Assembly (NCBI RefSeq): GCF_005871185.1
Contig: NZ_SWKN01000006.1
Location: 832,014 to 896,013 of the forward strand
Direction: 5' to 3'
DNA length: 64,000 bases
Source of the DNA: Limnobacter alexandrii
GTDB taxonomy: Bacteria > Pseudomonadota > Gammaproteobacteria > Burkholderiales > Burkholderiaceae_B
Positions within the stretch are counted from its first letter, which is position 1. Every line of letters starts with the position of its first letter. This document shows positions 1-64,000 of the stretch, in pieces. A model generated the notes under the pieces. The model was not told the DNA's origin. It worked only from the letters and a program-made list of their open reading frames with translations, and ran no database searches. A program made the position numbers and the translations under genes.

Positions 1-371
1 CGTTGGTTCAAGGGTTCCTCGCTTTCATCGAACCAAAGTTCGGCATGCTCAATTACGACCAGCGCGGGTTTCAATACGCACAGGGTGTTGAGCGAGCGAC
101 ACAGTTGGCGAATCCCGTTTTTCGCATGGCCCTTGGCCCACAAATTTCGGACCGAAACCACGTCCAGACCTTTCGGTACCCCAGCACGTTCGAGCAGGTA
201 GGGTGCTAGAAAAGTTCGCACTTCATTTTTAGGACTTGCGGTCAACCACAGGCAAGACTTGAATGGCGTTTCTTCTTGCGAGTCCAGCCAGTGTTGCACC
301 AGGCCCTGCGAAAAATGATTCGCATGGGGGGCGCGTACAACATAGGCTCCGGGCTTGGGCAAGTCAATCAT
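1..371 (-). CDS. Partial gene after bcsC, possibly BcsE-like N-terminus
   Basis: An ATG-started reading frame runs from 371 to the left edge without a stop (123 complete codons). The ATG directly follows the bcsC stop (TGAATG), and GAGG a few bases upstream, inside bcsC, can serve as ribosome binding site, so it is translated as part of the cellulose operon. The protein starts MIDLPKPGAYVVRAPH and contains the hydrophobic strand ALVVIEHAELWF. The alternating strand/helix pattern resembles the degenerate NTPase-like N-terminal domain of BcsE, the c-di-GMP-binding cellulose regulator. That resemblance is by eye and weak. A different cellulose accessory protein is possible. The 3' end lies outside the window. 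Confidence 0.5.
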   Translation of the reverse strand, partial: MIDLPKPGAYVVRAPHANHFSQGLVQHWLDSQEETPFKSCLWLTASPKNEVRTFLAPYLLERAGVPKGLDVVSVRNLWAKGHAKNGIRQLCRSLNTLCVLKPALVVIEHAELWFDESEEPLNQ

Positions 372-2816
372 TCAAAACCTCGAGTAAGGTGCAACGCCCT
401 CGGGCGGCACGCTCAGTTCGAAAAAGTCACCAAACGAATATTTCGCATACAGCTGCAATCTGTCGGGGTTGTAACCTTCGGATCGATCAATTTCAAAATA
501 ACCGCCAACCACAAAGTTTTTCAACACCTGCCGTTCGAGGGCAAGGCGCAAACCGGTACTGGTGCCACCACCGGGACCGCCTGTCTGCAAGGTGGGGTTG
601 CCTTGTGCTGCAGCGGCTGCCGCAAGTTCAGGATTCAGCGGATAAAGTTCAGTGTCGTCTTCCCGGGATTCGCTTGCGCCCACGCGGGCTTGGGCCTGCC
701 AGGACCAGCCGTTCATACTACCCGTCCAGGTGATCGGGAAAGTGAGTGAACCAAAGGCCTGAGGGCTGTAATAGCCACCTTGGCCGAAGGTGTAGAAGCG
801 CAGGTTTTTCTCGAATGACCACAAAAACAGCGACGCACCAATTTCTACTTCATGCCCTGGGCGCTGAAACACAGTTTTGCCCACAATGCCTTGCAAGTTG
901 TATTCGGTGTTGTCAGGTATGTTTTTGCCGGTAATCAGGTTGGCCCGCGCAATGCCTACAAAGTCGAGCGTGGGGTTGAATGCCTGGTAATACACGGCAC
1001 TCACGCCATTGCGCCGCGCACCGCCCCAAGTTTCTCCGGTTAAAGGGTCAATGGCCCCGGTGGTTGATAACACACTGCCGTTGACCATTCGCCGTGCCAC
1101 TTCCAGCCGTAGGGATCCTTCACCCAGGCTGGTGCGCCATTGCACGCCGCCCACCCAGTCGTTCACCGGATAATCGCCCACCGTAGTGCCGACATCAACA
1201 CGGTATTGCTCGGTTTGCACGCCAACGCCCACCACATGGCCTTTGTAGTTCTGATCCAGCCGGTTGCTGGCAATGGCTGGGTCGGTGGGCAGGGTGGTGC
1301 CCAGTTTTGCAAAGTTGCTGGCGGTGGCTGGGTTCACCCGGCCAGAATTTGCGTTCAAGGTGTCCGCACGTAAAAACAGGGTGCGTTCAAAATCGAGTGG
1401 CAAATCCAGTTGCAATGGAATTTCATCGCTGTCGATTCTGGATACACCTTCATCCCCGTCGATGATCGCGTTTTCATACGACATGCGCAAACGCACTTGC
1501 CGTTTGCGTTGAAGGTTTTGTTCAAGCGCCTGCACCTCGGGTTCGGCGCGCCACTTCGGCGTTGCGCTGATCGAGCTGGCCAGTGCATTAAACTCGCCGT
1601 TTCTTTCCTGTGCGCGCAACCCATCCATGTACTGGCCAAATTGCACTCGCTTTTCCAGTGCAGTCATGCCCTCGGTCCACTTGTCGCGTGGCACAGCATC
1701 AATCAAGGCAATCGCATCGTTGCCACGGTCCTGGCGTGCGGCCAGCAACGCTGCCGCAAATCGCATTTCCTGCCCTTTTTCAAGCGCAATGCCTTCATCC
1801 ATGACCCGCCGCGCGGCCTGTTTGCTGCCCGCATCGCCTTGGTCGTCCAGAAGAGTCGCCAGGTCGTAACGAAACCAAGGGTAGCTTGGGTTCAGGTCTA
1901 CTGCATTTTGTAGCAGTCGGGCCGCTTCGGTTTTGTTGCCTTGCTCAATCTGCTTCTGTGCAGAATCGGCCAGCTGTTGCCCCTGTTCAAAATCAGACAA
2001 CACTGGGGCGACTGGTTCCTCAGGCGCAGCTTGCGGAATTGTTGCGGTGTCAGGTTCAACGGGTTTGGCTTGAACCTCGGGCGCCGGCCTTGCGCGGCTA
2101 GCGTTGCCAGTGCTGCGATTGGGTTGTGCTGAGCCGGGCGCCGGTGTTTGTGCAAGCGTACTGGCACCAGTACCCCCCAATTCCGCAAGCAGTGTTTTGT
2201 ATCGTCGGTCGTCCGGAAACTGCTTGGCCAGTTCCGCCACTTGCCCGCGCGCGTAAGCCCGGCCTTCAGGTGTGCGGTTCATCAGGCGATAAATTTGAAC
2301 AGCGGCCTCACCCAATGGTGCCTGGGGCAGTAACTTTTGAAGTCGCTGCGGCAAGTTGACTGGAACTTGCTCACTGTCTGCCAAATAGCGCAACTCGGCA
2401 AACTGTTGCCGTTTCTCTGAAGCCAGGGATATGGCCTGTTGCAACTCGATTGAAAACGGGTTGTTGCCGTGCACCAGTTGCAGTTTACCCAGCCACACAT
2501 TGGCAGCTTGTACATCGCCGCGCGCCAGGTCAATCAAACCTTGCCAGCGAAGCGCAGAGGCATTGGTCGGCTCAATCAACAGTATTTTGTTGAACGACTG
2601 TGCTGCCAGGTCAAACCTGAAGCGTTCATACCAGTAAACGCCTTTGTCGCTCAATGCACGAATATTGGCTTGCTGGTTGTTTACATTGGCTTGCTGGTTG
2701 TTTACATTGGCAAGCGCCGTTTCAGGCATGACAAGTGGCAGCGCAACAAAACAGGCTTGAATTGCCAAAACGAGTGCGCAGGCTCGCAGGCCCGAAGTTT
2801 GTTTGCACTTAGCCAC
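372..2816 (-). CDS. bcsC: Cellulose synthase outer-membrane export protein BcsC (short form)
   Basis: BcsC forms the periplasmic TPR scaffold and outer-membrane barrel that passes cellulose out of the cell. The product (814 aa from the chosen start) has a signal peptide, TPR-like helical repeats in the first half (for example around NASALRWQGLIDLARG), a Pro/Ala-rich linker, and a C-terminal BcsC barrel domain rich in aromatic residues ending VAPYSRF. It is clearly shorter than the roughly 1150 aa of enterobacterial BcsC, mainly through fewer TPRs. The frame extends upstream to 2897. GTG at 2816 was chosen because AAAGAGG lies 9 bases upstream and the signal peptide begins just after it. This start overlaps the bcsZ stop by 8 bp. 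Confidence 0.88.
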   Translation of the reverse strand: MAKCKQTSGLRACALVLAIQACFVALPLVMPETALANVNNQQANVNNQQANIRALSDKGVYWYERFRFDLAAQSFNKILLIEPTNASALRWQGLIDLARGDVQAANVWLGKLQLVHGNNPFSIELQQAISLASEKRQQFAELRYLADSEQVPVNLPQRLQKLLPQAPLGEAAVQIYRLMNRTPEGRAYARGQVAELAKQFPDDRRYKTLLAELGGTGASTLAQTPAPGSAQPNRSTGNASRARPAPEVQAKPVEPDTATIPQAAPEEPVAPVLSDFEQGQQLADSAQKQIEQGNKTEAARLLQNAVDLNPSYPWFRYDLATLLDDQGDAGSKQAARRVMDEGIALEKGQEMRFAAALLAARQDRGNDAIALIDAVPRDKWTEGMTALEKRVQFGQYMDGLRAQERNGEFNALASSISATPKWRAEPEVQALEQNLQRKRQVRLRMSYENAIIDGDEGVSRIDSDEIPLQLDLPLDFERTLFLRADTLNANSGRVNPATASNFAKLGTTLPTDPAIASNRLDQNYKGHVVGVGVQTEQYRVDVGTTVGDYPVNDWVGGVQWRTSLGEGSLRLEVARRMVNGSVLSTTGAIDPLTGETWGGARRNGVSAVYYQAFNPTLDFVGIARANLITGKNIPDNTEYNLQGIVGKTVFQRPGHEVEIGASLFLWSFEKNLRFYTFGQGGYYSPQAFGSLTFPITWTGSMNGWSWQAQARVGASESREDDTELYPLNPELAAAAAAQGNPTLQTGGPGGGTSTGLRLALERQVLKNFVVGGYFEIDRSEGYNPDRLQLYAKYSFGDFFELSVPPEGVAPYSRF
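2664..2711 (-). repeat. 21-bp tandem duplication at the start of mature BcsC
   Basis: The unit ATTGGCTTGCTGGTTGTTTAC (as read on the plus strand) occurs at 2664-2684 and again at 2685-2705, followed by the first bases of a third copy. It encodes two copies of the heptapeptide NVNNQQA just after the predicted BcsC signal peptide. The reading frame is kept. Confidence 0.9.
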
Positions 2817-3960
2817 AGCTTTTTGCCTCTTTGCCACGGGGCAACAGTTCGCCCAGTGAATTGAATTCATACAGCCTGTCCATATAACCTTGAGCAAACA
2901 GGCTCAAGGCGCCGTTGTAATAACCGTATTTCAGCCAGGCTTCCTTGTTTGAATTTTTCAGGCTTTGGGTGTGAAATTTTTTCGCAAGTTCTGGCATGCC
3001 AAGGGCTTGAAGAAATGGCGCCATGGCCGCTTGAAAACCCGCAGGCCCACGTTCAGCGGAAAATTTTCCACCCAGGGGTTCAAACCACTCTGGCATGTTC
3101 TGGCGTTTCAGCAGCAGGGCTGCCAAGGGCGACAGTTGTTTCAACAAGGCTGCGGTGGTGGGGTCGTTTTCACTGCTCATGGCAATCCAAAGGTAGGTGC
3201 GTATCGCATCGTAATCGCCGCGCAGCTCGTCCTCAGGCAAACTCATTTCACCGTTGTTGTACAGCACCCAGTCGGGATAACTGCCTGTTTTGCCAGTTTC
3301 TAGCAACAGTTTCTGGCTGGCCAGGTAGGCCTGAGCCCAGCGCGTGTCGTCGGCCCAAGCGTTGGCAAACCGGGCCATCATGAAAGGCGGAACATAGCTT
3401 GGGTTAAGTTTTACGGCCCCATTGTCGAGTACAAAGCCAGTGTGCCCGGGCAATATGCTCAGGCCCAAACCGTCGACTTCAATACTCTCCTTGCTCAGGA
3501 TGAGTTCACCCAGCGCACGCGCTTTGTCGGCATAAGCCGGGGTGCACCAAATCCGGCTGGCCTCCAACAGGGCATAGGCAATCCACAGGTCGGCATCCGA
3601 TGCACTGTTGGCATCAATCACCCCCCATGAGTCGCCTTGTTTGCCCCAAATCCAGGCGGGCAGTTGCTTGCCCAGGTCGCCAGCACTCAGGTTGTTTTCT
3701 GTCCAGTTCAAGATCGCATCAAATGCCTTGCGGTCTTGCGCCACCAGTGCAAAAAACAAGCCATAGGACTGCCCCTCCGACACCGTGCGAAGATCCTCCT
3801 GGCTGCGATCTATGACACGCCCATCGTCACTGACAAAGGCGGTTTTAAAACCATCCCAAGCTGGCCAGGATTGGCTTGGTGCTGCGCTGCAGGCGGCAGT
3901 TGTCGCCAGCAACATTGCCCCAATACCCAATCGTTGCAACAAGTGACGCCACAATGCCAT
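2809..3960 (-). CDS. bcsZ: Periplasmic endo-1,4-beta-glucanase BcsZ (GH8)
   Basis: BcsZ is the glycoside hydrolase family 8 cellulase of cellulose operons and trims nascent cellulose in the periplasm. The product is 383 aa, close to the 368 aa of E. coli BcsZ. It has an N-terminal signal sequence (MALWRHLLQRLGIGAMLL...), the motif SEGQSYG carrying the general-acid Glu, and RGDYDAIRTYLW carrying the conserved Asp. The frame is open up to 4104, but ATG at 3960 fits better: it lies 2 bp after the bcsB stop, has AAAGG upstream, and is followed by the signal peptide. The LATTAAC stretch is a poor lipobox, so a soluble periplasmic enzyme is more likely than a lipoprotein. Confidence 0.93.
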   Translation of the reverse strand: MALWRHLLQRLGIGAMLLATTAACSAAPSQSWPAWDGFKTAFVSDDGRVIDRSQEDLRTVSEGQSYGLFFALVAQDRKAFDAILNWTENNLSAGDLGKQLPAWIWGKQGDSWGVIDANSASDADLWIAYALLEASRIWCTPAYADKARALGELILSKESIEVDGLGLSILPGHTGFVLDNGAVKLNPSYVPPFMMARFANAWADDTRWAQAYLASQKLLLETGKTGSYPDWVLYNNGEMSLPEDELRGDYDAIRTYLWIAMSSENDPTTAALLKQLSPLAALLLKRQNMPEWFEPLGGKFSAERGPAGFQAAMAPFLQALGMPELAKKFHTQSLKNSNKEAWLKYGYYNGALSLFAQGYMDRLYEFNSLGELLPRGKEAKSCG

Positions 3961-3962
3961 GT

Positions 3963-6170
3963 TTAACTGCCTTTCGTGCGGCGCGATGCCCGGCCAGACA
4001 ACCAGCCAAAGGCGAGAATGGCCAAAATTACCCCGGCAAGCGCACCGCCCACCGCGATCAAAGCCGGGTACTCGGAAAACGCAATTCGCAAACGCAACCA
4101 CCAAGGCAGTGCGCCGCTAATATAGGTTTCGCCCAGGCTATAACTTTGAATGTCATCACCACGAATCAGGCTGACGCTGCCCTTGATTTTTGCCACATCG
4201 CCGTAATCAGACAACGCAGCCACTGCGCGTTCAAAACTGTCCTGATCAGTGCCAGTAATCACCAGCCCAGCCTTTTGAGGTGCCAGGTGCGATTCAAAAC
4301 CCATGATTGCACCCAAAGAGCCTGCTGTTTGAATCAAGGCGCGGGCATTGTTGCTTGGTTGCAGTTCTGCGTCGCTTTGCCACAAACCCTTCAGCCATTG
4401 AATGGCGGGTGGTAAACCCATGCTGCGTTCGGTTTCGTTCAGCACCATGGGCAAATTCATATTGGCGGAATTCAGCCAGGCCAGCCGTTCACTGGTGCCC
4501 AGTGCCAGCCAGTTTTTACTGCCAATACCCTCGGGTTTGTCAGAAACAATCAAACTGGTGCGCGTGGCGGGCAGCCCGGTCCACTGACCAAACAGGCCCA
4601 TCACATTCAAGTAAGAACGAATTTCAAGTGGTGTCGGGTTGGCTGGCAGAACAATCGCAGTATCCGACAGGTCCGCCATGATGCTGAACGGGTAACCTCC
4701 GTTGGCAAATGCGGTCAAATTTGGCATGCGCGTGTAGTGGGGCAAATCGGAAAAATCCAGCGTTGATTCCGGGTCGATTGCCCCCCGCGCCACCTGCGCC
4801 ACCCGCGTGCATGCACCACCACCCTCGGCCATGAAACCAAAAGCAAAAGCGAGTTCATTGTTGCCACCCACGCGGAAAGCCGGAATTTGCAGCGCCTCTT
4901 CACTGGTCAGTTCAGCTTGACCCAACAGGTCGATATTGATTTTGTTTTGAACTTGCTCGGATCTTGGGGCCAGGCGGAACGACTGGATCAGCGCGTTGTT
5001 GATTTCAATGTTCAACAGCGAGTCGTTCCAGCGGGAAGGCGCCGTGTAGCGGTACTTCAAGTCCATTGGAATATTGCGGCCTGCCCAGCTGAACAAATCG
5101 GGGGGAAGGCGCAAATTGACGCTGGCGCGTGGCTTGTCAGAGCTGACTTCCAGCTGCCCCGGAAAATCAATCAGTTCTCCAAACCGCACTGGCCGGTCTG
5201 TGGGTACATAGCGTGGTGCATCGTAAGGTTTGCGTGGTGCGCCCAAGTCTACTTTTTTCACCAAGGCTTTTTGGCCACTCAGCACCTGGCCTTCAATCAC
5301 CAAACCGTACACGGCCTGTAGCAGCTCATCGTCGGTGCGCCCCATGACATACAGGTGCTTGATCCAGGGGTTTTCCTTGGCACTCACGATCATCAGCGAG
5401 GGACCTTCAATGTCGGCCTCGCTCATCCCTTCTGGCATTTTTTTGCCTTTGGTCAGGACAATCGTGTGGCGAGTTGGCGATGCCGTATCCAGTAATTCAA
5501 ACTCTGCTTGGCGGTAAAAGGCTTGTGCGCCCATCCATGAAGCCAGAATACCTGCTGCCTTCATGCTTGCTTCGGTTTGTTCCAGCGGCAAGACCAATGG
5601 CAGTTTCAGCTTCCGGTTGTCGCGTGGATCGAAAAAGGGTGCTGGCAACAACGCCAGGTCATTCACCAGGTTCAGTGGCGTTGAGCCAATAGTCAGCGTG
5701 CTTTCAGGGCGAATGTCAAATCTAAGGGTTGGGTTGCCCGGGTCTACGCATTCGCTGTCGTAAGTCCCGTCGTATTCAATTCGAACGGTCGCAAAATCAG
5801 AAAAAAGCAGCGGATCCAGCTCAATATTGACAGTGTGCGGCACGCCAGCCCGCGCTACGCTCAGCTGCGAAATACCGGAAAGCTGGTTGTTTACATACAC
5901 GCGTACAAAAGACTGGTCGTGACGCATGCCTTGGGGATACAACACCCGCAGGTTCAAATTTGCACGGGTGACCAGTTCATCCAGCCGAATACCCGAATTC
6001 AAATCCACAAAGCGGTTAATACCGCTCAAGCGGACCCCGTTGGGCTGCCCCATCTCGGTAAAAGTCAGGGTTCGGCTGCGTTCAATGGTCGTGATCTCGG
6101 GTTCTGCACTTTCTTGGGCATAACCCGTCAGGCAAAATAGTAAAAACACGAGGGAGAGTAAATGTCGCAT
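3963..6170 (-). CDS. bcsB: Cellulose synthase regulatory/periplasmic subunit BcsB
   Basis: BcsB is the membrane-anchored periplasmic partner of the BcsA synthase and guides the glucan through the periplasm. The 735-aa product has a signal peptide (MRHLLSLVFLLFCLTGYAQ), the repeated carbohydrate-binding and flavodoxin-like BcsB domains, and one C-terminal transmembrane helix (IAVGGALAGVILAILAFGWL) followed by a basic tail. Length and layout are typical. It is the first gene of this transcription unit within the window. BcsA, normally encoded immediately upstream, is absent there: the next gene upstream is divergent. Confidence 0.93.
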   Translation of the reverse strand: MRHLLSLVFLLFCLTGYAQESAEPEITTIERSRTLTFTEMGQPNGVRLSGINRFVDLNSGIRLDELVTRANLNLRVLYPQGMRHDQSFVRVYVNNQLSGISQLSVARAGVPHTVNIELDPLLFSDFATVRIEYDGTYDSECVDPGNPTLRFDIRPESTLTIGSTPLNLVNDLALLPAPFFDPRDNRKLKLPLVLPLEQTEASMKAAGILASWMGAQAFYRQAEFELLDTASPTRHTIVLTKGKKMPEGMSEADIEGPSLMIVSAKENPWIKHLYVMGRTDDELLQAVYGLVIEGQVLSGQKALVKKVDLGAPRKPYDAPRYVPTDRPVRFGELIDFPGQLEVSSDKPRASVNLRLPPDLFSWAGRNIPMDLKYRYTAPSRWNDSLLNIEINNALIQSFRLAPRSEQVQNKINIDLLGQAELTSEEALQIPAFRVGGNNELAFAFGFMAEGGGACTRVAQVARGAIDPESTLDFSDLPHYTRMPNLTAFANGGYPFSIMADLSDTAIVLPANPTPLEIRSYLNVMGLFGQWTGLPATRTSLIVSDKPEGIGSKNWLALGTSERLAWLNSANMNLPMVLNETERSMGLPPAIQWLKGLWQSDAELQPSNNARALIQTAGSLGAIMGFESHLAPQKAGLVITGTDQDSFERAVAALSDYGDVAKIKGSVSLIRGDDIQSYSLGETYISGALPWWLRLRIAFSEYPALIAVGGALAGVILAILAFGWLSGRASRRTKGS

Positions 6171-6425
6171 GGTGGTTTCGCTGGTCGACTTTGCAATAAC
6201 GGAATTTCCGGGGTTTTAATAAGACCCAGTTCAAATCAATGTAATCAAAAAAATAATTGCACAATAATTGTCAATTTTTTAAAAATTATGCAGCACAGGT
6301 CATCACGTTATCCTATTGTTTTTGTATATGCTCATTTTGTGGGGCTTGTTTTATAAAATTATTGCGCGAAGTGTCGAAAAGTGCACACTTTAAGAAAAGA
6401 GAATTAACAGTTTAGGGCGAACAAT
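6171..6425. promoter_or_regulatory. AT-rich divergent promoter region between bcsB and the STAS gene
   Basis: This 255-bp gap separates divergent bcsB and the partner-switching genes and is markedly more AT-rich than its surroundings. It holds several small symmetric elements: CGGAATTTCCG (6200-6210), ACAATAATTGT (6261-6271) and an inverted repeat AAGTGT-N10-ACACTT (6369-6390) about 35 bp before the STAS start. On the minus strand a perfect TTGACA lies near 6270, but no good -10 follows at 16-18 bp. These are candidate regulator sites only. No open reading frame of note is present. Confidence 0.5.
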
Positions 6426-6764
6426 ATGGTTTCGACAGAGGAAATGGGGGATGTATTTGTGCTGAGGGTGGATGCTGTTCGCTTGGACAGTGCGGTAGGC
6501 ACGATCATTCGTAATGCAGTGGTGTCCAAACTGGATTCCACCCAAAAGTTCGCTTTGGACATCGGCGCAGTCAAGTTAGTCGACTCTGGCGGTTTGGGTT
6601 CTTTGGTGGCATTGTTGAAAAATATCACCAATCACCACGGAAAGCTGGCCTTGGTCGGCATGAACAAGTCGGTTCGAATGATGTTTGAACTCTCCCGCAT
6701 GGACCGTCAATTTTCCCTGCTGGACGACATGCCCAAAGCCGTCGCTTTTCTGCAGCAGGTCTGA
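6426..6764 (+). CDS. STAS-domain anti-anti-sigma factor (HsbA/SypA-like)
   Basis: The 112-aa product is a single STAS domain. Such proteins are released or captured by a partner according to phosphorylation of one serine. The motif LVDSGGLGSL contains the conserved phosphorylatable Ser at the start of the second helix. AGGG precedes the ATG. The gene is followed after 6 bp by the large phosphatase/kinase gene, as in other partner-switching operons. Its target cannot be read from sequence. A sigma or anti-sigma factor, or a diguanylate cyclase as for Pseudomonas HsbA, are possibilities known for the family. Confidence 0.88.
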   Translation: MVSTEEMGDVFVLRVDAVRLDSAVGTIIRNAVVSKLDSTQKFALDIGAVKLVDSGGLGSLVALLKNITNHHGKLALVGMNKSVRMMFELSRMDRQFSLLDDMPKAVAFLQQV

Positions 6765-6770
6765 TTCACT

Positions 6771-9700
6771 GTGACCGAAAAAGACTCTGACAAACAGCTA
6801 CCCCGAATACTGGTTGTGGATGACTCGGTGGTTGAACGAAACCTGTTCGTTCACATGGTGGCCAAATGGGGTTATCCGGTTGAGTTTGCAAGCAGCGGCC
6901 AAGAGGCGATCAAGCTGATTGAGAGAGACCGTTTTCAGTTGGTGCTTGCCGACTGGCAAATGCCCGGTATGCAAGGCACTGAATTGTGTGTGGCCATACG
7001 CCAGCTTAACCTGGGGCAATATACCTACATCATCCTGATGTCGGCTCAAAACGATGAAGAGTTTTTGATCAAGGCCTTGGACGCAGGCGCTGATGACGTA
7101 CTCTCAAAACCTGTCGATGGCAATGAACTGGAGGCGCGCCTGCAGTCTGCAGTGCGTCGAATCGAGCTGCAAGCGCAGCTGGCGCGAAAAACCAATGAGC
7201 TGGCACACGCGCATGACGTAATCGCGCAAGACCTGCGCGCTGTATCTGGCCTTCAGCGCAGTTTCCTGCCCGAAGTGCAAAGCCCCTATCAGGGCCTGAA
7301 TTATCAGTGGTTGTCTGTGCCTTCCAAATACGTGTCGGGCGATCATCTTCAGGTGTTTGAGCTACAGCGTGACGTGTATGGTTTTTACCTGCTGGATGTG
7401 TCGGGTCACGGTATCCCCGCTGCGGTCAAGTCCATGCAACTGGTTCAAATGTTCGCCGACCGCTCCAACACCAGTATTGTTTTCGAGGGGCGCTTGGGTA
7501 GCGACGGGCAGCGAATTGTTTCCAAGCCCCGCGATGTGGTAGCCCGGCTGAATCGCCTGTTTCAGCAGACCGAGTCAGATCTGTCCTATTTCACGATGAT
7601 CTACGGCGTGTTCAACACAGCGACCCACCACGTGTCGCTCTGCCAGGCTGGTCATCCATCGCCACTGCTGGTCTCCAAAGGCACCAAGGCCGAGATGTTG
7701 GGCAGCGGCGGCTATCCGGTTGGCTTGTTTGATCTGGATGATTTTGAAGACATTGAATTGACTCTGAGTGATGAAGATGCCCTGATTCTTTATTCCGATG
7801 GCGTTACCGAGGTGCTGTCTGCCAGTTCAGAGGCATTCGGAGAGGAACGCCTGGTGGAGTTTGTCAATCAGCAGTGCAGCCAGGGGCGCTGGTCCGATCT
7901 GGCCGAGCGCATTCAAATGCGTGTTCAGCATTGGGGTGGCCCTGTGATTGCCCAAAAGGGTTTTGAGGACGACGTGTCCATTTTGATGTTGGCACCGCGC
8001 CCTGGGGTGCTCGATCAAGGCAATGTGGTGGACAGCGACAGGCAAGTGCCCGAACTCGTGTTTCGCCTTCAGGAAGTTCAAGCCAATCTGTTTACACCCT
8101 CCGTCGTAAAAGCCGGCAAGTCGATTGTCATCGTTGATGATTCCCGCAGCTTTTTGAGAATTTTTGAAGCCATGTTGCACAGCTGGGGTTACACCGTGCA
8201 CTCCGCCAAAAATGGCCATGAAGCCCTGACTCTGATCGAGAAACACCAACCCGACCTTGTACTGACCGATTGGGACATGCCCGGGATGAGCGGTATTGAA
8301 CTGTGTGAACAGGTTCGAGCCCAAAAACAGAATGCCTACACCTACATCATCATGATCACCGGCTATGCCAGTCGCGACGACCTGTTAAACAGCTTGCGCG
8401 TGGGTGCCGATGACTTCATGACCAAGCCAGTCAATCCGAGTGAGTTAAAGGTACGGCTGAAAACAGCGGAGCGGATTGCAGATTTGCACACCGGCCTTGA
8501 GCGCAGACACACCGAACTCAGCCAGTTGTACGAGGCGCTGCAGCGTGACATGCGGGAAGTGTCACGCATTCAGCGAGCCCTGTTGCCCAAAAGCAAGCAA
8601 GAACCCTGGCCGTTTGCCATTCAAACCATTTATCAACCGCAGGGTTATGTGTGCGGCAAACAAATGGGTTTGCTTGAAACCCAGGCCAATGAGCATGGGT
8701 TTTTCATGTTGAACATGGCCGGCCAGGACACCGCAACCGCTTTGCAAACCATGGCACTGGCGCGGTGGTTTTCCATGGCCCGTGCCACGCGTGTGCTGTT
8801 TCCTGTGGAGGAAAGCAGTTCGAAAATTCGACGTTACTTGGCCAGCCCCGAGCAGGTACTTGCCCAACTGTCCAGTATTTCCCCGTCACTGAAAGATGAG
8901 CCACCTCAATTTGACTTGTTGTATGGCCTGATCAATCTCGACCAGGGTACTTTGCTGGTGGCGGGCATCGGCGACTGGGCCATGGTCATGGCACAGCCGG
9001 GTTTGGCGCCTCTGTTTGTCGGTGCGCATGGGGAATCCGAACCCGCTGCTCCACGGCTGGGGCAGGTGATTTATCAAGGCGTGATTACCCCGGGCAGCCG
9101 GCTGTACTTTTACCCGCGAGAGTGTGGAGGTACTCTGGGTGTACCCAACCCTGAAACTTGGCAGCAGTCTGTGTTGCTTGAAGACACACAAGGCCATGTA
9201 TTGACCCGTGAGTTTTCCCGTCTGCTGGACTCCGGTCAACAAACATCGGGGATCGACGGAGACTTGTCCCTTCTCGGAATCCAGTGGCGTGAAAGTTTTG
9301 AAGTTGAGCGAATTGTCTTGCCCTCGGCCCGTGTGTCTGAATTGGTCGATGAGTTTGTGCAAACAGGTTTGAGCTTGCAAGACGAATTTTCAGCCTATGA
9401 CCATGCCCTAAAACTGGGCGAGTTTTTAAATTGTATTGCCTTCAGCGCGGTGGCTGATACTGTCAATATCGGGGTCTTAAGCCGCGCAGTGCGGGCTTTT
9501 GTCGAGGACTTGGCCTACACCGAAGAGGTGTGCTACAACACCGACCTGGTGGTGTCTGAAGCGCTTACCAACGTGATGCTGCACGGCTTCAGGGACAAAC
9601 GCCCCGAACCCGCTCGGCTGACAGTGCTGGCTTTTCAGCATGGTGTGGGGGTGTTGATTGAAGACCAAGGCAACTGCATACCTGCCCAGGTACTTGCCAG

Positions 9701-9854
9701 GATGCACCATGAACATTCATTTCAAGACGACCTGAGCTTGAGCGACTTGCCCGAAGGTGGCATGGGTCTGGCCTTCATGCGCATGGTGTCACAGCGCTTT
9801 GTGTACCAAGCCAAGCAGAATCAACAGGACAATCGCCTGCTTTTGCTGCTTTAA
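6771..9854 (+). CDS. REC-PP2C-REC-pseudoPP2C-HATPase partner-switching regulator
   Basis: This 1027-aa protein (GTG start) combines opposing activities on an STAS partner. Domains in order: receiver 1 (about 12-130; phospho-acceptor D61, K in LSKPV); coiled linker; SpoIIE-type PP2C phosphatase (about 165-410) with metal ligands in VSGDH, LLDVSGHG, YSDGVTE and EDDVSIL; receiver 2 (about 452-570; D500, K in MTKPV); coiled linker; a second PP2C-like region (about 600-840) whose motifs are lost (CGK, LNMAGQD, YFYPREC) except IDGDLSLL; and a C-terminal RsbW-type ATPase (about 870-1027) with SEALTNVMLHG, IEDQGN and EGGMGL. Known relatives are HsbR and SypE. Phosphatase and kinase in one chain imply that phosphorelay input decides the state of the upstream STAS protein. 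Confidence 0.9.
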   Translation: MTEKDSDKQLPRILVVDDSVVERNLFVHMVAKWGYPVEFASSGQEAIKLIERDRFQLVLADWQMPGMQGTELCVAIRQLNLGQYTYIILMSAQNDEEFLIKALDAGADDVLSKPVDGNELEARLQSAVRRIELQAQLARKTNELAHAHDVIAQDLRAVSGLQRSFLPEVQSPYQGLNYQWLSVPSKYVSGDHLQVFELQRDVYGFYLLDVSGHGIPAAVKSMQLVQMFADRSNTSIVFEGRLGSDGQRIVSKPRDVVARLNRLFQQTESDLSYFTMIYGVFNTATHHVSLCQAGHPSPLLVSKGTKAEMLGSGGYPVGLFDLDDFEDIELTLSDEDALILYSDGVTEVLSASSEAFGEERLVEFVNQQCSQGRWSDLAERIQMRVQHWGGPVIAQKGFEDDVSILMLAPRPGVLDQGNVVDSDRQVPELVFRLQEVQANLFTPSVVKAGKSIVIVDDSRSFLRIFEAMLHSWGYTVHSAKNGHEALTLIEKHQPDLVLTDWDMPGMSGIELCEQVRAQKQNAYTYIIMITGYASRDDLLNSLRVGADDFMTKPVNPSELKVRLKTAERIADLHTGLERRHTELSQLYEALQRDMREVSRIQRALLPKSKQEPWPFAIQTIYQPQGYVCGKQMGLLETQANEHGFFMLNMAGQDTATALQTMALARWFSMARATRVLFPVEESSSKIRRYLASPEQVLAQLSSISPSLKDEPPQFDLLYGLINLDQGTLLVAGIGDWAMVMAQPGLAPLFVGAHGESEPAAPRLGQVIYQGVITPGSRLYFYPRECGGTLGVPNPETWQQSVLLEDTQGHVLTREFSRLLDSGQQTSGIDGDLSLLGIQWRESFEVERIVLPSARVSELVDEFVQTGLSLQDEFSAYDHALKLGEFLNCIAFSAVADTVNIGVLSRAVRAFVEDLAYTEEVCYNTDLVVSEALTNVMLHGFRDKRPEPARLTVLAFQHGVGVLIEDQGNCIPAQVLARMHHEHSFQDDLSLSDLPEGGMGLAFMRMVSQRFVYQAKQNQQDNRLLLLL

Positions 9855-9864
9855 AAAAGCCGGT

Positions 9865-10737
9865 TTATGTTTTGTCTTCGCCTGTTGCAGGTGTTTCAGG
9901 CGCAACCCAGCCCGTGGGCTGCAATGCCGGATTGTTCGGCATTTCCTCGGCCATTTTGTCGATCAAACCCACAATGCGTTCATCAACAAATTTGCTGGCC
10001 GATTTTTGCAGGGCTCGGGATACTTCCGATTCAATGGCTGTCATGGCCAGGGGGCGAATTTTCCAGATCAGTTGTGCCAGCCTCGGTAGTTCTTCCTTGG
10101 GGGGCAGGTTGTCACCATACTGGTCGAGCTCTTTCACAAACAGTGAAACAGCTTGGTCGCAAAAGCTTTCAAGGTGACCGCGCAGCGACGCAATCAAATC
10201 CAGCAAGTCGAGCAAAGGCAGTCCTGCACTGGCCATCTCCGCGCCGGCGTGCAGAATTTTCGGGCTCGGCGCACGGTAACGCAAACCGTCAGGTTCCAGC
10301 AAACCCAGCTCGATAGTTTTGGCAAGCGCACCACGGCTCAGGCTGGTACCGAACATGGTGGCCAAATGCACCGGGTTGTAATTCTTGGGAATTTCATCTG
10401 TCCACGGGCTGGTGATCGCATGCGTTAAACCCAGCAACTGGCGAAGGTCGTAACCCTTGTCGATTGCATCCAGCATTTCCTGAATGTTGCTCAAGGTGTA
10501 ACCGCGACCCAGCATTTGTCCAATAAGCTTGAGCCGTGACAAATGGTCTTCGCTGTAGAAACCCACACGCCCACGTTTCTCGGGCGGGGCCAGCAAGCCC
10601 CTGTCCTGATAAGCACGCACATTGCGCACGGTGGTGTTGGCAGTGCGCGCCAGTTCGTCAATGGTGAACTCGCGACCCTGTCCACTGCTGGAAGTGTCTT
10701 TGTTTGCCGACGATTTTTTGAAGCGGAATGAAACCAT
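9865..10737 (-). CDS. MerR-family transcriptional regulator
   Basis: The 290-aa product has an N-terminal MerR winged-helix domain: FTIDELARTANTTVRNVRAY, then the wing region and a dimerisation helix around QEMLDAI. The long C-terminal region (about 100-290) is mostly helical and matches no effector domain I recognise, so the ligand is unknown. The gene ends 10 bp from the divergently read switch gene's stop and is divergent from pldA, which it may regulate. It lacks an obvious metal-binding cysteine cluster, which argues against a metal-responsive MerR. Confidence 0.8.
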   Translation of the reverse strand: MVSFRFKKSSANKDTSSSGQGREFTIDELARTANTTVRNVRAYQDRGLLAPPEKRGRVGFYSEDHLSRLKLIGQMLGRGYTLSNIQEMLDAIDKGYDLRQLLGLTHAITSPWTDEIPKNYNPVHLATMFGTSLSRGALAKTIELGLLEPDGLRYRAPSPKILHAGAEMASAGLPLLDLLDLIASLRGHLESFCDQAVSLFVKELDQYGDNLPPKEELPRLAQLIWKIRPLAMTAIESEVSRALQKSASKFVDERIVGLIDKMAEEMPNNPALQPTGWVAPETPATGEDKT

Positions 10738-10798
10738 TTAGGAATTGTAACCAAATGTGAGAGTATCTAGCCAACCAAGCTCGATGCAGTGCGCGATT

Positions 10799-11887
10799 AT
10801 GAACAAACCCTTACTCCTTGTGCTGGGCCTTCTGAGCCTGCACGGCTGGGCCAAGGCCCAAGATATTCAAAACAAAACGCTGGATGAAGAAGCACTCCGG
10901 GCCTGCCTGTTTCTCGAAGACGATCAAATTCGCCTTCGTTGCTTTGATGATGCCACAGGCAGAAGCCTGGTGGTCAAAGATGGTTCAGCGCCTGAAGCAG
11001 CTGCAGCCATTGATGGCGGTTTGTTGTTGTACAAACGCAGCGAAGACACAACACTGAGCTGGCTGGATCGTCGCTGGGAGCTTGCACCTTCAGCCAAACG
11101 GGGCACCTTTTCCATTCGTCCCTATCAGCCCGTGTATTTGTTGCCGGTGTATCACAACAAATCGCCAAACCTTCGCCCCACCAGTCCGAACCCGGCCAAC
11201 ACCGTGCAGCCCGGCGATGAACCCGAGAACCTGGACCGCAATGAGTTGAAATTTCAGTTGAGCCTGAAAACCAAGGTGATGGAAAACATGTTTGGTGACA
11301 ATGGCGATTTGTGGTTTGCCTACACGCAATCAAGTCGATGGCAGGTCATGAACCAGGATATTTCCCGTCCGTTTCGCGAAACCAATTACGAGCCTGAGCT
11401 GATTTTTACCTGGCGTTCCAGCTGGAGCGAGTTCAGGGAAGCCACCGGCTGGGAGCCGCGCCTGCTGGGTTTGAGCTTGAACCACCAGTCCAACGGGCGA
11501 GCCTTGCCCTTGTCCCGATCCTGGAACCGCTTGATCGGCATGGTTGGGTTTGAGCGAGAAAACACCATGGTTCAATTCAGGCCGTGGTTGCGCATTGCCG
11601 AAGATGCCGCCGAAGACGACAACCCCGACATCAGCGACTTCATGGGCCGAGGTGACATGTTGCTGGTTCACAAACACAACGGCCATGAGTATTCTCTGCT
11701 GACTCGCCACAACTTTCGCGGTGGCGATGAATCCCGGGGCGCAGTTCAATTCGATTGGGCCTTCCCGCTGACCAGTAACTTGCGCGGGCACTTGCAATAC
11801 TTCACTGGCTTTGGCGAAAGCTTGATTGACTACAATTACAAGTCTGATTATTTGGGTGTCGGTTTGTCCTTGGTGGGGTGGTATTGA
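10799..11887 (+). CDS. pldA: Outer-membrane phospholipase A (OMPLA)
   Basis: PldA is a calcium-dependent outer-membrane barrel enzyme that hydrolyses phospholipids misplaced in the outer leaflet. The product (362 aa) has a signal peptide and the family signature: HQSNGR with H229 and S231, and RSWNR supplying N243. The His-Asn spacing of 14 equals that of E. coli OMPLA. The C-terminus ends VGLSLVGWY, a typical barrel end with aromatic residue. The frame is open from 10757. ATG at 10799 is preferred because the signal peptide follows directly, although no clear Shine-Dalgarno is seen. The N-terminal 100 residues before the barrel are longer than in enterobacteria. Confidence 0.9.
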   Translation: MNKPLLLVLGLLSLHGWAKAQDIQNKTLDEEALRACLFLEDDQIRLRCFDDATGRSLVVKDGSAPEAAAAIDGGLLLYKRSEDTTLSWLDRRWELAPSAKRGTFSIRPYQPVYLLPVYHNKSPNLRPTSPNPANTVQPGDEPENLDRNELKFQLSLKTKVMENMFGDNGDLWFAYTQSSRWQVMNQDISRPFRETNYEPELIFTWRSSWSEFREATGWEPRLLGLSLNHQSNGRALPLSRSWNRLIGMVGFERENTMVQFRPWLRIAEDAAEDDNPDISDFMGRGDMLLVHKHNGHEYSLLTRHNFRGGDESRGAVQFDWAFPLTSNLRGHLQYFTGFGESLIDYNYKSDYLGVGLSLVGWY

Positions 11888-12756
11888 ACGTGTGGTTGAA
11901 AAGTGCTTTTTTTGCGTGCCTGTTGTTCACTCATGTCGCGCAAGCCAAAGAGCCCGTGGTTTTTGTATTGGCCGCCACAGACAATGTGGTGGTCAGCAAT
12001 CCGAAAGGTCAGAAGTACAGTGCCCTGCCCACCCAGCGCCTGTTGCACGGACACACCATTGCAGTGCCCAAAGGCGAGCGCTTTTCGGTGTTGGTATTGA
12101 ATACAGGCAATCGTCGGGTTTACGACGGGCCGGCCCGGCTCAAAGTAATTGCAGACACAGTTCGCGTGCTCAGCGGGCCGTCTGTGAAGGTGTTTCCAGT
12201 TGAGCAAGCCCACCTGGATTTGATCGATCAATGGATGAATTTGTACGCTCGCCCGCGCGGTGTGTTGCCTGTTAAAAACGACAAGGGGCAAGCCAGCGAG
12301 AACAATCCCCTTCGGGTGTTGCAGCCCATTGACGGTTCGCTTCTGCTCACCCGGTCCCCGGAATTCGTATTCCAGGGCGACTTGCCGCGAGAAGGCAATT
12401 TGATGTTGTTTGATTCAAGGGGCAAACGGTTTTGGGTTGAACCGCTGGAGAGCGAGTACGTGAGTTTGCCACCTGCCGCCAAATTTGATTGGGGACAAAG
12501 TTTCACTTGGGAAGTGCGGCGCTTGACTGGTGGCCGGGTCATCAGCGGCAGCTTTCACATTGCCAGCGAGGAAACTGCACGCAGCTTGCTCGAAGCTCGA
12601 GTGCCCGACACGGACGACACCTTGCCAGAATCAAGGCTGTTCTATGGCATGCGCCTGCAACTCGCCAAAGCCTTCAAGGAAGCCAGCGTGGTTTGGGAGT
12701 CCTTGGGCATGGTGTTGACTGAACAAGGTCAACCCAGCCGAATTTCCCGTCAATAA
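11884..12756 (+). CDS. Secreted protein of unknown function, coupled to pldA
   Basis: A 290-aa product with a clear signal peptide (WLKSAFFACLLFTHVAQA) and no further membrane segment. The first half is beta-rich and looks like a FecR- or SH3-like fold. A second beta-rich segment (about 145-235) may be immunoglobulin-like. A short helical C-terminus begins near PESRLFYGMRLQLAKAF. The start is ambiguous: TTG 11884 overlaps the pldA stop by 4 bp, and GTG 11878 and GTG 11890 are alternatives. GGTGGGG lies just upstream. Translational coupling to pldA suggests an envelope-related role, but no function can be assigned. Confidence 0.75.
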   Translation: MNVWLKSAFFACLLFTHVAQAKEPVVFVLAATDNVVVSNPKGQKYSALPTQRLLHGHTIAVPKGERFSVLVLNTGNRRVYDGPARLKVIADTVRVLSGPSVKVFPVEQAHLDLIDQWMNLYARPRGVLPVKNDKGQASENNPLRVLQPIDGSLLLTRSPEFVFQGDLPREGNLMLFDSRGKRFWVEPLESEYVSLPPAAKFDWGQSFTWEVRRLTGGRVISGSFHIASEETARSLLEARVPDTDDTLPESRLFYGMRLQLAKAFKEASVVWESLGMVLTEQGQPSRISRQ

Positions 12757-12760
12757 TTTC

Positions 12761-14659
12761 TTAGCCGTCCAGTTCTTCCCAGCGGGCATACGCTGCTGCA
12801 AGTTCATTGTCCAAAGCAACCATGCGAGCTTGTGCAGCAGTCACTACACTGGCTTCCTGCTGGTAAAAACCGGGATCCCCAATTTTAGCCACAAGTGCTT
12901 CTTGCTCGGTTTCCAGTTTCTCGATCAAAGCGGGCAGCATTTCGAGTTCGCGTTGTTCTTTGTACCCCAGTTTTTTGGTTTTCTTGGCTGGGGGCGCAAT
13001 CGTGGGTGAAGCACTTGATGCAGCAGTGGGCATGTTGGGCTTGCTGCCCGTATTGGCCCAGGGGTCGGTGCTACGTTGGCGCAGCCAGTCGTCGTAACCA
13101 CCCACATAATCGCCCACCACGCCATCGCCTTCAAACACCAGGCAGCGGGTCACAATCTGGTTCAAAAATTCCCGGTCATGGCTCACCAAAATTAAGGTGC
13201 CTTGGTAAGCCATCAGTTTTTCTTCCAGCAACTCAAGCGTTTCAATGTCCAGGTCGTTGGTGGGCTCATCCAGCACCATGACGTTCGAGGGCGTTGAAAA
13301 CAACTGGGCCAGAATAAGCCGTGCACGCTCACCGCCCGATAAACTTCGCACCGGTTGGCGCGCGCGGTCGGGTGTGAACAGAAAGTCTTGCAAATAGCCG
13401 ATTACATGCTTGGCCTGCCCGTCGATGGTAATGAATTCCTTGCCTGCACCAATAATTTCTACCGCAGTGTCTTCTTCATTGAACTGGCTGCGCAGCTGGT
13501 CAAAGTAGGCAATTTCCAGTTTTGTGCCCAACTTAATGTGGCCTGAGTCAGGGGGTAACTGCCCCAGTAACACTTTCAGCGCAGTGGTTTTGCCAATGCC
13601 GTTGGGGCCCAGAAAACCAATTTTTTCACCGCGCAAAATGGTGTTGGTGAAATTGCGCAATATCGGCAAATCACCCAGCTGTTTGTTGATGTTGGTTAGC
13701 TCGGCCACCACCTTGCCGCTCCGCTCAGCCTCTTGCACTTGCACCTTGGCGCTGCCCACCACATTGCGTCGGTCAGAAAACTGTTTGCGCATTTCCATCA
13801 AGGCGCGCACTCGGCCCTCATTGCGGGTGCGTCGTGCTTCAATGCCGCGTCGAATCCACACTTCTTCTTCGGCCAGTTTTTTGTCAAACAATGCGTTGGC
13901 TTTTTCCTGAGCATGCAGAAACTCGGCCTTGCCTTTCAAAAATCCCTCATAGCCACCAGACCAACTTTTGAGCATGCCTCGGTCCAGGTCGCACACACGG
14001 GTGGCCAGTTTGCGCATGAAAGAACGATCGTGGCTCACGAAAATTACGGCACCTTTGAACTGGCGAATCTGTTCTTCCAGCAATTCAATGCTGGGAATGT
14101 CAAGGTGGTTGGTCGGCTCATCAAGCAACAGCACATCGGGGTTACTCACCATGGCTTTGGCCAGCATCACCTTGCGTTTCATCCCGCCTGACAACTTGGC
14201 AAATGGCAAATCGGGAGGCAACTTCATGCGCGAAAGCATTTGATCCACTTCGCTTTCGAGGTGCCAGCCGTGATGCTCGCCCAATTCATGCTGGGCAAGC
14301 TCCAGTGTTTTCGCCTGCTCAGGTGTTAGCGAGTCATGATCAAGCGGGCCCAGCGTACGGCTCATGCTGATGTGCTTGCCCAAGGCACCAAAGCCCTGCG
14401 CCACCACATCAAAAATGGTGTCATCGTGTTCTTGTGGCACAGCCTGTTCAAGGCAGGTCATGCGAATTCCGTCTTGCTTGATCACCAGGCCATCTTCCGG
14501 CGTGGTTTCGCCAGTCAGGATGCGGAACAGGGTACTTTTACCGGTACCGTTGCGGCCCACCAAGGCCACGCGTTCACGTTCTTCAATTGAAAAATCAACC
14601 TGATCCAGCAGCACGGTGGTACCTATCCGGTACGTGGCGGCTTTTAAACCCAACAACAT
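12761..14659 (-). CDS. uup: ABC-F ATPase Uup
   Basis: A duplicated ATP-binding cassette protein without membrane domains (632 aa), as in ABC-F family members that act on ribosomes; Uup loss raises precise transposon excision in E. coli. Cassette 1 has GRNGTGKST, LSGGMKRK and LLLDEPTNHLDI. Cassette 2 has GPNGIGKTT, LSGGERARL and VMVLDEPTNDLDIETLELLE, the latter typical of Uup. A C-terminal coiled coil (after a Pro/Lys-rich linker near KKTKKLGYKEQRELE) also fits Uup. ATG 14659 has AAAGGA upstream, while the open frame extends to 14710. It lies 2 bp after the Nudix gene and is last in the mre-rod operon. Confidence 0.9.
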   Translation of the reverse strand: MLLGLKAATYRIGTTVLLDQVDFSIEERERVALVGRNGTGKSTLFRILTGETTPEDGLVIKQDGIRMTCLEQAVPQEHDDTIFDVVAQGFGALGKHISMSRTLGPLDHDSLTPEQAKTLELAQHELGEHHGWHLESEVDQMLSRMKLPPDLPFAKLSGGMKRKVMLAKAMVSNPDVLLLDEPTNHLDIPSIELLEEQIRQFKGAVIFVSHDRSFMRKLATRVCDLDRGMLKSWSGGYEGFLKGKAEFLHAQEKANALFDKKLAEEEVWIRRGIEARRTRNEGRVRALMEMRKQFSDRRNVVGSAKVQVQEAERSGKVVAELTNINKQLGDLPILRNFTNTILRGEKIGFLGPNGIGKTTALKVLLGQLPPDSGHIKLGTKLEIAYFDQLRSQFNEEDTAVEIIGAGKEFITIDGQAKHVIGYLQDFLFTPDRARQPVRSLSGGERARLILAQLFSTPSNVMVLDEPTNDLDIETLELLEEKLMAYQGTLILVSHDREFLNQIVTRCLVFEGDGVVGDYVGGYDDWLRQRSTDPWANTGSKPNMPTAASSASPTIAPPAKKTKKLGYKEQRELEMLPALIEKLETEQEALVAKIGDPGFYQQEASVVTAAQARMVALDNELAAAYARWEELDG

Positions 14660-14661
14660 GT

Positions 14662-15522
14662 TTAGTCCTTTCGTATTTGTTTGGCGGTGGCCAGCGCCAG
14701 TGCGCAGCACAAGGCAGCATCGGGGGTGAATTGCCAGGCATTGATTGCCTCAACGCAGGCTTGGGGCGTCATCAACTGGAATGCGCCTACCTCGCCGTCG
14801 CGGTTTTTGGGGCGTCGCCCCGGCTTTAACTGGCCCTGAAACAGAATGACTGTTTCGTGATGCCAGCCACCATACAGCAAGGGGCGGCTTAACACCAGTT
14901 CATGCGGGTCTAAAGGTTCAATCCAGGCAAAATCGTCTGAATTCAGCCCGGCTTCCTCATCCAGTTCTCGCCACAAGGTGCCTTCAATGCTCTCGGCGCT
15001 GGCAATGCCGCCTGCGGCCAAATTGTCCAGCATGCCCGGGTTGTCGTGCTTGGTCATAGACCGCACACCCGTCCACACGCAGCCTTTGTGGTTCTCCACG
15101 TGTACATGCACTGCCCGGCTGCGCAAGCCCAGTGTTTTGAACAAGGCCCGTTCGGCGGTGGCCAGTACCTCACCTTGCTGCGTCAGCAGCAGTTGCTCTT
15201 CATTGCGCCAACCCGGTGCCAGCCCCAAGGCTTTCAGCATATTGCCTGCTGTGGCCAGTTTGGCGCTCAGCGCTTGCGGGCCTGTGGTGTCGGTGCATGC
15301 AATGCCCGCCCCGGTGTGCGTGCAGGCCAGGCCAGCTGCATTGAATACTTTCTCGAAGGTGGGCCGATGCTGTGTGTCCCAGTGGCCCATGTGCTCGCCA
15401 TTGAGGAACCATTCGATAAACTGCTGGGCAGGCGTGCTTGTGTTGTCGCGCCAGCGGTCAACAAAAGGTTTGAACTGCGTTGGCAAGGTGTTTTGCAACC
15501 AGGCTTTGCTGGCGTGAATCAT
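14662..15522 (-). CDS. Nudix hydrolase with DUF4743-type N-terminal domain
   Basis: The 286-aa product has an N-terminal domain like that of thiamine-pyrophosphokinase-related Nudix proteins and a C-terminal Nudix fold. The Nudix box is complete: G-x5-E-x7-RELDEEAGL, starting at GGIASAE. Members hydrolyse nucleoside diphosphate derivatives; the substrate here is unknown. GAAGG lies before the ATG at 15522. The gene sits between rodA (10 bp) and uup (2 bp) in the same direction, so it is probably transcribed with the cell-shape operon, without an evident functional link. Confidence 0.85.
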   Translation of the reverse strand: MIHASKAWLQNTLPTQFKPFVDRWRDNTSTPAQQFIEWFLNGEHMGHWDTQHRPTFEKVFNAAGLACTHTGAGIACTDTTGPQALSAKLATAGNMLKALGLAPGWRNEEQLLLTQQGEVLATAERALFKTLGLRSRAVHVHVENHKGCVWTGVRSMTKHDNPGMLDNLAAGGIASAESIEGTLWRELDEEAGLNSDDFAWIEPLDPHELVLSRPLLYGGWHHETVILFQGQLKPGRRPKNRDGEVGAFQLMTPQACVEAINAWQFTPDAALCCALALATAKQIRKD

Positions 15523-15532
15523 GACAAGGCCT

Positions 15533-16657
15533 TCAGGTTTGGATCAGCTTTTTGGTGTTTTGAATACTCATCAAAATACCAGCACCCATGCCAAGGGTCA
15601 CCATGGCAGTGCCGCCATAGCTCATCAACGGCAAGGGCACGCCCACCACCGGCAAAATGCCACTGACCATGCCAATGTTCACAAATGCATAGGTGAAGAA
15701 AATCAAGGCCATGGCGCCAGCCATGAGGCGAGAAAACAGTGTGGGCGCATTGCCCGCAATCACAAGGCCGCGCACAATCAGGCAAGTGTAAAGCGTCAGC
15801 AGCACCAGGCAGCCCAGCAGGCCGAATTCTTCGGCAAGTACTGCAAAAATGAAGTCAGTGGTGCGTTCGGGAATAAACTCCAGATGCGTTTGCGTGCCCT
15901 GTAAAAACCCTTTGCCGGTAAACCCCCCGGAGCCCACGGCCACTGTGGATTGAATAATGTGAAAACCTTTGCCAAGCGGATCTTGCGTGGGGTCTAGCAA
16001 AGTGAGTACCCGCTGGCGCTGGTAATCGTGCATCATCGTCCAGAACACGGGCAGGCTGGCTAAAAATAAAGTAGTCAGCCAGGCCAGCACTTTCCATGAC
16101 AAGCCTGCAAAGAAAATCACAAAAAAGCCCGAACCCAACACCAGCAAGGCAGTGCCCAAGTCGGGTTGTTTCAGAATCAAAACGCCAGGAATGACCAAAA
16201 TAACCGAAGCCACGGCAAACTCTCGCCAACCTGACACATTCTCCCGTTGCTGGAAAAACCAGGCCAACATCAGCGGCATGGCAATCTTCATGATTTCTGA
16301 CGGCTGAATCCGGATGAAACCCAGATTAAGCCATCGTTGTGCCCCTTTCGAAATGTCGCCAAACAATTCCACAGCAATCAGCAAAATTACCCCCACCACA
16401 TAAAGCGGTACGGCAATTCGCATCAAAAACTGCGGTTTCAGGTTGGCGGTCACCCACATCACCATGAAGGCAATCAGCAAGTTGCGCGAATGGTCGAGGA
16501 ATCGACCCTCAAAATCGAAGGCAGCACTGTATTGGGTAATCAATGCAAACACCACCAATGACAGCAAAATGGTGCTGAGCACCGGGTCAAACACGGTGAT
16601 GAATGGCTTGATGCGGGGCCAAATGGGCTCACGTTGAATGGCGCGTGTGCGGTTCAT
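15533..16657 (-). CDS. rodA: Rod-shape peptidoglycan glycosyltransferase RodA
   Basis: RodA is the SEDS-family polymerase that builds glycan strands with PBP2 during elongation. The 374-aa product is very hydrophobic with about ten transmembrane helices. It has family segments such as KQPDLGTALLVLGSG (conserved Asp region), the long periplasmic loop GKGFLQGTQTHLEFIPERTTDF, and PLPLMSYGG near the end. The start ATG overlaps the mrdA stop by 4 bp (ATGA), showing translational coupling to its PBP2 partner. Confidence 0.95.
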   Translation of the reverse strand: MNRTRAIQREPIWPRIKPFITVFDPVLSTILLSLVVFALITQYSAAFDFEGRFLDHSRNLLIAFMVMWVTANLKPQFLMRIAVPLYVVGVILLIAVELFGDISKGAQRWLNLGFIRIQPSEIMKIAMPLMLAWFFQQRENVSGWREFAVASVILVIPGVLILKQPDLGTALLVLGSGFFVIFFAGLSWKVLAWLTTLFLASLPVFWTMMHDYQRQRVLTLLDPTQDPLGKGFHIIQSTVAVGSGGFTGKGFLQGTQTHLEFIPERTTDFIFAVLAEEFGLLGCLVLLTLYTCLIVRGLVIAGNAPTLFSRLMAGAMALIFFTYAFVNIGMVSGILPVVGVPLPLMSYGGTAMVTLGMGAGILMSIQNTKKLIQT

Positions 16658-18576
16658 TGCGAAACCTCCTGATTCAGAGCCTGTTCAGCGGCCTGCGGTG
16701 GCGGCAGTGCGATCGACAGGTCTTTCTGTGCCTCCAGTTCCCAATAAGTGTCCAGCACTTTTTTAATGGCTGGGGCTGCTGACTGGCTACCAAATCCACC
16801 ATTCTCAACAATCGCGGCCAAGGCAATTCGAGGTTGCTCCATGGGAGAAAAGGCAATAAACCAGCCGTGGTCACGCAAACGTTCGGCTGAGGCGGCGCGG
16901 TCTTTGTAGGTTTCGCCCTGCTTTAAACCAAACACCTGCGCTGTTCCTGTTTTGCCTGCCACTTCATAGGCCACGTCCTTGAAAACACCCCGAGCCGTAC
17001 CCTCAAGCACTGCACCCCGCATGCCCAGTTTGACCGAGTCTACATGCCGTTGCTGCAAATTGAGCTGTCTGAAAGCTTCCAGCGGTTTTTCGGTCACCTG
17101 GCCGTTGACCGGGTTTTGAAAAGCCCGGACCAATCGGGGTGTTGCATTCATGCCGCCACTGGCCAGCACGGCTGTCGCGTGCGCCAACTGCAGCGGAGTG
17201 TAGTTGTTGTAGCCTTGCCCAATCGCCACAGAAATGGTCTCGCCCGAATACCAGCGCTGTGCTTCAGCTTTGCGGAAAGCTGAGGTTTTCCATTCGCGTG
17301 AGGGCAATACACCCGTGCGCTCGCCGTCCAGATCAATGCCGGTGCGTGAACCAAAACCGAAACGCCCCATGAACTCCGAAATGATATCGATGCCCATTTC
17401 ACTGCCCAGCATGTAGTAATAGGTGTTGCACGACTCGGCAATCGATTTGTACATGTCCACCATGCCATGTCCGCCAATTTTGTCGTCCATGAAACGGCGT
17501 GAGCCAAAATCAAAATAGCCCGGGTCACGCAGTGTGCTGGAAGCTGTGCGAAACCCACGCTCAAGTGCGGCCAGCGCCATAAACGGCTTGAAAGTGGAGC
17601 CGGGCGGGTAGGTGCCTGCCAATGGGCGGTTCAACAGTGGCCGGTCAATGCTTTCATTCAGCAATTTCCAGTTTTCCGAATCAATGCCCTCTACAAACAG
17701 GTTGGGGTCAAAGCTTGGCGCACTCACCATGGCGAGAATGTCGCCATTGCGGGGGTCGATGGCCACCAATGCGCCTCGCTTGCCCTCCAGCGCCTTTTCG
17801 GCAGCCTCTTGCAGGCGAATATCAATCGACAGCATCAAGTTTTCACCCGGCACTGCGGGCGAGCGTGAAAGCACCCGAACGGCCCGACCACCTGCCGAAG
17901 TTTCTACTTCTTCAAACCCAGTTCGGCCATGCAATTGGGTTTCATAACGTTTTTCAAGGCCGTCTTTGCCAATGTAGGCAGTGCCGCGGTAATTGTTGGT
18001 TTGGTCCAGTTCTTCAATTCGCTCCTGGTCCCGGGCGGAAATTCGACCGATGTAACCCAGCAAGTGCGCAGCATGGGGGCCATAGGGGTATTGCCGGAAC
18101 AGGCGGGCACGAATTTCTACTCCGGGGAAGCGAAAGCTTTGCACAGCGAAACGCGCCACTTCTTCATCCGTCAAACGCGTGCGGATCGGGATGGATTCGA
18201 ACCGCTTTGACTCTGCGCGCAGTTTTTTGAATCGCCTGCGGTCCAGTGCTGAAATTTCAACAATCTTGCCCAGATCGTCGATCATCTCATTCAGGTTATC
18301 GATTTTGGACGGCGTGATTTCCAGCGTGTAAGCCGAATAATTGTTGGCCAGCACTACGCCATTGCGGTCCAGAATCAGCCCGCGGTTTGGCACCAGCGGC
18401 ACAATCGTGATTCGGTTGTCTTCGGCTTTGGATTGGTATTTGTCATAGCTAATCACTTGAAGCCAAAGCAGGCGCGCAACCAGCACCAGAAACAGTAACA
18501 CCACAAAGAGGCCAGCCAGAAACAGCCGAAACCGGAACTGTTTGATGGCTTGTTCTGGGTGGTTAAACTCGGTCAT
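16654..18576 (-). CDS. mrdA: Penicillin-binding protein 2 (MrdA), elongation transpeptidase
   Basis: MrdA is the class B PBP that crosslinks peptidoglycan in the elongasome. The 640-aa product has an N-terminal membrane anchor (FRLFLAGLFVVLLFLVLVAR), the PBP dimer domain, and the transpeptidase domain with all three motifs: PGSTFK (active Ser), ESCN (SxN) and AGKTGTAQ (KTG). Length is normal for the family. The start overlaps the mreD stop by 4 bp and the end overlaps rodA. Together they form a conserved mreBCD-mrdA-rodA operon. Confidence 0.96.
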   Translation of the reverse strand: MTEFNHPEQAIKQFRFRLFLAGLFVVLLFLVLVARLLWLQVISYDKYQSKAEDNRITIVPLVPNRGLILDRNGVVLANNYSAYTLEITPSKIDNLNEMIDDLGKIVEISALDRRRFKKLRAESKRFESIPIRTRLTDEEVARFAVQSFRFPGVEIRARLFRQYPYGPHAAHLLGYIGRISARDQERIEELDQTNNYRGTAYIGKDGLEKRYETQLHGRTGFEEVETSAGGRAVRVLSRSPAVPGENLMLSIDIRLQEAAEKALEGKRGALVAIDPRNGDILAMVSAPSFDPNLFVEGIDSENWKLLNESIDRPLLNRPLAGTYPPGSTFKPFMALAALERGFRTASSTLRDPGYFDFGSRRFMDDKIGGHGMVDMYKSIAESCNTYYYMLGSEMGIDIISEFMGRFGFGSRTGIDLDGERTGVLPSREWKTSAFRKAEAQRWYSGETISVAIGQGYNNYTPLQLAHATAVLASGGMNATPRLVRAFQNPVNGQVTEKPLEAFRQLNLQQRHVDSVKLGMRGAVLEGTARGVFKDVAYEVAGKTGTAQVFGLKQGETYKDRAASAERLRDHGWFIAFSPMEQPRIALAAIVENGGFGSQSAAPAIKKVLDTYWELEAQKDLSIALPPPQAAEQALNQEVSQ

Positions 18577-19097
18577 ATCGGGCGGTCGTTGTCACGGTTT
18601 TCCGGAAGCTTTTGCGGGGCCAGCAGCAAGAACTGTGTCAGTGGCCACAAGGCAGCGGTCAGCACGCTTTCCGCGAAAATCCAGGCACCCGGGAATGTGC
18701 CGCCGAACATGACTCGAATTGCAACGGTAATGGCCTGGGCAGCCAACAACAGCGGAAAAATATGCGCCGCCTGCATCATCGGTGAAAACCACATCACACG
18801 GCGGTGAATGGTAATGGCGAAATAGGACAACAATGTGTAGGCCAAGGCATGCTCGCCGAACACACTGGCTGAATGCACATCGATTGCAGCGCCAAAGCAC
18901 CAGGCCACACCAATACCAATTCGCCGTGGTTGCCGAATGTTCCAGAACACCAGCACCAATGCAAGTACGTCGGGCGTGATCCAGTTTCTGTCAATAGGAA
19001 TGAACTTGAGCAGCATCGCGGCCAGCAGGGAAAACACAATGAACCAGGGGTTCACTGGCCGCAAAATTTCGGAGTTGCCAAACGGGTTAATTGCCAT
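18573..19097 (-). CDS. mreD: Rod-shape determining membrane protein MreD
   Basis: A 174-aa integral membrane protein with five to six hydrophobic helices and the MreD-like start NPWFIVFSLLAAMLLKFIPI. MreD is a component of the MreBCD complex that positions the elongation machinery. It overlaps mreC by 11 bp and mrdA by 4 bp. Identification rests on size, topology and position, since MreD is poorly conserved in sequence. Confidence 0.93.
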   Translation of the reverse strand: MAINPFGNSEILRPVNPWFIVFSLLAAMLLKFIPIDRNWITPDVLALVLVFWNIRQPRRIGIGVAWCFGAAIDVHSASVFGEHALAYTLLSYFAITIHRRVMWFSPMMQAAHIFPLLLAAQAITVAIRVMFGGTFPGAWIFAESVLTAALWPLTQFLLLAPQKLPENRDNDRPI

Positions 19098-20052
19098 TGC
19101 CAGCCTCCGTATTGTTTACGGGGGCGGTCGTTGCTGGTGTAGCAGCGTTGTCGTTGGGTATCGGCGCGTTGGGTGTCGGCGCGCTGGCGGCGGGCGCAGG
19201 TTCAGCGGTCACATTTTCCCGGAAGGTGTCGAGCACCAGCACAAACCGGTGGCGTTCTACGCCTGCAATCGGTTCGCAAAAAATACTGGCAAAGGCATAG
19301 CGCGAATTGCGTTCTACACGAATAACCCGCGCCACCGGAATTCCCCGGGGGTACACCCCGTCCAGACCAGAAGTCACCAACAAATCGTTGTTTTCAATGT
19401 CGGCATTCGCTGCCATGAAGCGTAGTTCAATCAGTCCGCCATCCAGGCCCCCGTAGGCCACGCTTCGAATGCCGTTGCGCAAGTTCTCAACCGGGATAAT
19501 CTGTTCCTTGTCGGTGATCAGGCTGACCTCGGCCCGGCTTGGAAATGTACGGGTAACCTGCCCCAAAAGGCCCAGTTCGTCGATTACTGGCATGCCTTCC
19601 TTCACGCCCTGAATCAAACCTTTGCCAATAATTATTTTGCGCGAAAACGGGTCGCGCGCATCGCTGACAATTTCGCTGAGAATGGATCGTTTGACCTTCA
19701 GGGTATTGCCCACATTCATCAGTTTGCGCAGTTTTTCGTTTTCCTGGCGCAGGGTTTCCAACTCGTGCAGGCGTTGCTTGTCTTGCAGTTGCTCGAGAAT
19801 CAGGGTTTTATTTTCAGATTGAAGTGTGTCGAGCGTTGACAGGTAATCGAACCCGGCCTGGCTCCACTCAATGGGCAGGCTGGCGATTTTCTGCAATGGA
19901 TACAGCACAGTGCCCACGCCTTTTCTCACCACTTCCATGGCGGCAAAGCGGGAATCAAGAAACAGCAAACCCACCGACAGCGCGACAAAAAAGGCCAGCC
20001 GCACGCGTGCGGATGGGCCTTGTTTGAACAACGGTGGTGGTGTGTACTCCAT
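19087..20052 (-). CDS. mreC: Rod-shape determining protein MreC
   Basis: The 321-aa product has one N-terminal transmembrane helix (VRLAFFVALSVGLLFLDSRF), a coiled coil (about 75-115, LQSENKTLILEQLQDKQRLH), the two beta-barrel domains of MreC (including GVYPRGIPVARVIRV), and a disordered Ala/Pro/Asn/Thr-rich tail. MreC links cytoplasmic MreB to periplasmic synthases and activates PBP2. It starts 64 bp after mreB. Confidence 0.95.
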   Translation of the reverse strand: MEYTPPPLFKQGPSARVRLAFFVALSVGLLFLDSRFAAMEVVRKGVGTVLYPLQKIASLPIEWSQAGFDYLSTLDTLQSENKTLILEQLQDKQRLHELETLRQENEKLRKLMNVGNTLKVKRSILSEIVSDARDPFSRKIIIGKGLIQGVKEGMPVIDELGLLGQVTRTFPSRAEVSLITDKEQIIPVENLRNGIRSVAYGGLDGGLIELRFMAANADIENNDLLVTSGLDGVYPRGIPVARVIRVERNSRYAFASIFCEPIAGVERHRFVLVLDTFRENVTAEPAPAASAPTPNAPIPNDNAATPATTAPVNNTEAGNGN

Positions 20053-20116
20053 AGGCTTTTAGCCGGTTCAATGTAGGGCTATTTAACAAGCCGGAGTTCG
20101 AACCGTTTTACGTTAC

Positions 20117-21393
<1,277 letters not shown>

Positions 21394-21693
21394 ATGTCCC
21401 TGGATTCCGGACAAATTGCAAAAATTGCGGCCTTGTCGCGCTTGAAAGTGGCGCCCGAGCAAGCCCAGGCCCTTGAGCAACAATTGAACAACATCATGCA
21501 ATTGGCCGATCGCTTGAGCAGTGAAAACACCGAAGGCGTTGAGCCATTGGCGCATCCCATCTCGCTGATTCAGCCCATCGCGCTGCGCTTGCGCGAAGAC
21601 GCTGTAACCGAGGCCGACAACCGCAATGCCAATATGGCCAATGCGCCAGCCGCCGAGAAAGGCTTGTTCCTGGTGCCCAAAGTAATCGAGTAA
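21394..21693 (+). CDS. gatC: Aspartyl/glutamyl-tRNA amidotransferase subunit C
   Basis: GatC stabilises the GatCAB complex, which amidates Glu-tRNA(Gln) and/or Asp-tRNA(Asn). The 99-aa product has the usual helical start (IAKIAALSRL) and the conserved end segment around EGVEPLAHP. ATG 21394 has GGCGGAG upstream at good spacing, while the frame is open to 21343. gatA and gatB follow in the same direction. Confidence 0.95.
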   Translation: MSLDSGQIAKIAALSRLKVAPEQAQALEQQLNNIMQLADRLSSENTEGVEPLAHPISLIQPIALRLREDAVTEADNRNANMANAPAAEKGLFLVPKVIE

Positions 21694-21756
21694 TTGTTCA
21701 TTGAATAGTTGTACCCCCTAATTTTGCAAATCTGACATTGGAATGTGGTTTTAAGC

Positions 21757-23241
21757 ATGTCTTCCAAACTTCAAAGTATTTCCGCACTGCGCGCCTTGCT
21801 GGATGAGAAAAAAGCCAGTGCTACTGAACTGGCTCAGGAAGCCCTGCGCGAAGCAGGCCAGCAATCCAGGTTGAACGCATTCGTGGACATTCGCGATGAC
21901 CTCACTTTGCAACAAGCCAAGGCTGCTGATGCACGGTTGGCTGCGGGTGAAACCGGCGCCTTGTTGGGCATTCCAACCGCACACAAAGACATTTTTGTGA
22001 CCAAAGGCTGGACCAGCACGGCAGGTTCCAAAATGTTGGCGGGCTATCAAAGCCCTTTTGATGCTGAAGTGGTGTCGCGCTTGAACGCGGCAGGCACAGT
22101 GAGTATCGGTAAGCTGAATTGCGATGAGTTCGCCATGGGCTCATCGAATGAAAAAAGCGCCTATGGCCCCTGTTTGAACCCTTGGGACACGCTGGCCGTG
22201 CCCGGCGGTTCTTCGGGTGGTTCGGCTGTGGCTGTGGCTGCTGGCGTTGTGCCATTCACCACAGGCACTGACACGGGTGGTTCCATTCGCCAGCCAGCCT
22301 CCTTGTGCGGCATCACCGGCATCAAGCCCACTTATGGCAGTTGCAGTCGTTACGGCATGATCGCCTACGCCAGCAGCCTGGACCAGGCTGGCCCCATGGC
22401 CCACAGCGCCCGCGATTGCGCCTTGGTGCTCAACGCCATGGTGGGTTTTGATGCAAAAGACAGCACCAGTGTGCAGCGGCCCGCAGCGAATGAAGATTTC
22501 ACCGCTGGCTTTGGTAAACCTTTGAGAAACGGCGACGCCGCAAAACCTGTGGCTGGCGTTCGAATTGGCCTGCCGAAAGAATTCTTCGGCGAAGGTTTGG
22601 CCGCCGATGTGCGCGCCCCAATCGATGCTGCACTGAAGCAGCTTGAATCCATGGGTGCCGTGCTGGTGAACATCAGCCTGCCACGCACCGAATTGTCGAT
22701 TCCGGCCTACTACGTGATCGCGCCAGCGGAAGCCAGTTCCAACCTGTCGCGGTTTGATGGTGTGCGTTACGGCCACCGCGCAGCCGATTACAGCGACTTG
22801 AAGTCCATGTACGAGAATTCGCGCAGCGAAGGTTTTGGTCTTGAAGTACAGCGCCGCATCATGGTGGGTGCTTATGTGCTGTCACATGGCTATTACGACG
22901 CGTATTATTTGCAGGCTCAAAAAATTCGCCGCTTGATCGCACAAGATTTCCAGGCTGCCTTTCAGCAGTGCGATTTCATTGCCGGCCCAGTCAGCCCCAC
23001 AGTGGCCTGGAATTTGGGCGAGAAGTCGGCTGACCCGGTTCAAATGTATCTGGCCGATATTTACACGCTGAGTACCAGCCTGGCGGGCTTGCCCGGCATG
23101 AGCGTGCCAGTGGGCTTCGGCGACAAAAACCGCCCCGTGGGCATGCAATTGATTGGCAACTATTTCAAGGAAGGTGAATTGCTGGCATTGGCTGACCATT
23201 ATCAGCTTGCTACCGATTGGCACCTCCGCACACCGTCTTAA
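21757..23241 (+). CDS. gatA: Aspartyl/glutamyl-tRNA amidotransferase subunit A
   Basis: GatA is the amidase subunit that releases ammonia from glutamine. The 494-aa product has the amidase signature with Ser-cisSer-Lys triad: Lys in IPTAHKDIF, the Gly/Ser-rich [14 protein letters not shown], and the nucleophile region [16 protein letters not shown] 21757 begins the recognisable N-terminus; an in-frame GTG at 21745 is a possible longer start. Neither has a strong Shine-Dalgarno. Confidence 0.97.
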
Positions 23242-23255
23242 AAAGGGATCGCACC

Positions 23256-24695
23256 ATGCAATGGGAAATTGTGGTGGGTCTTGAAACCCACACCCAGCTA
23301 ACCACCGAATCGAAAATTTTCTCGGGCGCCAGCACCGCCTTTGGCGCAGAGCCCAATGCGCAAGCCTGTGCCGTGGATTTGGCACTGCCCGGCGTGCTGC
23401 CGGTCATGAACAAGGCTGCGGTACAACGTGCCATTCAATTTGGCTTGGCCGTGGGTGCCAAAGTGGCTGAGCACTCCGTGTTCGCACGCAAAAACTATTT
23501 TTACCCTGATTTGCCCAAGGGCTATCAAATCAGTCAGTTTGAAATTCCGGTGGTGCAGGGCGGTACGGTCAGCTTTTTGCTGGGCGATCAAATGAAAACC
23601 GTGCGCCTGGTGCGCGCGCATTTGGAAGAAGACGCTGGTAAAAGCCTTCACGAAGACTTCGCGGGGCAATCGGGCATCGACTTGAACCGCGCGGGTACGC
23701 CTTTGCTTGAAATTGTGACCGAACCTGACATGCGTTCCGCTGAAGAAGCCGTGGCTTACGCCAAAACCCTGCACACACTGGTCACTTGGCTGGGCATTTG
23801 CGACGGCAATATGCAGGAAGGCAGCTTTCGCTGCGACGCCAACGTGTCGGTGCGCCCGAAAGGTGAAAGCAAGCTGGGCACGCGCTGCGAAATCAAAAAC
23901 CTGAACAGCTTCAAGTTCTTGCAGGCTGCTATTTTGTTCGAGGCGCAGCGCCAGATCGAGATTATTGAAGACGGCGGTGTGATCAAGCAAGAAACGCGGC
24001 TTTACGACCCCGATCGCAATGAAACCCGCTCCATGCGCAGCAAGGAAGACTCTGAAGATTACCGTTACTTCCCCGATCCTGATTTGCCGCCGCTGGTTAT
24101 CTCCCCAGAGTGGGTTGAGCAGGTTCGCGCTGAAATGCCTGAATTGCCGGGTCAAAAGCAGGCGCGTTACACCGCCGACTTGGGTTTGAGCGAATACGAC
24201 GCGGTGACTGTCACTGCTAGCCGCGCCATGACCGACTTCTTCGAGGCGGCCTTGGCTGCTGCGGGAAACGACAAAGCCAAGCCTTTGGCCAACTGGTTGC
24301 TGGGCGAGTTTTCTGCCAGCCTGAACCGAGATGACAAAACCCCGGCTGAGTCGCCTATTTCACCGGCCTTGATGGCAGCTTTGGTGAAGCGCGTGGTGGA
24401 CGGCACTTTGAACAACAAAACCGCGAAAGTGGTGTTTGGGGCGCTTTGGGAAGGCAAATACAGCGACGTGGATGCCTGTATCAAGGGCGAGGGTTTGGAG
24501 CAAATTTCCGACTCGGGCGCAGTTGAAAAAATGATCGACGACGTGTTGGCTGCGCATCCTGGCCCTGTGGCCGAGTACAAGGCAGGCAAAGAAGCCTCGT
24601 TCAACTTTTTGGTGGGGCAGATCATGCGCGCTGCGCGTGGAAAAGCCAACCCGGCGCAGGTGAATGAGATTTTGAAAGCCAAGTTGAGTGCTTGA
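23256..24695 (+). CDS. gatB: Aspartyl/glutamyl-tRNA amidotransferase subunit B
   Basis: GatB is the kinase-like subunit that activates the misacylated tRNA. The 479-aa product begins [15 protein letters not shown], contains the GatB hallmark [12 protein letters not shown] and the motif NLNSFKFL, and ends with the helical/YqeY-like tail domain. AAGGG precedes ATG 23256 at proper spacing; the frame is open from 23217, overlapping gatA. The TGA stop at 24693 forms the first bases of the inverted repeat element that follows. Confidence 0.97.
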
Positions 24696-24997
24696 TCTGA
24701 GCCGGCGCTTGCGATTTTTCACCACGCTGGTCTCGGCTGGGTTCAAAGCCCAGTCGGCGGCGGTGTTTCGATCGCCTCGCCTTCAAGAAAACCTGCCCGT
24801 TTGAATTCACCCACCACGGTCGGCCATGGGCCGGCACCGAGACTCGGCCCGCTTTTTTGCCGAGCGAGGTGAGTCAGGGTGAATCTCAAAAAGGGAAGTA
24901 CAGGTTTTCAGGCGAGAGATTGAAACCCAAGCCGATTGGGCCAATAAACCTGGCTTTGACCATGCGAGAGCCCAACTCGACAGAGTCATCCAGATCA
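24693..24997. repeat. Long imperfect inverted repeat between convergent gatB and xthA
   Basis: Nearly the whole 313-bp gap between gatB and xthA folds on itself. Matching arms in order from outside in: TGATCTG 24693-24699 with CAGATCA 24991-24997; TCAAAGCC 24743-24750 with 24952-24959; GTTTC 24765-24769 with 24922-24926; CTCGCCT 24776-24782 with 24910-24916; GAAAACCTG 24787-24795 with 24901-24909; ATTCACCC 24805-24812 with 24877-24884; CTCGGC 24843-24848 with 24859-24864. Small bulges and one 9-bp insertion separate the blocks. It looks like two diverged copies of one ~120-bp sequence in inverted orientation. Possible roles are a decayed MITE-like element, a structured RNA or a two-way terminator. 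No coding sequence is convincing. Confidence 0.75.
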
Positions 24998-25008
24998 GGT
25001 TACCAAGC

Positions 25009-25791
25009 TCACAGCGGGTGATCGTAATCCGCAATCAACGGCGCATGGTCTGAAAACTTTTGGCCTTTGTAAACACTCACTTCACGTATCAAGTCACGCA
25101 AAGCCGGGCTCACCATCTGGTAATCAATCCGCCACCCCACATTCTTGGCGTAGGCCTGTCCCCGGTTGCTCCACCAGGTGTAGCAACCTTCGGTTTCTTC
25201 TGGGTACAGCACGCGGTAAGCATCGACCCAACCGCGTTGTTCAATTACATTGCCAATCCAGGCGCGTTCCTCGGGGGTGAAGCCACTGTTTTTCAAGTTG
25301 CCCTTCCAGTTCTTCAGGTCAATTTCCTTGTGGGCAATGTTCCAGTCGCCACACAGCACAACAGGCTTCTTTCTGCTTTCAAAATCGTCAAAAATTTGTG
25401 CAAAATGATCCAAAAACCGGAATTTGGCTTCTTGACGTTCTTCCGAGCTGCTGCCGGACGGAAAGTAGATCGACGACACAATCATGTTCTCGAATTCAGC
25501 AGTCACCATGCGTCCTTCTGCATCGAATTCGGCGTTATTCAGGCCGTAAATCACCTTAAGTGGCTCTACTTTGCAATATAGCCCCACACCACTGTAGCCT
25601 TTTTTCTCTGCAGCCTGAAAGTAGCCGCGGTATTCCCCGGGTTGCAGGTGTTCAGGTCCCAGGTCGGCCAGGTGAGCCTTGATCTCTTGCACGCACACCA
25701 CATCGGCCTGGCTTTGGTTCATCCAGTCGAAAAACCCTTTTGTGTGGGCAGAACGAATTCCATTCAGATTTGCTGAGATAATGCGGGTCAT
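25009..25791 (-). CDS. xthA: Exodeoxyribonuclease III / AP endonuclease
   Basis: The 260-aa product belongs to the Exo III family of DNA repair enzymes that cut at abasic sites and degrade 3' ends. Recognisable motifs: VCVQEIKAH (catalytic Glu), LCGDWNIAHKEIDLKN (Asp/Asn), GCYTWWSNRGQAY and FSDHAPLIADYD (catalytic His at the end). Length is typical. It is convergent with gatB and divergent from pyrE with about 30 bp between starts. Confidence 0.95.
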   Translation of the reverse strand: MTRIISANLNGIRSAHTKGFFDWMNQSQADVVCVQEIKAHLADLGPEHLQPGEYRGYFQAAEKKGYSGVGLYCKVEPLKVIYGLNNAEFDAEGRMVTAEFENMIVSSIYFPSGSSSEERQEAKFRFLDHFAQIFDDFESRKKPVVLCGDWNIAHKEIDLKNWKGNLKNSGFTPEERAWIGNVIEQRGWVDAYRVLYPEETEGCYTWWSNRGQAYAKNVGWRIDYQMVSPALRDLIREVSVYKGQKFSDHAPLIADYDHPL

Positions 25792-25821
25792 TGTGTGAAG
25801 TCAGTTTTTTAGGGATTGATC

Positions 25822-26520
25822 GTGGTCGATTCAAATCAAAATTTGCAGGTTCTTTCCGACCAGTTTTTGCAGTTTGCTGTCGAAAAGCAGGTGTTGCGCT
25901 TTGGCGAATTCAAAACCAAGGCTGGTCGAATGTCGCCGTATTTTTTCAATGCGGGTCTGTTCAACACAGGTTCGTCCTTGCAAAAGCTCAGTGAATTTTA
26001 CGCACAAACCTTGCTTGAGCAAACCGCCGAGCGGGGAATTGAGTTCGACATGTTGTTTGGCCCGGCCTACAAGGGCATTCCCTTGGTGGCTGGTGCCACC
26101 ATGGAAATGGCTCGCCGCGGCCGTGACGTGCCTTATGCTTTCAACCGAAAGGAAGCCAAAGACCACGGAGAGGGTGGTTCACTGGTGGGTGCGCCATTGG
26201 AAGGACGGGTTGTCATTGTTGACGACGTCATTTCTGCCGGCACATCGGTGCGGGAGTCTGTTGACATCATTCGCGCCAACGGGGCTGAGCCCGCAGCTGT
26301 TTTGATCGCCCTGGACCGCATGGAAAAAGGCATGCGAGACGGCCAAGACACCCAGCATTCAGCCGTTCAGGAAGTGGAGCAGCTGTATGGAATCCCCGTG
26401 TTGGCCATTGCCAACCTGCAAGATTTGTTGCGCTACCTGCTCACCCGCCAAGCGGCCAATGTTCGCCTGGCAGGCTGGTACGAGAAGGTGAAGGAGTACC
26501 GCAGCCGTTACGGTGTGTAA
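25822..26520 (+). CDS. pyrE: Orotate phosphoribosyltransferase
   Basis: PyrE converts orotate and PRPP to OMP in pyrimidine synthesis. The 232-aa product has the PRPP-binding motif VVIVDDVISAGTSVRES and the family segments FKTKAGRMSPYFFNAG and GPAYKGIPL. GTG 25822 is preferred because AGGGA ends 6 bp upstream; an in-frame TTG at 25816 lies too close to that site. It is convergent with the YbeD-like gene. Confidence 0.95.
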   Translation: MVDSNQNLQVLSDQFLQFAVEKQVLRFGEFKTKAGRMSPYFFNAGLFNTGSSLQKLSEFYAQTLLEQTAERGIEFDMLFGPAYKGIPLVAGATMEMARRGRDVPYAFNRKEAKDHGEGGSLVGAPLEGRVVIVDDVISAGTSVRESVDIIRANGAEPAAVLIALDRMEKGMRDGQDTQHSAVQEVEQLYGIPVLAIANLQDLLRYLLTRQAANVRLAGWYEKVKEYRSRYGV

Positions 26521-26526
26521 CTCCAG

Positions 26527-26811
26527 TTACAAAACAACAGACACCAGTTCGTGCCCCGACAGCGCCCTGTAAATATTGTCCAGCTCGTCTTGGTTGTTCA
26601 CATACACCTTGCAGGTCAGGCTCAGGTAATTGCCTTTGCTGCTGGGGCGCATGTCAACACCCGCCACGTCGAATTCAGGGCTCATGCTGAGCAATAAGTC
26701 GCAAATCACCTGAGAAAATTCCGGCACATTCTTTCCCATCACCTTGATGGGAAAGTGTGTCGGAAACTCGATCAGGCTTTTCTTGTCTTCGCTCGGTGTT
26801 GGTGTGCTCAT
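26527..26811 (-). CDS. YbeD-like protein (DUF493)
   Basis: The 94-aa product matches the small YbeD/DUF493 family: IEFPTHFPIKVMGKN at the start and SKGNYLSLTCKVYV in the centre. The fold is ACT-like and a regulatory role is suspected, but the biochemical function is unknown. As in other Proteobacteria it follows the dacA-type carboxypeptidase gene, here with a 3-bp gap. Confidence 0.88.
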   Translation of the reverse strand: MSTPTPSEDKKSLIEFPTHFPIKVMGKNVPEFSQVICDLLLSMSPEFDVAGVDMRPSSKGNYLSLTCKVYVNNQDELDNIYRALSGHELVSVVL

Positions 26812-26814
26812 CGT

Positions 26815-28008
26815 TTACTCTTCAAACCACAATTTGGCTGAGTCGACCATGCGGCCAAACAGGCCAGCCTCTTCAACCGTGGACAAAGCCAGCAGCGGCA
26901 CAGTACCAATTGTTTCGCCGTTCAGTGTCAGCTTCAGGGTGCCCAGCTCGGTGCCGGCGGGAATGGGTGCAATCAGCGTGCCCTTTTTCTCGACCGTGGC
27001 TTTCAGTTGCTTGGCCATGCCGCGCGGTACATTGATCAGCAGGTCTTTGTTCACGCCCAGCTTCACTTCTTTGGCTTGGCCTTTGTAGACCTCACTGGTG
27101 CTGATGGCTTGCTTGGCTGAATACAGCTTCACGGTTTCAAACATTTGATAACCGTAGTTCATCAGCTTCAGGCTTTCCTGGGTGCGGGCCTGGTCGGACG
27201 TGGTGCCCAGCACCACCGACAGCAAGCGGCGATCGACACCATTGGGCAGTGTGCGGTTGGCCGAGCTGACCAGGCAATAACCAGCCGATTCAGTGTGACC
27301 GGTTTTCATGCCGTCCACAGACGAATCAATCCACAGCAATCGGTTGCGGTTGGGTTGGCGAATGCCGTTGTAGGTGTATTCCTTGGTGGAATACATTTTT
27401 TTGTAGTACTCAGGAAAGTCGCTGATGATGCGCTTGGCCAAAATACCCAAATCGCGTGCAGTGGTGTAATGCTGCGGATCGGGCAGACCAGTGGAGTTTT
27501 TGAAGTTTGTGTCCGTCAGGCCCAGTCGCTTGGCTTGCTGGTTCATCAACGTTGCAAAGTTGTTTTCGTCGCCTGCCAACAGTTCGGCAATTGCACGGCT
27601 TGCGTCGTTGCCCGATTGCACAATCACGCCGTAAAGCAGTTCCTCAACGGTCACGGGCTTGTTGGGTTCGATAAACATGCGCGAACCCTCAGCCTTCCAG
27701 GCATAGGGTGATACGGGCACTTGCTGATCCATGCGAATCTGCTTGCTTTCAAGTGCAGCAAAAGCCATGTAAGCGGTCATCAGCTTGGTCAGTGAGGCCG
27801 GGTCAAGGCGTTCGCGGCTGTTGAATTCGGCCAGGGTTTGGCCCGTGGTCAGGTCCAGCAACATGTAGCCTTTCGCACCAATTTCGGGTGGGGGTGGCAT
27901 CACGCTGGATTGGGCAGCGGCTTGCGTGGCGAGTCCGATACCAAGACCCAGAACCAACGAGAGTTGACCCACATGGCGTTTGAATCGGGAAATTCCTGAA
28001 TTAAACAA
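26815..28008 (-). CDS. dacA: D-alanyl-D-alanine carboxypeptidase (PBP5/6 type)
   Basis: This low-molecular-weight PBP removes the terminal D-Ala of peptidoglycan stem peptides in the periplasm. The 397-aa product has a signal peptide, the motifs DPASLTKLM (SxxK), QSGNDAS (SxN) and MKTGHTE (KTG), the C-terminal PBP5 beta domain, and an amphipathic membrane anchor (GLFGRMVDSAKLWFEE). TTG 28008 was chosen: CAGGAG lies about 8 bases upstream and the signal peptide follows. The open frame reaches an ATG at 28077, but that start would overlap the upstream gene and has no ribosome site. dacA or dacC is not distinguishable. Confidence 0.92.
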   Translation of the reverse strand: MFNSGISRFKRHVGQLSLVLGLGIGLATQAAAQSSVMPPPPEIGAKGYMLLDLTTGQTLAEFNSRERLDPASLTKLMTAYMAFAALESKQIRMDQQVPVSPYAWKAEGSRMFIEPNKPVTVEELLYGVIVQSGNDASRAIAELLAGDENNFATLMNQQAKRLGLTDTNFKNSTGLPDPQHYTTARDLGILAKRIISDFPEYYKKMYSTKEYTYNGIRQPNRNRLLWIDSSVDGMKTGHTESAGYCLVSSANRTLPNGVDRRLLSVVLGTTSDQARTQESLKLMNYGYQMFETVKLYSAKQAISTSEVYKGQAKEVKLGVNKDLLINVPRGMAKQLKATVEKKGTLIAPIPAGTELGTLKLTLNGETIGTVPLLALSTVEEAGLFGRMVDSAKLWFEE

Positions 28009-28054
28009 GTAAAAAGCTCCTGTACGAGTAATAGGTAGGAAAAGCGGATGGCGT

Positions 28055-28693
28055 TTAGCTTGGGTAATAACGCACAACCAGCTCTTTGAGTTGAGGCAGT
28101 TTGCCGTGAAAAAAATGTTCCACTCCCGGCATGACCATCACTGGCAGGTTTTGTTCACCTGCCCAGCTTAAAACATCTGCAAGTGGCACTGTGTCATCGA
28201 CTTCACCATGAATCACCAGTGTGTTGTCGGGCACAGCGGCCACTTTGAAGCGGCTGGTGGCGGTGCCAACCAGCACCAGTTTGCCAATATTAGTTCCGGC
28301 CTCGCGCAGGCGTTGCGCGCCGTGGCTGCTTACAAAAGCGCCAAAGGAAAAGCCGGCCATTGCAATGGGTTCGTTTTGTAGTTCAGCAGGCAGCAGGGTG
28401 GTTCGGGCCAGTTCGGTCAGTTGAACCAAGTCGTCAGCCTCGCCCCGGCCGTTGTCGTGCGCACCAGCGCTTTGCCCTACACCTCGAAAATTAAACCGAA
28501 GCGTTACATAGCCCATTTGAAGAAATGCACGGGCCAGTGTCTGTACTACTTTGTTGTCTTTGGTGCCGCCAAACAAAGGATGTGGGTGTGCAATCACTGC
28601 CAGCCCGCGCAATGGTGTTGCAGGTTCGTCAATTGACACCTCGATTGGGCCAGCTTGCCCGTTCCACAACTCATGTCGGGTTTTTGGATTCAT
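28055..28693 (-). CDS. Small alpha/beta-hydrolase
   Basis: The 212-aa product is an alpha/beta-hydrolase of the compact COG2945-like type: HPHPLFGGTKDNKVV near the N-terminus, FRGVGQSAG, nucleophile elbow AGFSFGAF, Asp in HGEVDDTVP and His in GVEHFFHGKL. The triad is complete. The substrate is not known for the family. Its start overlaps the stop of the upstream ferredoxin gene (ATGA), so the two are translationally coupled. Confidence 0.87.
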   Translation of the reverse strand: MNPKTRHELWNGQAGPIEVSIDEPATPLRGLAVIAHPHPLFGGTKDNKVVQTLARAFLQMGYVTLRFNFRGVGQSAGAHDNGRGEADDLVQLTELARTTLLPAELQNEPIAMAGFSFGAFVSSHGAQRLREAGTNIGKLVLVGTATSRFKVAAVPDNTLVIHGEVDDTVPLADVLSWAGEQNLPVMVMPGVEHFFHGKLPQLKELVVRYYPS

Positions 28694-29001
28694 GGCAAGC
28701 GAAGGCGTTCGACAATCTCGCCGCCCACCAAATGAGAATCAATGATTTCATCCACGTCTGAAATGTCCACATAGGTGTACCAAACACCTTCCGGGTATAC
28801 CACCATCACCGGACCTTCATCGCAGCGATCAAGGCAGCCTGCCTTGTTCATCCGGACTTTGCCTTGCCCGTTCAGGCCCAGTTTCTTGATGCGTTCTTTT
28901 GCATGCGCGTGTGCAGCAGACGCATGGCAATCTGCGCAGCAACTTTCATTGTTGGGGCGCTGGTTGGTGCAGAAGAAAACATGTTTCTCGAAGTAGCTCA
29001 T
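28690..29001 (-). CDS. Thioredoxin-like [2Fe-2S] ferredoxin
   Basis: The 103-aa product has the thioredoxin-like ferredoxin fold. Cysteines that can hold a 2Fe-2S cluster are in FFCTNQRP with CCADCH, and in NKAGCLDRCDEGP. Such proteins are electron carriers or cluster stores of unclear partner. It is followed with a 4-bp overlap by a small hydrolase gene. Confidence 0.87.
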   Translation of the reverse strand: MSYFEKHVFFCTNQRPNNESCCADCHASAAHAHAKERIKKLGLNGQGKVRMNKAGCLDRCDEGPVMVVYPEGVWYTYVDISDVDEIIDSHLVGGEIVERLRLP

Positions 29002-29042
29002 GGCTGGGTGAATCCGCGTGAAGGCTCAGGGTATGGGTTCTA

Positions 29043-30188
29043 TTATCGCCTAAAACGCCGTTCGGGCAGGCTCAAAAAGGTCAAAACAGTCAGTGCCAGA
29101 ATTGGCCACAATTCACTCACCCAGCGCCCGGCCTCCTGCAAGCTTCGGAAAATGGCCAGAATGCCGCTGCCCGGGTTACCCAGGTCGGGGTCATGCACGC
29201 CAGGCAACAGCAAGGTGATTAGCCACCCGCCCAGCAAATGCAACAGGCCGATGCGTGCCATGTGGTGGGGCAACACTTGCATCATTGAAATGGTCAGCGC
29301 AACAACAAAGGCAATCAGCAAGCCCAGGCTGTTGGCCTCAAACCACCGTTGACCCAGGTAAGTCCAGGCCGACACCGGCGCAAGCACCAGGTAGTCCAGC
29401 AGCCGAATCAGCAGGGTCAATGCAATCAGCACAATCAGCAGGCGCGTTCGCGGCGAACCAGCTTGGGTTTGCGCCAATCCAATCATCCAGGCGCACATCA
29501 AAAAACAATAGTTGATGAATGTGGGCGCAATGGTTTCAATTTTCAGTAACAGTTCCAGGGGTATGCCAAACGGTGTGCTTTGCTGCAGTGGGTCGGGAAT
29601 TTCCAGCAGGTTTCCCAGCCACAGCCCAGTGCTGAAGGTGGGGTTTTGGGGCGGCAAAATACTGAGAAACCACAGGCTGAGCAAACCCATGCCAATCCAC
29701 GCACGTTGAATTAACCAGTGCTCAATCCTGCGGTTCAACAGCGGCGCAATCCGATGCTGAGCAGTCATGTAAATGCCCATCAACACACCCAAAGCGCCCC
29801 CAATCGTGTTGGTGACCAAGTCCATTTTTGAGGGCACCCGGCTGGGCAAAAACGTTTGCATCGATTCCAGCGCCAGTGAAATAAGCGCACACACCAACAC
29901 CACGAGTATTTTGTCGAAGGTGCGCGGCTGCCTGTTCAGGCCCAGCAGCATCAGGAAGCCCAGCGGAATGTAGCCGCCGATGTTGATAAACACATCGGCC
30001 CACAACACTTTTTGGTGCACGGGAATCCAGGGGCCGAACAAAAACTCAAAGGGCCCAATTCCAATGTGGCGCCAATCGCTGTAAGGAAAAAGGCTCAGGT
30101 GGATCACGACGCACGCATACAGGCTCGCAAACATCAGAATCCCGGTGTAAGGGGTTCGTTTCAGCAGGCTGGAATGGATTGGTGGCAT
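29043..30188 (-). CDS. VanZ-family membrane protein
   Basis: The product (381 aa from ATG 30188) is highly hydrophobic with about ten transmembrane helices. The N-terminal half is VanZ-like: LFPYSDWRHIG, KVLWADVFINIGGYIPLGFL, and the charged motif ESMQTFLPSRVPSKMDLVTNTIGG. VanZ-type proteins are of uncertain function; the first member gives low teicoplanin resistance. The C-terminal half is an unassigned membrane domain. A TTG at 30242 would extend it across the birA start, so ATG 30188 was preferred; its ribosome site is weak. Confidence 0.8.
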   Translation of the reverse strand: MPPIHSSLLKRTPYTGILMFASLYACVVIHLSLFPYSDWRHIGIGPFEFLFGPWIPVHQKVLWADVFINIGGYIPLGFLMLLGLNRQPRTFDKILVVLVCALISLALESMQTFLPSRVPSKMDLVTNTIGGALGVLMGIYMTAQHRIAPLLNRRIEHWLIQRAWIGMGLLSLWFLSILPPQNPTFSTGLWLGNLLEIPDPLQQSTPFGIPLELLLKIETIAPTFINYCFLMCAWMIGLAQTQAGSPRTRLLIVLIALTLLIRLLDYLVLAPVSAWTYLGQRWFEANSLGLLIAFVVALTISMMQVLPHHMARIGLLHLLGGWLITLLLPGVHDPDLGNPGSGILAIFRSLQEAGRWVSELWPILALTVLTFLSLPERRFRR

Positions 30189-30234
30189 GGGGTTTGAGCT
30201 GTTCCTTGGTTTTGTGTCCCGTTCGGAGGTTAAG

Positions 30235-31029
30235 ATGAGCAAAAATTCGCAACCAGCCCGAAGTGACCCTCATTCGATGTTAACCCAAGCCGATGTGCAC
30301 TGGATCGAACTCGATTCAGTCGACTCAACAAATGATTACCTGGCCCGTGCATACCAGCAGGGGCGGGTATCGGGTGTTACTGCAGTCATGGCGCACCAGC
30401 AAACCGCGGGCCGAGGGCGCAGCGGGCGCGTTTGGAATGCGCAGCCCGGTGCAAGTTTGTGCCTGTCTTTGGGCTTGCCCATGGCCGGGCAGCAAATGCC
30501 TTTCCTGCCACTTTGCGTGGGTGTGGCAGTGGCGCAGGTGCTTGAACAATGGAATGTGCCTGTGCGGCTGAAGTGGCCCAATGATTTGCTGGCAGATCAA
30601 CAAAAACTGGGCGGTGTGTTGTGCGAATCCTTTCACGCCGAACAGGGGGCCATCACCGTGATTGGCCTGGGTTTGAATATTCATCCCGTGAATGTTCCCG
30701 ACGCACTGTCTGGACGGGGGGCGACCAGTTTGTCAAACTACTTTGCAGCATCGGGTCTGCCATCGTCGCTTCACCTTGCCGAGCTGGTGGTGTCGTCGAT
30801 CTTGAAGTGGATTGATGCCGCGCGCGTGCAGGGTATCGACGCGATATTCTCTGAATTTGGTCAACGTGACGCCTGGCTGCGCTGCCAGGTGCAAGTCGAG
30901 GATCAGGGCATGGTGTGTTTCACAGGCGAGGCCATGGGTATTGACCGGCAGGGTGCGTATCTGGTGAATACGGACCAGGGATTGCGAGCAGTGCATGCGG
31001 GTGATCTGTCATTGAGGGTAAAGCCGTGA
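30235..31029 (+). CDS. birA: Biotin-[acetyl-CoA-carboxylase] ligase
   Basis: BirA attaches biotin to the BCCP subunit of acetyl-CoA carboxylase. The 264-aa product has the ligase motifs DSVDSTNDYL, AGRGRSGRVW (biotinyl-AMP loop), KWPNDLL and GGVLCE. It lacks the N-terminal DNA-binding domain, so it is a monofunctional ligase, not the bio-operon repressor. ATG 30235 has GGAGG 5 bp upstream. The stop overlaps the coaX GTG start. Confidence 0.93.
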   Translation: MSKNSQPARSDPHSMLTQADVHWIELDSVDSTNDYLARAYQQGRVSGVTAVMAHQQTAGRGRSGRVWNAQPGASLCLSLGLPMAGQQMPFLPLCVGVAVAQVLEQWNVPVRLKWPNDLLADQQKLGGVLCESFHAEQGAITVIGLGLNIHPVNVPDALSGRGATSLSNYFAASGLPSSLHLAELVVSSILKWIDAARVQGIDAIFSEFGQRDAWLRCQVQVEDQGMVCFTGEAMGIDRQGAYLVNTDQGLRAVHAGDLSLRVKP

Positions 31030-31844
31030 GCAAGGCAGGCAGCGTGTTGTGCATTGATGCAGGAAACACCTTGGTGAAGTGGTGTTTGCATGCGGACGTC
31101 AATGCGCCGTTTGTCCAGCCATCGGCTTTTTTCAGTCATGCCACTGCTGAATTCAAACCTTTCTCCGAATCATTCAGTGCCTTGCAATTACAACTGGCAC
31201 CATGTTTGCCACCACTGCATGCCGTGCAGGCGGTGCTGTTAAGCAATGTGCTGGGTACTGATTTTGAGCAGTCAGTGCGCGCAGTGTGCGCGGCTGCTGG
31301 CGTGCCCCTGCATGTTTTGACCGTGAACAGGCATGCCGAAGTTCAATCGGCCTACGAAAACCCGGCCACTTTGGGCAAAGACCGTTGGGCAGCATGCCTC
31401 GCGCTGAGTGAGGTGAGCAAGGCCAAGGTCAATTTGCTGGTCAGCTTTGGCACAGCCACCACACTGGATGTGATGGTTAAAAACAGTCAGTGGCAGCATT
31501 TGGGCGGGTTTATTGTGCCGGGTGTTGAAACCATGTTGCACAGCCTGCACGCTAACACTGCTGAACTGCCCAAAGTTCAAGTGGAAGGGCTTGGCGCAAC
31601 CACTTGGCCAACCAGTACCCAGCAGGCAATTGCTTGGGGCGTTGGCCGCATGCAAAAAGCCATGGTTGATTCCGTGGCCACCCAACTGACCAGTGAGTAT
31701 GGCGAGCCCGCAGCAGTTTGGCTGACCGGCGGTTTTGCGCCCGCCATGCAAGTTCATTGGCCACAGGCCTCGCTGCTTGAACATGCAGTGTTCAAAGGTT
31801 TGCTGCTTGATTACCGGTTGGCAGGTAAAGGTGCCGCAGCATGA
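31026..31844 (+). CDS. coaX: Type III pantothenate kinase
   Basis: CoaX catalyses the first step of coenzyme A synthesis. The 272-aa product has the ASKHA-fold motifs: CIDAGNTLVKWC (phosphate binding), GKDRWAACLA, SFGTATTLDV and GGFIVPG. GTG at 31026 overlaps the birA stop by 4 bp. The birA-coaX pair is common in Burkholderiales. Confidence 0.94.
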   Translation: MSKAGSVLCIDAGNTLVKWCLHADVNAPFVQPSAFFSHATAEFKPFSESFSALQLQLAPCLPPLHAVQAVLLSNVLGTDFEQSVRAVCAAAGVPLHVLTVNRHAEVQSAYENPATLGKDRWAACLALSEVSKAKVNLLVSFGTATTLDVMVKNSQWQHLGGFIVPGVETMLHSLHANTAELPKVQVEGLGATTWPTSTQQAIAWGVGRMQKAMVDSVATQLTSEYGEPAAVWLTGGFAPAMQVHWPQASLLEHAVFKGLLLDYRLAGKGAAA

Positions 31845-32572
31845 ATGGTTGGCGTGTTCTGCTGGTGTTGTTGCTCTTGGGCAATCTGGCCTTGCTGGCC
31901 TTCGGTGTTTTTACAAACAACAACTCACAAAAAGTGATGGACTCCCCGGGCTTGCGTGCCGAATGGGTTGCTGTAGAGCGCCCTTGGGATCAGGCTGTGG
32001 ATGTTGTACGCGCGCCCACACCCATCGCGCCAAAAATTGATTTGAAACAGGGGCAGGCCCAGCTCGACAGCGCCATAGAAAACGCCAGCAAACAGGTTTT
32101 CGAGAATCCGAAAAACAATCAGGCGTGCCTGTTGTGGGGGCCTTTGTTGCAAAGCGAGTCTGCCCGCGTTCAGGAAGCCCTGCTGAATTGGGGCGGCGAA
32201 ACGGATCGGCTTGAGCGCCAGGTGCCAGTGGGCTATGTGGTTTACCTGCCGCAAGACATCGTGAACAGCGGCGTGGGTATCGATCAACTCTCCGGCAAGG
32301 GTATTACCGACATGTTCTACATCACCACCCCCGGGCCTTTGCAGGGCACGATTTCATTGGGGCTGTTTCGCGACCTTGAACGAGCCAATCTACAGAAGGC
32401 CGACCTGGCTCGGCGTGGCGTCGCGGGGGTTCAAATTCGGGAGCGGCTGGGGCCGGTGCGCGTGTTTTTTGAACTTCGGGGAAATGCGCCGCAAATTGAA
32501 TCGGTCCGCTCGGTGTTTGAGTTAAACAGAAAGGGCGAACTCAGGCCTTGCGAGTCGCAAGCAACATCCTGA
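31841..32572 (+). CDS. Membrane-anchored SPOR-domain-like protein
   Basis: The 243-aa product has one N-terminal transmembrane helix (VLLVLLLLGNLALLAFGVF) and a periplasmic part whose C-terminal region (about 140-225; SLGLFRDLERANLQKADL) resembles an SPOR peptidoglycan-binding domain. SPOR domains bind denuded glycan at the division septum. The start overlaps the coaX stop by 4 bp, and the gene ends 1 bp from convergent midA. Its exact role is unknown. Confidence 0.78.
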   Translation: MNGWRVLLVLLLLGNLALLAFGVFTNNNSQKVMDSPGLRAEWVAVERPWDQAVDVVRAPTPIAPKIDLKQGQAQLDSAIENASKQVFENPKNNQACLLWGPLLQSESARVQEALLNWGGETDRLERQVPVGYVVYLPQDIVNSGVGIDQLSGKGITDMFYITTPGPLQGTISLGLFRDLERANLQKADLARRGVAGVQIRERLGPVRVFFELRGNAPQIESVRSVFELNRKGELRPCESQATS

Positions 32573-32573
32573 G

Positions 32574-33671
32574 TCAAAGGTCTCCGCTTCGGTCCTTGTC
32601 CAGAAACACTTCGGCCAACCGTGTTCCTTCCGCATTCACGCCTTTGCTCCAGCACATCACTTTGAATGCCTCGCCCATGTCGGCCTCATTCAGCAGGGTG
32701 TTCAAATTTTGACGCATCAAGGCACCACGCGTTGGGTGCGTGAATTCAGGCTGTTTTTGGGCCAATTCAAGAATGCCGTGTGCCAATAAAAACTCGCCTT
32801 GGTGCGCATAGCCTTCGAGTTCGCCGTTGCAGCTTGTCAGTGCGTCGTATACCGCACTGAAATTCACGTGGGCGGTCAAATCCTGCTCTCCCACCTTCAC
32901 CAAAAAATCATCATGCGCCGTGTGCCGGCTTGTCGCGCGCAGGGTGCCTTTGCTGCGTGTGGGGTGGTAGTACATGGCTTCATGAAAGCCATAGTCAATC
33001 ATCAGCGCCAAGCCGTTCAATCGCTCCGTGATTGTTTTTACCCACGCAATGCTTTGTTCTGCAATCTCGGATTCATAGCCCTCGGGCCAGGGGCCGTGCG
33101 CTGCCTGCAAATTCGAAATGGCAGTGGCAAACACCGGGTCTGGCTGTTTCCACACCCAGCGCAGTTCACCATTGAGGTGTTGTACCCAGGCCTCAAGTGG
33201 TCCATCACTTTGCCATTTGAATCGACGCACCGGTGTGGCATCCAACACTTCATTGCCCAGCACCACGCCGTGCAACTCAGCTGGCAACTCACCCAGCCAA
33301 CGCACTTTTTGCTCTACGTCCGGGCCATGCAAGGCCTTTAATTTGGCGAGTTGCACCTGTTTCAATCCTGCCGACACATCCACAATGTTGTACTGGGTAA
33401 TCAAATCCCCTGCGGTTTGAAGAATATCGCAGGCCAGTTGCCCGGTTCCTGCGCCAAATTCATACACCACGCCATTGCAGCGGGGTAGCACTTCGCGCAG
33501 GGCCTTGCCCAGTGTTTGACCAAACAGGGGGCTTAATTCCGGCGCAGTAATAAAATCACCCTGACGGCCAAAAATTTGCTCGCCTCTGGCGTAGTAGCCA
33601 TATTGGGGGTCATAGAGCGCAAATCGCATGAACTCGTCAAAGCGAGCGGCTTGATTAAAATTCGACAGCAT
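32574..33671 (-). CDS. SAM-dependent methyltransferase, MidA/NDUFAF7 family
   Basis: The 365-aa product matches the MidA family (COG1565): RFALYDPQYGYYARG, ITAPELSPLFGQTLG, and the SAM-binding VYEFGAGTGQLA. The mitochondrial member NDUFAF7 methylates an arginine of complex I; the bacterial substrate is not settled. ATG 33671 has no clear Shine-Dalgarno, and the candidate promoter just upstream would give a very short leader. It is divergent from the folM-like gene. Confidence 0.88.
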   Translation of the reverse strand: MLSNFNQAARFDEFMRFALYDPQYGYYARGEQIFGRQGDFITAPELSPLFGQTLGKALREVLPRCNGVVYEFGAGTGQLACDILQTAGDLITQYNIVDVSAGLKQVQLAKLKALHGPDVEQKVRWLGELPAELHGVVLGNEVLDATPVRRFKWQSDGPLEAWVQHLNGELRWVWKQPDPVFATAISNLQAAHGPWPEGYESEIAEQSIAWVKTITERLNGLALMIDYGFHEAMYYHPTRSKGTLRATSRHTAHDDFLVKVGEQDLTAHVNFSAVYDALTSCNGELEGYAHQGEFLLAHGILELAQKQPEFTHPTRGALMRQNLNTLLNEADMGEAFKVMCWSKGVNAEGTRLAEVFLDKDRSGDL

Positions 33672-33687
33672 GGGGCGGGTCTGGTTT

Positions 33688-33717
33688 AGAATAGCGGGTT
33701 CTTCTTTTAAAAATCAA
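33688..33717 (-). promoter_or_regulatory. Candidate sigma-70 promoter for midA
   Basis: On the minus strand TTGATT (33717-33712) is followed after 18 bp by TATTCT (33693-33688). The predicted transcript start would lie about 10 bases before the midA ATG, giving a near-leaderless mRNA, consistent with the missing ribosome site. Confidence 0.45.
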
Positions 33718-33792
33718 AGCCTTGAAGTCAACCCTTCTTTGCTTGATGGTGGTTTTCCACAGCTTTTGCAGATTCTAACCGATGACAAATCA

Positions 33793-34557
33793 ATGACACA
33801 GGCCAATTCACAATATGCCCTGATCACCGGGGGGGCCAAGCGGCTGGGCAAAGCCATTTCGCTTGAGCTTGCGCGTGCGGGTTGGTCAATCGTGCTGCAT
33901 TGCCGCTCGTCGCTTGCAGAAGCCCGAGACACAGCCGCGCAGATTGAAGCACTTGGTGTGAACTGCGTGGTGGTTCAGGCCGATCTTGAAAAGCCTGACG
34001 AAGTCGAAGCGCTGTTTGATGCCGCCGAAAAAGCGGGTCCAATTCGCTGTGTGGTCAACAATGCCTCGCTGTTCGAATTTGATTCTGGCGAAACCTTTCA
34101 GTCTGCGCTTTTTCATCGGCACATGGCCTCCAACCTCGCAGCCCCCATTCAATTGGCCAAGCGTTTGTTTCAGCACGTGCCTGACAATGAACAGGCAGTT
34201 GTTGTAAACCTGCTCGATCAAAAACTGAAAAATTTGAACCCCGATTTTTTAAGTTACACCCTGACCAAAGCCGGGCTTGAAACCGCCACCACCATGTTGG
34301 CGATGGAATTGGCACCGAAGGTGCGCGTGGTGGGCGTGGCACCCGGCCTTACCTTGATTTCCCACTTGCAAACCGATGCGCAGTTCGAGAGTACTCACCG
34401 AATTTCGCCTTTGAACAAATCTTCCGAGCCCCAGGACATCGCCAACACGGTTCTGTTCCTGGTGCAAAGCCGCGCAATCACCGGCACCACCATTCTTGTG
34501 GACGGCGGGCAGCATTTGGTGCCCATGGCGCGCGATTTCAGCATGATGACACCATGA
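33793..34557 (+). CDS. SDR reductase, FolM/pteridine-reductase-like
   Basis: A 254-aa short-chain dehydrogenase. The nucleotide motif is TGGAKRLG, with Arg as in pteridine reductases and FolM rather than the usual TGxxxGIG. VVNNASLFEFD and the active-site SYTLTKAG (Tyr-x3-Lys) follow. The stop overlaps the folB start, supporting a role in pterin reduction (dihydromonapterin or dihydrofolate). ATG 33793 was chosen because the family N-terminus begins there, though the frame is open from 33670. Confidence 0.82.
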   Translation: MTQANSQYALITGGAKRLGKAISLELARAGWSIVLHCRSSLAEARDTAAQIEALGVNCVVVQADLEKPDEVEALFDAAEKAGPIRCVVNNASLFEFDSGETFQSALFHRHMASNLAAPIQLAKRLFQHVPDNEQAVVVNLLDQKLKNLNPDFLSYTLTKAGLETATTMLAMELAPKVRVVGVAPGLTLISHLQTDAQFESTHRISPLNKSSEPQDIANTVLFLVQSRAITGTTILVDGGQHLVPMARDFSMMTP

Positions 34558-34946
34558 CAGACTGGTTTTTTGATTCTCGCCTGGCCGACTGCAGACGCGT
34601 TTTCATACGCGACTTCGATGTGTCGGCTGCCATTGGGGTATTTCCCCAAGAGTTGGGCCGTACGCAGGCTGTGCGCATCAACATCGATTTTTGGGTGAAG
34701 TGCGCCTCAACTCCTTCCGAGCGCGACCTGCTGGTCGATGTGGTGGATTACGATTTCGTGCGCCCTGGCATTCATGGCCTCATTCAATCGGGTCACATCG
34801 GTTTGCTTGAAACTTTGGTCGACAAAACCCTGGTGCTGGTGCTTGAGCACCCCAAGGTGGTGGCCGCCCGCGTACGCGCTGAAAAATCCGAGGTTTACCC
34901 CGACTGCGAATCCGCAGGCGTTGAGGTATTCCGCTTCAAATCCTAG
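34554..34946 (+). CDS. folB: Dihydroneopterin aldolase FolB
   Basis: FolB cleaves dihydroneopterin in folate synthesis. The 130-aa product has the typical start RRVFIRDFDVSAAIGVFPQE, the conserved VVDYDFVRPGI region and the catalytic HIGLLETLVD region. It overlaps the folM-like gene by 4 bp and precedes ttcA by 15 bp. Confidence 0.9.
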   Translation: MTDWFFDSRLADCRRVFIRDFDVSAAIGVFPQELGRTQAVRINIDFWVKCASTPSERDLLVDVVDYDFVRPGIHGLIQSGHIGLLETLVDKTLVLVLEHPKVVAARVRAEKSEVYPDCESAGVEVFRFKS

Positions 34947-34961
34947 AACGCTGTTTTAACC

Positions 34962-35834
34962 ATGCAAACCATCACGATTTTCCCCAACAAGGCTGAGCAA
35001 AAAGAGGCCTTTGAGTTCAACAAGCTTGAGAAACGCCTGACCAAACAAGTGGGCCAGGCCATTGCCGACTTCAATATGATCGAAGACGGCGACAAGGTCA
35101 TGGTGTGTGTCTCGGGTGGCAAAGACAGCTATGGTTTGCTCGATATATTGTTGTTGCTGCGTCAGCGCGCGCCCATCAATTTCGACATTGTTGCCGTGAA
35201 TCTGGATCAGAAACAGCCCGGCTTTCCCGAAGAAGTGTTGCCCAACTACTTGCGCAGCATCAATGTGCCGTTTCACATCGAAGAACAAGACACTTATTCG
35301 ATTGTGAAACGTGTGATTCCCGAAGGGAAAACCACCTGCTCGCTGTGCTCGCGTTTGCGCCGCGGTATTTTGTACCGTGTTGCCTCTGAACTTGGCGCCA
35401 CCAAAGTGGCCTTGGGGCATCACAAAGACGATATTTTGCAAACCTTGCTGCTGAACCTGTTTTATGGTGGTCGAATCAAGGGCATGCCGCCCAAGCTGGT
35501 CAGTGACAACGGTGAGCACACGGTGATTCGCCCATTGGCGTATTGCCGAGAGCGCGATTTGGCCCGTTATGCCGAAGAAAAGAATTTCCCGATTATCCCG
35601 TGCAACTTGTGTGGCAGTCAGGAAAACCTCAAGCGCAAGGAAATGGCAGCGTTGTTGAAGCAGTGGGAAAAACACAACCCGCGCTGGATCGCCAACCTGT
35701 TTACCTCGCTTTCCACGGTGGTGCCTTCGCACCTGATGGACCGCAAGCTGTTTCCGTTTGAAACCATTCGCCCTGGCGCAGCGCTTGAAGAAGGCGCAGG
35801 TGACAAAGCGTTTGATGCGGATGACGAGTGCTAA
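34962..35834 (+). CDS. ttcA: tRNA 2-thiocytidine(32) synthetase TtcA
   Basis: TtcA thiolates cytidine 32 of some tRNAs using a 4Fe-4S cluster. The 290-aa product has the PP-loop [11 protein letters not shown] and the CxxC pairs [10 protein letters not shown] and PCNLCGSQ. Length is normal. It ends 1 bp from convergent ilvA. Confidence 0.95.
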
Positions 35835-35835
35835 C

Positions 35836-37356
35836 TCACTTCAAAAACAGTTTGTAGGCCGGGTTCTCGGTTTCGTTCACCGCCGGGTAGCCCAGCTGCT
35901 TCACAAACTTGTCGAATTCAGCATGGTCAGCTGGCGGCACCTGAATACCCACCAAAATACGACCGTAGTCGGCACCGTGGTTGCGGTAGTGGAACAGGCT
36001 GATATTCCACCCAGGGTTTAGTGCGGTTAAAAATTTCGTCAACGCGCCGGGTCGTTCGGGGAATTCGAAGCGGTAAACCAGTTCATGATCGGCCAGGTTA
36101 GAACGGCCGCCCACCATGTGGCGCAAATGCAGCTTCGCCATTTCATCGTCAGTCAGGTTCAGTGCATCAAAGCCCGATGCAATAAAGCGCTGTTGCAATT
36201 CATCGGCCTGTGCGCGACTGCCAATTTGAATGCCCACAAAAATATTGGCTTTGGCTGAATCTGACATGCGGTAGTTGAACTCAGTCACATTGGTGGGTCC
36301 CAACAAGTCGCAAAACTTTCGGAAGCTGCCGCGTTCTTCAGGCACCGTGATTGCAAAAATTGCTTCACGCTGCTCACCCACCTCGGCACGCTCTGCCACA
36401 AATCGCAGGCGATCGAAGTTCATGTTGGCACCGCAAGAAATTGCAATCAGGGTTTGGTTGTGCAAGTCCATCTCGGCGGCATACTGTTTCAAGCCGGCCA
36501 CAGCCAGCGCCCCCGCGGGCTCCAGAATGCTGCGCGTGTCCTGAAACACGTCTTTGATGGCCGCACAGGCTTCATCGGTGGTCACCCGCACAATGCCGTC
36601 CACGTACTTCTCGCACAGGCGGAAGGTTTCTTCGCCCACCAGCTTCACCGCTGTACCGTCTGAAAACAGTCCAACTTCGGCCAAAGTCACACGTTTGTGT
36701 TGTTCCATGCTTTGTGCCATGGCATCCGAATCCACGGTTTGTACACCAATAATCTTGATGTCCGGGCGCAACTGCTTCACGTAAGCGCCCACGCCCGCCG
36801 CCAAGCCACCCCCGCCAATCGCAATGAAAATGGCGTGTATCGGGCCTTGGTGTTGGCGCAAAATTTCCATACCCACAGTGCCTTGGCCAGCAATCACATC
36901 GGGGTCGTCAAAGGGGTGCACAAAGGTCAAGCCCTTGGCTTGTGCCAGTTCTGCGGCATGTCCGGCGGCATCGCTGTAGCTGTCGCCAAACAGAACCACA
37001 TTCACCCAATCGCCGCCAAAGCGCTTCACCGCGTCAATTTTCAGGGCGGGTGTCGTGGTGGGCATGACAATGGTGGCCAGGCAGCGCATTTTTGCAGCAG
37101 AAAGCGCAACGCCTTGCGCGTGGTTGCCCGCAGAAGCGGCGATCACACCCCGTTCCAGTTGAATCGGGCTTAAGTGGGCCATTTTGTTGTAAGCGCCGCG
37201 CAGCTTGAAGCTGAACACTTCTTGCATGTCCTCACGCTTGAGCAGCACCTCATTGGCGGTGCGAACCGACAAGGAATGGGCACGTTCCAACGGAGTTTCA
37301 ACGGCCACGTCGTAAACCTTGGCGGTCAGTATGCGTTTTAGATAGTCAAGACCCAC
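35836..37356 (-). CDS. ilvA: Biosynthetic threonine deaminase
   Basis: IlvA makes 2-oxobutanoate from threonine, the first step to isoleucine. The 506-aa product has the PLP lysine in SFKLRGAYNKM, the SAGNHAQGVA loop, the Gly-rich AIGGGGLAAGV, and two C-terminal ACT-like regulatory domains (about 330-506), as expected for the isoleucine-inhibited enzyme. The start is GTG 37356, with AGGTG upstream. Confidence 0.95.
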   Translation of the reverse strand: MGLDYLKRILTAKVYDVAVETPLERAHSLSVRTANEVLLKREDMQEVFSFKLRGAYNKMAHLSPIQLERGVIAASAGNHAQGVALSAAKMRCLATIVMPTTTPALKIDAVKRFGGDWVNVVLFGDSYSDAAGHAAELAQAKGLTFVHPFDDPDVIAGQGTVGMEILRQHQGPIHAIFIAIGGGGLAAGVGAYVKQLRPDIKIIGVQTVDSDAMAQSMEQHKRVTLAEVGLFSDGTAVKLVGEETFRLCEKYVDGIVRVTTDEACAAIKDVFQDTRSILEPAGALAVAGLKQYAAEMDLHNQTLIAISCGANMNFDRLRFVAERAEVGEQREAIFAITVPEERGSFRKFCDLLGPTNVTEFNYRMSDSAKANIFVGIQIGSRAQADELQQRFIASGFDALNLTDDEMAKLHLRHMVGGRSNLADHELVYRFEFPERPGALTKFLTALNPGWNISLFHYRNHGADYGRILVGIQVPPADHAEFDKFVKQLGYPAVNETENPAYKLFLK

Positions 37357-37530
37357 AAAGCACCTATTTATTGCAAATTTTTAAGCAAATTTCGAGCTTT
37401 TGCCCATGAAGGCTACACTTTACAGTATGAGGGCAATCCCAAAAGCCGGCTTGCGCGTTTGGGCCGCATCTGCTGGTCGCCTTCGGGCATAATTTAGGCT
37501 CAGTTTCTCAAGGACAGGTTCGAACCCCCA
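37357..37530. promoter_or_regulatory. Divergent ilvA / SPOR-gene intergenic region
   Basis: A 174-bp gap between divergent starts. The part next to ilvA is AT-rich. A -10-like CATAAT lies about 40 bp before the SPOR gene, but no matching -35 box was found. No gene is visible. Confidence 0.35.
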
Positions 37531-38109
37531 ATGGCATCCACGAAATCATCAAAACCCAAAGCGAAACCTCAAGTCAGAAAATCCCTAGGAAATACGATTC
37601 CGGCATTCGTGTTCGGCATGGTGTTCGGGCTTTTGATTGCGCTGGGTGTGGCTTTGTTCGTCAGCAAGTCCCAGTTGCCATTTTCTGGTGCTGAAACACA
37701 GGGTGCTGTGCCCAATGTATCGCCCGGTCCAGGCAACAGCCCGCCAGATCCCAATACAGCAATTTATGGCAAGGCCAATGCCAATCAGGGTGGTGTCGTT
37801 ACCATTGATCCATTTCAGCAGGGTACGGAACCTCAGGCCGGTGACAACACTCCAACCCAACAAATTGAACCTGTGGCCCAAACCATTTACTTTCTGCAAT
37901 TGGGCAGCTTTCGCAATCGCGAAGACGCTGAACAATTGCGGGCACAACTTGCATTTGTGGGCACAGAATCCGAAATTGCCGTGGGCGAAGTCAACGGCAA
38001 TGTTGTAAACCGCGTTCGTGTGGGGCCATTTGGCAGCGCGAACGAAGCCTATCAGGCCCGAATACCCCTTACGAAAGGCGGATTCGAGGCAACTGTGGTC
38101 AAGGAGTAA
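37531..38109 (+). CDS. FtsN-like SPOR-domain membrane protein
   Basis: The 192-aa product has a basic cytoplasmic N-terminus, one transmembrane helix (IPAFVFGMVFGLLIALGVALFV), a Pro/Gln/Asn-rich linker and a C-terminal SPOR domain (about 118-190; YFLQLGSFRNREDAEQLRAQ). Topology is that of FtsN-like septal proteins. In Burkholderiales this gene usually precedes dsbA, as here (6 bp). Whether it is the functional FtsN is not shown by sequence. Confidence 0.88.
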   Translation: MASTKSSKPKAKPQVRKSLGNTIPAFVFGMVFGLLIALGVALFVSKSQLPFSGAETQGAVPNVSPGPGNSPPDPNTAIYGKANANQGGVVTIDPFQQGTEPQAGDNTPTQQIEPVAQTIYFLQLGSFRNREDAEQLRAQLAFVGTESEIAVGEVNGNVVNRVRVGPFGSANEAYQARIPLTKGGFEATVVKE

Positions 38110-38115
38110 AAAAAC

Positions 38116-38757
38116 ATGAAACGTCGTGAATTGATTCAAAGTGCAGTGGCCTTGGGTGTGGTGGGTGCTTTGGGTGGTTTGTCCCCAGCCCTGGCCCAAG
38201 ATGCAGGCGCTTTCCGGAAAGTGCGCCGGGAAGTTCCCCGTTCCACACCGGGCAAAATCGATGTGGTCGAATTCTTCTGGTACGGCTGCATCCACTGTTA
38301 TAACTTCGAGCCCAAGGTGAATGCCTGGTATAAAAAATTGCCCAGCGATGTCGTCTTCACGAAAATTCCCATCGCTTACCAAAGCCAGCGCGTGAACTTT
38401 CAAGGCCACCAACGCCTGTATTACACACTGGAGACCATGGGCAAGCTCGACATGGCACACAGCAAAGTGTTCGAGGCCATGCACAAAGACAAAAAGCAGT
38501 TGGCCAACGATGAGCAAATTTTCGATTTCGCCGAATCCATCGGTTTGAAGCGCGAAGAATTCGCCAACGTATTCAAGTCGTTTGGTGTGAATGCGAAGTG
38601 TGCCCAGGCAAAAACCATTTTCGAAGCCTACGGTGCCGACGGTGTTCCCACCTTGGGTGTCGATGGCAAGTTCTTTACCTCCGCATCCATTGCTGGTTCT
38701 GAAGACAATGCCATTCGCGTTGCGGAAGCCTTGATTCGACGACAGCGTCAGGCCTGA
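38116..38757 (+). CDS. dsbA: Thiol:disulfide interchange protein DsbA
   Basis: DsbA introduces disulfide bonds into periplasmic proteins. The 213-aa product has a Tat- or Sec-type signal (MKRRELIQSAVALGVVGALG), a thioredoxin fold with active site C58-I-H-C61 (E. coli: CPHC), an inserted helical domain and the cis-proline loop GVPTLGV. The MKRR start is only weakly twin-arginine-like. Confidence 0.93.
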   Translation: MKRRELIQSAVALGVVGALGGLSPALAQDAGAFRKVRREVPRSTPGKIDVVEFFWYGCIHCYNFEPKVNAWYKKLPSDVVFTKIPIAYQSQRVNFQGHQRLYYTLETMGKLDMAHSKVFEAMHKDKKQLANDEQIFDFAESIGLKREEFANVFKSFGVNAKCAQAKTIFEAYGADGVPTLGVDGKFFTSASIAGSEDNAIRVAEALIRRQRQA

Positions 38758-38787
38758 CAAGCAGAAGAAAAGATGAGGGAGGATTTT

Positions 38788-39771
38788 ATGCGCAGTGGTG
38801 TTGTCCGGTTTGTCGCGCTTGCGTCGCTGTCATTAATCCTTGCCGCTTGCTCCAGCGTCCCTCTGGACAAACCCGTTTCGCCTCCCCCGGCGAAAACTGT
38901 GGCCAAGCCCTCGGTGCCTCCCCCTGTCAAACATGAGAACTGGGAGCCCGCGCCGCAGGGTGGTGGTTATTATCTGGACGACGGTCCCGGCGACTTGCGC
39001 CCTGCCAACCTTGACGACTTGCCATCCGCTGTGCCCCAGCTTGAGCCGATTGCAATTCGCAACACCCGCCCCTACACCGTGATGGGCCAAAGTTTTACGC
39101 CACAAACCTCGCTTGAAGAGCCCTACCGCCAAAAAGGCCGGGCCAGTTGGTATGGCAAAAAATTTCATGGTGCGAAAACCGCCAACGGTGAAATTTATGA
39201 CATGCACCAAATGACAGCGGCACACCCCACTTTGCCTTTGCCCAGTTATGCCAAAGTCACCAACCTGGCCAACGGCAAATCTGTGATTGTTCGTGTGAAT
39301 GACCGCGGCCCCTTTTTGCGTGGCCGAATTATTGATCTCAGCTATGCCGCGGCCTTTCAGCTGGACTACATCAAGCAGGGCAGCGCCGAAGTGTTGGTCG
39401 AGAAAATGACCCCCGATGCAATAGCCCAGTACCACGCCGAGAAAAACCGCAACAACCTGGCCAAAAACGGTGTGCAGGTCGAGCAGGTTGCATTGGACAA
39501 CGCCTCTTCACTGGTGCCGGTGCACCGAACCCCCTTGTACCTTCAAATTGGCGCGTTCGGCAACAAAAACAACGCTGAGGCTTTGGTGTCTCAAGTGTCT
39601 TCCAATCACGAGGTTTTCGGCAAAGCCAGCCAAATTCTCTCCGAATCGGGCGTTCACCGCGTTTTGGTGGGGCCGTTCAGCAGCATTGATCAAGCCAACG
39701 AGGCCGCAATCGAGCTTAGCGCCTTTGTCCAGGTTCAACCGGTTATCAAACAAGACTTGATCCTGCCCTGA
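38788..39771 (+). CDS. rlpA: RlpA-like lytic transglycosylase lipoprotein with SPOR domain
   Basis: RlpA cleaves denuded glycan strands during daughter-cell separation. The 327-aa product has a lipoprotein signal with lipobox LAAC, a double-psi beta-barrel domain ([28 protein letters not shown] with catalytic Asp region) and a C-terminal SPOR domain ([19 protein letters not shown]). GGGAGG lies before ATG 38788; ATG 38773 is upstream but less suited. The last bases carry the hslVU promoter. Confidence 0.93.
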
Positions 39772-39783
39772 TTGTCCCCATAT
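39756..39783 (+). promoter_or_regulatory. Heat-shock (RpoH) type promoter for hslVU
   Basis: CTTGAT (39756-39761), 14-bp spacer, then CCCCATAT (39776-39783) match the RpoH consensus CTTGAA-N13-15-CCCCATnT almost exactly. The -35 element lies in the last codons of rlpA and hslV starts 47 bp downstream. hslVU is a classical heat-shock operon. A TGTCCC-N6-GGGACA hairpin (39773-39790) overlaps the -10. Confidence 0.82.
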
Positions 39784-39829
39784 CGGGACATCAGCGCTCA
39801 AAGCGCAACACCCCAACCAAAGGATAGGC

Positions 39830-40393
39830 ATGGAGCAATATCACGGCACCACCATATTGTCAGTACGCAGAGGCAAGCATGTCGCGCTGGGCGGCGACGG
39901 GCAAGTCACCCTGGGTCATATTGTGGTCAAAGGTTCTGCAAGAAAAGTCAGGCGCCTTCATCACAATAAAATTCTGGCGGGTTTTGCAGGCGGTACGGCC
40001 GATGCGTTCACCTTGTTTGAGCACTTCGAAGCCCAACTCGAGAAGCACCAAGGCCACCTTTTGCGCGCGGCAGTCGAACTGGCCAAAGAATGGCGCACCG
40101 ATCGCATGCTTCGCAGGCTTGAAGCCATGCTGGCCGTGGCCGATGAAAATCATTCCCTGATCATTACAGGCAATGGCGATGTGCTCGAACCCGAACAGGG
40201 TTTGGTTGCCATTGGCAGTGGCGGCGCCTACGCGCATTCCGCTGCAAAAGCCCTGCTTGAGAACACCGAACTGGCGCCCGAAGAAATCGTCAAGAAATCC
40301 CTGACCATTGCCGGCGAACTTTGCATTTACACCAACCAACATCACACCATTGAAGTGTTGGGTGCTCCTGAAGCATCTGGCAGCAAAGGTTAA
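39830..40393 (+). CDS. hslV: ATP-dependent protease peptidase subunit HslV
   Basis: HslV is the proteasome-like peptidase of HslUV. The 187-aa product starts [15 protein letters not shown]; removal of the first six residues exposes the catalytic Thr7. [14 protein letters not shown] and the typical C-terminus are present. AGGATAGGC precedes the ATG. hslU follows after 4 bp. Confidence 0.96.
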
Positions 40394-40397
40394 CACC

Positions 40398-41729
40398 ATG
40401 ACTCAACTTACACCTTCAAACATCGTTGAAGAACTCAACAAGAACATCGTTGGCCAGGATGCCGCCAAGCGTGCCGTAGCGGTCGCACTGCGCAACCGTT
40501 GGCGACGCATGCAGGTGCCCATGCCCCTGCGCCAGGAAATTACACCCAAAAACATTCTCATGATTGGGCCAACTGGCGTGGGTAAAACCGAAATCGCCCG
40601 TCGCTTGGCCAGGCTGGCCAATGCCCCTTTCATCAAGATTGAGGCAACCAAGTTCACTGAGGTTGGTTACGTTGGGCGCGATGTGGACACCATTATTCGT
40701 GACCTGATTGAAATCGCTTTGAAGCAGGTGCGGGAAGAAGCGCAGCTAGGCGTGGTCGAAGAGGCGAAGTCTGCTGCCTTCGACCGTGTGCTGGATGCCT
40801 TGCTGCCGCCTGCCCGTGATTTCGGCTTTACCGAAAAAGCCCCCGAGCCCGATGAGAACCGAACCCGCATTCGTTTCCGGGAGAAATTGTTCGCCGGCGA
40901 GCTGGACGACAAGGAAATTGAAATTGAAGTGGCCGCCGCGTCGCCCTCTCTGGATGTGGTGGGCCCACCCGGCATGGAAGAGCTCACCGGGCAGCTGCAG
41001 TCCATGTTCCAGAACATGTCTGGTGGCAAGAAAAAACTGCGGAAAATGAAAGTGTCCGAGGCGCTCAAGGCAATTCAGGACGAAGAAGCTGTCAAGCGTG
41101 TGAACGAGGAAGAAGTACGTGCCAAGGCGATCGCCAAGGTTGAGCAAGATGGCATCGTGTTTCTCGATGAAATCGACAAAATTGCAACCAAGGCCGATGG
41201 GCGGGGTACCGACGTCTCGCGCCAAGGCGTTCAGCGCGATTTGCTGCCCTTGGTTGAAGGCACCACAGTCAATACCAAATACGGCATGATCAAAACTGAC
41301 CACATTCTGTTTGTGGCCAGTGGCGCATTCCACCTGTCTCGTCCGTCCGACCTTATTCCTGAACTGCAAGGGCGTTTTCCGATTCGGGTTGAGCTGGAAT
41401 CGCTGACCGTTGAAGATTTCAAACGAATCCTGACCAGCACCGACGCTTGTCTTACGGAGCAATACAAAGCCCTGTTGGCAACCGATGGTGTCGAGCTTGA
41501 ATTCACCGACGAGGGCGTCCGCCGCTTGGCTGAAATCGCATTCACCGTGAATGAGAAAACCGAGAACATCGGGGCGCGTCGTTTGTACACCGTCATGGAG
41601 CGTTTGCTTGAAGAGGTGGCATTCGAAGCCAATGGCCAGGCAAAACAGGTGAAGATTACAGCCGAGTTTGTGGACTCCAGGCTGGGTGAGGCCGCCAAAT
41701 CCGAGGATCTTGCCCAATTCATCCTCTAG
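40398..41729 (+). CDS. hslU: HslU ATPase subunit
   Basis: HslU is the AAA+ unfoldase that feeds HslV. The 443-aa product has the N-terminal segment [20 protein letters not shown], Walker [14 protein letters not shown], the intermediate domain, Walker [12 protein letters not shown] and sensor [18 protein letters not shown] 40398 begins the family N-terminus; the open frame extends back into hslV. Confidence 0.96.
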
Positions 41730-41756
41730 AATCCGTCGATCGGCATTCTCGTCATC

Positions 41757-41814
41757 ATTGTCCGGGTAGATTCGCTTTAAAATGAATTCTGTGCCCAGTT
41801 TTTACCCGGACAAT
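41757..41814. repeat. 12-bp perfect inverted repeat before argB
   Basis: ATTGTCCGGGTA (41757-41768) and TACCCGGACAAT (41803-41814) are exact reverse complements with a 34-bp AT-rich spacer containing TTTAAAAT. The right arm ends 2 bp before the argB ATG and covers the expected ribosome binding region (GGA). It could be a paired operator around the argB promoter or an RNA stem that hides the start. It lies in the 87-bp gap after hslU. Confidence 0.85.
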
Positions 41815-41816
41815 TC

Positions 41817-42704
41817 ATGACCACTGACAATCTCAACTCAGCCATCAAAGCCAAAGTTCTGTCCGAGGCTTTGCCCTACATTCGTCGTTTTCACGGCAAA
41901 ACCGTGGTGGTCAAATACGGCGGCAACGCCATGACCGATGTCAACCTGCAAAAATCCTTTGCACACGATGTGGTGTTGCTCAAGCTGGTGGGCATTAACC
42001 CAATCGTGGTTCACGGCGGTGGTCCTCAAATTGACGAGGCCCTGCGCCGCATTGGCAAGCAGGGAACCTTCATTCAAGGCATGCGCGTGACCGACGAAGA
42101 AACCATGGAAGTGGTGGAGTGGGTGCTGGGTGGGCAGGTGCAGCAAGACATCGTCATGATGATCAACGAGCATGGCGGCAAGGCAGTGGGCTTGACAGGC
42201 AAAGACGGTGGGCTGATTCAGGCTCGCAAAATGAAACTGGCCGACAAAAGCGAACCGGGCAAGTTTCATGACATCGGTTTTGTGGGTGAAATTGCATCCA
42301 TTGACCCGGCAATTGTAAAGGCCTTGCAGGATGACGCCTTTATTCCTGTTATTTCACCCATTGGTTTTGGCGAAGACGGCATGGCCTACAACATCAACGC
42401 CGACCTCGTCGCTGGCAAAATCGCTGAAATTCTGAAGGCTGAAAAACTCATCATGATGACGAACACGCCCGGCGTGCTTGACAAGGACGGCAAGCTGCTC
42501 ACCGGGCTGACCGCCAAGCGGATTGACGAATTGTTCGAAGATGGCACCATTTCAGGCGGAATGCTGCCCAAGTTGTCTTCTGCCATTGAGGCGGCAAAAA
42601 GCGGAGTAAACTCAGTTCACGTGGTAGACGGTCGTGTTCCACACTGCCTTCTGCTTGAAATTCTGACAGACCAAGGCGTGGGCACCATGATTCGCAGCCA
42701 CTGA
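41817..42704 (+). CDS. argB: N-acetylglutamate kinase
   Basis: ArgB phosphorylates N-acetylglutamate in arginine synthesis. The 295-aa product has [18 protein letters not shown] and [11 protein letters not shown] typical of the amino-acid kinase fold. Its length and N-terminal helix match the arginine-sensitive hexameric type. A 12-bp inverted repeat directly precedes it. Confidence 0.95.
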
Positions 42705-42745
42705 TAGATTCAGCAAGGCAATCCGCGTCAAACGCAGGGGGAAGC

Positions 42746-43396
42746 ATGTCGAACAAAAGAATACCCAATTTGTCGGTCACCGATGGATTTGATTTCGTCA
42801 AGAAAATCTGGGGAAGTTTGCCGATCCCCAGCGTCATGAATCCGACCACCGATCTCGATGAGCTCGACAAGCGAATCTCCGATCTCAAAGCCGTCGAGCA
42901 ATGGCTGAATGTCAATCTCAGCATGCTTCGCGCCACCATTCAGGGCCTTGAAGTGCAGCGCGGTACCATCGCCACCATCAAGTCGTTCAGTTCCAACCTG
43001 GGCTTGGGTGGTGATCGCACAAGCGATGTGAATCAAGCTGTGAATGAAGAAATTATCCGAAATGCCATGCAGGCTGCAGTGGCGCCGCCTGTGCCACGTG
43101 TAGAACCGGTTGCGCCCAAGATTCCCGATCCTGAGCCTGCCACAACTGCGCCCAGCGACGCAGCCACTCAGGAGTCAACCAAGGCCATCGTCTCCAACGC
43201 CACAGCATGGTGGGGATTGTTGCAAGACCAGTTCAACAAGGTGGTGGCCACTGCTGCCATGGCAGGCAATGGGCCCGATGCGGGTTCAAAAATCACGGAG
43301 CCCGCCAAGAAGCCGGTCAAACCCAAAGCCAAGCGCGCGGCCACACCTCGTAAAAAAACAGCAAGCAGCACTCGCCCTGCACGAACAAGGACCTAG
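42746..43396 (+). CDS. phaM: PhaM-like polyhydroxyalkanoate granule protein
   Basis: PhaM of Cupriavidus binds PHA granules, activates PHA synthase and links granules to the nucleoid. The 216-aa product has the PhaM core DELDKRISDLKAVEQWLNVN followed by MLRATIQGLEVQRGTIATIK, a Pro/Ala-rich linker, and a C-terminal Lys/Ala/Pro tail (KKPVKPKAKRAATPRKK) suited to DNA binding. GGGGGAAG lies before the ATG. It supports a Burkholderiales origin and the capacity for PHA storage, though no phaC is in the window. Confidence 0.87.
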   Translation: MSNKRIPNLSVTDGFDFVKKIWGSLPIPSVMNPTTDLDELDKRISDLKAVEQWLNVNLSMLRATIQGLEVQRGTIATIKSFSSNLGLGGDRTSDVNQAVNEEIIRNAMQAAVAPPVPRVEPVAPKIPDPEPATTAPSDAATQESTKAIVSNATAWWGLLQDQFNKVVATAAMAGNGPDAGSKITEPAKKPVKPKAKRAATPRKKTASSTRPARTRT

Positions 43397-44668
43397 ATGT
43401 TTCGTTTTGGCCACGCCACACACCCCAACTGGAGAGAAGCACTTGAACTCGTGTTGGTGCAGCTCGAAGGCCAAATGCAACTGGAGCAGTTCGCAAGCGA
43501 CATTTCCCGGCCACAAAAGCTGGGTTTGATCTACGCGACAGAGGCTTACGCAGATAACATGCCGCAAATTCTCCAGGGCTTGCGCCAGCGAACGGGCGTC
43601 AAAGAATGGGTTGGTGGTTTGGCGCCAGGTGTGTGCAGCAGCGGTGTGGAGTATTACCAAGAGCCTGCGCTAGCGGTCATGTTGATGGAGTTTCCCGCCG
43701 ATTCTGCGCGTGTGTTTTCAGGCAAGTTGCCTTTGCCCAAGCCCGGTAGCGTCACGGCCTCTGGGCGCGATGCCATGTTTTCCGCACTCATTCACATCGA
43801 TCCTCTGACCGAGGACATTGACGATTTGCTGGACGATCTGTCGCTCAAAGTCAGCACTCGCCAAATTTTTGGCGGTTTGGTGTGCGCTGGCACAGCCAAC
43901 ACGCACATTGCGCTTGAGCCCCTGTCCGGTGGCGTGTCAGGTGTGGTGTTTGCCAATGGATTACCCATCGAGGTACGCATGACCCAGGGTGTTCAAGTGG
44001 TGGGTACGGAGCACGAAATTACCGGAATTCGTGGCAATTTTGTGGAAGAACTCGACGGCATGCCAGCGCTCGACGTGCTGCTTGCCGATTTGGGGTTGCA
44101 ACCCGACTCAGACGAAGGTGATCCCGCCAGTCAGGCTGCCGAGGTGTTGGCCAAACGTTTTGCCCATGGCCTCTTCGTTGGGCTTACCGACCGAGCACTT
44201 GCAGAATCGATTGCGTTGAAGGGCTTAACGGCAGGCCGCTCCGAGGCCCATCAGCTGAAAGTTCGTCCAGTGGTGGGCATGGACCCCAACAAGAAATCGC
44301 TGGCTGTGGCCGAGGATTTCAAACTGGGCGATCGCTTGTCTTTTTGCACCCGGGATGAAAATTCTGCTCGGGTTGACCTCACTCGCATGTGTGCGGAACT
44401 GCGCGAAGACCTCGATGCACCTGCACCCAAACTCAACGAGCTTCAGGCCGCCGGATTTTCTGGAATCCATTCTCAGCGCAAACCGCGCGGCGCAGTGTAC
44501 ATTGCATGCAATGGACGGGGTGCCGCCTTGTTTGGCCTGCAAGGCGTTGAGCAGCAAATTGTGCGAGAGCAGTTGGGTGACATTCCCCTGATTGGTTTTT
44601 CAGCCAACGGCGAAATTTTCCGTGGTGCTTTGTATGGCTACACGGGTGTGCTGGCCTTATTTTTCTAA
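43397..44668 (+). CDS. FIST-domain signalling protein
   Basis: The 423-aa product has FIST N and FIST C domains, a proposed small-ligand sensor often tied to signal transduction. No output domain (kinase, GGDEF or methyl-accepting) is attached. Segments include [20 protein letters not shown] and the C-terminal [15 protein letters not shown], typical of FIST_C. Its ATG follows the phaM stop with no spacing, implying cotranslation with the granule protein. Confidence 0.87.
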
Positions 44669-44682
44669 TTTTAATTATTGAT

Positions 44683-46050
44683 ATGAATATTCTGATACTC
44701 GCCGCTGGCAAGGGCACCCGCATGAAGTCAGCCCTGCCCAAAGTGTTGCACCCGGTGGGTGGCCAGTCCATGCTGGGCCGCGTGGTCAGCACCGCCATGC
44801 AATTTGACAATCCAAATGTGGTGGTGGTTGTTGGGCACGGCGCACAAGCCGTTCAAAATCATTTGTCCTCACAGTCCGGCATTCAATTTGCCACGCAGTC
44901 AGAGCAGCTGGGCACCGGCCATGCGGTTCAGTGTGCAAGCCCGGCCTTGGCTGATCATCCTGTCACCTTGATTTTGTATGGCGACGTTCCTCTCATTCAG
45001 TTTGAATCCTTGCTGCCCTTGGTTCAGGCCGCGCAAGCGGGGCAGATGGGATTGATGACCTTGAACATGTCCAATCCACACGGCTACGGCCGCATTCTTC
45101 GCGATGCAGAAGGGGCAGTGGTTGGCATTGTTGAGCAGAAAGACGCCACTGCCGCACAGTTGGCCATCACCGAGGTCAACACGGGCATTCTCGCCTGCCC
45201 CACTGCCCAATTGAAAAACTGGGTTAGCAAGCTCAGCAACAACAATGCCCAGGGCGAGTATTACCTCACCGACATCATCGCAATGGCGCATGCAGAGGGT
45301 CTCTTGGTTCGCACTTGCCAACCGGGACAAAGCTGGGAAGTGTCAGGTGTCAACTCCCGTGTTCAACAGGCCGAGCTTGAGCGCATCTGGCAACTTCACC
45401 AAGCTGAAAAATTAATGATCGAAGGTGTCCAGCTGCTCGATCCCGCACGGATCGATTTGCGCGGCACGCTGCACTGTGGCGCAGATGTATCCATCGATGT
45501 TGGCTGTGTGTTTCAAGGCGATGTCACCTTGGGCGATGGTGTATCGATCGGCCCGTACTGCGTGCTCAACAATGTCAGCATTGCAGCCGGTACCCGCATC
45601 GAAGCTTATTCGCATCTTGCTGATGCCACCGTGGGCGAAAAGGCGGTCATCGGCCCCTATGCGCGTTTGCGCCCTGGTGCCAAATTGGGCAACGAAGTCC
45701 ACATCGGCAATTTTGTCGAAGTCAAAAACGCCAGCATTGCCAAGCAGTCCAAAGCGAATCACCTGGCCTACATTGGCGACGCTCAAATTGGAGAGCGTGT
45801 GAATGTCGGCGCAGGCACCATCACCTGTAATTATGATGGCGCCAACAAGCACCTCACCATCATCGAAGACGATGTATTCATTGGTTCTGACACGCAATTG
45901 GTTGCACCGGTCACCGTAAAAAAAGGGGCCACACTCGGGGCGGGTACCACCCTCACGAAAGATGCACCCGAGAGCGCGCTCACCGTGTCACGTGCCAAGC
46001 AAATTACGATCACGGGATGGAAACGCCCCGTCAAATCAACCAAAAAATAA
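44683..46050 (+). CDS. glmU: Bifunctional GlcNAc-1-P uridyltransferase/GlcN-1-P acetyltransferase
   Basis: GlmU makes UDP-GlcNAc for peptidoglycan and LPS. The 455-aa product has the pyrophosphorylase start [20 protein letters not shown], an N-terminal Rossmann-like domain (to about 230), and a left-handed beta-helix acetyltransferase domain with hexapeptide repeats including [15 protein letters not shown]. The region before the ATG is AT-rich with no Shine-Dalgarno. glmS follows after 16 bp. Confidence 0.96.
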
Positions 46051-46066
46051 AGGAATACCTCACACC

Positions 46067-47908
46067 ATGTGCGGAATCGTCGGCGTACTCTCCAAAACCA
46101 ACAGCGTGCCAGTGTTGATCGATGGCCTGAAAAAACTTGAATACCGCGGATACGACTCGGCCGGCTTGGCCATTCAGTCCGATACCGATCAATCCATTCA
46201 TCGCGCGCGCAGCGTGGGCCGCGTGGTTGAACTCGATTCCAGCACCAAAACACTGAGCGCACGCATGGGTATTGCCCACACCCGCTGGGCCACGCACGGC
46301 GTACCCAGCGAGCGCAATGCACACCCTCACATCAGTGAAGGGCAGGGCGTGTCAGTCAGTGTGGTGCACAACGGAATCATTGAAAATCACGAGGAAATCC
46401 GCAAGGCGCTGACCGCCGAAGGTTACGTGTTCCAATCCGACACCGACACCGAAGTCATTGCCCACCTCACCCACAAGCATTTGGTTCAGGGGTTTGAGCT
46501 GAGGGCTGCCGTACAAGCCACAGTCCAAAAGCTGGAAGGTGCTTTTGCCATTGCGGTAATTTGCAACACTGCACCACTCACTTTATTGGCTTCCAAAAAA
46601 GGTGCGCCTCTCTTGGTGGGGCATGGCGAAGGCGAATACTTTTTGGCTTCAGATGCCTCTGCGCTAGTGGCTTACACCAAACAAATTACCTACCTCGAAG
46701 AAAACGACGTGGTGCAATTGCAAACCACCGGGGTTTCATTTTTTAATGGCACTGGTCAGCAAGTCGAGCGGCCCATTATTGAAAGTCAGCTGTCCGCCGA
46801 TGCGGTGGAGCTGGGCCCCTATGCCCACTACATGCAAAAGGAAATTTACGAGCAGCCGGGGGCAATCGCGGCCACGCTCGAGATGGTCAGCAATGCGTCT
46901 GCGGTTAAGCCCGAGTTGTTCGGCGCAGAAGCGGGCAATATTCTTCCCGGCATTCAACAAGTGCTTATCTTGGCATGTGGCACCAGCTATCACGCTGCAT
47001 CTGTTGCGCGCTATTGGCTAGAGTCGATTGCCGGCTTGCCCACCAATGTTGAAATTGCGAGTGAGTATCGCTATCGCACCAGTGTCAGTTTGCCCAACAC
47101 CCTGGTCATCACGATTTCACAGTCTGGTGAAACTGCGGATACCCTGGCAGCGCTCGAGCACGCCAAATCTCAAGGCATGGTGAATGCGCTGTCCATTTGC
47201 AATGTGCCGGAGTCCGCGCTGATTCGCGCCAGTAACTTAAAATTCCTGACACGCGCAGGGCCCGAAATTGGTGTGGCATCCACCAAAGCTTTCACCACGC
47301 AGCTTGCTGCGCTTTTCACTTTCACCTTGGTCATGGCCAAGTTGCGCGGCAAACTCACCGTTGCGCAAGAAAAAACCTTGCTCACGCAACTGCGCCACTT
47401 GCCTTCGGCCATGCAAAACATTTTGGCGCTCGAGCCTGAAATCAAGGCCTTGGCAGCCAGCTTTGCAGAGAAGCGTCATGCCTTGTTTTTGGGGCGTGGC
47501 GTGCATTACCCCATTGCCATGGAAGGTGCATTGAAACTGAAGGAAATCAGCTACATTCACGCCGAGGCGTATGCAGCAGGGGAACTGAAGCACGGCCCCT
47601 TGGCGCTTGTAGATGCAGACATGCCAGTGGTGGCGGTTGCCCCCAAAGACACGCTGATCGAAAAGTTGAAGTCGAACTTGCAGGAAGTTCGCGCACGTGG
47701 TGGCGAGCTTTACATTTTTGCAGACCGCGACACCAAAATCGAAAAAGCCGATGGCGTGCACGTGATCAACCTGCTGGATCACGCCGGGCATTTGTCCCCG
47801 ATTTTGCACACCTTGCCATTGCAACTGTTGTCCTATCATGTGGCGCTGGTGAAGGGCACTGATGTGGACAAACCCCGCAACCTGGCGAAGTCGGTTACCG
47901 TCGAGTAA
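46067..47908 (+). CDS. glmS: Glucosamine-6-phosphate synthase (isomerising)
   Basis: GlmS converts fructose-6-P and glutamine to GlcN-6-P. The 613-aa product starts MCGIVGVLS with the nucleophilic Cys2 of the glutaminase domain, followed by GYDSAGLA and [13 protein letters not shown]. It has two SIS domains ([28 protein letters not shown]) and the end KSVTVE. The frame is open back to 45962 in glmU, but the active enzyme needs Cys2, which fixes ATG 46067. No glmS ribozyme is seen, as expected in Proteobacteria. The 3' end overlaps the convergent SDR by 14 bp. Confidence 0.97.
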
Positions 47909-48716
47909 GCGACTCACTCTCTTCGGCCTTGAATTTTTTCAAGGCTTGTTCCGAGCCCTGTAACCTGCTCAAGCCCTCTGCCACCCGGTGAAATAAACCG
48001 GGTGCCAACACAAGTGGGGCAATGGTTTTGGGCGCGATAATTTTACGCTGGCGTTTTTCAATGCCGCGGTACATCGCATCAATCACCTGCTTTGGTTCAA
48101 TGGCACCAAATGCACCTTTGTGGCCGCCCCACAGCACGCCTGCATTCACTTCTTGAATCATGGCGGTGTTGGTAAACGTCGGGTGTACACAGCCCACGTC
48201 AATGCCGTCCAGTGCAAGCTCTTGGCGCGCAACATCCGCCAGCGCCTCAACCGCCGCTTTTGATGCCGCATAATGCCCCATCAATGGGGTGTGAATTGCA
48301 GCAGCCAGTGAGGAAATAACTTGCAAATAACCCTTGGTCTCGCGCAGGTAAGGAATGCCAGCGCGAATGGTGTTGAATGCGCCATTCACATTCACCTGCA
48401 TCACAGCATCAAAATCAGCGGGGTTCATGTGTTCAATTGAACCCATTTTCAAAATGCCCGCATTCACAACCACCACATCAATCCGGCCAAAACGTTCTTT
48501 GCACTCCGCCATCGCAAGCTCAAGGTCAGCAGGCTTGCACACATTGGCCTGGCAGCCGGCAATTGCCTCGCCGCCCAATGTTTCCACTTGCTCGAACACG
48601 GCTTCAGCATTCAAATCCACAATAAAAGCCTTGCCACCCTTGCTAAGCACTTTCGCAGCCAAACCGGCACCAAGACCTCGAGCACCACCAGTAATAAACA
48701 CCACTTTGTTTTTCAT
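47895..48716 (-). CDS. Short-chain dehydrogenase/reductase
   Basis: The 273-aa product is a classical [16 protein letters not shown] (NAD(P) binding), [11 protein letters not shown] (NAG), and active site Ser in ISSLAAA with YAASKAA (Tyr-x3-Lys). The substrate is unknown. The Asp in FIVDLNAE after strand 2 favours NAD(H). ATG 48716 has GGTGG upstream; TTG 48731 and GTG 48728 are alternatives. It lies 20 bp after an alpha/beta hydrolase gene in the same direction, so both likely form one transcript. Confidence 0.85.
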
Positions 48717-48736
48717 CTTGTTTGCCACCAATTCAG

Positions 48737-49660
48737 TTAAAGCGATTCAATAAAAGAAATACAATCCGCTGCGAAACGATCGGGCGTCTCTTCCATCGGA
48801 ATGTGGCCCACCTCTCGATACACCTTCAGTTCAGAGTTTGGAATATCCCGGTTGAACCGCCCTGCCATTTCAATGCTCACCCATCGGTCGTCGCCGCCCC
48901 ACACAATCAATGTCTTGCACTGAATTTCCGGCAAACGTTCCGAACCTAGCTCACCATCCGTGAATACACCCACCATCTGGCCCACGGCGCTTCGGTTCGG
49001 TTTGTGCATAAACAGCTCAAGGTATCTGTCCAGCACTTCCTTTTTAAGTTTGCGTTTGTCGCCGTACACATCCCGCACAGCCATTCGCAACAAAAACGCG
49101 GGCACCGTGTATCTGGTCAGCCAAGCAATCGGTTTGATCGTGAACAGGGTGATGTAAATCGGCAATGGCTGCTGGTAACCCACCGCGTCAGAAATAATCA
49201 AGCCTCGCACCCGCTCCGGGTGTCTTTGAGCCTGGTCCCAGCTCAAAAAACCACCAAATGAATTGCCGATCATGACGCATTTTTTAATCGCCAACTCATC
49301 CAGCACGGCATCGACGAACTGCTGATAAAAGGCCACATCCATTTTCCGAATATTGCCTTTCTCGTCCACTGCAGGCCCTGTCAAACCGAATGGGGGCAAA
49401 TCGAAACGAATAATCCTGAATTGTTTGCTCATGTGCGCGCAAACATCGCTCCAGGTGTGCAAGCTGGCGGCAAAACCGTGAATCATCACCACATCCGGCC
49501 CACTGCCCTCAATACTCACATGCACTTTGATGCCCATACAGTCGAGAAATATCGATGTGGGCAAAGCATGTTTCTCAATCAGTGTTTTCTTGTCGGGACC
49601 GGCCCATCCAAACTCATTCAGCAATTGGTTCAAGCAATGTCTCCTGTGGTTTTGTTTCAT
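48737..49660 (-). CDS. Alpha/beta-hydrolase
   Basis: The 307-aa product has an alpha/beta-hydrolase fold with VMIHGFAASLHTW (oxyanion region), nucleophile elbow MIGNSFGGFLS, Asp in WGGDDRWVS and His in EVGHIPMEETP. It resembles hydrolases of meta-cleavage or lipid pathways; the substrate is unknown. It is divergent from an AraC-type regulator with three palindromic half-sites between them, pointing to regulated expression with the downstream SDR. An in-frame start at 49681 is possible. Confidence 0.85.
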   Translation of the reverse strand: MKQNHRRHCLNQLLNEFGWAGPDKKTLIEKHALPTSIFLDCMGIKVHVSIEGSGPDVVMIHGFAASLHTWSDVCAHMSKQFRIIRFDLPPFGLTGPAVDEKGNIRKMDVAFYQQFVDAVLDELAIKKCVMIGNSFGGFLSWDQAQRHPERVRGLIISDAVGYQQPLPIYITLFTIKPIAWLTRYTVPAFLLRMAVRDVYGDKRKLKKEVLDRYLELFMHKPNRSAVGQMVGVFTDGELGSERLPEIQCKTLIVWGGDDRWVSIEMAGRFNRDIPNSELKVYREVGHIPMEETPDRFAADCISFIESL

Positions 49661-49692
49661 GACAGTGTAGAAGCCACACACCCTGCCAGAAC

Positions 49693-49717
49693 TTGATTAC
49701 AATCAACCATGGTTGAT
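49693..49717. promoter_or_regulatory. Operator candidate: TTGAT/ATCAA/TTGAT half-sites
   Basis: TTGAT (49693-49697), ATCAA (49702-49706) and TTGAT (49713-49717) form two overlapping palindromes. The right one, ATCAACCATGGTTGAT (49702-49717), is a perfect 16-bp palindrome. It lies between the divergent hydrolase and AraC genes, 26 bp before the AraC ATG, where a regulator binding both promoters would be expected. Confidence 0.6.
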
Positions 49718-49742
49718 ATTTCCGGACAAAACCCGCACCCCT

Positions 49743-50765
49743 ATGCCAGCTCGCCGAACCGTTGTTAGCGTGAAAATCCTCAGTGAACTGGGCGTAAGGC
49801 TCGGTTCTACGCGCAGTGCGCTGCTCACCGGCTCTTCCATATTGCCAGCCCAGCTCGATGATCCCCATGTTGAAATCGATCCTGATCAAGAATTGCAAGT
49901 GATCCACAATCTGGTTCGTCTGCATGGCAAAGTGCCTGGGCTGGGGCTTATGGCTGGCTCCGAATATCACCTGACCACCTATGGCATTTGGGGCTATGCC
50001 TTGATCACCAGCCCAACTTTCAGACAGGCTGTCGAGCTTGGCTTGCGATACCTTGATCTAACCTTTGCCTTTTCCAAAGTCGAGCTGACCTTGGGCAATG
50101 GTCTGGCATCCATGGTGTTGTCCGTGGATCATTTGCCCCCGGCGGTGCGTTCATTTGTCGCCGAGCGGGATTGTTCCGCCATTCAGGTTTTGCAGCGTGA
50201 ATTGTTTGGTGTCACCTTGCCGTTGCGCGCAGTTGAATTTGCATTTGCGCCCAATGCACCCATGGCGCAGTACGAGGCCATGTTCGGCTGTATTCCGCAG
50301 TTCAATGCTGCCGTCAACCGGGCGACATTCGATGAGCAATGGCTGAACTTGCCCCTGCCCAAAGCCAACGAGCACAGCGCCAGATTTTGTGAAACCCAGC
50401 TGGACAATCTGCTGTCCCGCCGAATGCAAAGGGGGGGTGTGTCCGCCTGGTTGCGCAACAAATTGCTTGCTGATTTGTCGTCTTCCCCGAGCCTTGCCCA
50501 AATTGCCACCGATCACTTCATGACCGAGCGCACCCTGCGCAGGCGGCTCACGGACGAGGGCACCAGTTATCGCGACTTGCTCGCCGAAGTGCGTCAAACC
50601 ATGGCCGAAGAACTGCTGAGTTCAACCGGGCTCAGCGTGTCAGAGGTCTCCGCCCGGCTGGGCTATTCATCACCCTCGGCATTTATTCACGCCTTCCAGA
50701 AATGGCACAACTGCTCACCTCGCCAGTTTCTGGATGCTCGATCGAAGCAAATAAAGCGCGATTAG
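49743..50765 (+). CDS. AraC-family transcriptional regulator
   Basis: The 340-aa product has the N-terminal AraC-type ligand-binding region seen in OruR/ArgR-like regulators (PF12625 type; GLGLMAGSEYHLTTYGIWGY) and a C-terminal double helix-turn-helix (MTERTLRRRLTDEGTSYRDL; VSEVSARLGYSSPSAFIHAF). Such regulators often control adjacent lipid or aromatic catabolic genes. ATG 49743 lacks a strong ribosome site; TTG 49713 is an alternative inside the palindrome. Its 3' end overlaps ampG by 51 bp on the opposite strand. Confidence 0.87.
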   Translation: MPARRTVVSVKILSELGVRLGSTRSALLTGSSILPAQLDDPHVEIDPDQELQVIHNLVRLHGKVPGLGLMAGSEYHLTTYGIWGYALITSPTFRQAVELGLRYLDLTFAFSKVELTLGNGLASMVLSVDHLPPAVRSFVAERDCSAIQVLQRELFGVTLPLRAVEFAFAPNAPMAQYEAMFGCIPQFNAAVNRATFDEQWLNLPLPKANEHSARFCETQLDNLLSRRMQRGGVSAWLRNKLLADLSSSPSLAQIATDHFMTERTLRRRLTDEGTSYRDLLAEVRQTMAEELLSSTGLSVSEVSARLGYSSPSAFIHAFQKWHNCSPRQFLDARSKQIKRD

Positions 50766-51938
50766 CCCAGGCAGGGCGGCCAGCGTCGAGAAAACGAAAA
50801 AATCGCTCCATCCATAGGCGTCCACCACATACCCAGCAGGGGCTGCCAAATAAACACGACCCATGGCTGCAAGCGATGAAAGCAAAGCGTATTGCGTGGC
50901 CGAGAACTCTTTGCTGCACAGGCTGGTCAGCAAACCCACAAAGGCCGCCGTGCCCATGCCGCCACACAGGTTCTCGACAAATACTGCTCCCCCCATCGCC
51001 CAAATATTCGGCTCGATAACCGAGAGTACCCAAAACGACAGATTGGACACGGCTTGGAAAATACCGAAAAGCATCAACGAACCATACAAGCCCATCCGGG
51101 TCATCAGTGCCCCGCCCAGGAATGCGCCCATCAAGGTGGCAATCAGGCTCACTGTCTTGTTCACCGCTCCCACCTCGGTCAATGTAAAGCCCAGTCCCTT
51201 GAGCAAAAATGCGGTGGTCAATGATCCTGCAAATGCGTCCCCCACTTTGTAAAGCACAATCAGCAGCAAAATCCAGATGGCTGCTTCTTTGCTCATAAAG
51301 TTGCGTGTCGACTCTTTCACAATGTCAAACAGCTTTCTTTTTAGCTCGCGTTTTGCCAGGTCCTCAGGCGTGTCAGCTGTAGGGCTCAAGGCGGTAATCA
51401 CGGCGCAGGCTGCAATCAGCCCTGCCATCAAGAGGTAAGTGCCAGTCCAGCCCAAGTATTCGCCAGCCAGTATCAGGGCCAGTCCACCCGACACCAGCAT
51501 GGCTACCCGGTAGCCAGTCACGTAATAAGCTGCGCCAAGGCCCCGTTCCGGGGCAGGTAACAGGTCGGTACGGTAGGCGTCAATTGCCATGTCCTGGGTC
51601 GATGAACAAAAGGCGATTGCCACTGCCACCGCTGCAACGGTCCAGGCAGAGTGGGCATCCACAAATGCCATGGCAGCAATCAGTCCAGCGCAAGCCAATT
51701 GCATCAACGCAATCCAGCCTCGCCTTTGATCAAAAAAACCGGGCTTCAGATAATCCAGAAAGGGCGACCACAAGAATTTGTAGGTGTAGGGAAATCCCAC
51801 CACGGCATACAAACCAATGGTTTTGATGTCCACATTTTCAACTGCGAGCCAGGCTTGCAGGGTGCTTCCTGTCAGCGCTAGTGGTAGTCCACTCGAAAAA
51901 CCGAGAATTAATATACAAATAAGACGGAAAGGGGGCAT
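50715..51938 (-). CDS. ampG: Muropeptide permease AmpG
   Basis: AmpG imports anhydromuropeptides for cell-wall recycling. The 407-aa product is a 12-helix MFS carrier with AmpG segments FSSGLPLALTGSTLQAWL, GFPYTYKFLWSPFLD and SSTQDMAIDAYR. Length is somewhat shorter than E. coli AmpG (491 aa), lacking the extra C-terminal helices, which is common in other phyla. It is divergent from the tRNA operon; its start lies within 10 bp of that promoter. Confidence 0.9.
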   Translation of the reverse strand: MPPFRLICILILGFSSGLPLALTGSTLQAWLAVENVDIKTIGLYAVVGFPYTYKFLWSPFLDYLKPGFFDQRRGWIALMQLACAGLIAAMAFVDAHSAWTVAAVAVAIAFCSSTQDMAIDAYRTDLLPAPERGLGAAYYVTGYRVAMLVSGGLALILAGEYLGWTGTYLLMAGLIAACAVITALSPTADTPEDLAKRELKRKLFDIVKESTRNFMSKEAAIWILLLIVLYKVGDAFAGSLTTAFLLKGLGFTLTEVGAVNKTVSLIATLMGAFLGGALMTRMGLYGSLMLFGIFQAVSNLSFWVLSVIEPNIWAMGGAVFVENLCGGMGTAAFVGLLTSLCSKEFSATQYALLSSLAAMGRVYLAAPAGYVVDAYGWSDFFVFSTLAALPGLIALYLLRSSIQKLAR

Positions 51939-51944
51939 GAGGTG

Positions 51945-51973
51945 TTGACGTTGTTTAAAAAAGCATCCATAAT
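51945..51973 (+). promoter_or_regulatory. Promoter of the tRNA-tuf operon
   Basis: TTGACG (51945-51950), exactly 17 bp, then CATAAT (51968-51973) give a strong sigma-70 promoter. The tRNA-Tyr begins 16 bp after the -10 box. A GC-rich stretch CCGGGG follows the -10, as in stringently controlled promoters. Confidence 0.8.
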
Positions 51974-51988
51974 CCGGGGTTCTCTTTT

Positions 51989-52074
51989 GGAGAGATGCCC
52001 GAGTGGCTAAAGGGGGCAGACTGTAAATCTGTTGGCTTACGCCTACGTTGGTTCGAATCCAACTCTCTCCACCA
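51989..52074 (+). tRNA. tRNA-Tyr (GTA)
   Basis: Class II tRNA of 86 nt including encoded CCA. Acceptor arms GGAGAGA and TCTCTCC pair, the anticodon loop contains GTA (CTGTAAA), the long variable arm (TTGGCTTACGCCTACG) is present, and the T arm is GTTCGAATCC. Confidence 0.96.
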
Positions 52075-52127
52075 AGAATTCAAGCAGTTTAACCGAGTGC
52101 GCCCTTGAAAAGGGGTTCACAAGGTGT

Positions 52128-52201
52128 GCGGGTGTAGCTCAATGGTAGAGCTGAAGCCTTCCAAGCTTAAGACGAGGGTTCGATTCCCTTCACCCGCTCC
52201 A
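52128..52201 (+). tRNA. tRNA-Gly (TCC)
   Basis: A 74-nt tRNA. Acceptor arms GCGGGTG and CACCCGC pair, the anticodon loop CTTCCAA reads TCC, the T loop is TTCGATT, and CCA is encoded. The base pair 27-43 at the end of the anticodon stem is a G-A mismatch. Confidence 0.94.
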
Positions 52202-52218
52202 GGCTTTAATAGAAAGTT

Positions 52219-52293
<75 letters not shown>

Positions 52294-52342
52294 TACCGTT
52301 ATAACCGCACTCGCATCGTTGGGTGCCCGCACCGAGGTCGTC

Positions 52343-53536
52343 ATGGCAAAAGAAAAGTTTGAGCGTAAGAAGCCACACGTAAACGTTGGAACGATTGGTC
52401 ACGTGGACCATGGCAAGACAACATTGACAGCGGCGATCACAACAGTATTGGCGCGCCTGAGCGGCCATGGTGAAGCCAAGGGCTACGACCAGATTGATGC
52501 GGCGCCAGAAGAGAAGGCACGCGGCATTACGATTAACACAGCGCACGTAGAGTACGAGACTGAGTCACGTCACTATGCGCACGTGGATTGCCCAGGCCAC
52601 GCCGACTACGTCAAGAACATGATTACCGGTGCAGCGCAGATGGACGGCGCGATTCTGGTGTGTTCAGCAGCCGACGGCCCCATGCCCCAGACACGTGAGC
52701 ACATTTTGTTGGCCCGTCAGGTTGGCGTGCCTTACATCATCGTGTTTTTGAACAAGTGCGACATGGTGGACGACGAAGAGTTGTTGGAACTGGTTGAAAT
52801 GGAAGTGCGTGAGTTGTTGTCTTCCTACGACTTCCCGGGCGACGACGTGCCAATCGTAAAGGGTTCAGCCAAGCTGGCGCTGGAAGGCGACACAGGCGAT
52901 CTGGGCGAAGGCGCGATCAAGCAGTTGGCCGAAGCACTGGACACCTACATTCCGACACCCGAGCGTGCCATTGACGGCGCGTTCCTGATGCCAATCGAAG
53001 ACGTGTTCTCCATCTCCGGTCGCGGCACCGTGGTAACCGGTCGTATCGAGCGCGGTATTGTGAAGGTTGGTGAAGAAATCGAAATCGTGGGCATCAAGGA
53101 CACGGTCAAGACCATTTGTACCGGCGTTGAAATGTTCCGCAAGTTGCTGGACCAGGGTCAGGCGGGTGACAACGTGGGTGTGTTGCTGCGTGGTACCAAG
53201 CGTGAAGACGTGGAGCGTGGTCAGGTGTTGGCCAAGCCAGGTACGATCAAGCCGCACACAGGCTTTAGTGCCGAAGTGTACGTGTTGAGCAAAGAAGAAG
53301 GTGGCCGTCACACGCCATTCTTTAACAACTACCGTCCACAGTTTTATTTCCGTACAACCGACGTAACAGGCTCAATCAGCTTGCCTGCGGACAAGGAAAT
53401 GGTACTGCCAGGCGACAACGTGTCGATCAATGTTGAATTGATTGCCCCGATCGCGATGGAAGAAGGTCTGCGTTTCGCGATTCGCGAAGGTGGCCGTACG
53501 GTAGGTGCTGGCGTAGTTGCCAAAATTACCAAGTAA
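52343..53536 (+). CDS. tuf: Elongation factor Tu
   Basis: EF-Tu delivers aminoacyl-tRNA to the ribosome. The 397-aa product has [10 protein letters not shown] (G1), [12 protein letters not shown] (G2), DCPGHADY (G3), NKCDMVDD (G4) and the complete domains 2 and 3 ending [14 protein letters not shown] 52343 is the family start; the frame extends to 52319. It lies between tRNA-Thr and tRNA-Trp as in many proteobacteria, where this copy is tufB; a second tuf copy elsewhere is likely. Confidence 0.98.
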
Positions 53537-53550
53537 TATTCGAGTTTTTT

Positions 53551-53626
53551 AGGGCAATAGCTCAATTGGCAGAGCGTCGGTCTCCAAAACCGAAGGTTGT
53601 GGGTTCGATTCCCTCTTGCCCTGCCA
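53551..53626 (+). tRNA. tRNA-Trp (CCA)
   Basis: A 76-nt tRNA. Acceptor arms AGGGCAA and TTGCCCT pair, the anticodon loop TCTCCAAAA contains CCA, the T loop is TTCGATT, and CCA is encoded. It lies 14 bp after tuf and before secE, its usual site. Confidence 0.95.
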
Positions 53627-53642
53627 AATTTGGTAGGACCGT

Positions 53643-53666
53643 CGCCGCTGAAGCGATTCAGCGGCG
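53643..53666 (+). terminator. GNRA-capped hairpin between tRNA-Trp and secE
   Basis: CGCCGCTGAA and TTCAGCGGCG form a perfect 10-bp stem closed by the tetraloop GCGA (53653-53656), followed by GTTTACATTTT. The T-run is imperfect, so it may be a weak terminator/attenuator or an RNA-processing and stability element that separates the tRNA from the secE mRNA. Confidence 0.6.
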
Positions 53667-53683
53667 GTTTACATTTTAAAAAT

Positions 53684-54067
53684 ATGGCACAAAACGACAT
53701 TCAAACAGTATCTACAGGGCAGGACAAGCTGATGCTTGTGCTGGCGGTTGCCTTTGCAATCGGCGGTGCGGTGGCTTATCAGGTTTTGTCAGCAGAAGAT
53801 TTCTTCATTCGCCTTGGCGTTGTCTTGTTGGGTGTTGTGCTGGCGGCAGGCAGTTTTCTGCTCTCTCAAACCGGCAAGCGGTTTGTGGGATTCGCCAAAG
53901 ATTCCGTGAACGAAGCCAAGCGCGTTGTTTGGCCCACCCGCAAGGAAGGTATGCAAATGACCGGTGTGGTCTTTGTATTCGTGTTGATCATGTCGATCTA
54001 TCTTCTTCTGGTGGACAAAACGCTTGAGTGGGTGTTCTACGATCTGATTTTAGGGTGGACAATATAA
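53684..54067 (+). CDS. secE: Preprotein translocase subunit SecE
   Basis: SecE clamps SecY in the translocon. The 127-aa product has three hydrophobic helices, like E. coli SecE, and the conserved motif [12 protein letters not shown] before the last one. The frame is open from 53597, but ATG 53684 begins the protein after the hairpin. The stop TAA overlaps the nusG ATG by one base. Confidence 0.95.
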
Positions 54068-54600
54068 TGTCAAAACGCTGGTACGTGGTGCACGCTTACT
54101 CAGGACTTGAGAAGAGTGTGCAGCGAGCACTGCAGGAGCGCATTGACCGTTCCGAGTTTTCGGACTTGTTTGGCCAAATCCTGGTTCCCTCCGAAGAGGT
54201 GGTTGAAATCAAGGGCGGTCAAAAGTCCATTTCCGAGCGTCGTTTCTTCCCGGGCTATGTGCTGGTTGAAATGGAAATGACCGATGACTCCTGGCACTTG
54301 GTCAAGAACACACCAAAGGTCACTGGCTTTGTGGGTGGTACGGGCAATCGCCCCACGCCAATTTCCCAGAAAGAAGTGGACAAGATCATGCAGCAGATGC
54401 AGGAAGGCGCTGAGAAGCCGCGTCCGAAAGTATTGTATGAGGTCGGTGAAATGGTTCGTGTCAAAGAGGGTCCTTTTGCCGATTTCAATGGCAACGTTGA
54501 AGAAATTAATTACGAGAAAAGTAAGCTGCGAGTGTCTGTCACCATTTTTGGTCGTGCCACACCCGTTGAGCTTGATTTTCATCAGGTTGAAAAGGTTTGA
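54067..54600 (+). CDS. nusG: Transcription termination/antitermination factor NusG
   Basis: NusG binds RNA polymerase and couples it to Rho and the ribosome. The 177-aa product has the NGN domain ([32 protein letters not shown]) and the C-terminal KOW domain ([18 protein letters not shown]). It overlaps the secE stop by one base. Confidence 0.97.
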
Positions 54601-54715
54601 CCTGAAAGCTGCACGTTTTCCCGCCGCCTGTATTTAATTGCTGACAGGAAGCACGGTAATTCAAGCAATAAGAGGAGCGGCCTTTGGCTGCGCTTGAACT
54701 CACGGAGAAATTTCA
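54601..54715 (+). promoter_or_regulatory. rplKA leader
   Basis: This 115-bp spacer before rplK contains GGCCTTTGGCTGCGC and a ribosome site GGAG near the ATG. In many bacteria the rplK leader carries an L1-binding mimic that gives feedback control; the G/C-rich segment fits such a role, but the structure was not confirmed. Confidence 0.35.
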
Positions 54716-55147
54716 ATGGCCAAGAAAATCATTGGCTTTATCAAGCTGCAAGTTCCGGCTGGTAAGGCAAACCCATCCCCACCCATCGGTCCAGCATTGG
54801 GTCAGCGTGGTCTGAACATCATGGAATTCTGTAAAGCGTTCAATGCCCAAACTCAGGGCATGGAGCCAGGCTTGCCAATTCCAGTGGTGATTACTGCATT
54901 CGCAGACAAGTCCTTCACGTTCATCATGAAGACTCCTCCTGCGACTGTGCTGATCAAGAAAGCAGCCAAAATCACGAAGGGTTCACCACGTCCTCATTTG
55001 GACAAAGTGGGCAAAATTACTCGTGAGCAGGCTGAAGAAATTGCAAAAACAAAAATGCCTGACCTGACCGCTGCTGACATGGATGCTGCCGTGCGCACCA
55101 TCGCTGGTTCAGCTCGCAGCATGGGCATTGTGGTGGAGGGTCTATAA
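54716..55147 (+). CDS. rplK: 50S ribosomal protein L11
   Basis: A 143-aa L11 with the usual start [25 protein letters not shown] (quoted in part: [13 protein letters not shown]) and the C-terminal rRNA-binding domain ([24 protein letters not shown]). L11 forms the GTPase-associated centre and is needed for RelA activation. The rplA ATG follows directly after its stop. Confidence 0.97.
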
Positions 55148-55846
55148 ATGGCTAAGTTGTCTAAACGCACTCAAGCATTGCGCGCAAAAATCGATCGCAA
55201 TGCGGTATACCCCGTAGATCAAGCCCTTGGTTTGATCAAAGAAACTGCAACTGCAAAGTTCGACGAGTCTGTTGACGCAGCCATTCAGTTGGGCGTTGAT
55301 GCACGTAAATCTGACCAGGTTGTTCGTGGTTCAGTGGTGTTGCCTGCTGGTACTGGTAAAACAGTTCGCGTGGCTGTGTTTGCGCAGGGCGCAAAAGCGG
55401 AAGAAGCCAAGGCCGCCGGCGCTGATATCGTGGGCATGGATGATCTGGCTGCCGAAGTTAAAGCAGGCAACATGAATTTCGACGTGGTGATTGCCTCCCC
55501 CGACACCATGCGTATCGTGGGTACCTTGGGTCAAATTCTGGGTCCACGTGGCCTGATGCCAAACCCAAAGGTTGGCACGGTAACTCCTGATGTGGCCACA
55601 GCGGTTAAAAACGCCAAGGCAGGTCAAGTACAGTTCCGTACCGACAAGGCCGGCATTATCCATTGCACAATCGGTCGCGCTTCTTTTGATGTCGAAAAGC
55701 TGAAGTCCAACTTGTCCGCTTTGCTGGACGCGTTGAACAAATCCAAGCCAGCATCGTCCAAGGGTGTGTACCTGAGAAAAATTGCCGTATCCAGCACCAT
55801 GGGTGGTGGTGTACGCGTTGACCAGACATCCGTGTTGGGTCAATAA
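55148..55846 (+). CDS. rplA: 50S ribosomal protein L1
   Basis: A 232-aa L1 with the L1 signature region ([20 protein letters not shown]) and two-domain layout. L1 forms the stalk that handles exit tRNA and represses its own operon by binding the leader mRNA. It directly abuts rplK. Confidence 0.97.
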
Positions 55847-56057
55847 AGAACTTTGGGCTGTGAATCCTGATTCGTCAGGGTTTGCAGGTTGTCAAAGACC
55901 GTTGGAAATTGAGGGTTTGTAGTTTAAATCCGATTTTTTAAAAAACCATCCAACCTAGATGGCGGTCCCGAGTAAAAGTAATGAATGAATGTTCAAAGCT
56001 TGATTTCGGTCGCCTGTTTTAAACAGTGCAATAAGCGCTTCTTTTTGGAGAAAGACC
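55847..56057 (+). promoter_or_regulatory. rplJL leader (L10-binding region expected)
   Basis: This 211-bp spacer between rplA and rplJ holds no gene. It corresponds in position to the L10(L12)4-binding leader and promoter that regulate rplJL in other bacteria. A T/A-rich segment (CCGATTTTTTAAAAAACCATCC, near 55930-55951, contains TTTTTTAAAAAA) and a strong ribosome site (GGAG) before GTG 56058 are visible. The precise fold was not derived. Confidence 0.5.
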
Positions 56058-56588
56058 GTGGCATTGAATCGCCAAGAAAAAGCAGCAGTCATTGAAGAGA
56101 TCACTGGTCAATTGGCCAGCGCTCAAGCAGTGGTTGTTGCTGAATATCGTGGTCTGTCTGTAGAAAGTGTGACGCAGCTCCGCAAGGATGCTCGTGCAGC
56201 AGGTGTTTATTTGCGTGTTCTGAAGAACACGTTGGCAAAGCGAGCCATTGCCGGTACAGCCTTCGAAGGTCTGTCCAGCAAAATGGCTGGCCCGCTGATT
56301 TACGGTATCAGTGCTGATCCCGTGGCAGCAGCCAAAGTGTTGGTCAATTTCGCGAAGACAAACGACAAACTCGTTCTGACCGGCGGTGCGCTGCCAGGTC
56401 AGGTGATGGGTGCAGATGGTGTGAAGGCCCTGGCCACCATGCCAAGTCGTGACGAGCTTCTGTCGAAATTGCTGGGCACGATGCAAGCACCTATCGCGAC
56501 ATTCGTACGTACGCTCAACGAAGTACCTACGAAATTTGTTCGCGGTGTTGCTGCCGTTCGTGATCAGAAAGAATCGCAAGCTGCTTAA
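56058..56588 (+). CDS. rplJ: 50S ribosomal protein L10
   Basis: A 176-aa L10 (start [35 protein letters not shown]-terminal helix that binds L7/L12). The start codon is GTG with TTTGGAG upstream. L10 anchors the L7/L12 stalk and represses its own translation. Confidence 0.96.
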
Positions 56589-56635
56589 CTTTTTTCAAGA
56601 TAGCCGAATCAAACTTTTAACTGGAGAATACTCAA

Positions 56636-57013
56636 ATGGCAACTAAAGCCGAAATCCTCGACGCCATCGCTGGCATGACCGTACTCGAACTGTCCGAACT
56701 GATCAAAGAAATGGAAGAGAAGTTTGGCGTTTCTGCCGCTGCTGCTGCTGTTGCAGTTGCTGCTGCTCCTGCTGCTGGTGGTGCTGCTGCCGCTGAAGAG
56801 AAGACAGAATTCGACGTAATTCTGACTGCTGCTGGCGAAAGCAAAGTAAACGTAATTAAGGTAGTTCGCGCACTAACAGGTCTGGGCCTGAAAGAAGCGA
56901 AAGACCTGGTTGACGGCGCGCCCAAAGCTGTTAAGGAAGGCGTTTCCAAAGCTGAAGCCGATGACGTCAAGAAGCAACTTGAAGAAGCTGGTGCAAAAGT
57001 CGACGTTAAGTAA
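56636..57013 (+). CDS. rplL: 50S ribosomal protein L7/L12
   Basis: A 125-aa L7/L12 with N-terminal dimerisation helices, an Ala-rich hinge (about 36-60), and the factor-binding C-terminal domain ([39 protein letters not shown]). CTGGAG precedes the ATG. Confidence 0.97.
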
Positions 57014-57029
57014 TGTCGGTTTTTGAAAT

Positions 57030-57058
57030 GCCCGGGGGTTTTTGCCTCCGGGCTTTTT
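57030..57058 (+). terminator. Terminator/attenuator after rplL
   Basis: GCCCGGGGG and CCTCCGGGC pair around a T-rich loop, followed by TTTTT, a standard intrinsic terminator. Because rpoBC follows in the same direction without another clear strong promoter, it probably works as a partial attenuator, as between rplL and rpoB in E. coli. Confidence 0.8.
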
Positions 57059-57091
57059 GCGCTTGAAAGAGCGATTACAAACTAGAGTGTG

Positions 57092-57126
57092 TTAAGCCAT
57101 GTGTAGAACACATGCATATCGCTTAA
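57092..57126 (+). other. Nested hairpin in the rplL-rpoB spacer
   Basis: CATGTGT (57098-57104) and ACACATG (57108-57114) pair around AGA. An outer pair, TTAAGC (57092-57097) and GCTTAA (57121-57126), extends the stem with a bulge. It ends 26 bp before the rpoB ATG. In E. coli this spacer has an RNase III processing site, so a processing or stability role is plausible. Confidence 0.55.
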
Positions 57127-57151
57127 TCCGCTCGACATCAGGACAGAAAAT

Positions 57152-61261
<4,110 letters not shown>

Positions 61262-61284
61262 TCGGTCGCGACGGAGGTATTTAA

Positions 61285-64000
61285 ATGAAAGCTTTATTAG
61301 ATCTGTTTAAGCAGGTCCAGCAAGACGAGCAGTTCGACGCAATCAAAATTGCGATCGCATCGCCCGACAAAATCCGTTCGTGGTCTTTCGGTGAAGTCAA
61401 AAAACCAGAAACCATCAACTACCGCACCTTCAAGCCCGAGCGTGATGGTCTGTTTTGTGCCAAGATTTTTGGCCCAATCAAAGACTATGAATGTTTGTGT
61501 GGCAAGTACAAGCGCCTGAAGCATCGTGGCGTAATTTGCGAGAAGTGCGGTGTTGAAGTCACTTTGGCCAAAGTGCGTCGTGAGCGCATGGGCCACATTG
61601 ATTTGGCCTCGCCTGTCGCGCACATCTGGTTCCTGAAGTCTTTGCCGTCCCGTTTGGGTATGGTGCTGGACATGACTTTGCGGGACATCGAACGTGTGCT
61701 GTACTTCGAAGGTTTCGTGGTTGTTGAGCCTGGCATGACACCGCTGAAGCGCGCGCAGTTGCTGACCGAGGAAGATTACCTCGCCAAGCAGGAAGAATAT
61801 GGCGATGATTTTGTGGCTTTCATGGGTGCTGAAGGCATCAAGGAATTGTTGAAGTCCATCGACATTGATCGTGAGGTTACAACCTTGCGTGACGAGTTGG
61901 GTACCACCAATTCCGAAGCCAAGATCAAGAAAATTGCCAAGCGCCTGAAAGTGCTTGAAGGTTTCCAGAAATCCGGCATCAAGCCCGAGTGGATGATTCT
62001 GGAAGTGTTGCCGGTGCTGCCACCAGAATTGCGTCCATTGGTGCCGCTCGATGGTGGTCGTTTTGCAACATCTGATCTGAACGATTTGTATCGTCGAGTC
62101 ATCAACCGAAACAACCGCTTGAAGCGTTTGCTGGAATTGAATGCGCCTGACATCATCGTGCGCAACGAAAAGCGCATGCTGCAGGAAGCCGTAGACTCGC
62201 TGCTTGACAACGGTCGTCGCGGCAAAGCCATGACAGGCGCCAACAAGCGTCCATTGAAGTCATTGGCCGACATGATCAAAGGCAAGGGCGGCCGTTTCCG
62301 TCAAAACTTGCTGGGCAAGCGCGTGGACTACTCCGGTCGTTCCGTGATTGTGGTGGGTCCTCAGTTGAAACTGCACCAGTGTGGTTTGCCCAAGCTGATG
62401 GCACTTGAGTTGTTCAAGCCTTTCATTTTCAATCGCTTGGAAGTGATGGGTATTGCTACGACCATCAAGCAAGCCAAGAAATTTGTCGAAAACCAGGAAC
62501 CCATTGTTTGGGACATTCTGGAAGAAGTGATTCGCGAGCATCCGGTCATGTTGAACCGTGCGCCAACGCTTCACCGTTTGGGTATTCAGGCTTTCGAGCC
62601 TGTACTGATTGAAGGCAAGGCCATTCAGTTGCACCCATTGGTTTGTGCGGCGTTCAACGCCGACTTCGACGGTGACCAAATGGCGGTACACGTGCCTTTG
62701 TCTCTGGAAGCTCAGATCGAAGCACGCACCCTGATGCTGGCCTCCAACAACGTGTTGTTCCCGGCCAACGGTGATCCTTCGATTGTTCCTTCACAAGACA
62801 TCGTGTTGGGTTTGTATTACACCACCCGCGACAAAGTGAACGGCAAGAACGAGGGCATCATGTTCTCGGACGTGGGCGAAGTAAATCGTGCCTACGACAA
62901 CAAGGAAGTGGAACTGGCCACCCGCGTGACTGTTCGCGTCACTGAATACGATGTGAACAAGGAAACTGGCGAAAAAACATCCAAGCGTACACGTTATGAA
63001 ACAACCGTGGGCCGCGCCTTGTTGTCTGAGATCCTTCCACCAGGTCTGCCGTTCTCCTTCATTGATCGTCCTTTGAAGAAAAAAGAAATTTCCCGCCTGA
63101 TCAACGCGTCTTTCCGTCGCTGTGGCCTGCGAGAAACTGTCATTTTTGCCGACAAGCTGATGCAGTTTGGTTTCCGCATGGCAACTCGTGGTGGTATTTC
63201 GATTGCCATGGGTGACATGGTTGTACCCGCCCAGAAGCAGGTCATCATTGCCGCAGCCGAAGCAGAAGTGAAAGAAATTCAGTCCCAGTACACGTCCGGC
63301 TTGGTAACCCAAGGCGAGCGTTACAACAAGGTTGTGGACATCTGGGGCCGCGCAGGTGACCAAGTGGGCAAAGCCATGATGGAGCAATTGGCCACTGAGC
63401 CAGTGACCGATCGCAATGGCAATGAAGTTCGTCAGGAATCGTTTAACGCGATTTACATGATGGCCGACTCCGGCGCCCGTGGTTCTGCAGCGCAGATCCG
63501 ACAGCTGGCTGGTATGCGTGGTCTGATGGCCAAGCCGGACGGCTCCATTATTGAAACACCGATCATCGCGAACTTCCGCGAAGGTTTGAATGTGTTGCAG
63601 TACTTCATTTCAACCCACGGTGCACGTAAAGGTCTGGCCGACACGGCGTTGAAAACCGCAAACTCCGGTTACTTGACGCGTCGTCTGGTTGACGTGACCC
63701 AGGATTTGGTCGTGGTTGAAGACGATTGTGGTACCTCCAACGGCGTGGCCATGAAGGCCCTGGTCGAGGGTGGTGAAGTCATCGAAGCCTTGCGCGATCG
63801 TATTTTGGGTCGTGTTGTGGTCGCTGACGTGGTCAATCCTGAAACTCAGGAAACCGTGTTTGAAGTGGGCAAGTTGCTCGACGAAGATGCGGTTGAACTG
63901 ATTGATCATTTGGGCATTGACGAAGTACGCGTGCGCACCCCGCTGTCGTGCGAAACACGTTACGGCCTGTGTGCCAAATGCTACGGTCGTGACTTGGGTC
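61285..64000 (+). CDS. rpoC: RNA polymerase subunit beta' (3' end outside window)
   Basis: An ATG at 61285 (GGAGG upstream) opens a frame that runs off the right edge, giving 905 codons of the roughly 1400 expected. It starts [20 protein letters not shown], has the zinc ribbon [20 protein letters not shown], and the catalytic Mg-binding [10 protein letters not shown]. Near the edge is the second zinc site region ([15 protein letters not shown]). No break is seen in the visible part. Confidence 0.98.

Follow-up and report, generated by a model that had tools for sequence, protein, structure and literature searches.

The analysed stretch of DNA (the window, 64,000 nucleotides) came from Limnobacter alexandrii, whose genus is one of water bacteria, and held two adjoining genes on the forward strand. 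The first (6426..6764) encoded a single-domain, 112-aa STAS-domain switch protein (Pfam STAS 1.7e-11, STAS_2 9.1e-9). The second (6771..9854), beginning with a GTG start after a 6-bp gap, encoded a 1027-aa regulator with five domains in the order REC1-PP2C1-REC2-pseudoPP2C2-HATPase. Orthologues of the long protein were found in 16/16 genomes of the genus (E <= 1e-30); in one genome the gene was split across two contigs, and in one incomplete genome a TGA lay inside it. The STAS gene adjoined the long gene in all 11 family loci given to phmmer, and KLVDSGGLG was present in the STAS protein of each. In the window, S54 (codon 6585-6587) lay within KLVDSGGLGSL and, by analogy, would be the site of phosphorylation. 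A single-domain STAS partner, here encoded next door and carrying a serine in a DSG motif, is as expected for a switch of the HsbR/CrsR type. Of the identified ORFs, none immediately flanking the STAS gene encoded a diguanylate cyclase or a sigma factor.

Upstream, on the reverse strand, lay a divergent cellulose cluster consisting of bcsB, its first gene (3963..6170; Pfam BcsB 2.2e-167), bcsZ for the periplasmic endoglucanase (2809..4104; NCBIfam BcsZ 417 bits, cut-off 299) and bcsC (372..2897; Pfam BCSC_C 3.2e-78). The true start of bcsZ may fall inside its ORF. Past the window edge (locus L068), the same strand continued with a 468-aa ORF, bcsQ, bcsA with a PilZ domain and bcsG. Fifteen loci were considered for this side of the pair; L020, which with L024 makes up parts of one genome, lacked it because its contig begins inside the gene. 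In all 14 loci that cover that side, the STAS/long-gene pair was divergent from and adjoined bcsB, the conserved place beside bcs genes expected of a cellulose synthase operon regulator. This fixed linkage to the cellulose genes is new relative to the earlier note on this DNA. The 255 bp that separate bcsB from the STAS gene (6171..6425), a control region aligned over eight loci, held a conserved block (6306-6334) and a dyad, AAGTGT-N10-ACACTT (6369-6390), and may merely co-regulate transcription. A regulon marked by the dyad was rejected, as the genome held 11 sites at <=1 mismatch vs 10 for a reversed control pattern, indicating no enrichment; at <=2 mismatches the window held 2 sites vs 2.27 expected. 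A sigma-70 promoter scan of 6100-10800 returned 2 promoters vs 3.0 expected and was uninformative. Gene neighbourhood by itself is no proof of the output, and cellulose is put forward here as the proposed output of the switch.

Pfam assigned the 1027-aa protein two Response_reg stretches (6.4e-59), one SpoIIE stretch (residues 201-407, 3.1e-42) and one HATPase_c_2 stretch (residues 896-1016, 4.7e-13). REC1 (about residues 12-125; 6804..7145) carried D17, D18, D61, S91 and K113, and this phosphorylation set was complete in 12/15 family members; since the other three lack part of it, a scheme with two phosphorylated inputs may not hold for every member. PP2C1 (Pfam residues 201-407, or about 173-410 with the first strands included; 7371..7991) retained its metal-ligand aspartates (D191, D209, D343, D400), and all 15 family members in the comparison shared its catalytic residues; it is probably a working phosphatase. 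REC2 (residues 452-563; 8124..8459), the best Response_reg stretch, carried D456, D457, D500, T530 and K552, a set intact in 15/15 members. PP2C2 (about residues 613-842; 8607..9296) was recognised by profiles, predicted fold and ligand alignment as a predicted pseudo-phosphatase. The C-terminal domain (residues 896-1016; 9456..9818) was a serine kinase/anti-sigma-like HATPase_c_2 domain with an N-box (E930-N934), D965xG967 and G996-G999; these motifs were retained in 15/15 members, one having ESGMGL instead of EGGMGL. In the predicted secondary structure of the full-length model, a long helix joined REC1 to PP2C1 (residues 117-163; 7119..7259), and a second, mirroring the first, joined REC2 to the pseudo-PP2C (residues 556-604; 8436..8582); with a pTM of 0.43, the full-length model was uninformative on inter-domain contacts. 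The five-domain reading of the earlier note (REC, PP2C, REC, PP2C-like, HATPase) was thus borne out by Pfam, profiles and predicted fold, and the similar linker motifs that it described before each PP2C were located at residues 155-167 and 594-606.

The kinship of the second phosphatase-like module required several lines of evidence, as Pfam returned no match on residues 600-840. BLASTP of residues 1-440 against 441-880 gave E 9e-53 with 34% identity over 271 aa, spanning REC, the linker and the first part of PP2C; residues 130-410 against 570-850 gave E 5e-18 over 152 aa; and a copy-1 profile matched the copy-2 region in 19/19 proteins (E 8e-16 to 1e-40, Z = 1000), all of these BLAST and hmmsearch E-values depending on the chosen database sizes. 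Profile-profile comparison of the two copies gave probabilities of 99.2-99.95, and the last third could be aligned only with paralogues in the profiles. The predicted structure of residues 579-880 (mean pLDDT 60.5, pTM 0.65; first 33 residues with pLDDT < 50) was used for fold only. Foldseek returned 521 PDB matches for it, 110 of them at E <= 0.001 (best 3.5e-8), and the best 50 of the 521 were mostly labelled PP2C/serine phosphatase, RsbX, SpoIIE or RssB. Matches to TAB1, SidD and a Legionella effector were also returned, which we take to be PP2C-like. VIA-align of the copy-2 model against SpoIIE reached a Z of 16.1. Residues 613-842 therefore have a SpoIIE/PP2C fold with PP2C sequence kinship, and profiles, fold and Pfam matches in paralogues together ruled out an unrelated domain at residues 600-840, where the earlier note had placed a PP2C-like module.

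The metal ligands of SpoIIE are given in part of PMC3517971 as Asp610, 628, 746 and 795. At these four positions, copy 2 of the window protein had K630, N648, R783 and G830, so that none of the four was aspartate. Outside REC-PP2C proteins held aspartate in 61/61, 61/61, 60/61 and 38/39 rows, the fourth position being gapped in 22 of the 61. In an alignment of both copies from 12 of the 19 Limnobacter proteins, the full set was found in none of the 12 copy-2 rows, and the replacing residues differed among orthologues. As judged from the residues, an active copy 2 in the window protein is ruled out, and the second phosphatase is predicted to be dead, as had been proposed.

E. coli RssB is likewise built from a receiver, a helical linker and a PP2C-fold domain that has no catalytic activity and is used for protein binding (PMC7226468, PMC12143880, each in part). 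REC2 and the pseudo-PP2C could then form an RssB-like adaptor, whose phosphorylated form binds a non-STAS protein such as a sigma factor or anti-sigma, so that one chain would serve both as partner switch and as adaptor. Structure comparison of the pseudo-PP2C returned RssB chains among its matches, 3eq2 (P. aeruginosa RssB) was the best solved sequence relative, and the P. aeruginosa-type RssB model was the best NCBIfam match of the 1027-aa protein (5.7e-63). The best stretch of that match, however, was residues 12-367 in the first half, not copy 2, and the curated cut-offs of the RssB models were not reached (NF045505 213.3 of 700 bits; NF007969 164.8 of 329). The kinase domain of CrsR holds RpoS, according to part of PMC6482189, but RpoS was rejected as a target here, as all matches in the genome fell under the curated cut-off (best 277.6 of 378.7 bits). 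Copy 2 also grouped with its own family's copy 1, in a tree that did not include E. coli RssB itself; catalysis may have been lost independently in the two. E. coli RssB is moreover a stand-alone adaptor for sigma-S proteolysis, unfused to an active phosphatase and kinase. We consider an adaptor role unlikely, at perhaps the level of one chance among several.

Less probable still is that the pseudo-PP2C serves as a holding site, binding phosphorylated STAS without hydrolysis, either as a buffer or to offer it to the kinase or PP2C1. The kept fold and constrained sequence would suit such a site, and bacterial PPM phosphatases such as SpoIIE act on STAS proteins (PMC11418112, in part), but the metal cluster of an active PP2C is gone in the window protein.

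Selection acted on the whole protein, with dN/dS far below 1 in all five domains and roughly 0.05-0.09 in the pseudo-PP2C, ratios that are rough because most pairs had a dS near or >1 and some were saturated. REC2 was the best-conserved domain, with the highest mean identity and the strongest purifying selection, and across 12 orthologues residues 594-743 included numerous invariant positions. The dead copy has thus been retained under selection, and the low dN/dS, rough as it is, speaks against a decaying relic. A second half without a regulatory role, left as a structural spacer or a relic of dimerisation, would fit the eroded ligand positions that vary among orthologues and a pseudo-PP2C less constrained than PP2C1, but the selection on that domain, its invariant positions and the intact phosphorylation set of REC2 make this distinctly improbable.

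The origin of the two halves was examined in a tree of 67 of 85 rows. The REC-PP2C set had 61 outside rows spanning the module, with partial ones (e.g., L071, L103, L107) excluded, and 18 of the 61 were dropped from the tree, all from L117-L143. All 24 Limnobacter copies fell on one side of a branch with 98/97 support vs 43 outside rows. The grouping of both copies supported internal duplication followed by erosion of the second, and with the ligand loss it upheld, on sequence grounds, the earlier proposal of duplication with catalysis lost in copy two. That two REC-PP2C genes of unrelated origin were fused, as the weak copy-1 group (77/19) and long copy-2 branches might hint, is very improbable given that 98/97 branch and the colinearity of the halves across REC, linker and the first part of PP2C.

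Some Limnobacter genomes carried diverged paralogues that had lost other modules. Pfam recognised two SpoIIE stretches in 4/4 of them, unlike in the window protein. In two paralogues copy 2 retained 3/4 metal ligands, and in one of the two copy 1 was eroded as well. For par4 the count is three and not four, as its last retained Asp aligns as the second of a DD pair. A STAS gene was not detectable within 3.6-6 kb on either side of the paralogues. These proteins, which were absent from the earlier note and, like the cellulose linkage, alter its reading, show intermediate and different losses.

Among the genomes sampled, only those of Limnobacter had the full layout. Across 252 genomes from the family's other genera no protein matched at E <= 1e-30, and no full-length match was found at E <= 1e-40 in overlapping samples of the order, class and phylum (399, 370 and 397 genomes). 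In these searches the two or three best first-look candidates were scored per genome, which may have passed over a weaker second protein, and matches above E 1e-30 or 1e-40 were uncounted. Outside the genus, the REC-PP2C part was matched best by REC-PP2C proteins of ~400-480 aa. In L080, L081 and L086, the gene neighbours encoded REC-PP2C, then HATPase, then STAS (HATPase weak in L086, E 8e-4). L077, from the same taxonomic order as Limnobacter, encoded a single-copy REC-PP2C-HATPase relative in which each of the three domains passed a Pfam cut-off; L100 was similar with its HATPase just under the cut-off; both had a weak STAS match directly upstream (E 1e-4 to 3e-4). The component parts are familiar, and the doubled arrangement is confined to Limnobacter in our samples. 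A literature search by title and abstract start likewise found no description of the layout among the matches listed, in agreement with the view that a second receiver and a second phosphatase-like module are unusual.

The closest known systems are HsbR-HsbA of Pseudomonas aeruginosa and CrsR-CrsA of Shewanella oneidensis, in which REC, PP2C and HATPase follow in the same order in one chain, with an anti-sigma-antagonist partner and control of lifestyle (PMC6482189, in part). The Limnobacter protein has this order, with a SpoIIE-type PP2C and a C-terminal HATPase, plus an extra REC-PP2C unit. HsbR and CrsR have one REC-PP2C, with neither a second receiver nor a pseudo-PP2C; the second REC and second PP2C-fold domain thus mark the Limnobacter protein as a variant working like HsbR, not HsbR itself. 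No cellulose operon link for HsbR/CrsR was found in the available part of PMC6482189. In the RbaY-RbaV-RbaW pathway of Rhodobacter capsulatus, grouped here with the RsbY-type REC-PP2C phosphatases, a REC-PP2C phosphatase, STAS and HATPase act together (PMC3999984, in part), but they are three separate proteins, whereas in Limnobacter the phosphatase is duplicated and fused to the kinase. SypE of Vibrio fischeri, acting on the biofilm-promoting STAS protein SypA, combines kinase, REC and PP2C in one chain (PMC12826045, in part); this order and that of HsbR agree with those first claimed. SypE has one receiver and one PP2C, and its kinase comes first. The SiaABCD system of P. aeruginosa is made of separate proteins with a different, receiver-free sensor, and SiaD is a diguanylate cyclase. 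SiaC, an anti-sigma-antagonist-like protein that modulates SiaD and biofilm, has its phosphorylation determined there by a PP2C and a kinase (PMC7647112, in part). Literature on cellulose with partner switching, c-di-GMP and response regulators yielded only a SiaABC paper among its matches.

Partner switching is well grounded in the anatomy of the gene pair. By this reading, S54 of the adjacent STAS protein would be phosphorylated by the HATPase domain and dephosphorylated again by PP2C1. REC1 would gate the phosphatase through its helical linker, as may be compared with RsbU and P. aeruginosa RssB, which are linker-gated PP2C dimers (PMC12143880, in part). REC2 would gate the kinase through the like linker and the dead PP2C, which may be an allosteric relay or docking surface and no longer an enzyme. 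With one receiver gating each arm, two phosphorelay inputs would set one STAS phosphorylation level. The making of cellulose would in turn be under the control of the STAS protein. The likeliest route would run via a c-di-GMP enzyme to the PilZ-bearing BcsA, by analogy with HsbA, whose target is the diguanylate cyclase HsbD (PMC6482189, in part). We hold with roughly even confidence that the pair is an HsbR/CrsR-like partner switch with one receiver per arm, controlling cellulose output, whose REC-PP2C half was tandem-duplicated in the Limnobacter lineage.

More tentatively, the dead receiver-phosphatase duplicate could possibly have become a receiver-driven kinase subunit in cis, with the two phosphorelay inputs read oppositely and the output dedicated to cellulose; the paralogues would then be natural experiments run in parallel, with other modules lost. 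The findings also suggest a cellulose-dedicated partner switch. The family shows a phosphatase turning into a pseudo-phosphatase, a change like that proposed for E. coli RssB, and sister proteins preserve intermediates. Two questions become testable: whether a dead PP2C can convey the signal of a receiver to the kinase next to it, and in what way one STAS protein integrates two inputs.

The STAS protein (112 aa, 6426-6764) and the long protein (1027 aa, 6771-9854, GTG start codon) are encoded by adjoining genes with a 6-bp gap in a genome of 3.49 Mb, and the long gene product shared 89% protein identity with Limnobacter sp. P1, MED105, and 130. Pfam matched two receivers, one SpoIIE-type PP2C (201-407), and HATPase_c_2 (896-1016) on the long protein, leaving residues 600-840 without any Pfam match; the domain order and coordinates of the earlier note were therefore correct, and this unmatched stretch was indeed the part that called for a test. 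Apart from the long gene, the SpoIIE model hit this genome at a single weak site (36.6 bits) in a 580-aa frame, and therefore no paralogue was seen there.

Residues 600-840 form a PP2C domain, as the earlier note had suspected. The first half of the protein aligned with the second over 271 aa (34% identity, E 9e-53), and the PP2C parts of the two copies alone aligned over 152 aa (E 5e-18). A copy-1 profile built from orthologues matched the copy-2 region in 19/19 proteins, with profile-profile probabilities of 99.2 to 99.95 between the copies, the alignment spanning to the end of the PP2C domain only when paralogues were included in the profiles. The AlphaFold2 model of copy 2, from an 11-row alignment, was modest (pLDDT 60.5, pTM 0.65). 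The 50 Foldseek matches listed for it were labeled mostly as PP2C/serine phosphatase, RsbX, SpoIIE, or RssB; also among the matches listed were TAB1, SidD, and a Legionella effector, which we take to be PP2C-like. VIA-align, used as a re-check of Foldseek's own match list, superposed copy 2 on SpoIIE (Z 16.1, rmsd 3.4, 201 residues) and on P. aeruginosa RssB (Z 13.3, rmsd 4.5, 209 residues). In the four diverged paralogues, Pfam itself matched SpoIIE in two stretches.

According to PMC3517971, the metal ligands of SpoIIE are Asp628, Asp746, and Asp795, and Asp610 is a conserved residue that serves a second ion. These positions were read from an alignment of 85 REC-PP2C segments, in which the 61 rows from outside Limnobacter carried Asp in 61/61, 61/61, 60/61, and 38/39 cases (the fourth was gapped in 22 rows). 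All four were present in 11 of the 12 copy-1 rows, and the full set in 0 of the 12 copy-2 rows. Copy 2 of the window protein has K630, N648, R783, and G830 there (0/4 Asp), bearing out the prediction that the second phosphatase is probably dead. Asp was retained at two of the four positions in copy 2 of one compared locus (L021) and at three in paralogues L065 and L066; the Asp following the fourth ligand (D831 in the window protein) was the only one kept in 12/12 copy-2 rows.

The pseudo-PP2C is probably not a relic. Its dN/dS was 0.048-0.091 (six ortholog pairs), beside 0.026-0.038 for PP2C1 and 0.004-0.023 for REC2 (five pairs each) and 0.016-0.057 for REC1, all values being rough because dS was high. 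Mean identity was higher in REC2 (0.88) than in any other domain, and the phosphorylation set of REC2 (D456, D457, D500, T530, K552) was intact in 15/15 family members; that of REC1 showed departures in 3/15.

A maximum-likelihood tree compared 43 outside rows with 24 REC-PP2C copies from Limnobacter; a single branch (98/97) set off all of the latter, with copy 2 forming one group (94/75) and copy 1 another, weakly supported one (77/19). Since both copies lie on one side of that branch, tandem duplication in the Limnobacter lineage, predating the paralogue split, is the simplest reading, and the proposed internal duplication is supported. The top-scoring outside relatives were REC-PP2C proteins of roughly 400-480 aa, and HATPase and STAS genes adjoin several of their genes (L080, L081, L086). 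L077 encodes a single-chain REC-PP2C-HATPase whose domains all pass the Pfam cut-offs, and a weak STAS match lies immediately upstream of it; L100 is similar, with its HATPase just below the cut-off. The Limnobacter gene resembles such a set after fusion and doubling.

Orthologues occurred in 16/16 genus genomes, split between contigs in one and with an internal TGA in one incomplete genome. Within the same family outside the genus, 0/252 genomes matched at E <= 1e-30. Overlapping order, class, and phylum samples (399, 370, and 397 genomes; E <= 1e-40) yielded 10, 25, and 69 matching genomes, in which full-length matches came from Limnobacter only (2, 1, and 2 genomes); all others stopped at or before position 443 of the 1031-position profile, within open frames of <= 763 aa. 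In a peptide-pattern scan of genome contigs, both halves were matched by 14 loci, two of them pieces of one genome, that carry Limnobacter, Burkholderiales, or Gammaproteobacteria in their titles; the remaining 15 loci matched only up to residue 586. In these samples the layout is as unusual as had been claimed, and the titles and abstract starts searched in the accessible literature contained no description of it.

Two of the four paralogues were in G001, one in G003, and one in G013, all genus genomes; bcsB, bcsZ, bcsC, and a detectable STAS gene were all absent within 12-13 kb around them. Those at L063:4700-7843 (minus strand, 1047 aa) and L064:5383-8436 (plus strand, 1017 aa) have a degenerate REC2 and a predicted dead PP2C2, and may serve a pilus. 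By eye, ORFs upstream of these two start like type IV prepilins (TLIE motif). At L065:3918-6932 (minus strand), two metal ligands have been lost from copy 1 and three remain in copy 2, and the protein's HATPase motifs are degraded. The paralogue at L066:5953-8499 (plus strand, 848 aa) lacks the HATPase and the start of REC1; nearby ORFs start, by eye, like flagellin and flagellar rod proteins.

The STAS and long genes diverge from bcsB, followed on the opposite strand by bcsZ, bcsC, a 468-aa ORF (L068:10979-12385, minus strand) without a match in Pfam (E <= 0.01) or NCBIfam (E <= 1e-10), bcsQ, bcsA (with a PilZ domain), and bcsG. Divergent bcsB was found in 14/14 loci covering that side, down to 38% long-protein identity. 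Exopolysaccharide production has been described for a Limnobacter strain that carries a bcsA/B/C operon (PMC12628687). The bcsB-STAS intergenic region holds two features well kept in eight aligned loci. The block at 6306-6334 has a 24-bp core, ATCCTATTGTTTTTGTATATGCTC, unchanged in 18/165 loci; these 18 are copies of the region from nearer Limnobacter genomes, some represented twice. Small changes occurred in L013, L016, and L017. The perfect dyad AAGTGT-N10-ACACTT (6369-6390) stops 35 bp short of the start of the STAS gene. The genome has two further perfect sites, of which one (G000:C1:39474-39495) is a longer palindrome, and shows no enrichment of the pattern over the control. On the other side, a MerR-type regulator gene (9865-10737, minus strand) and then a phospholipase A1 gene follow the long gene. 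The regulator was present in 12/15 family loci (77-98% protein identity) and absent at L067, where the flank was covered; L023 and L024 lack the flank.

The arrangement of domains and genes was observed directly; from it we infer enzyme activities, a division of labor, and an output by analogy. By the HsbR-HsbA and CrsR-CrsA model, as given in PMC6482189, the HATPase would phosphorylate STAS and PP2C1 would remove the phosphate, a basic partner switch that we consider very probable. The proposed mode resembles HsbR/CrsR, whereas their layout has one receiver and one PP2C, and the long protein is therefore classed as a variant; curated cut-offs for an RssB assignment were not reached. The full-length model (pLDDT 68.6, but pTM 0.43) places a helix of nearly 50 residues after each receiver (117-163, 556-604). 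According to PMC12143880 and PMC7226468, like linkers gate RsbU PP2C dimers and are also present in P. aeruginosa RssB, and E. coli RssB is an example of a receiver operating together with a dead PP2C. On these grounds we propose that REC1 would govern the phosphatase arm, and REC2 with the pseudo-PP2C the kinase arm. Two FlgM-type matches in the genome (G000:C12:22397-22528 and G000:C9:223392-223493) are possible anti-sigma targets of the STAS protein. The whole chain, with its receiver arms and cellulose output, we regard as evenly poised between right and wrong. Under it, the two arms would give Limnobacter a two-input setting of STAS, which would in turn act on cellulose, perhaps via c-di-GMP as in HsbA-HsbD.
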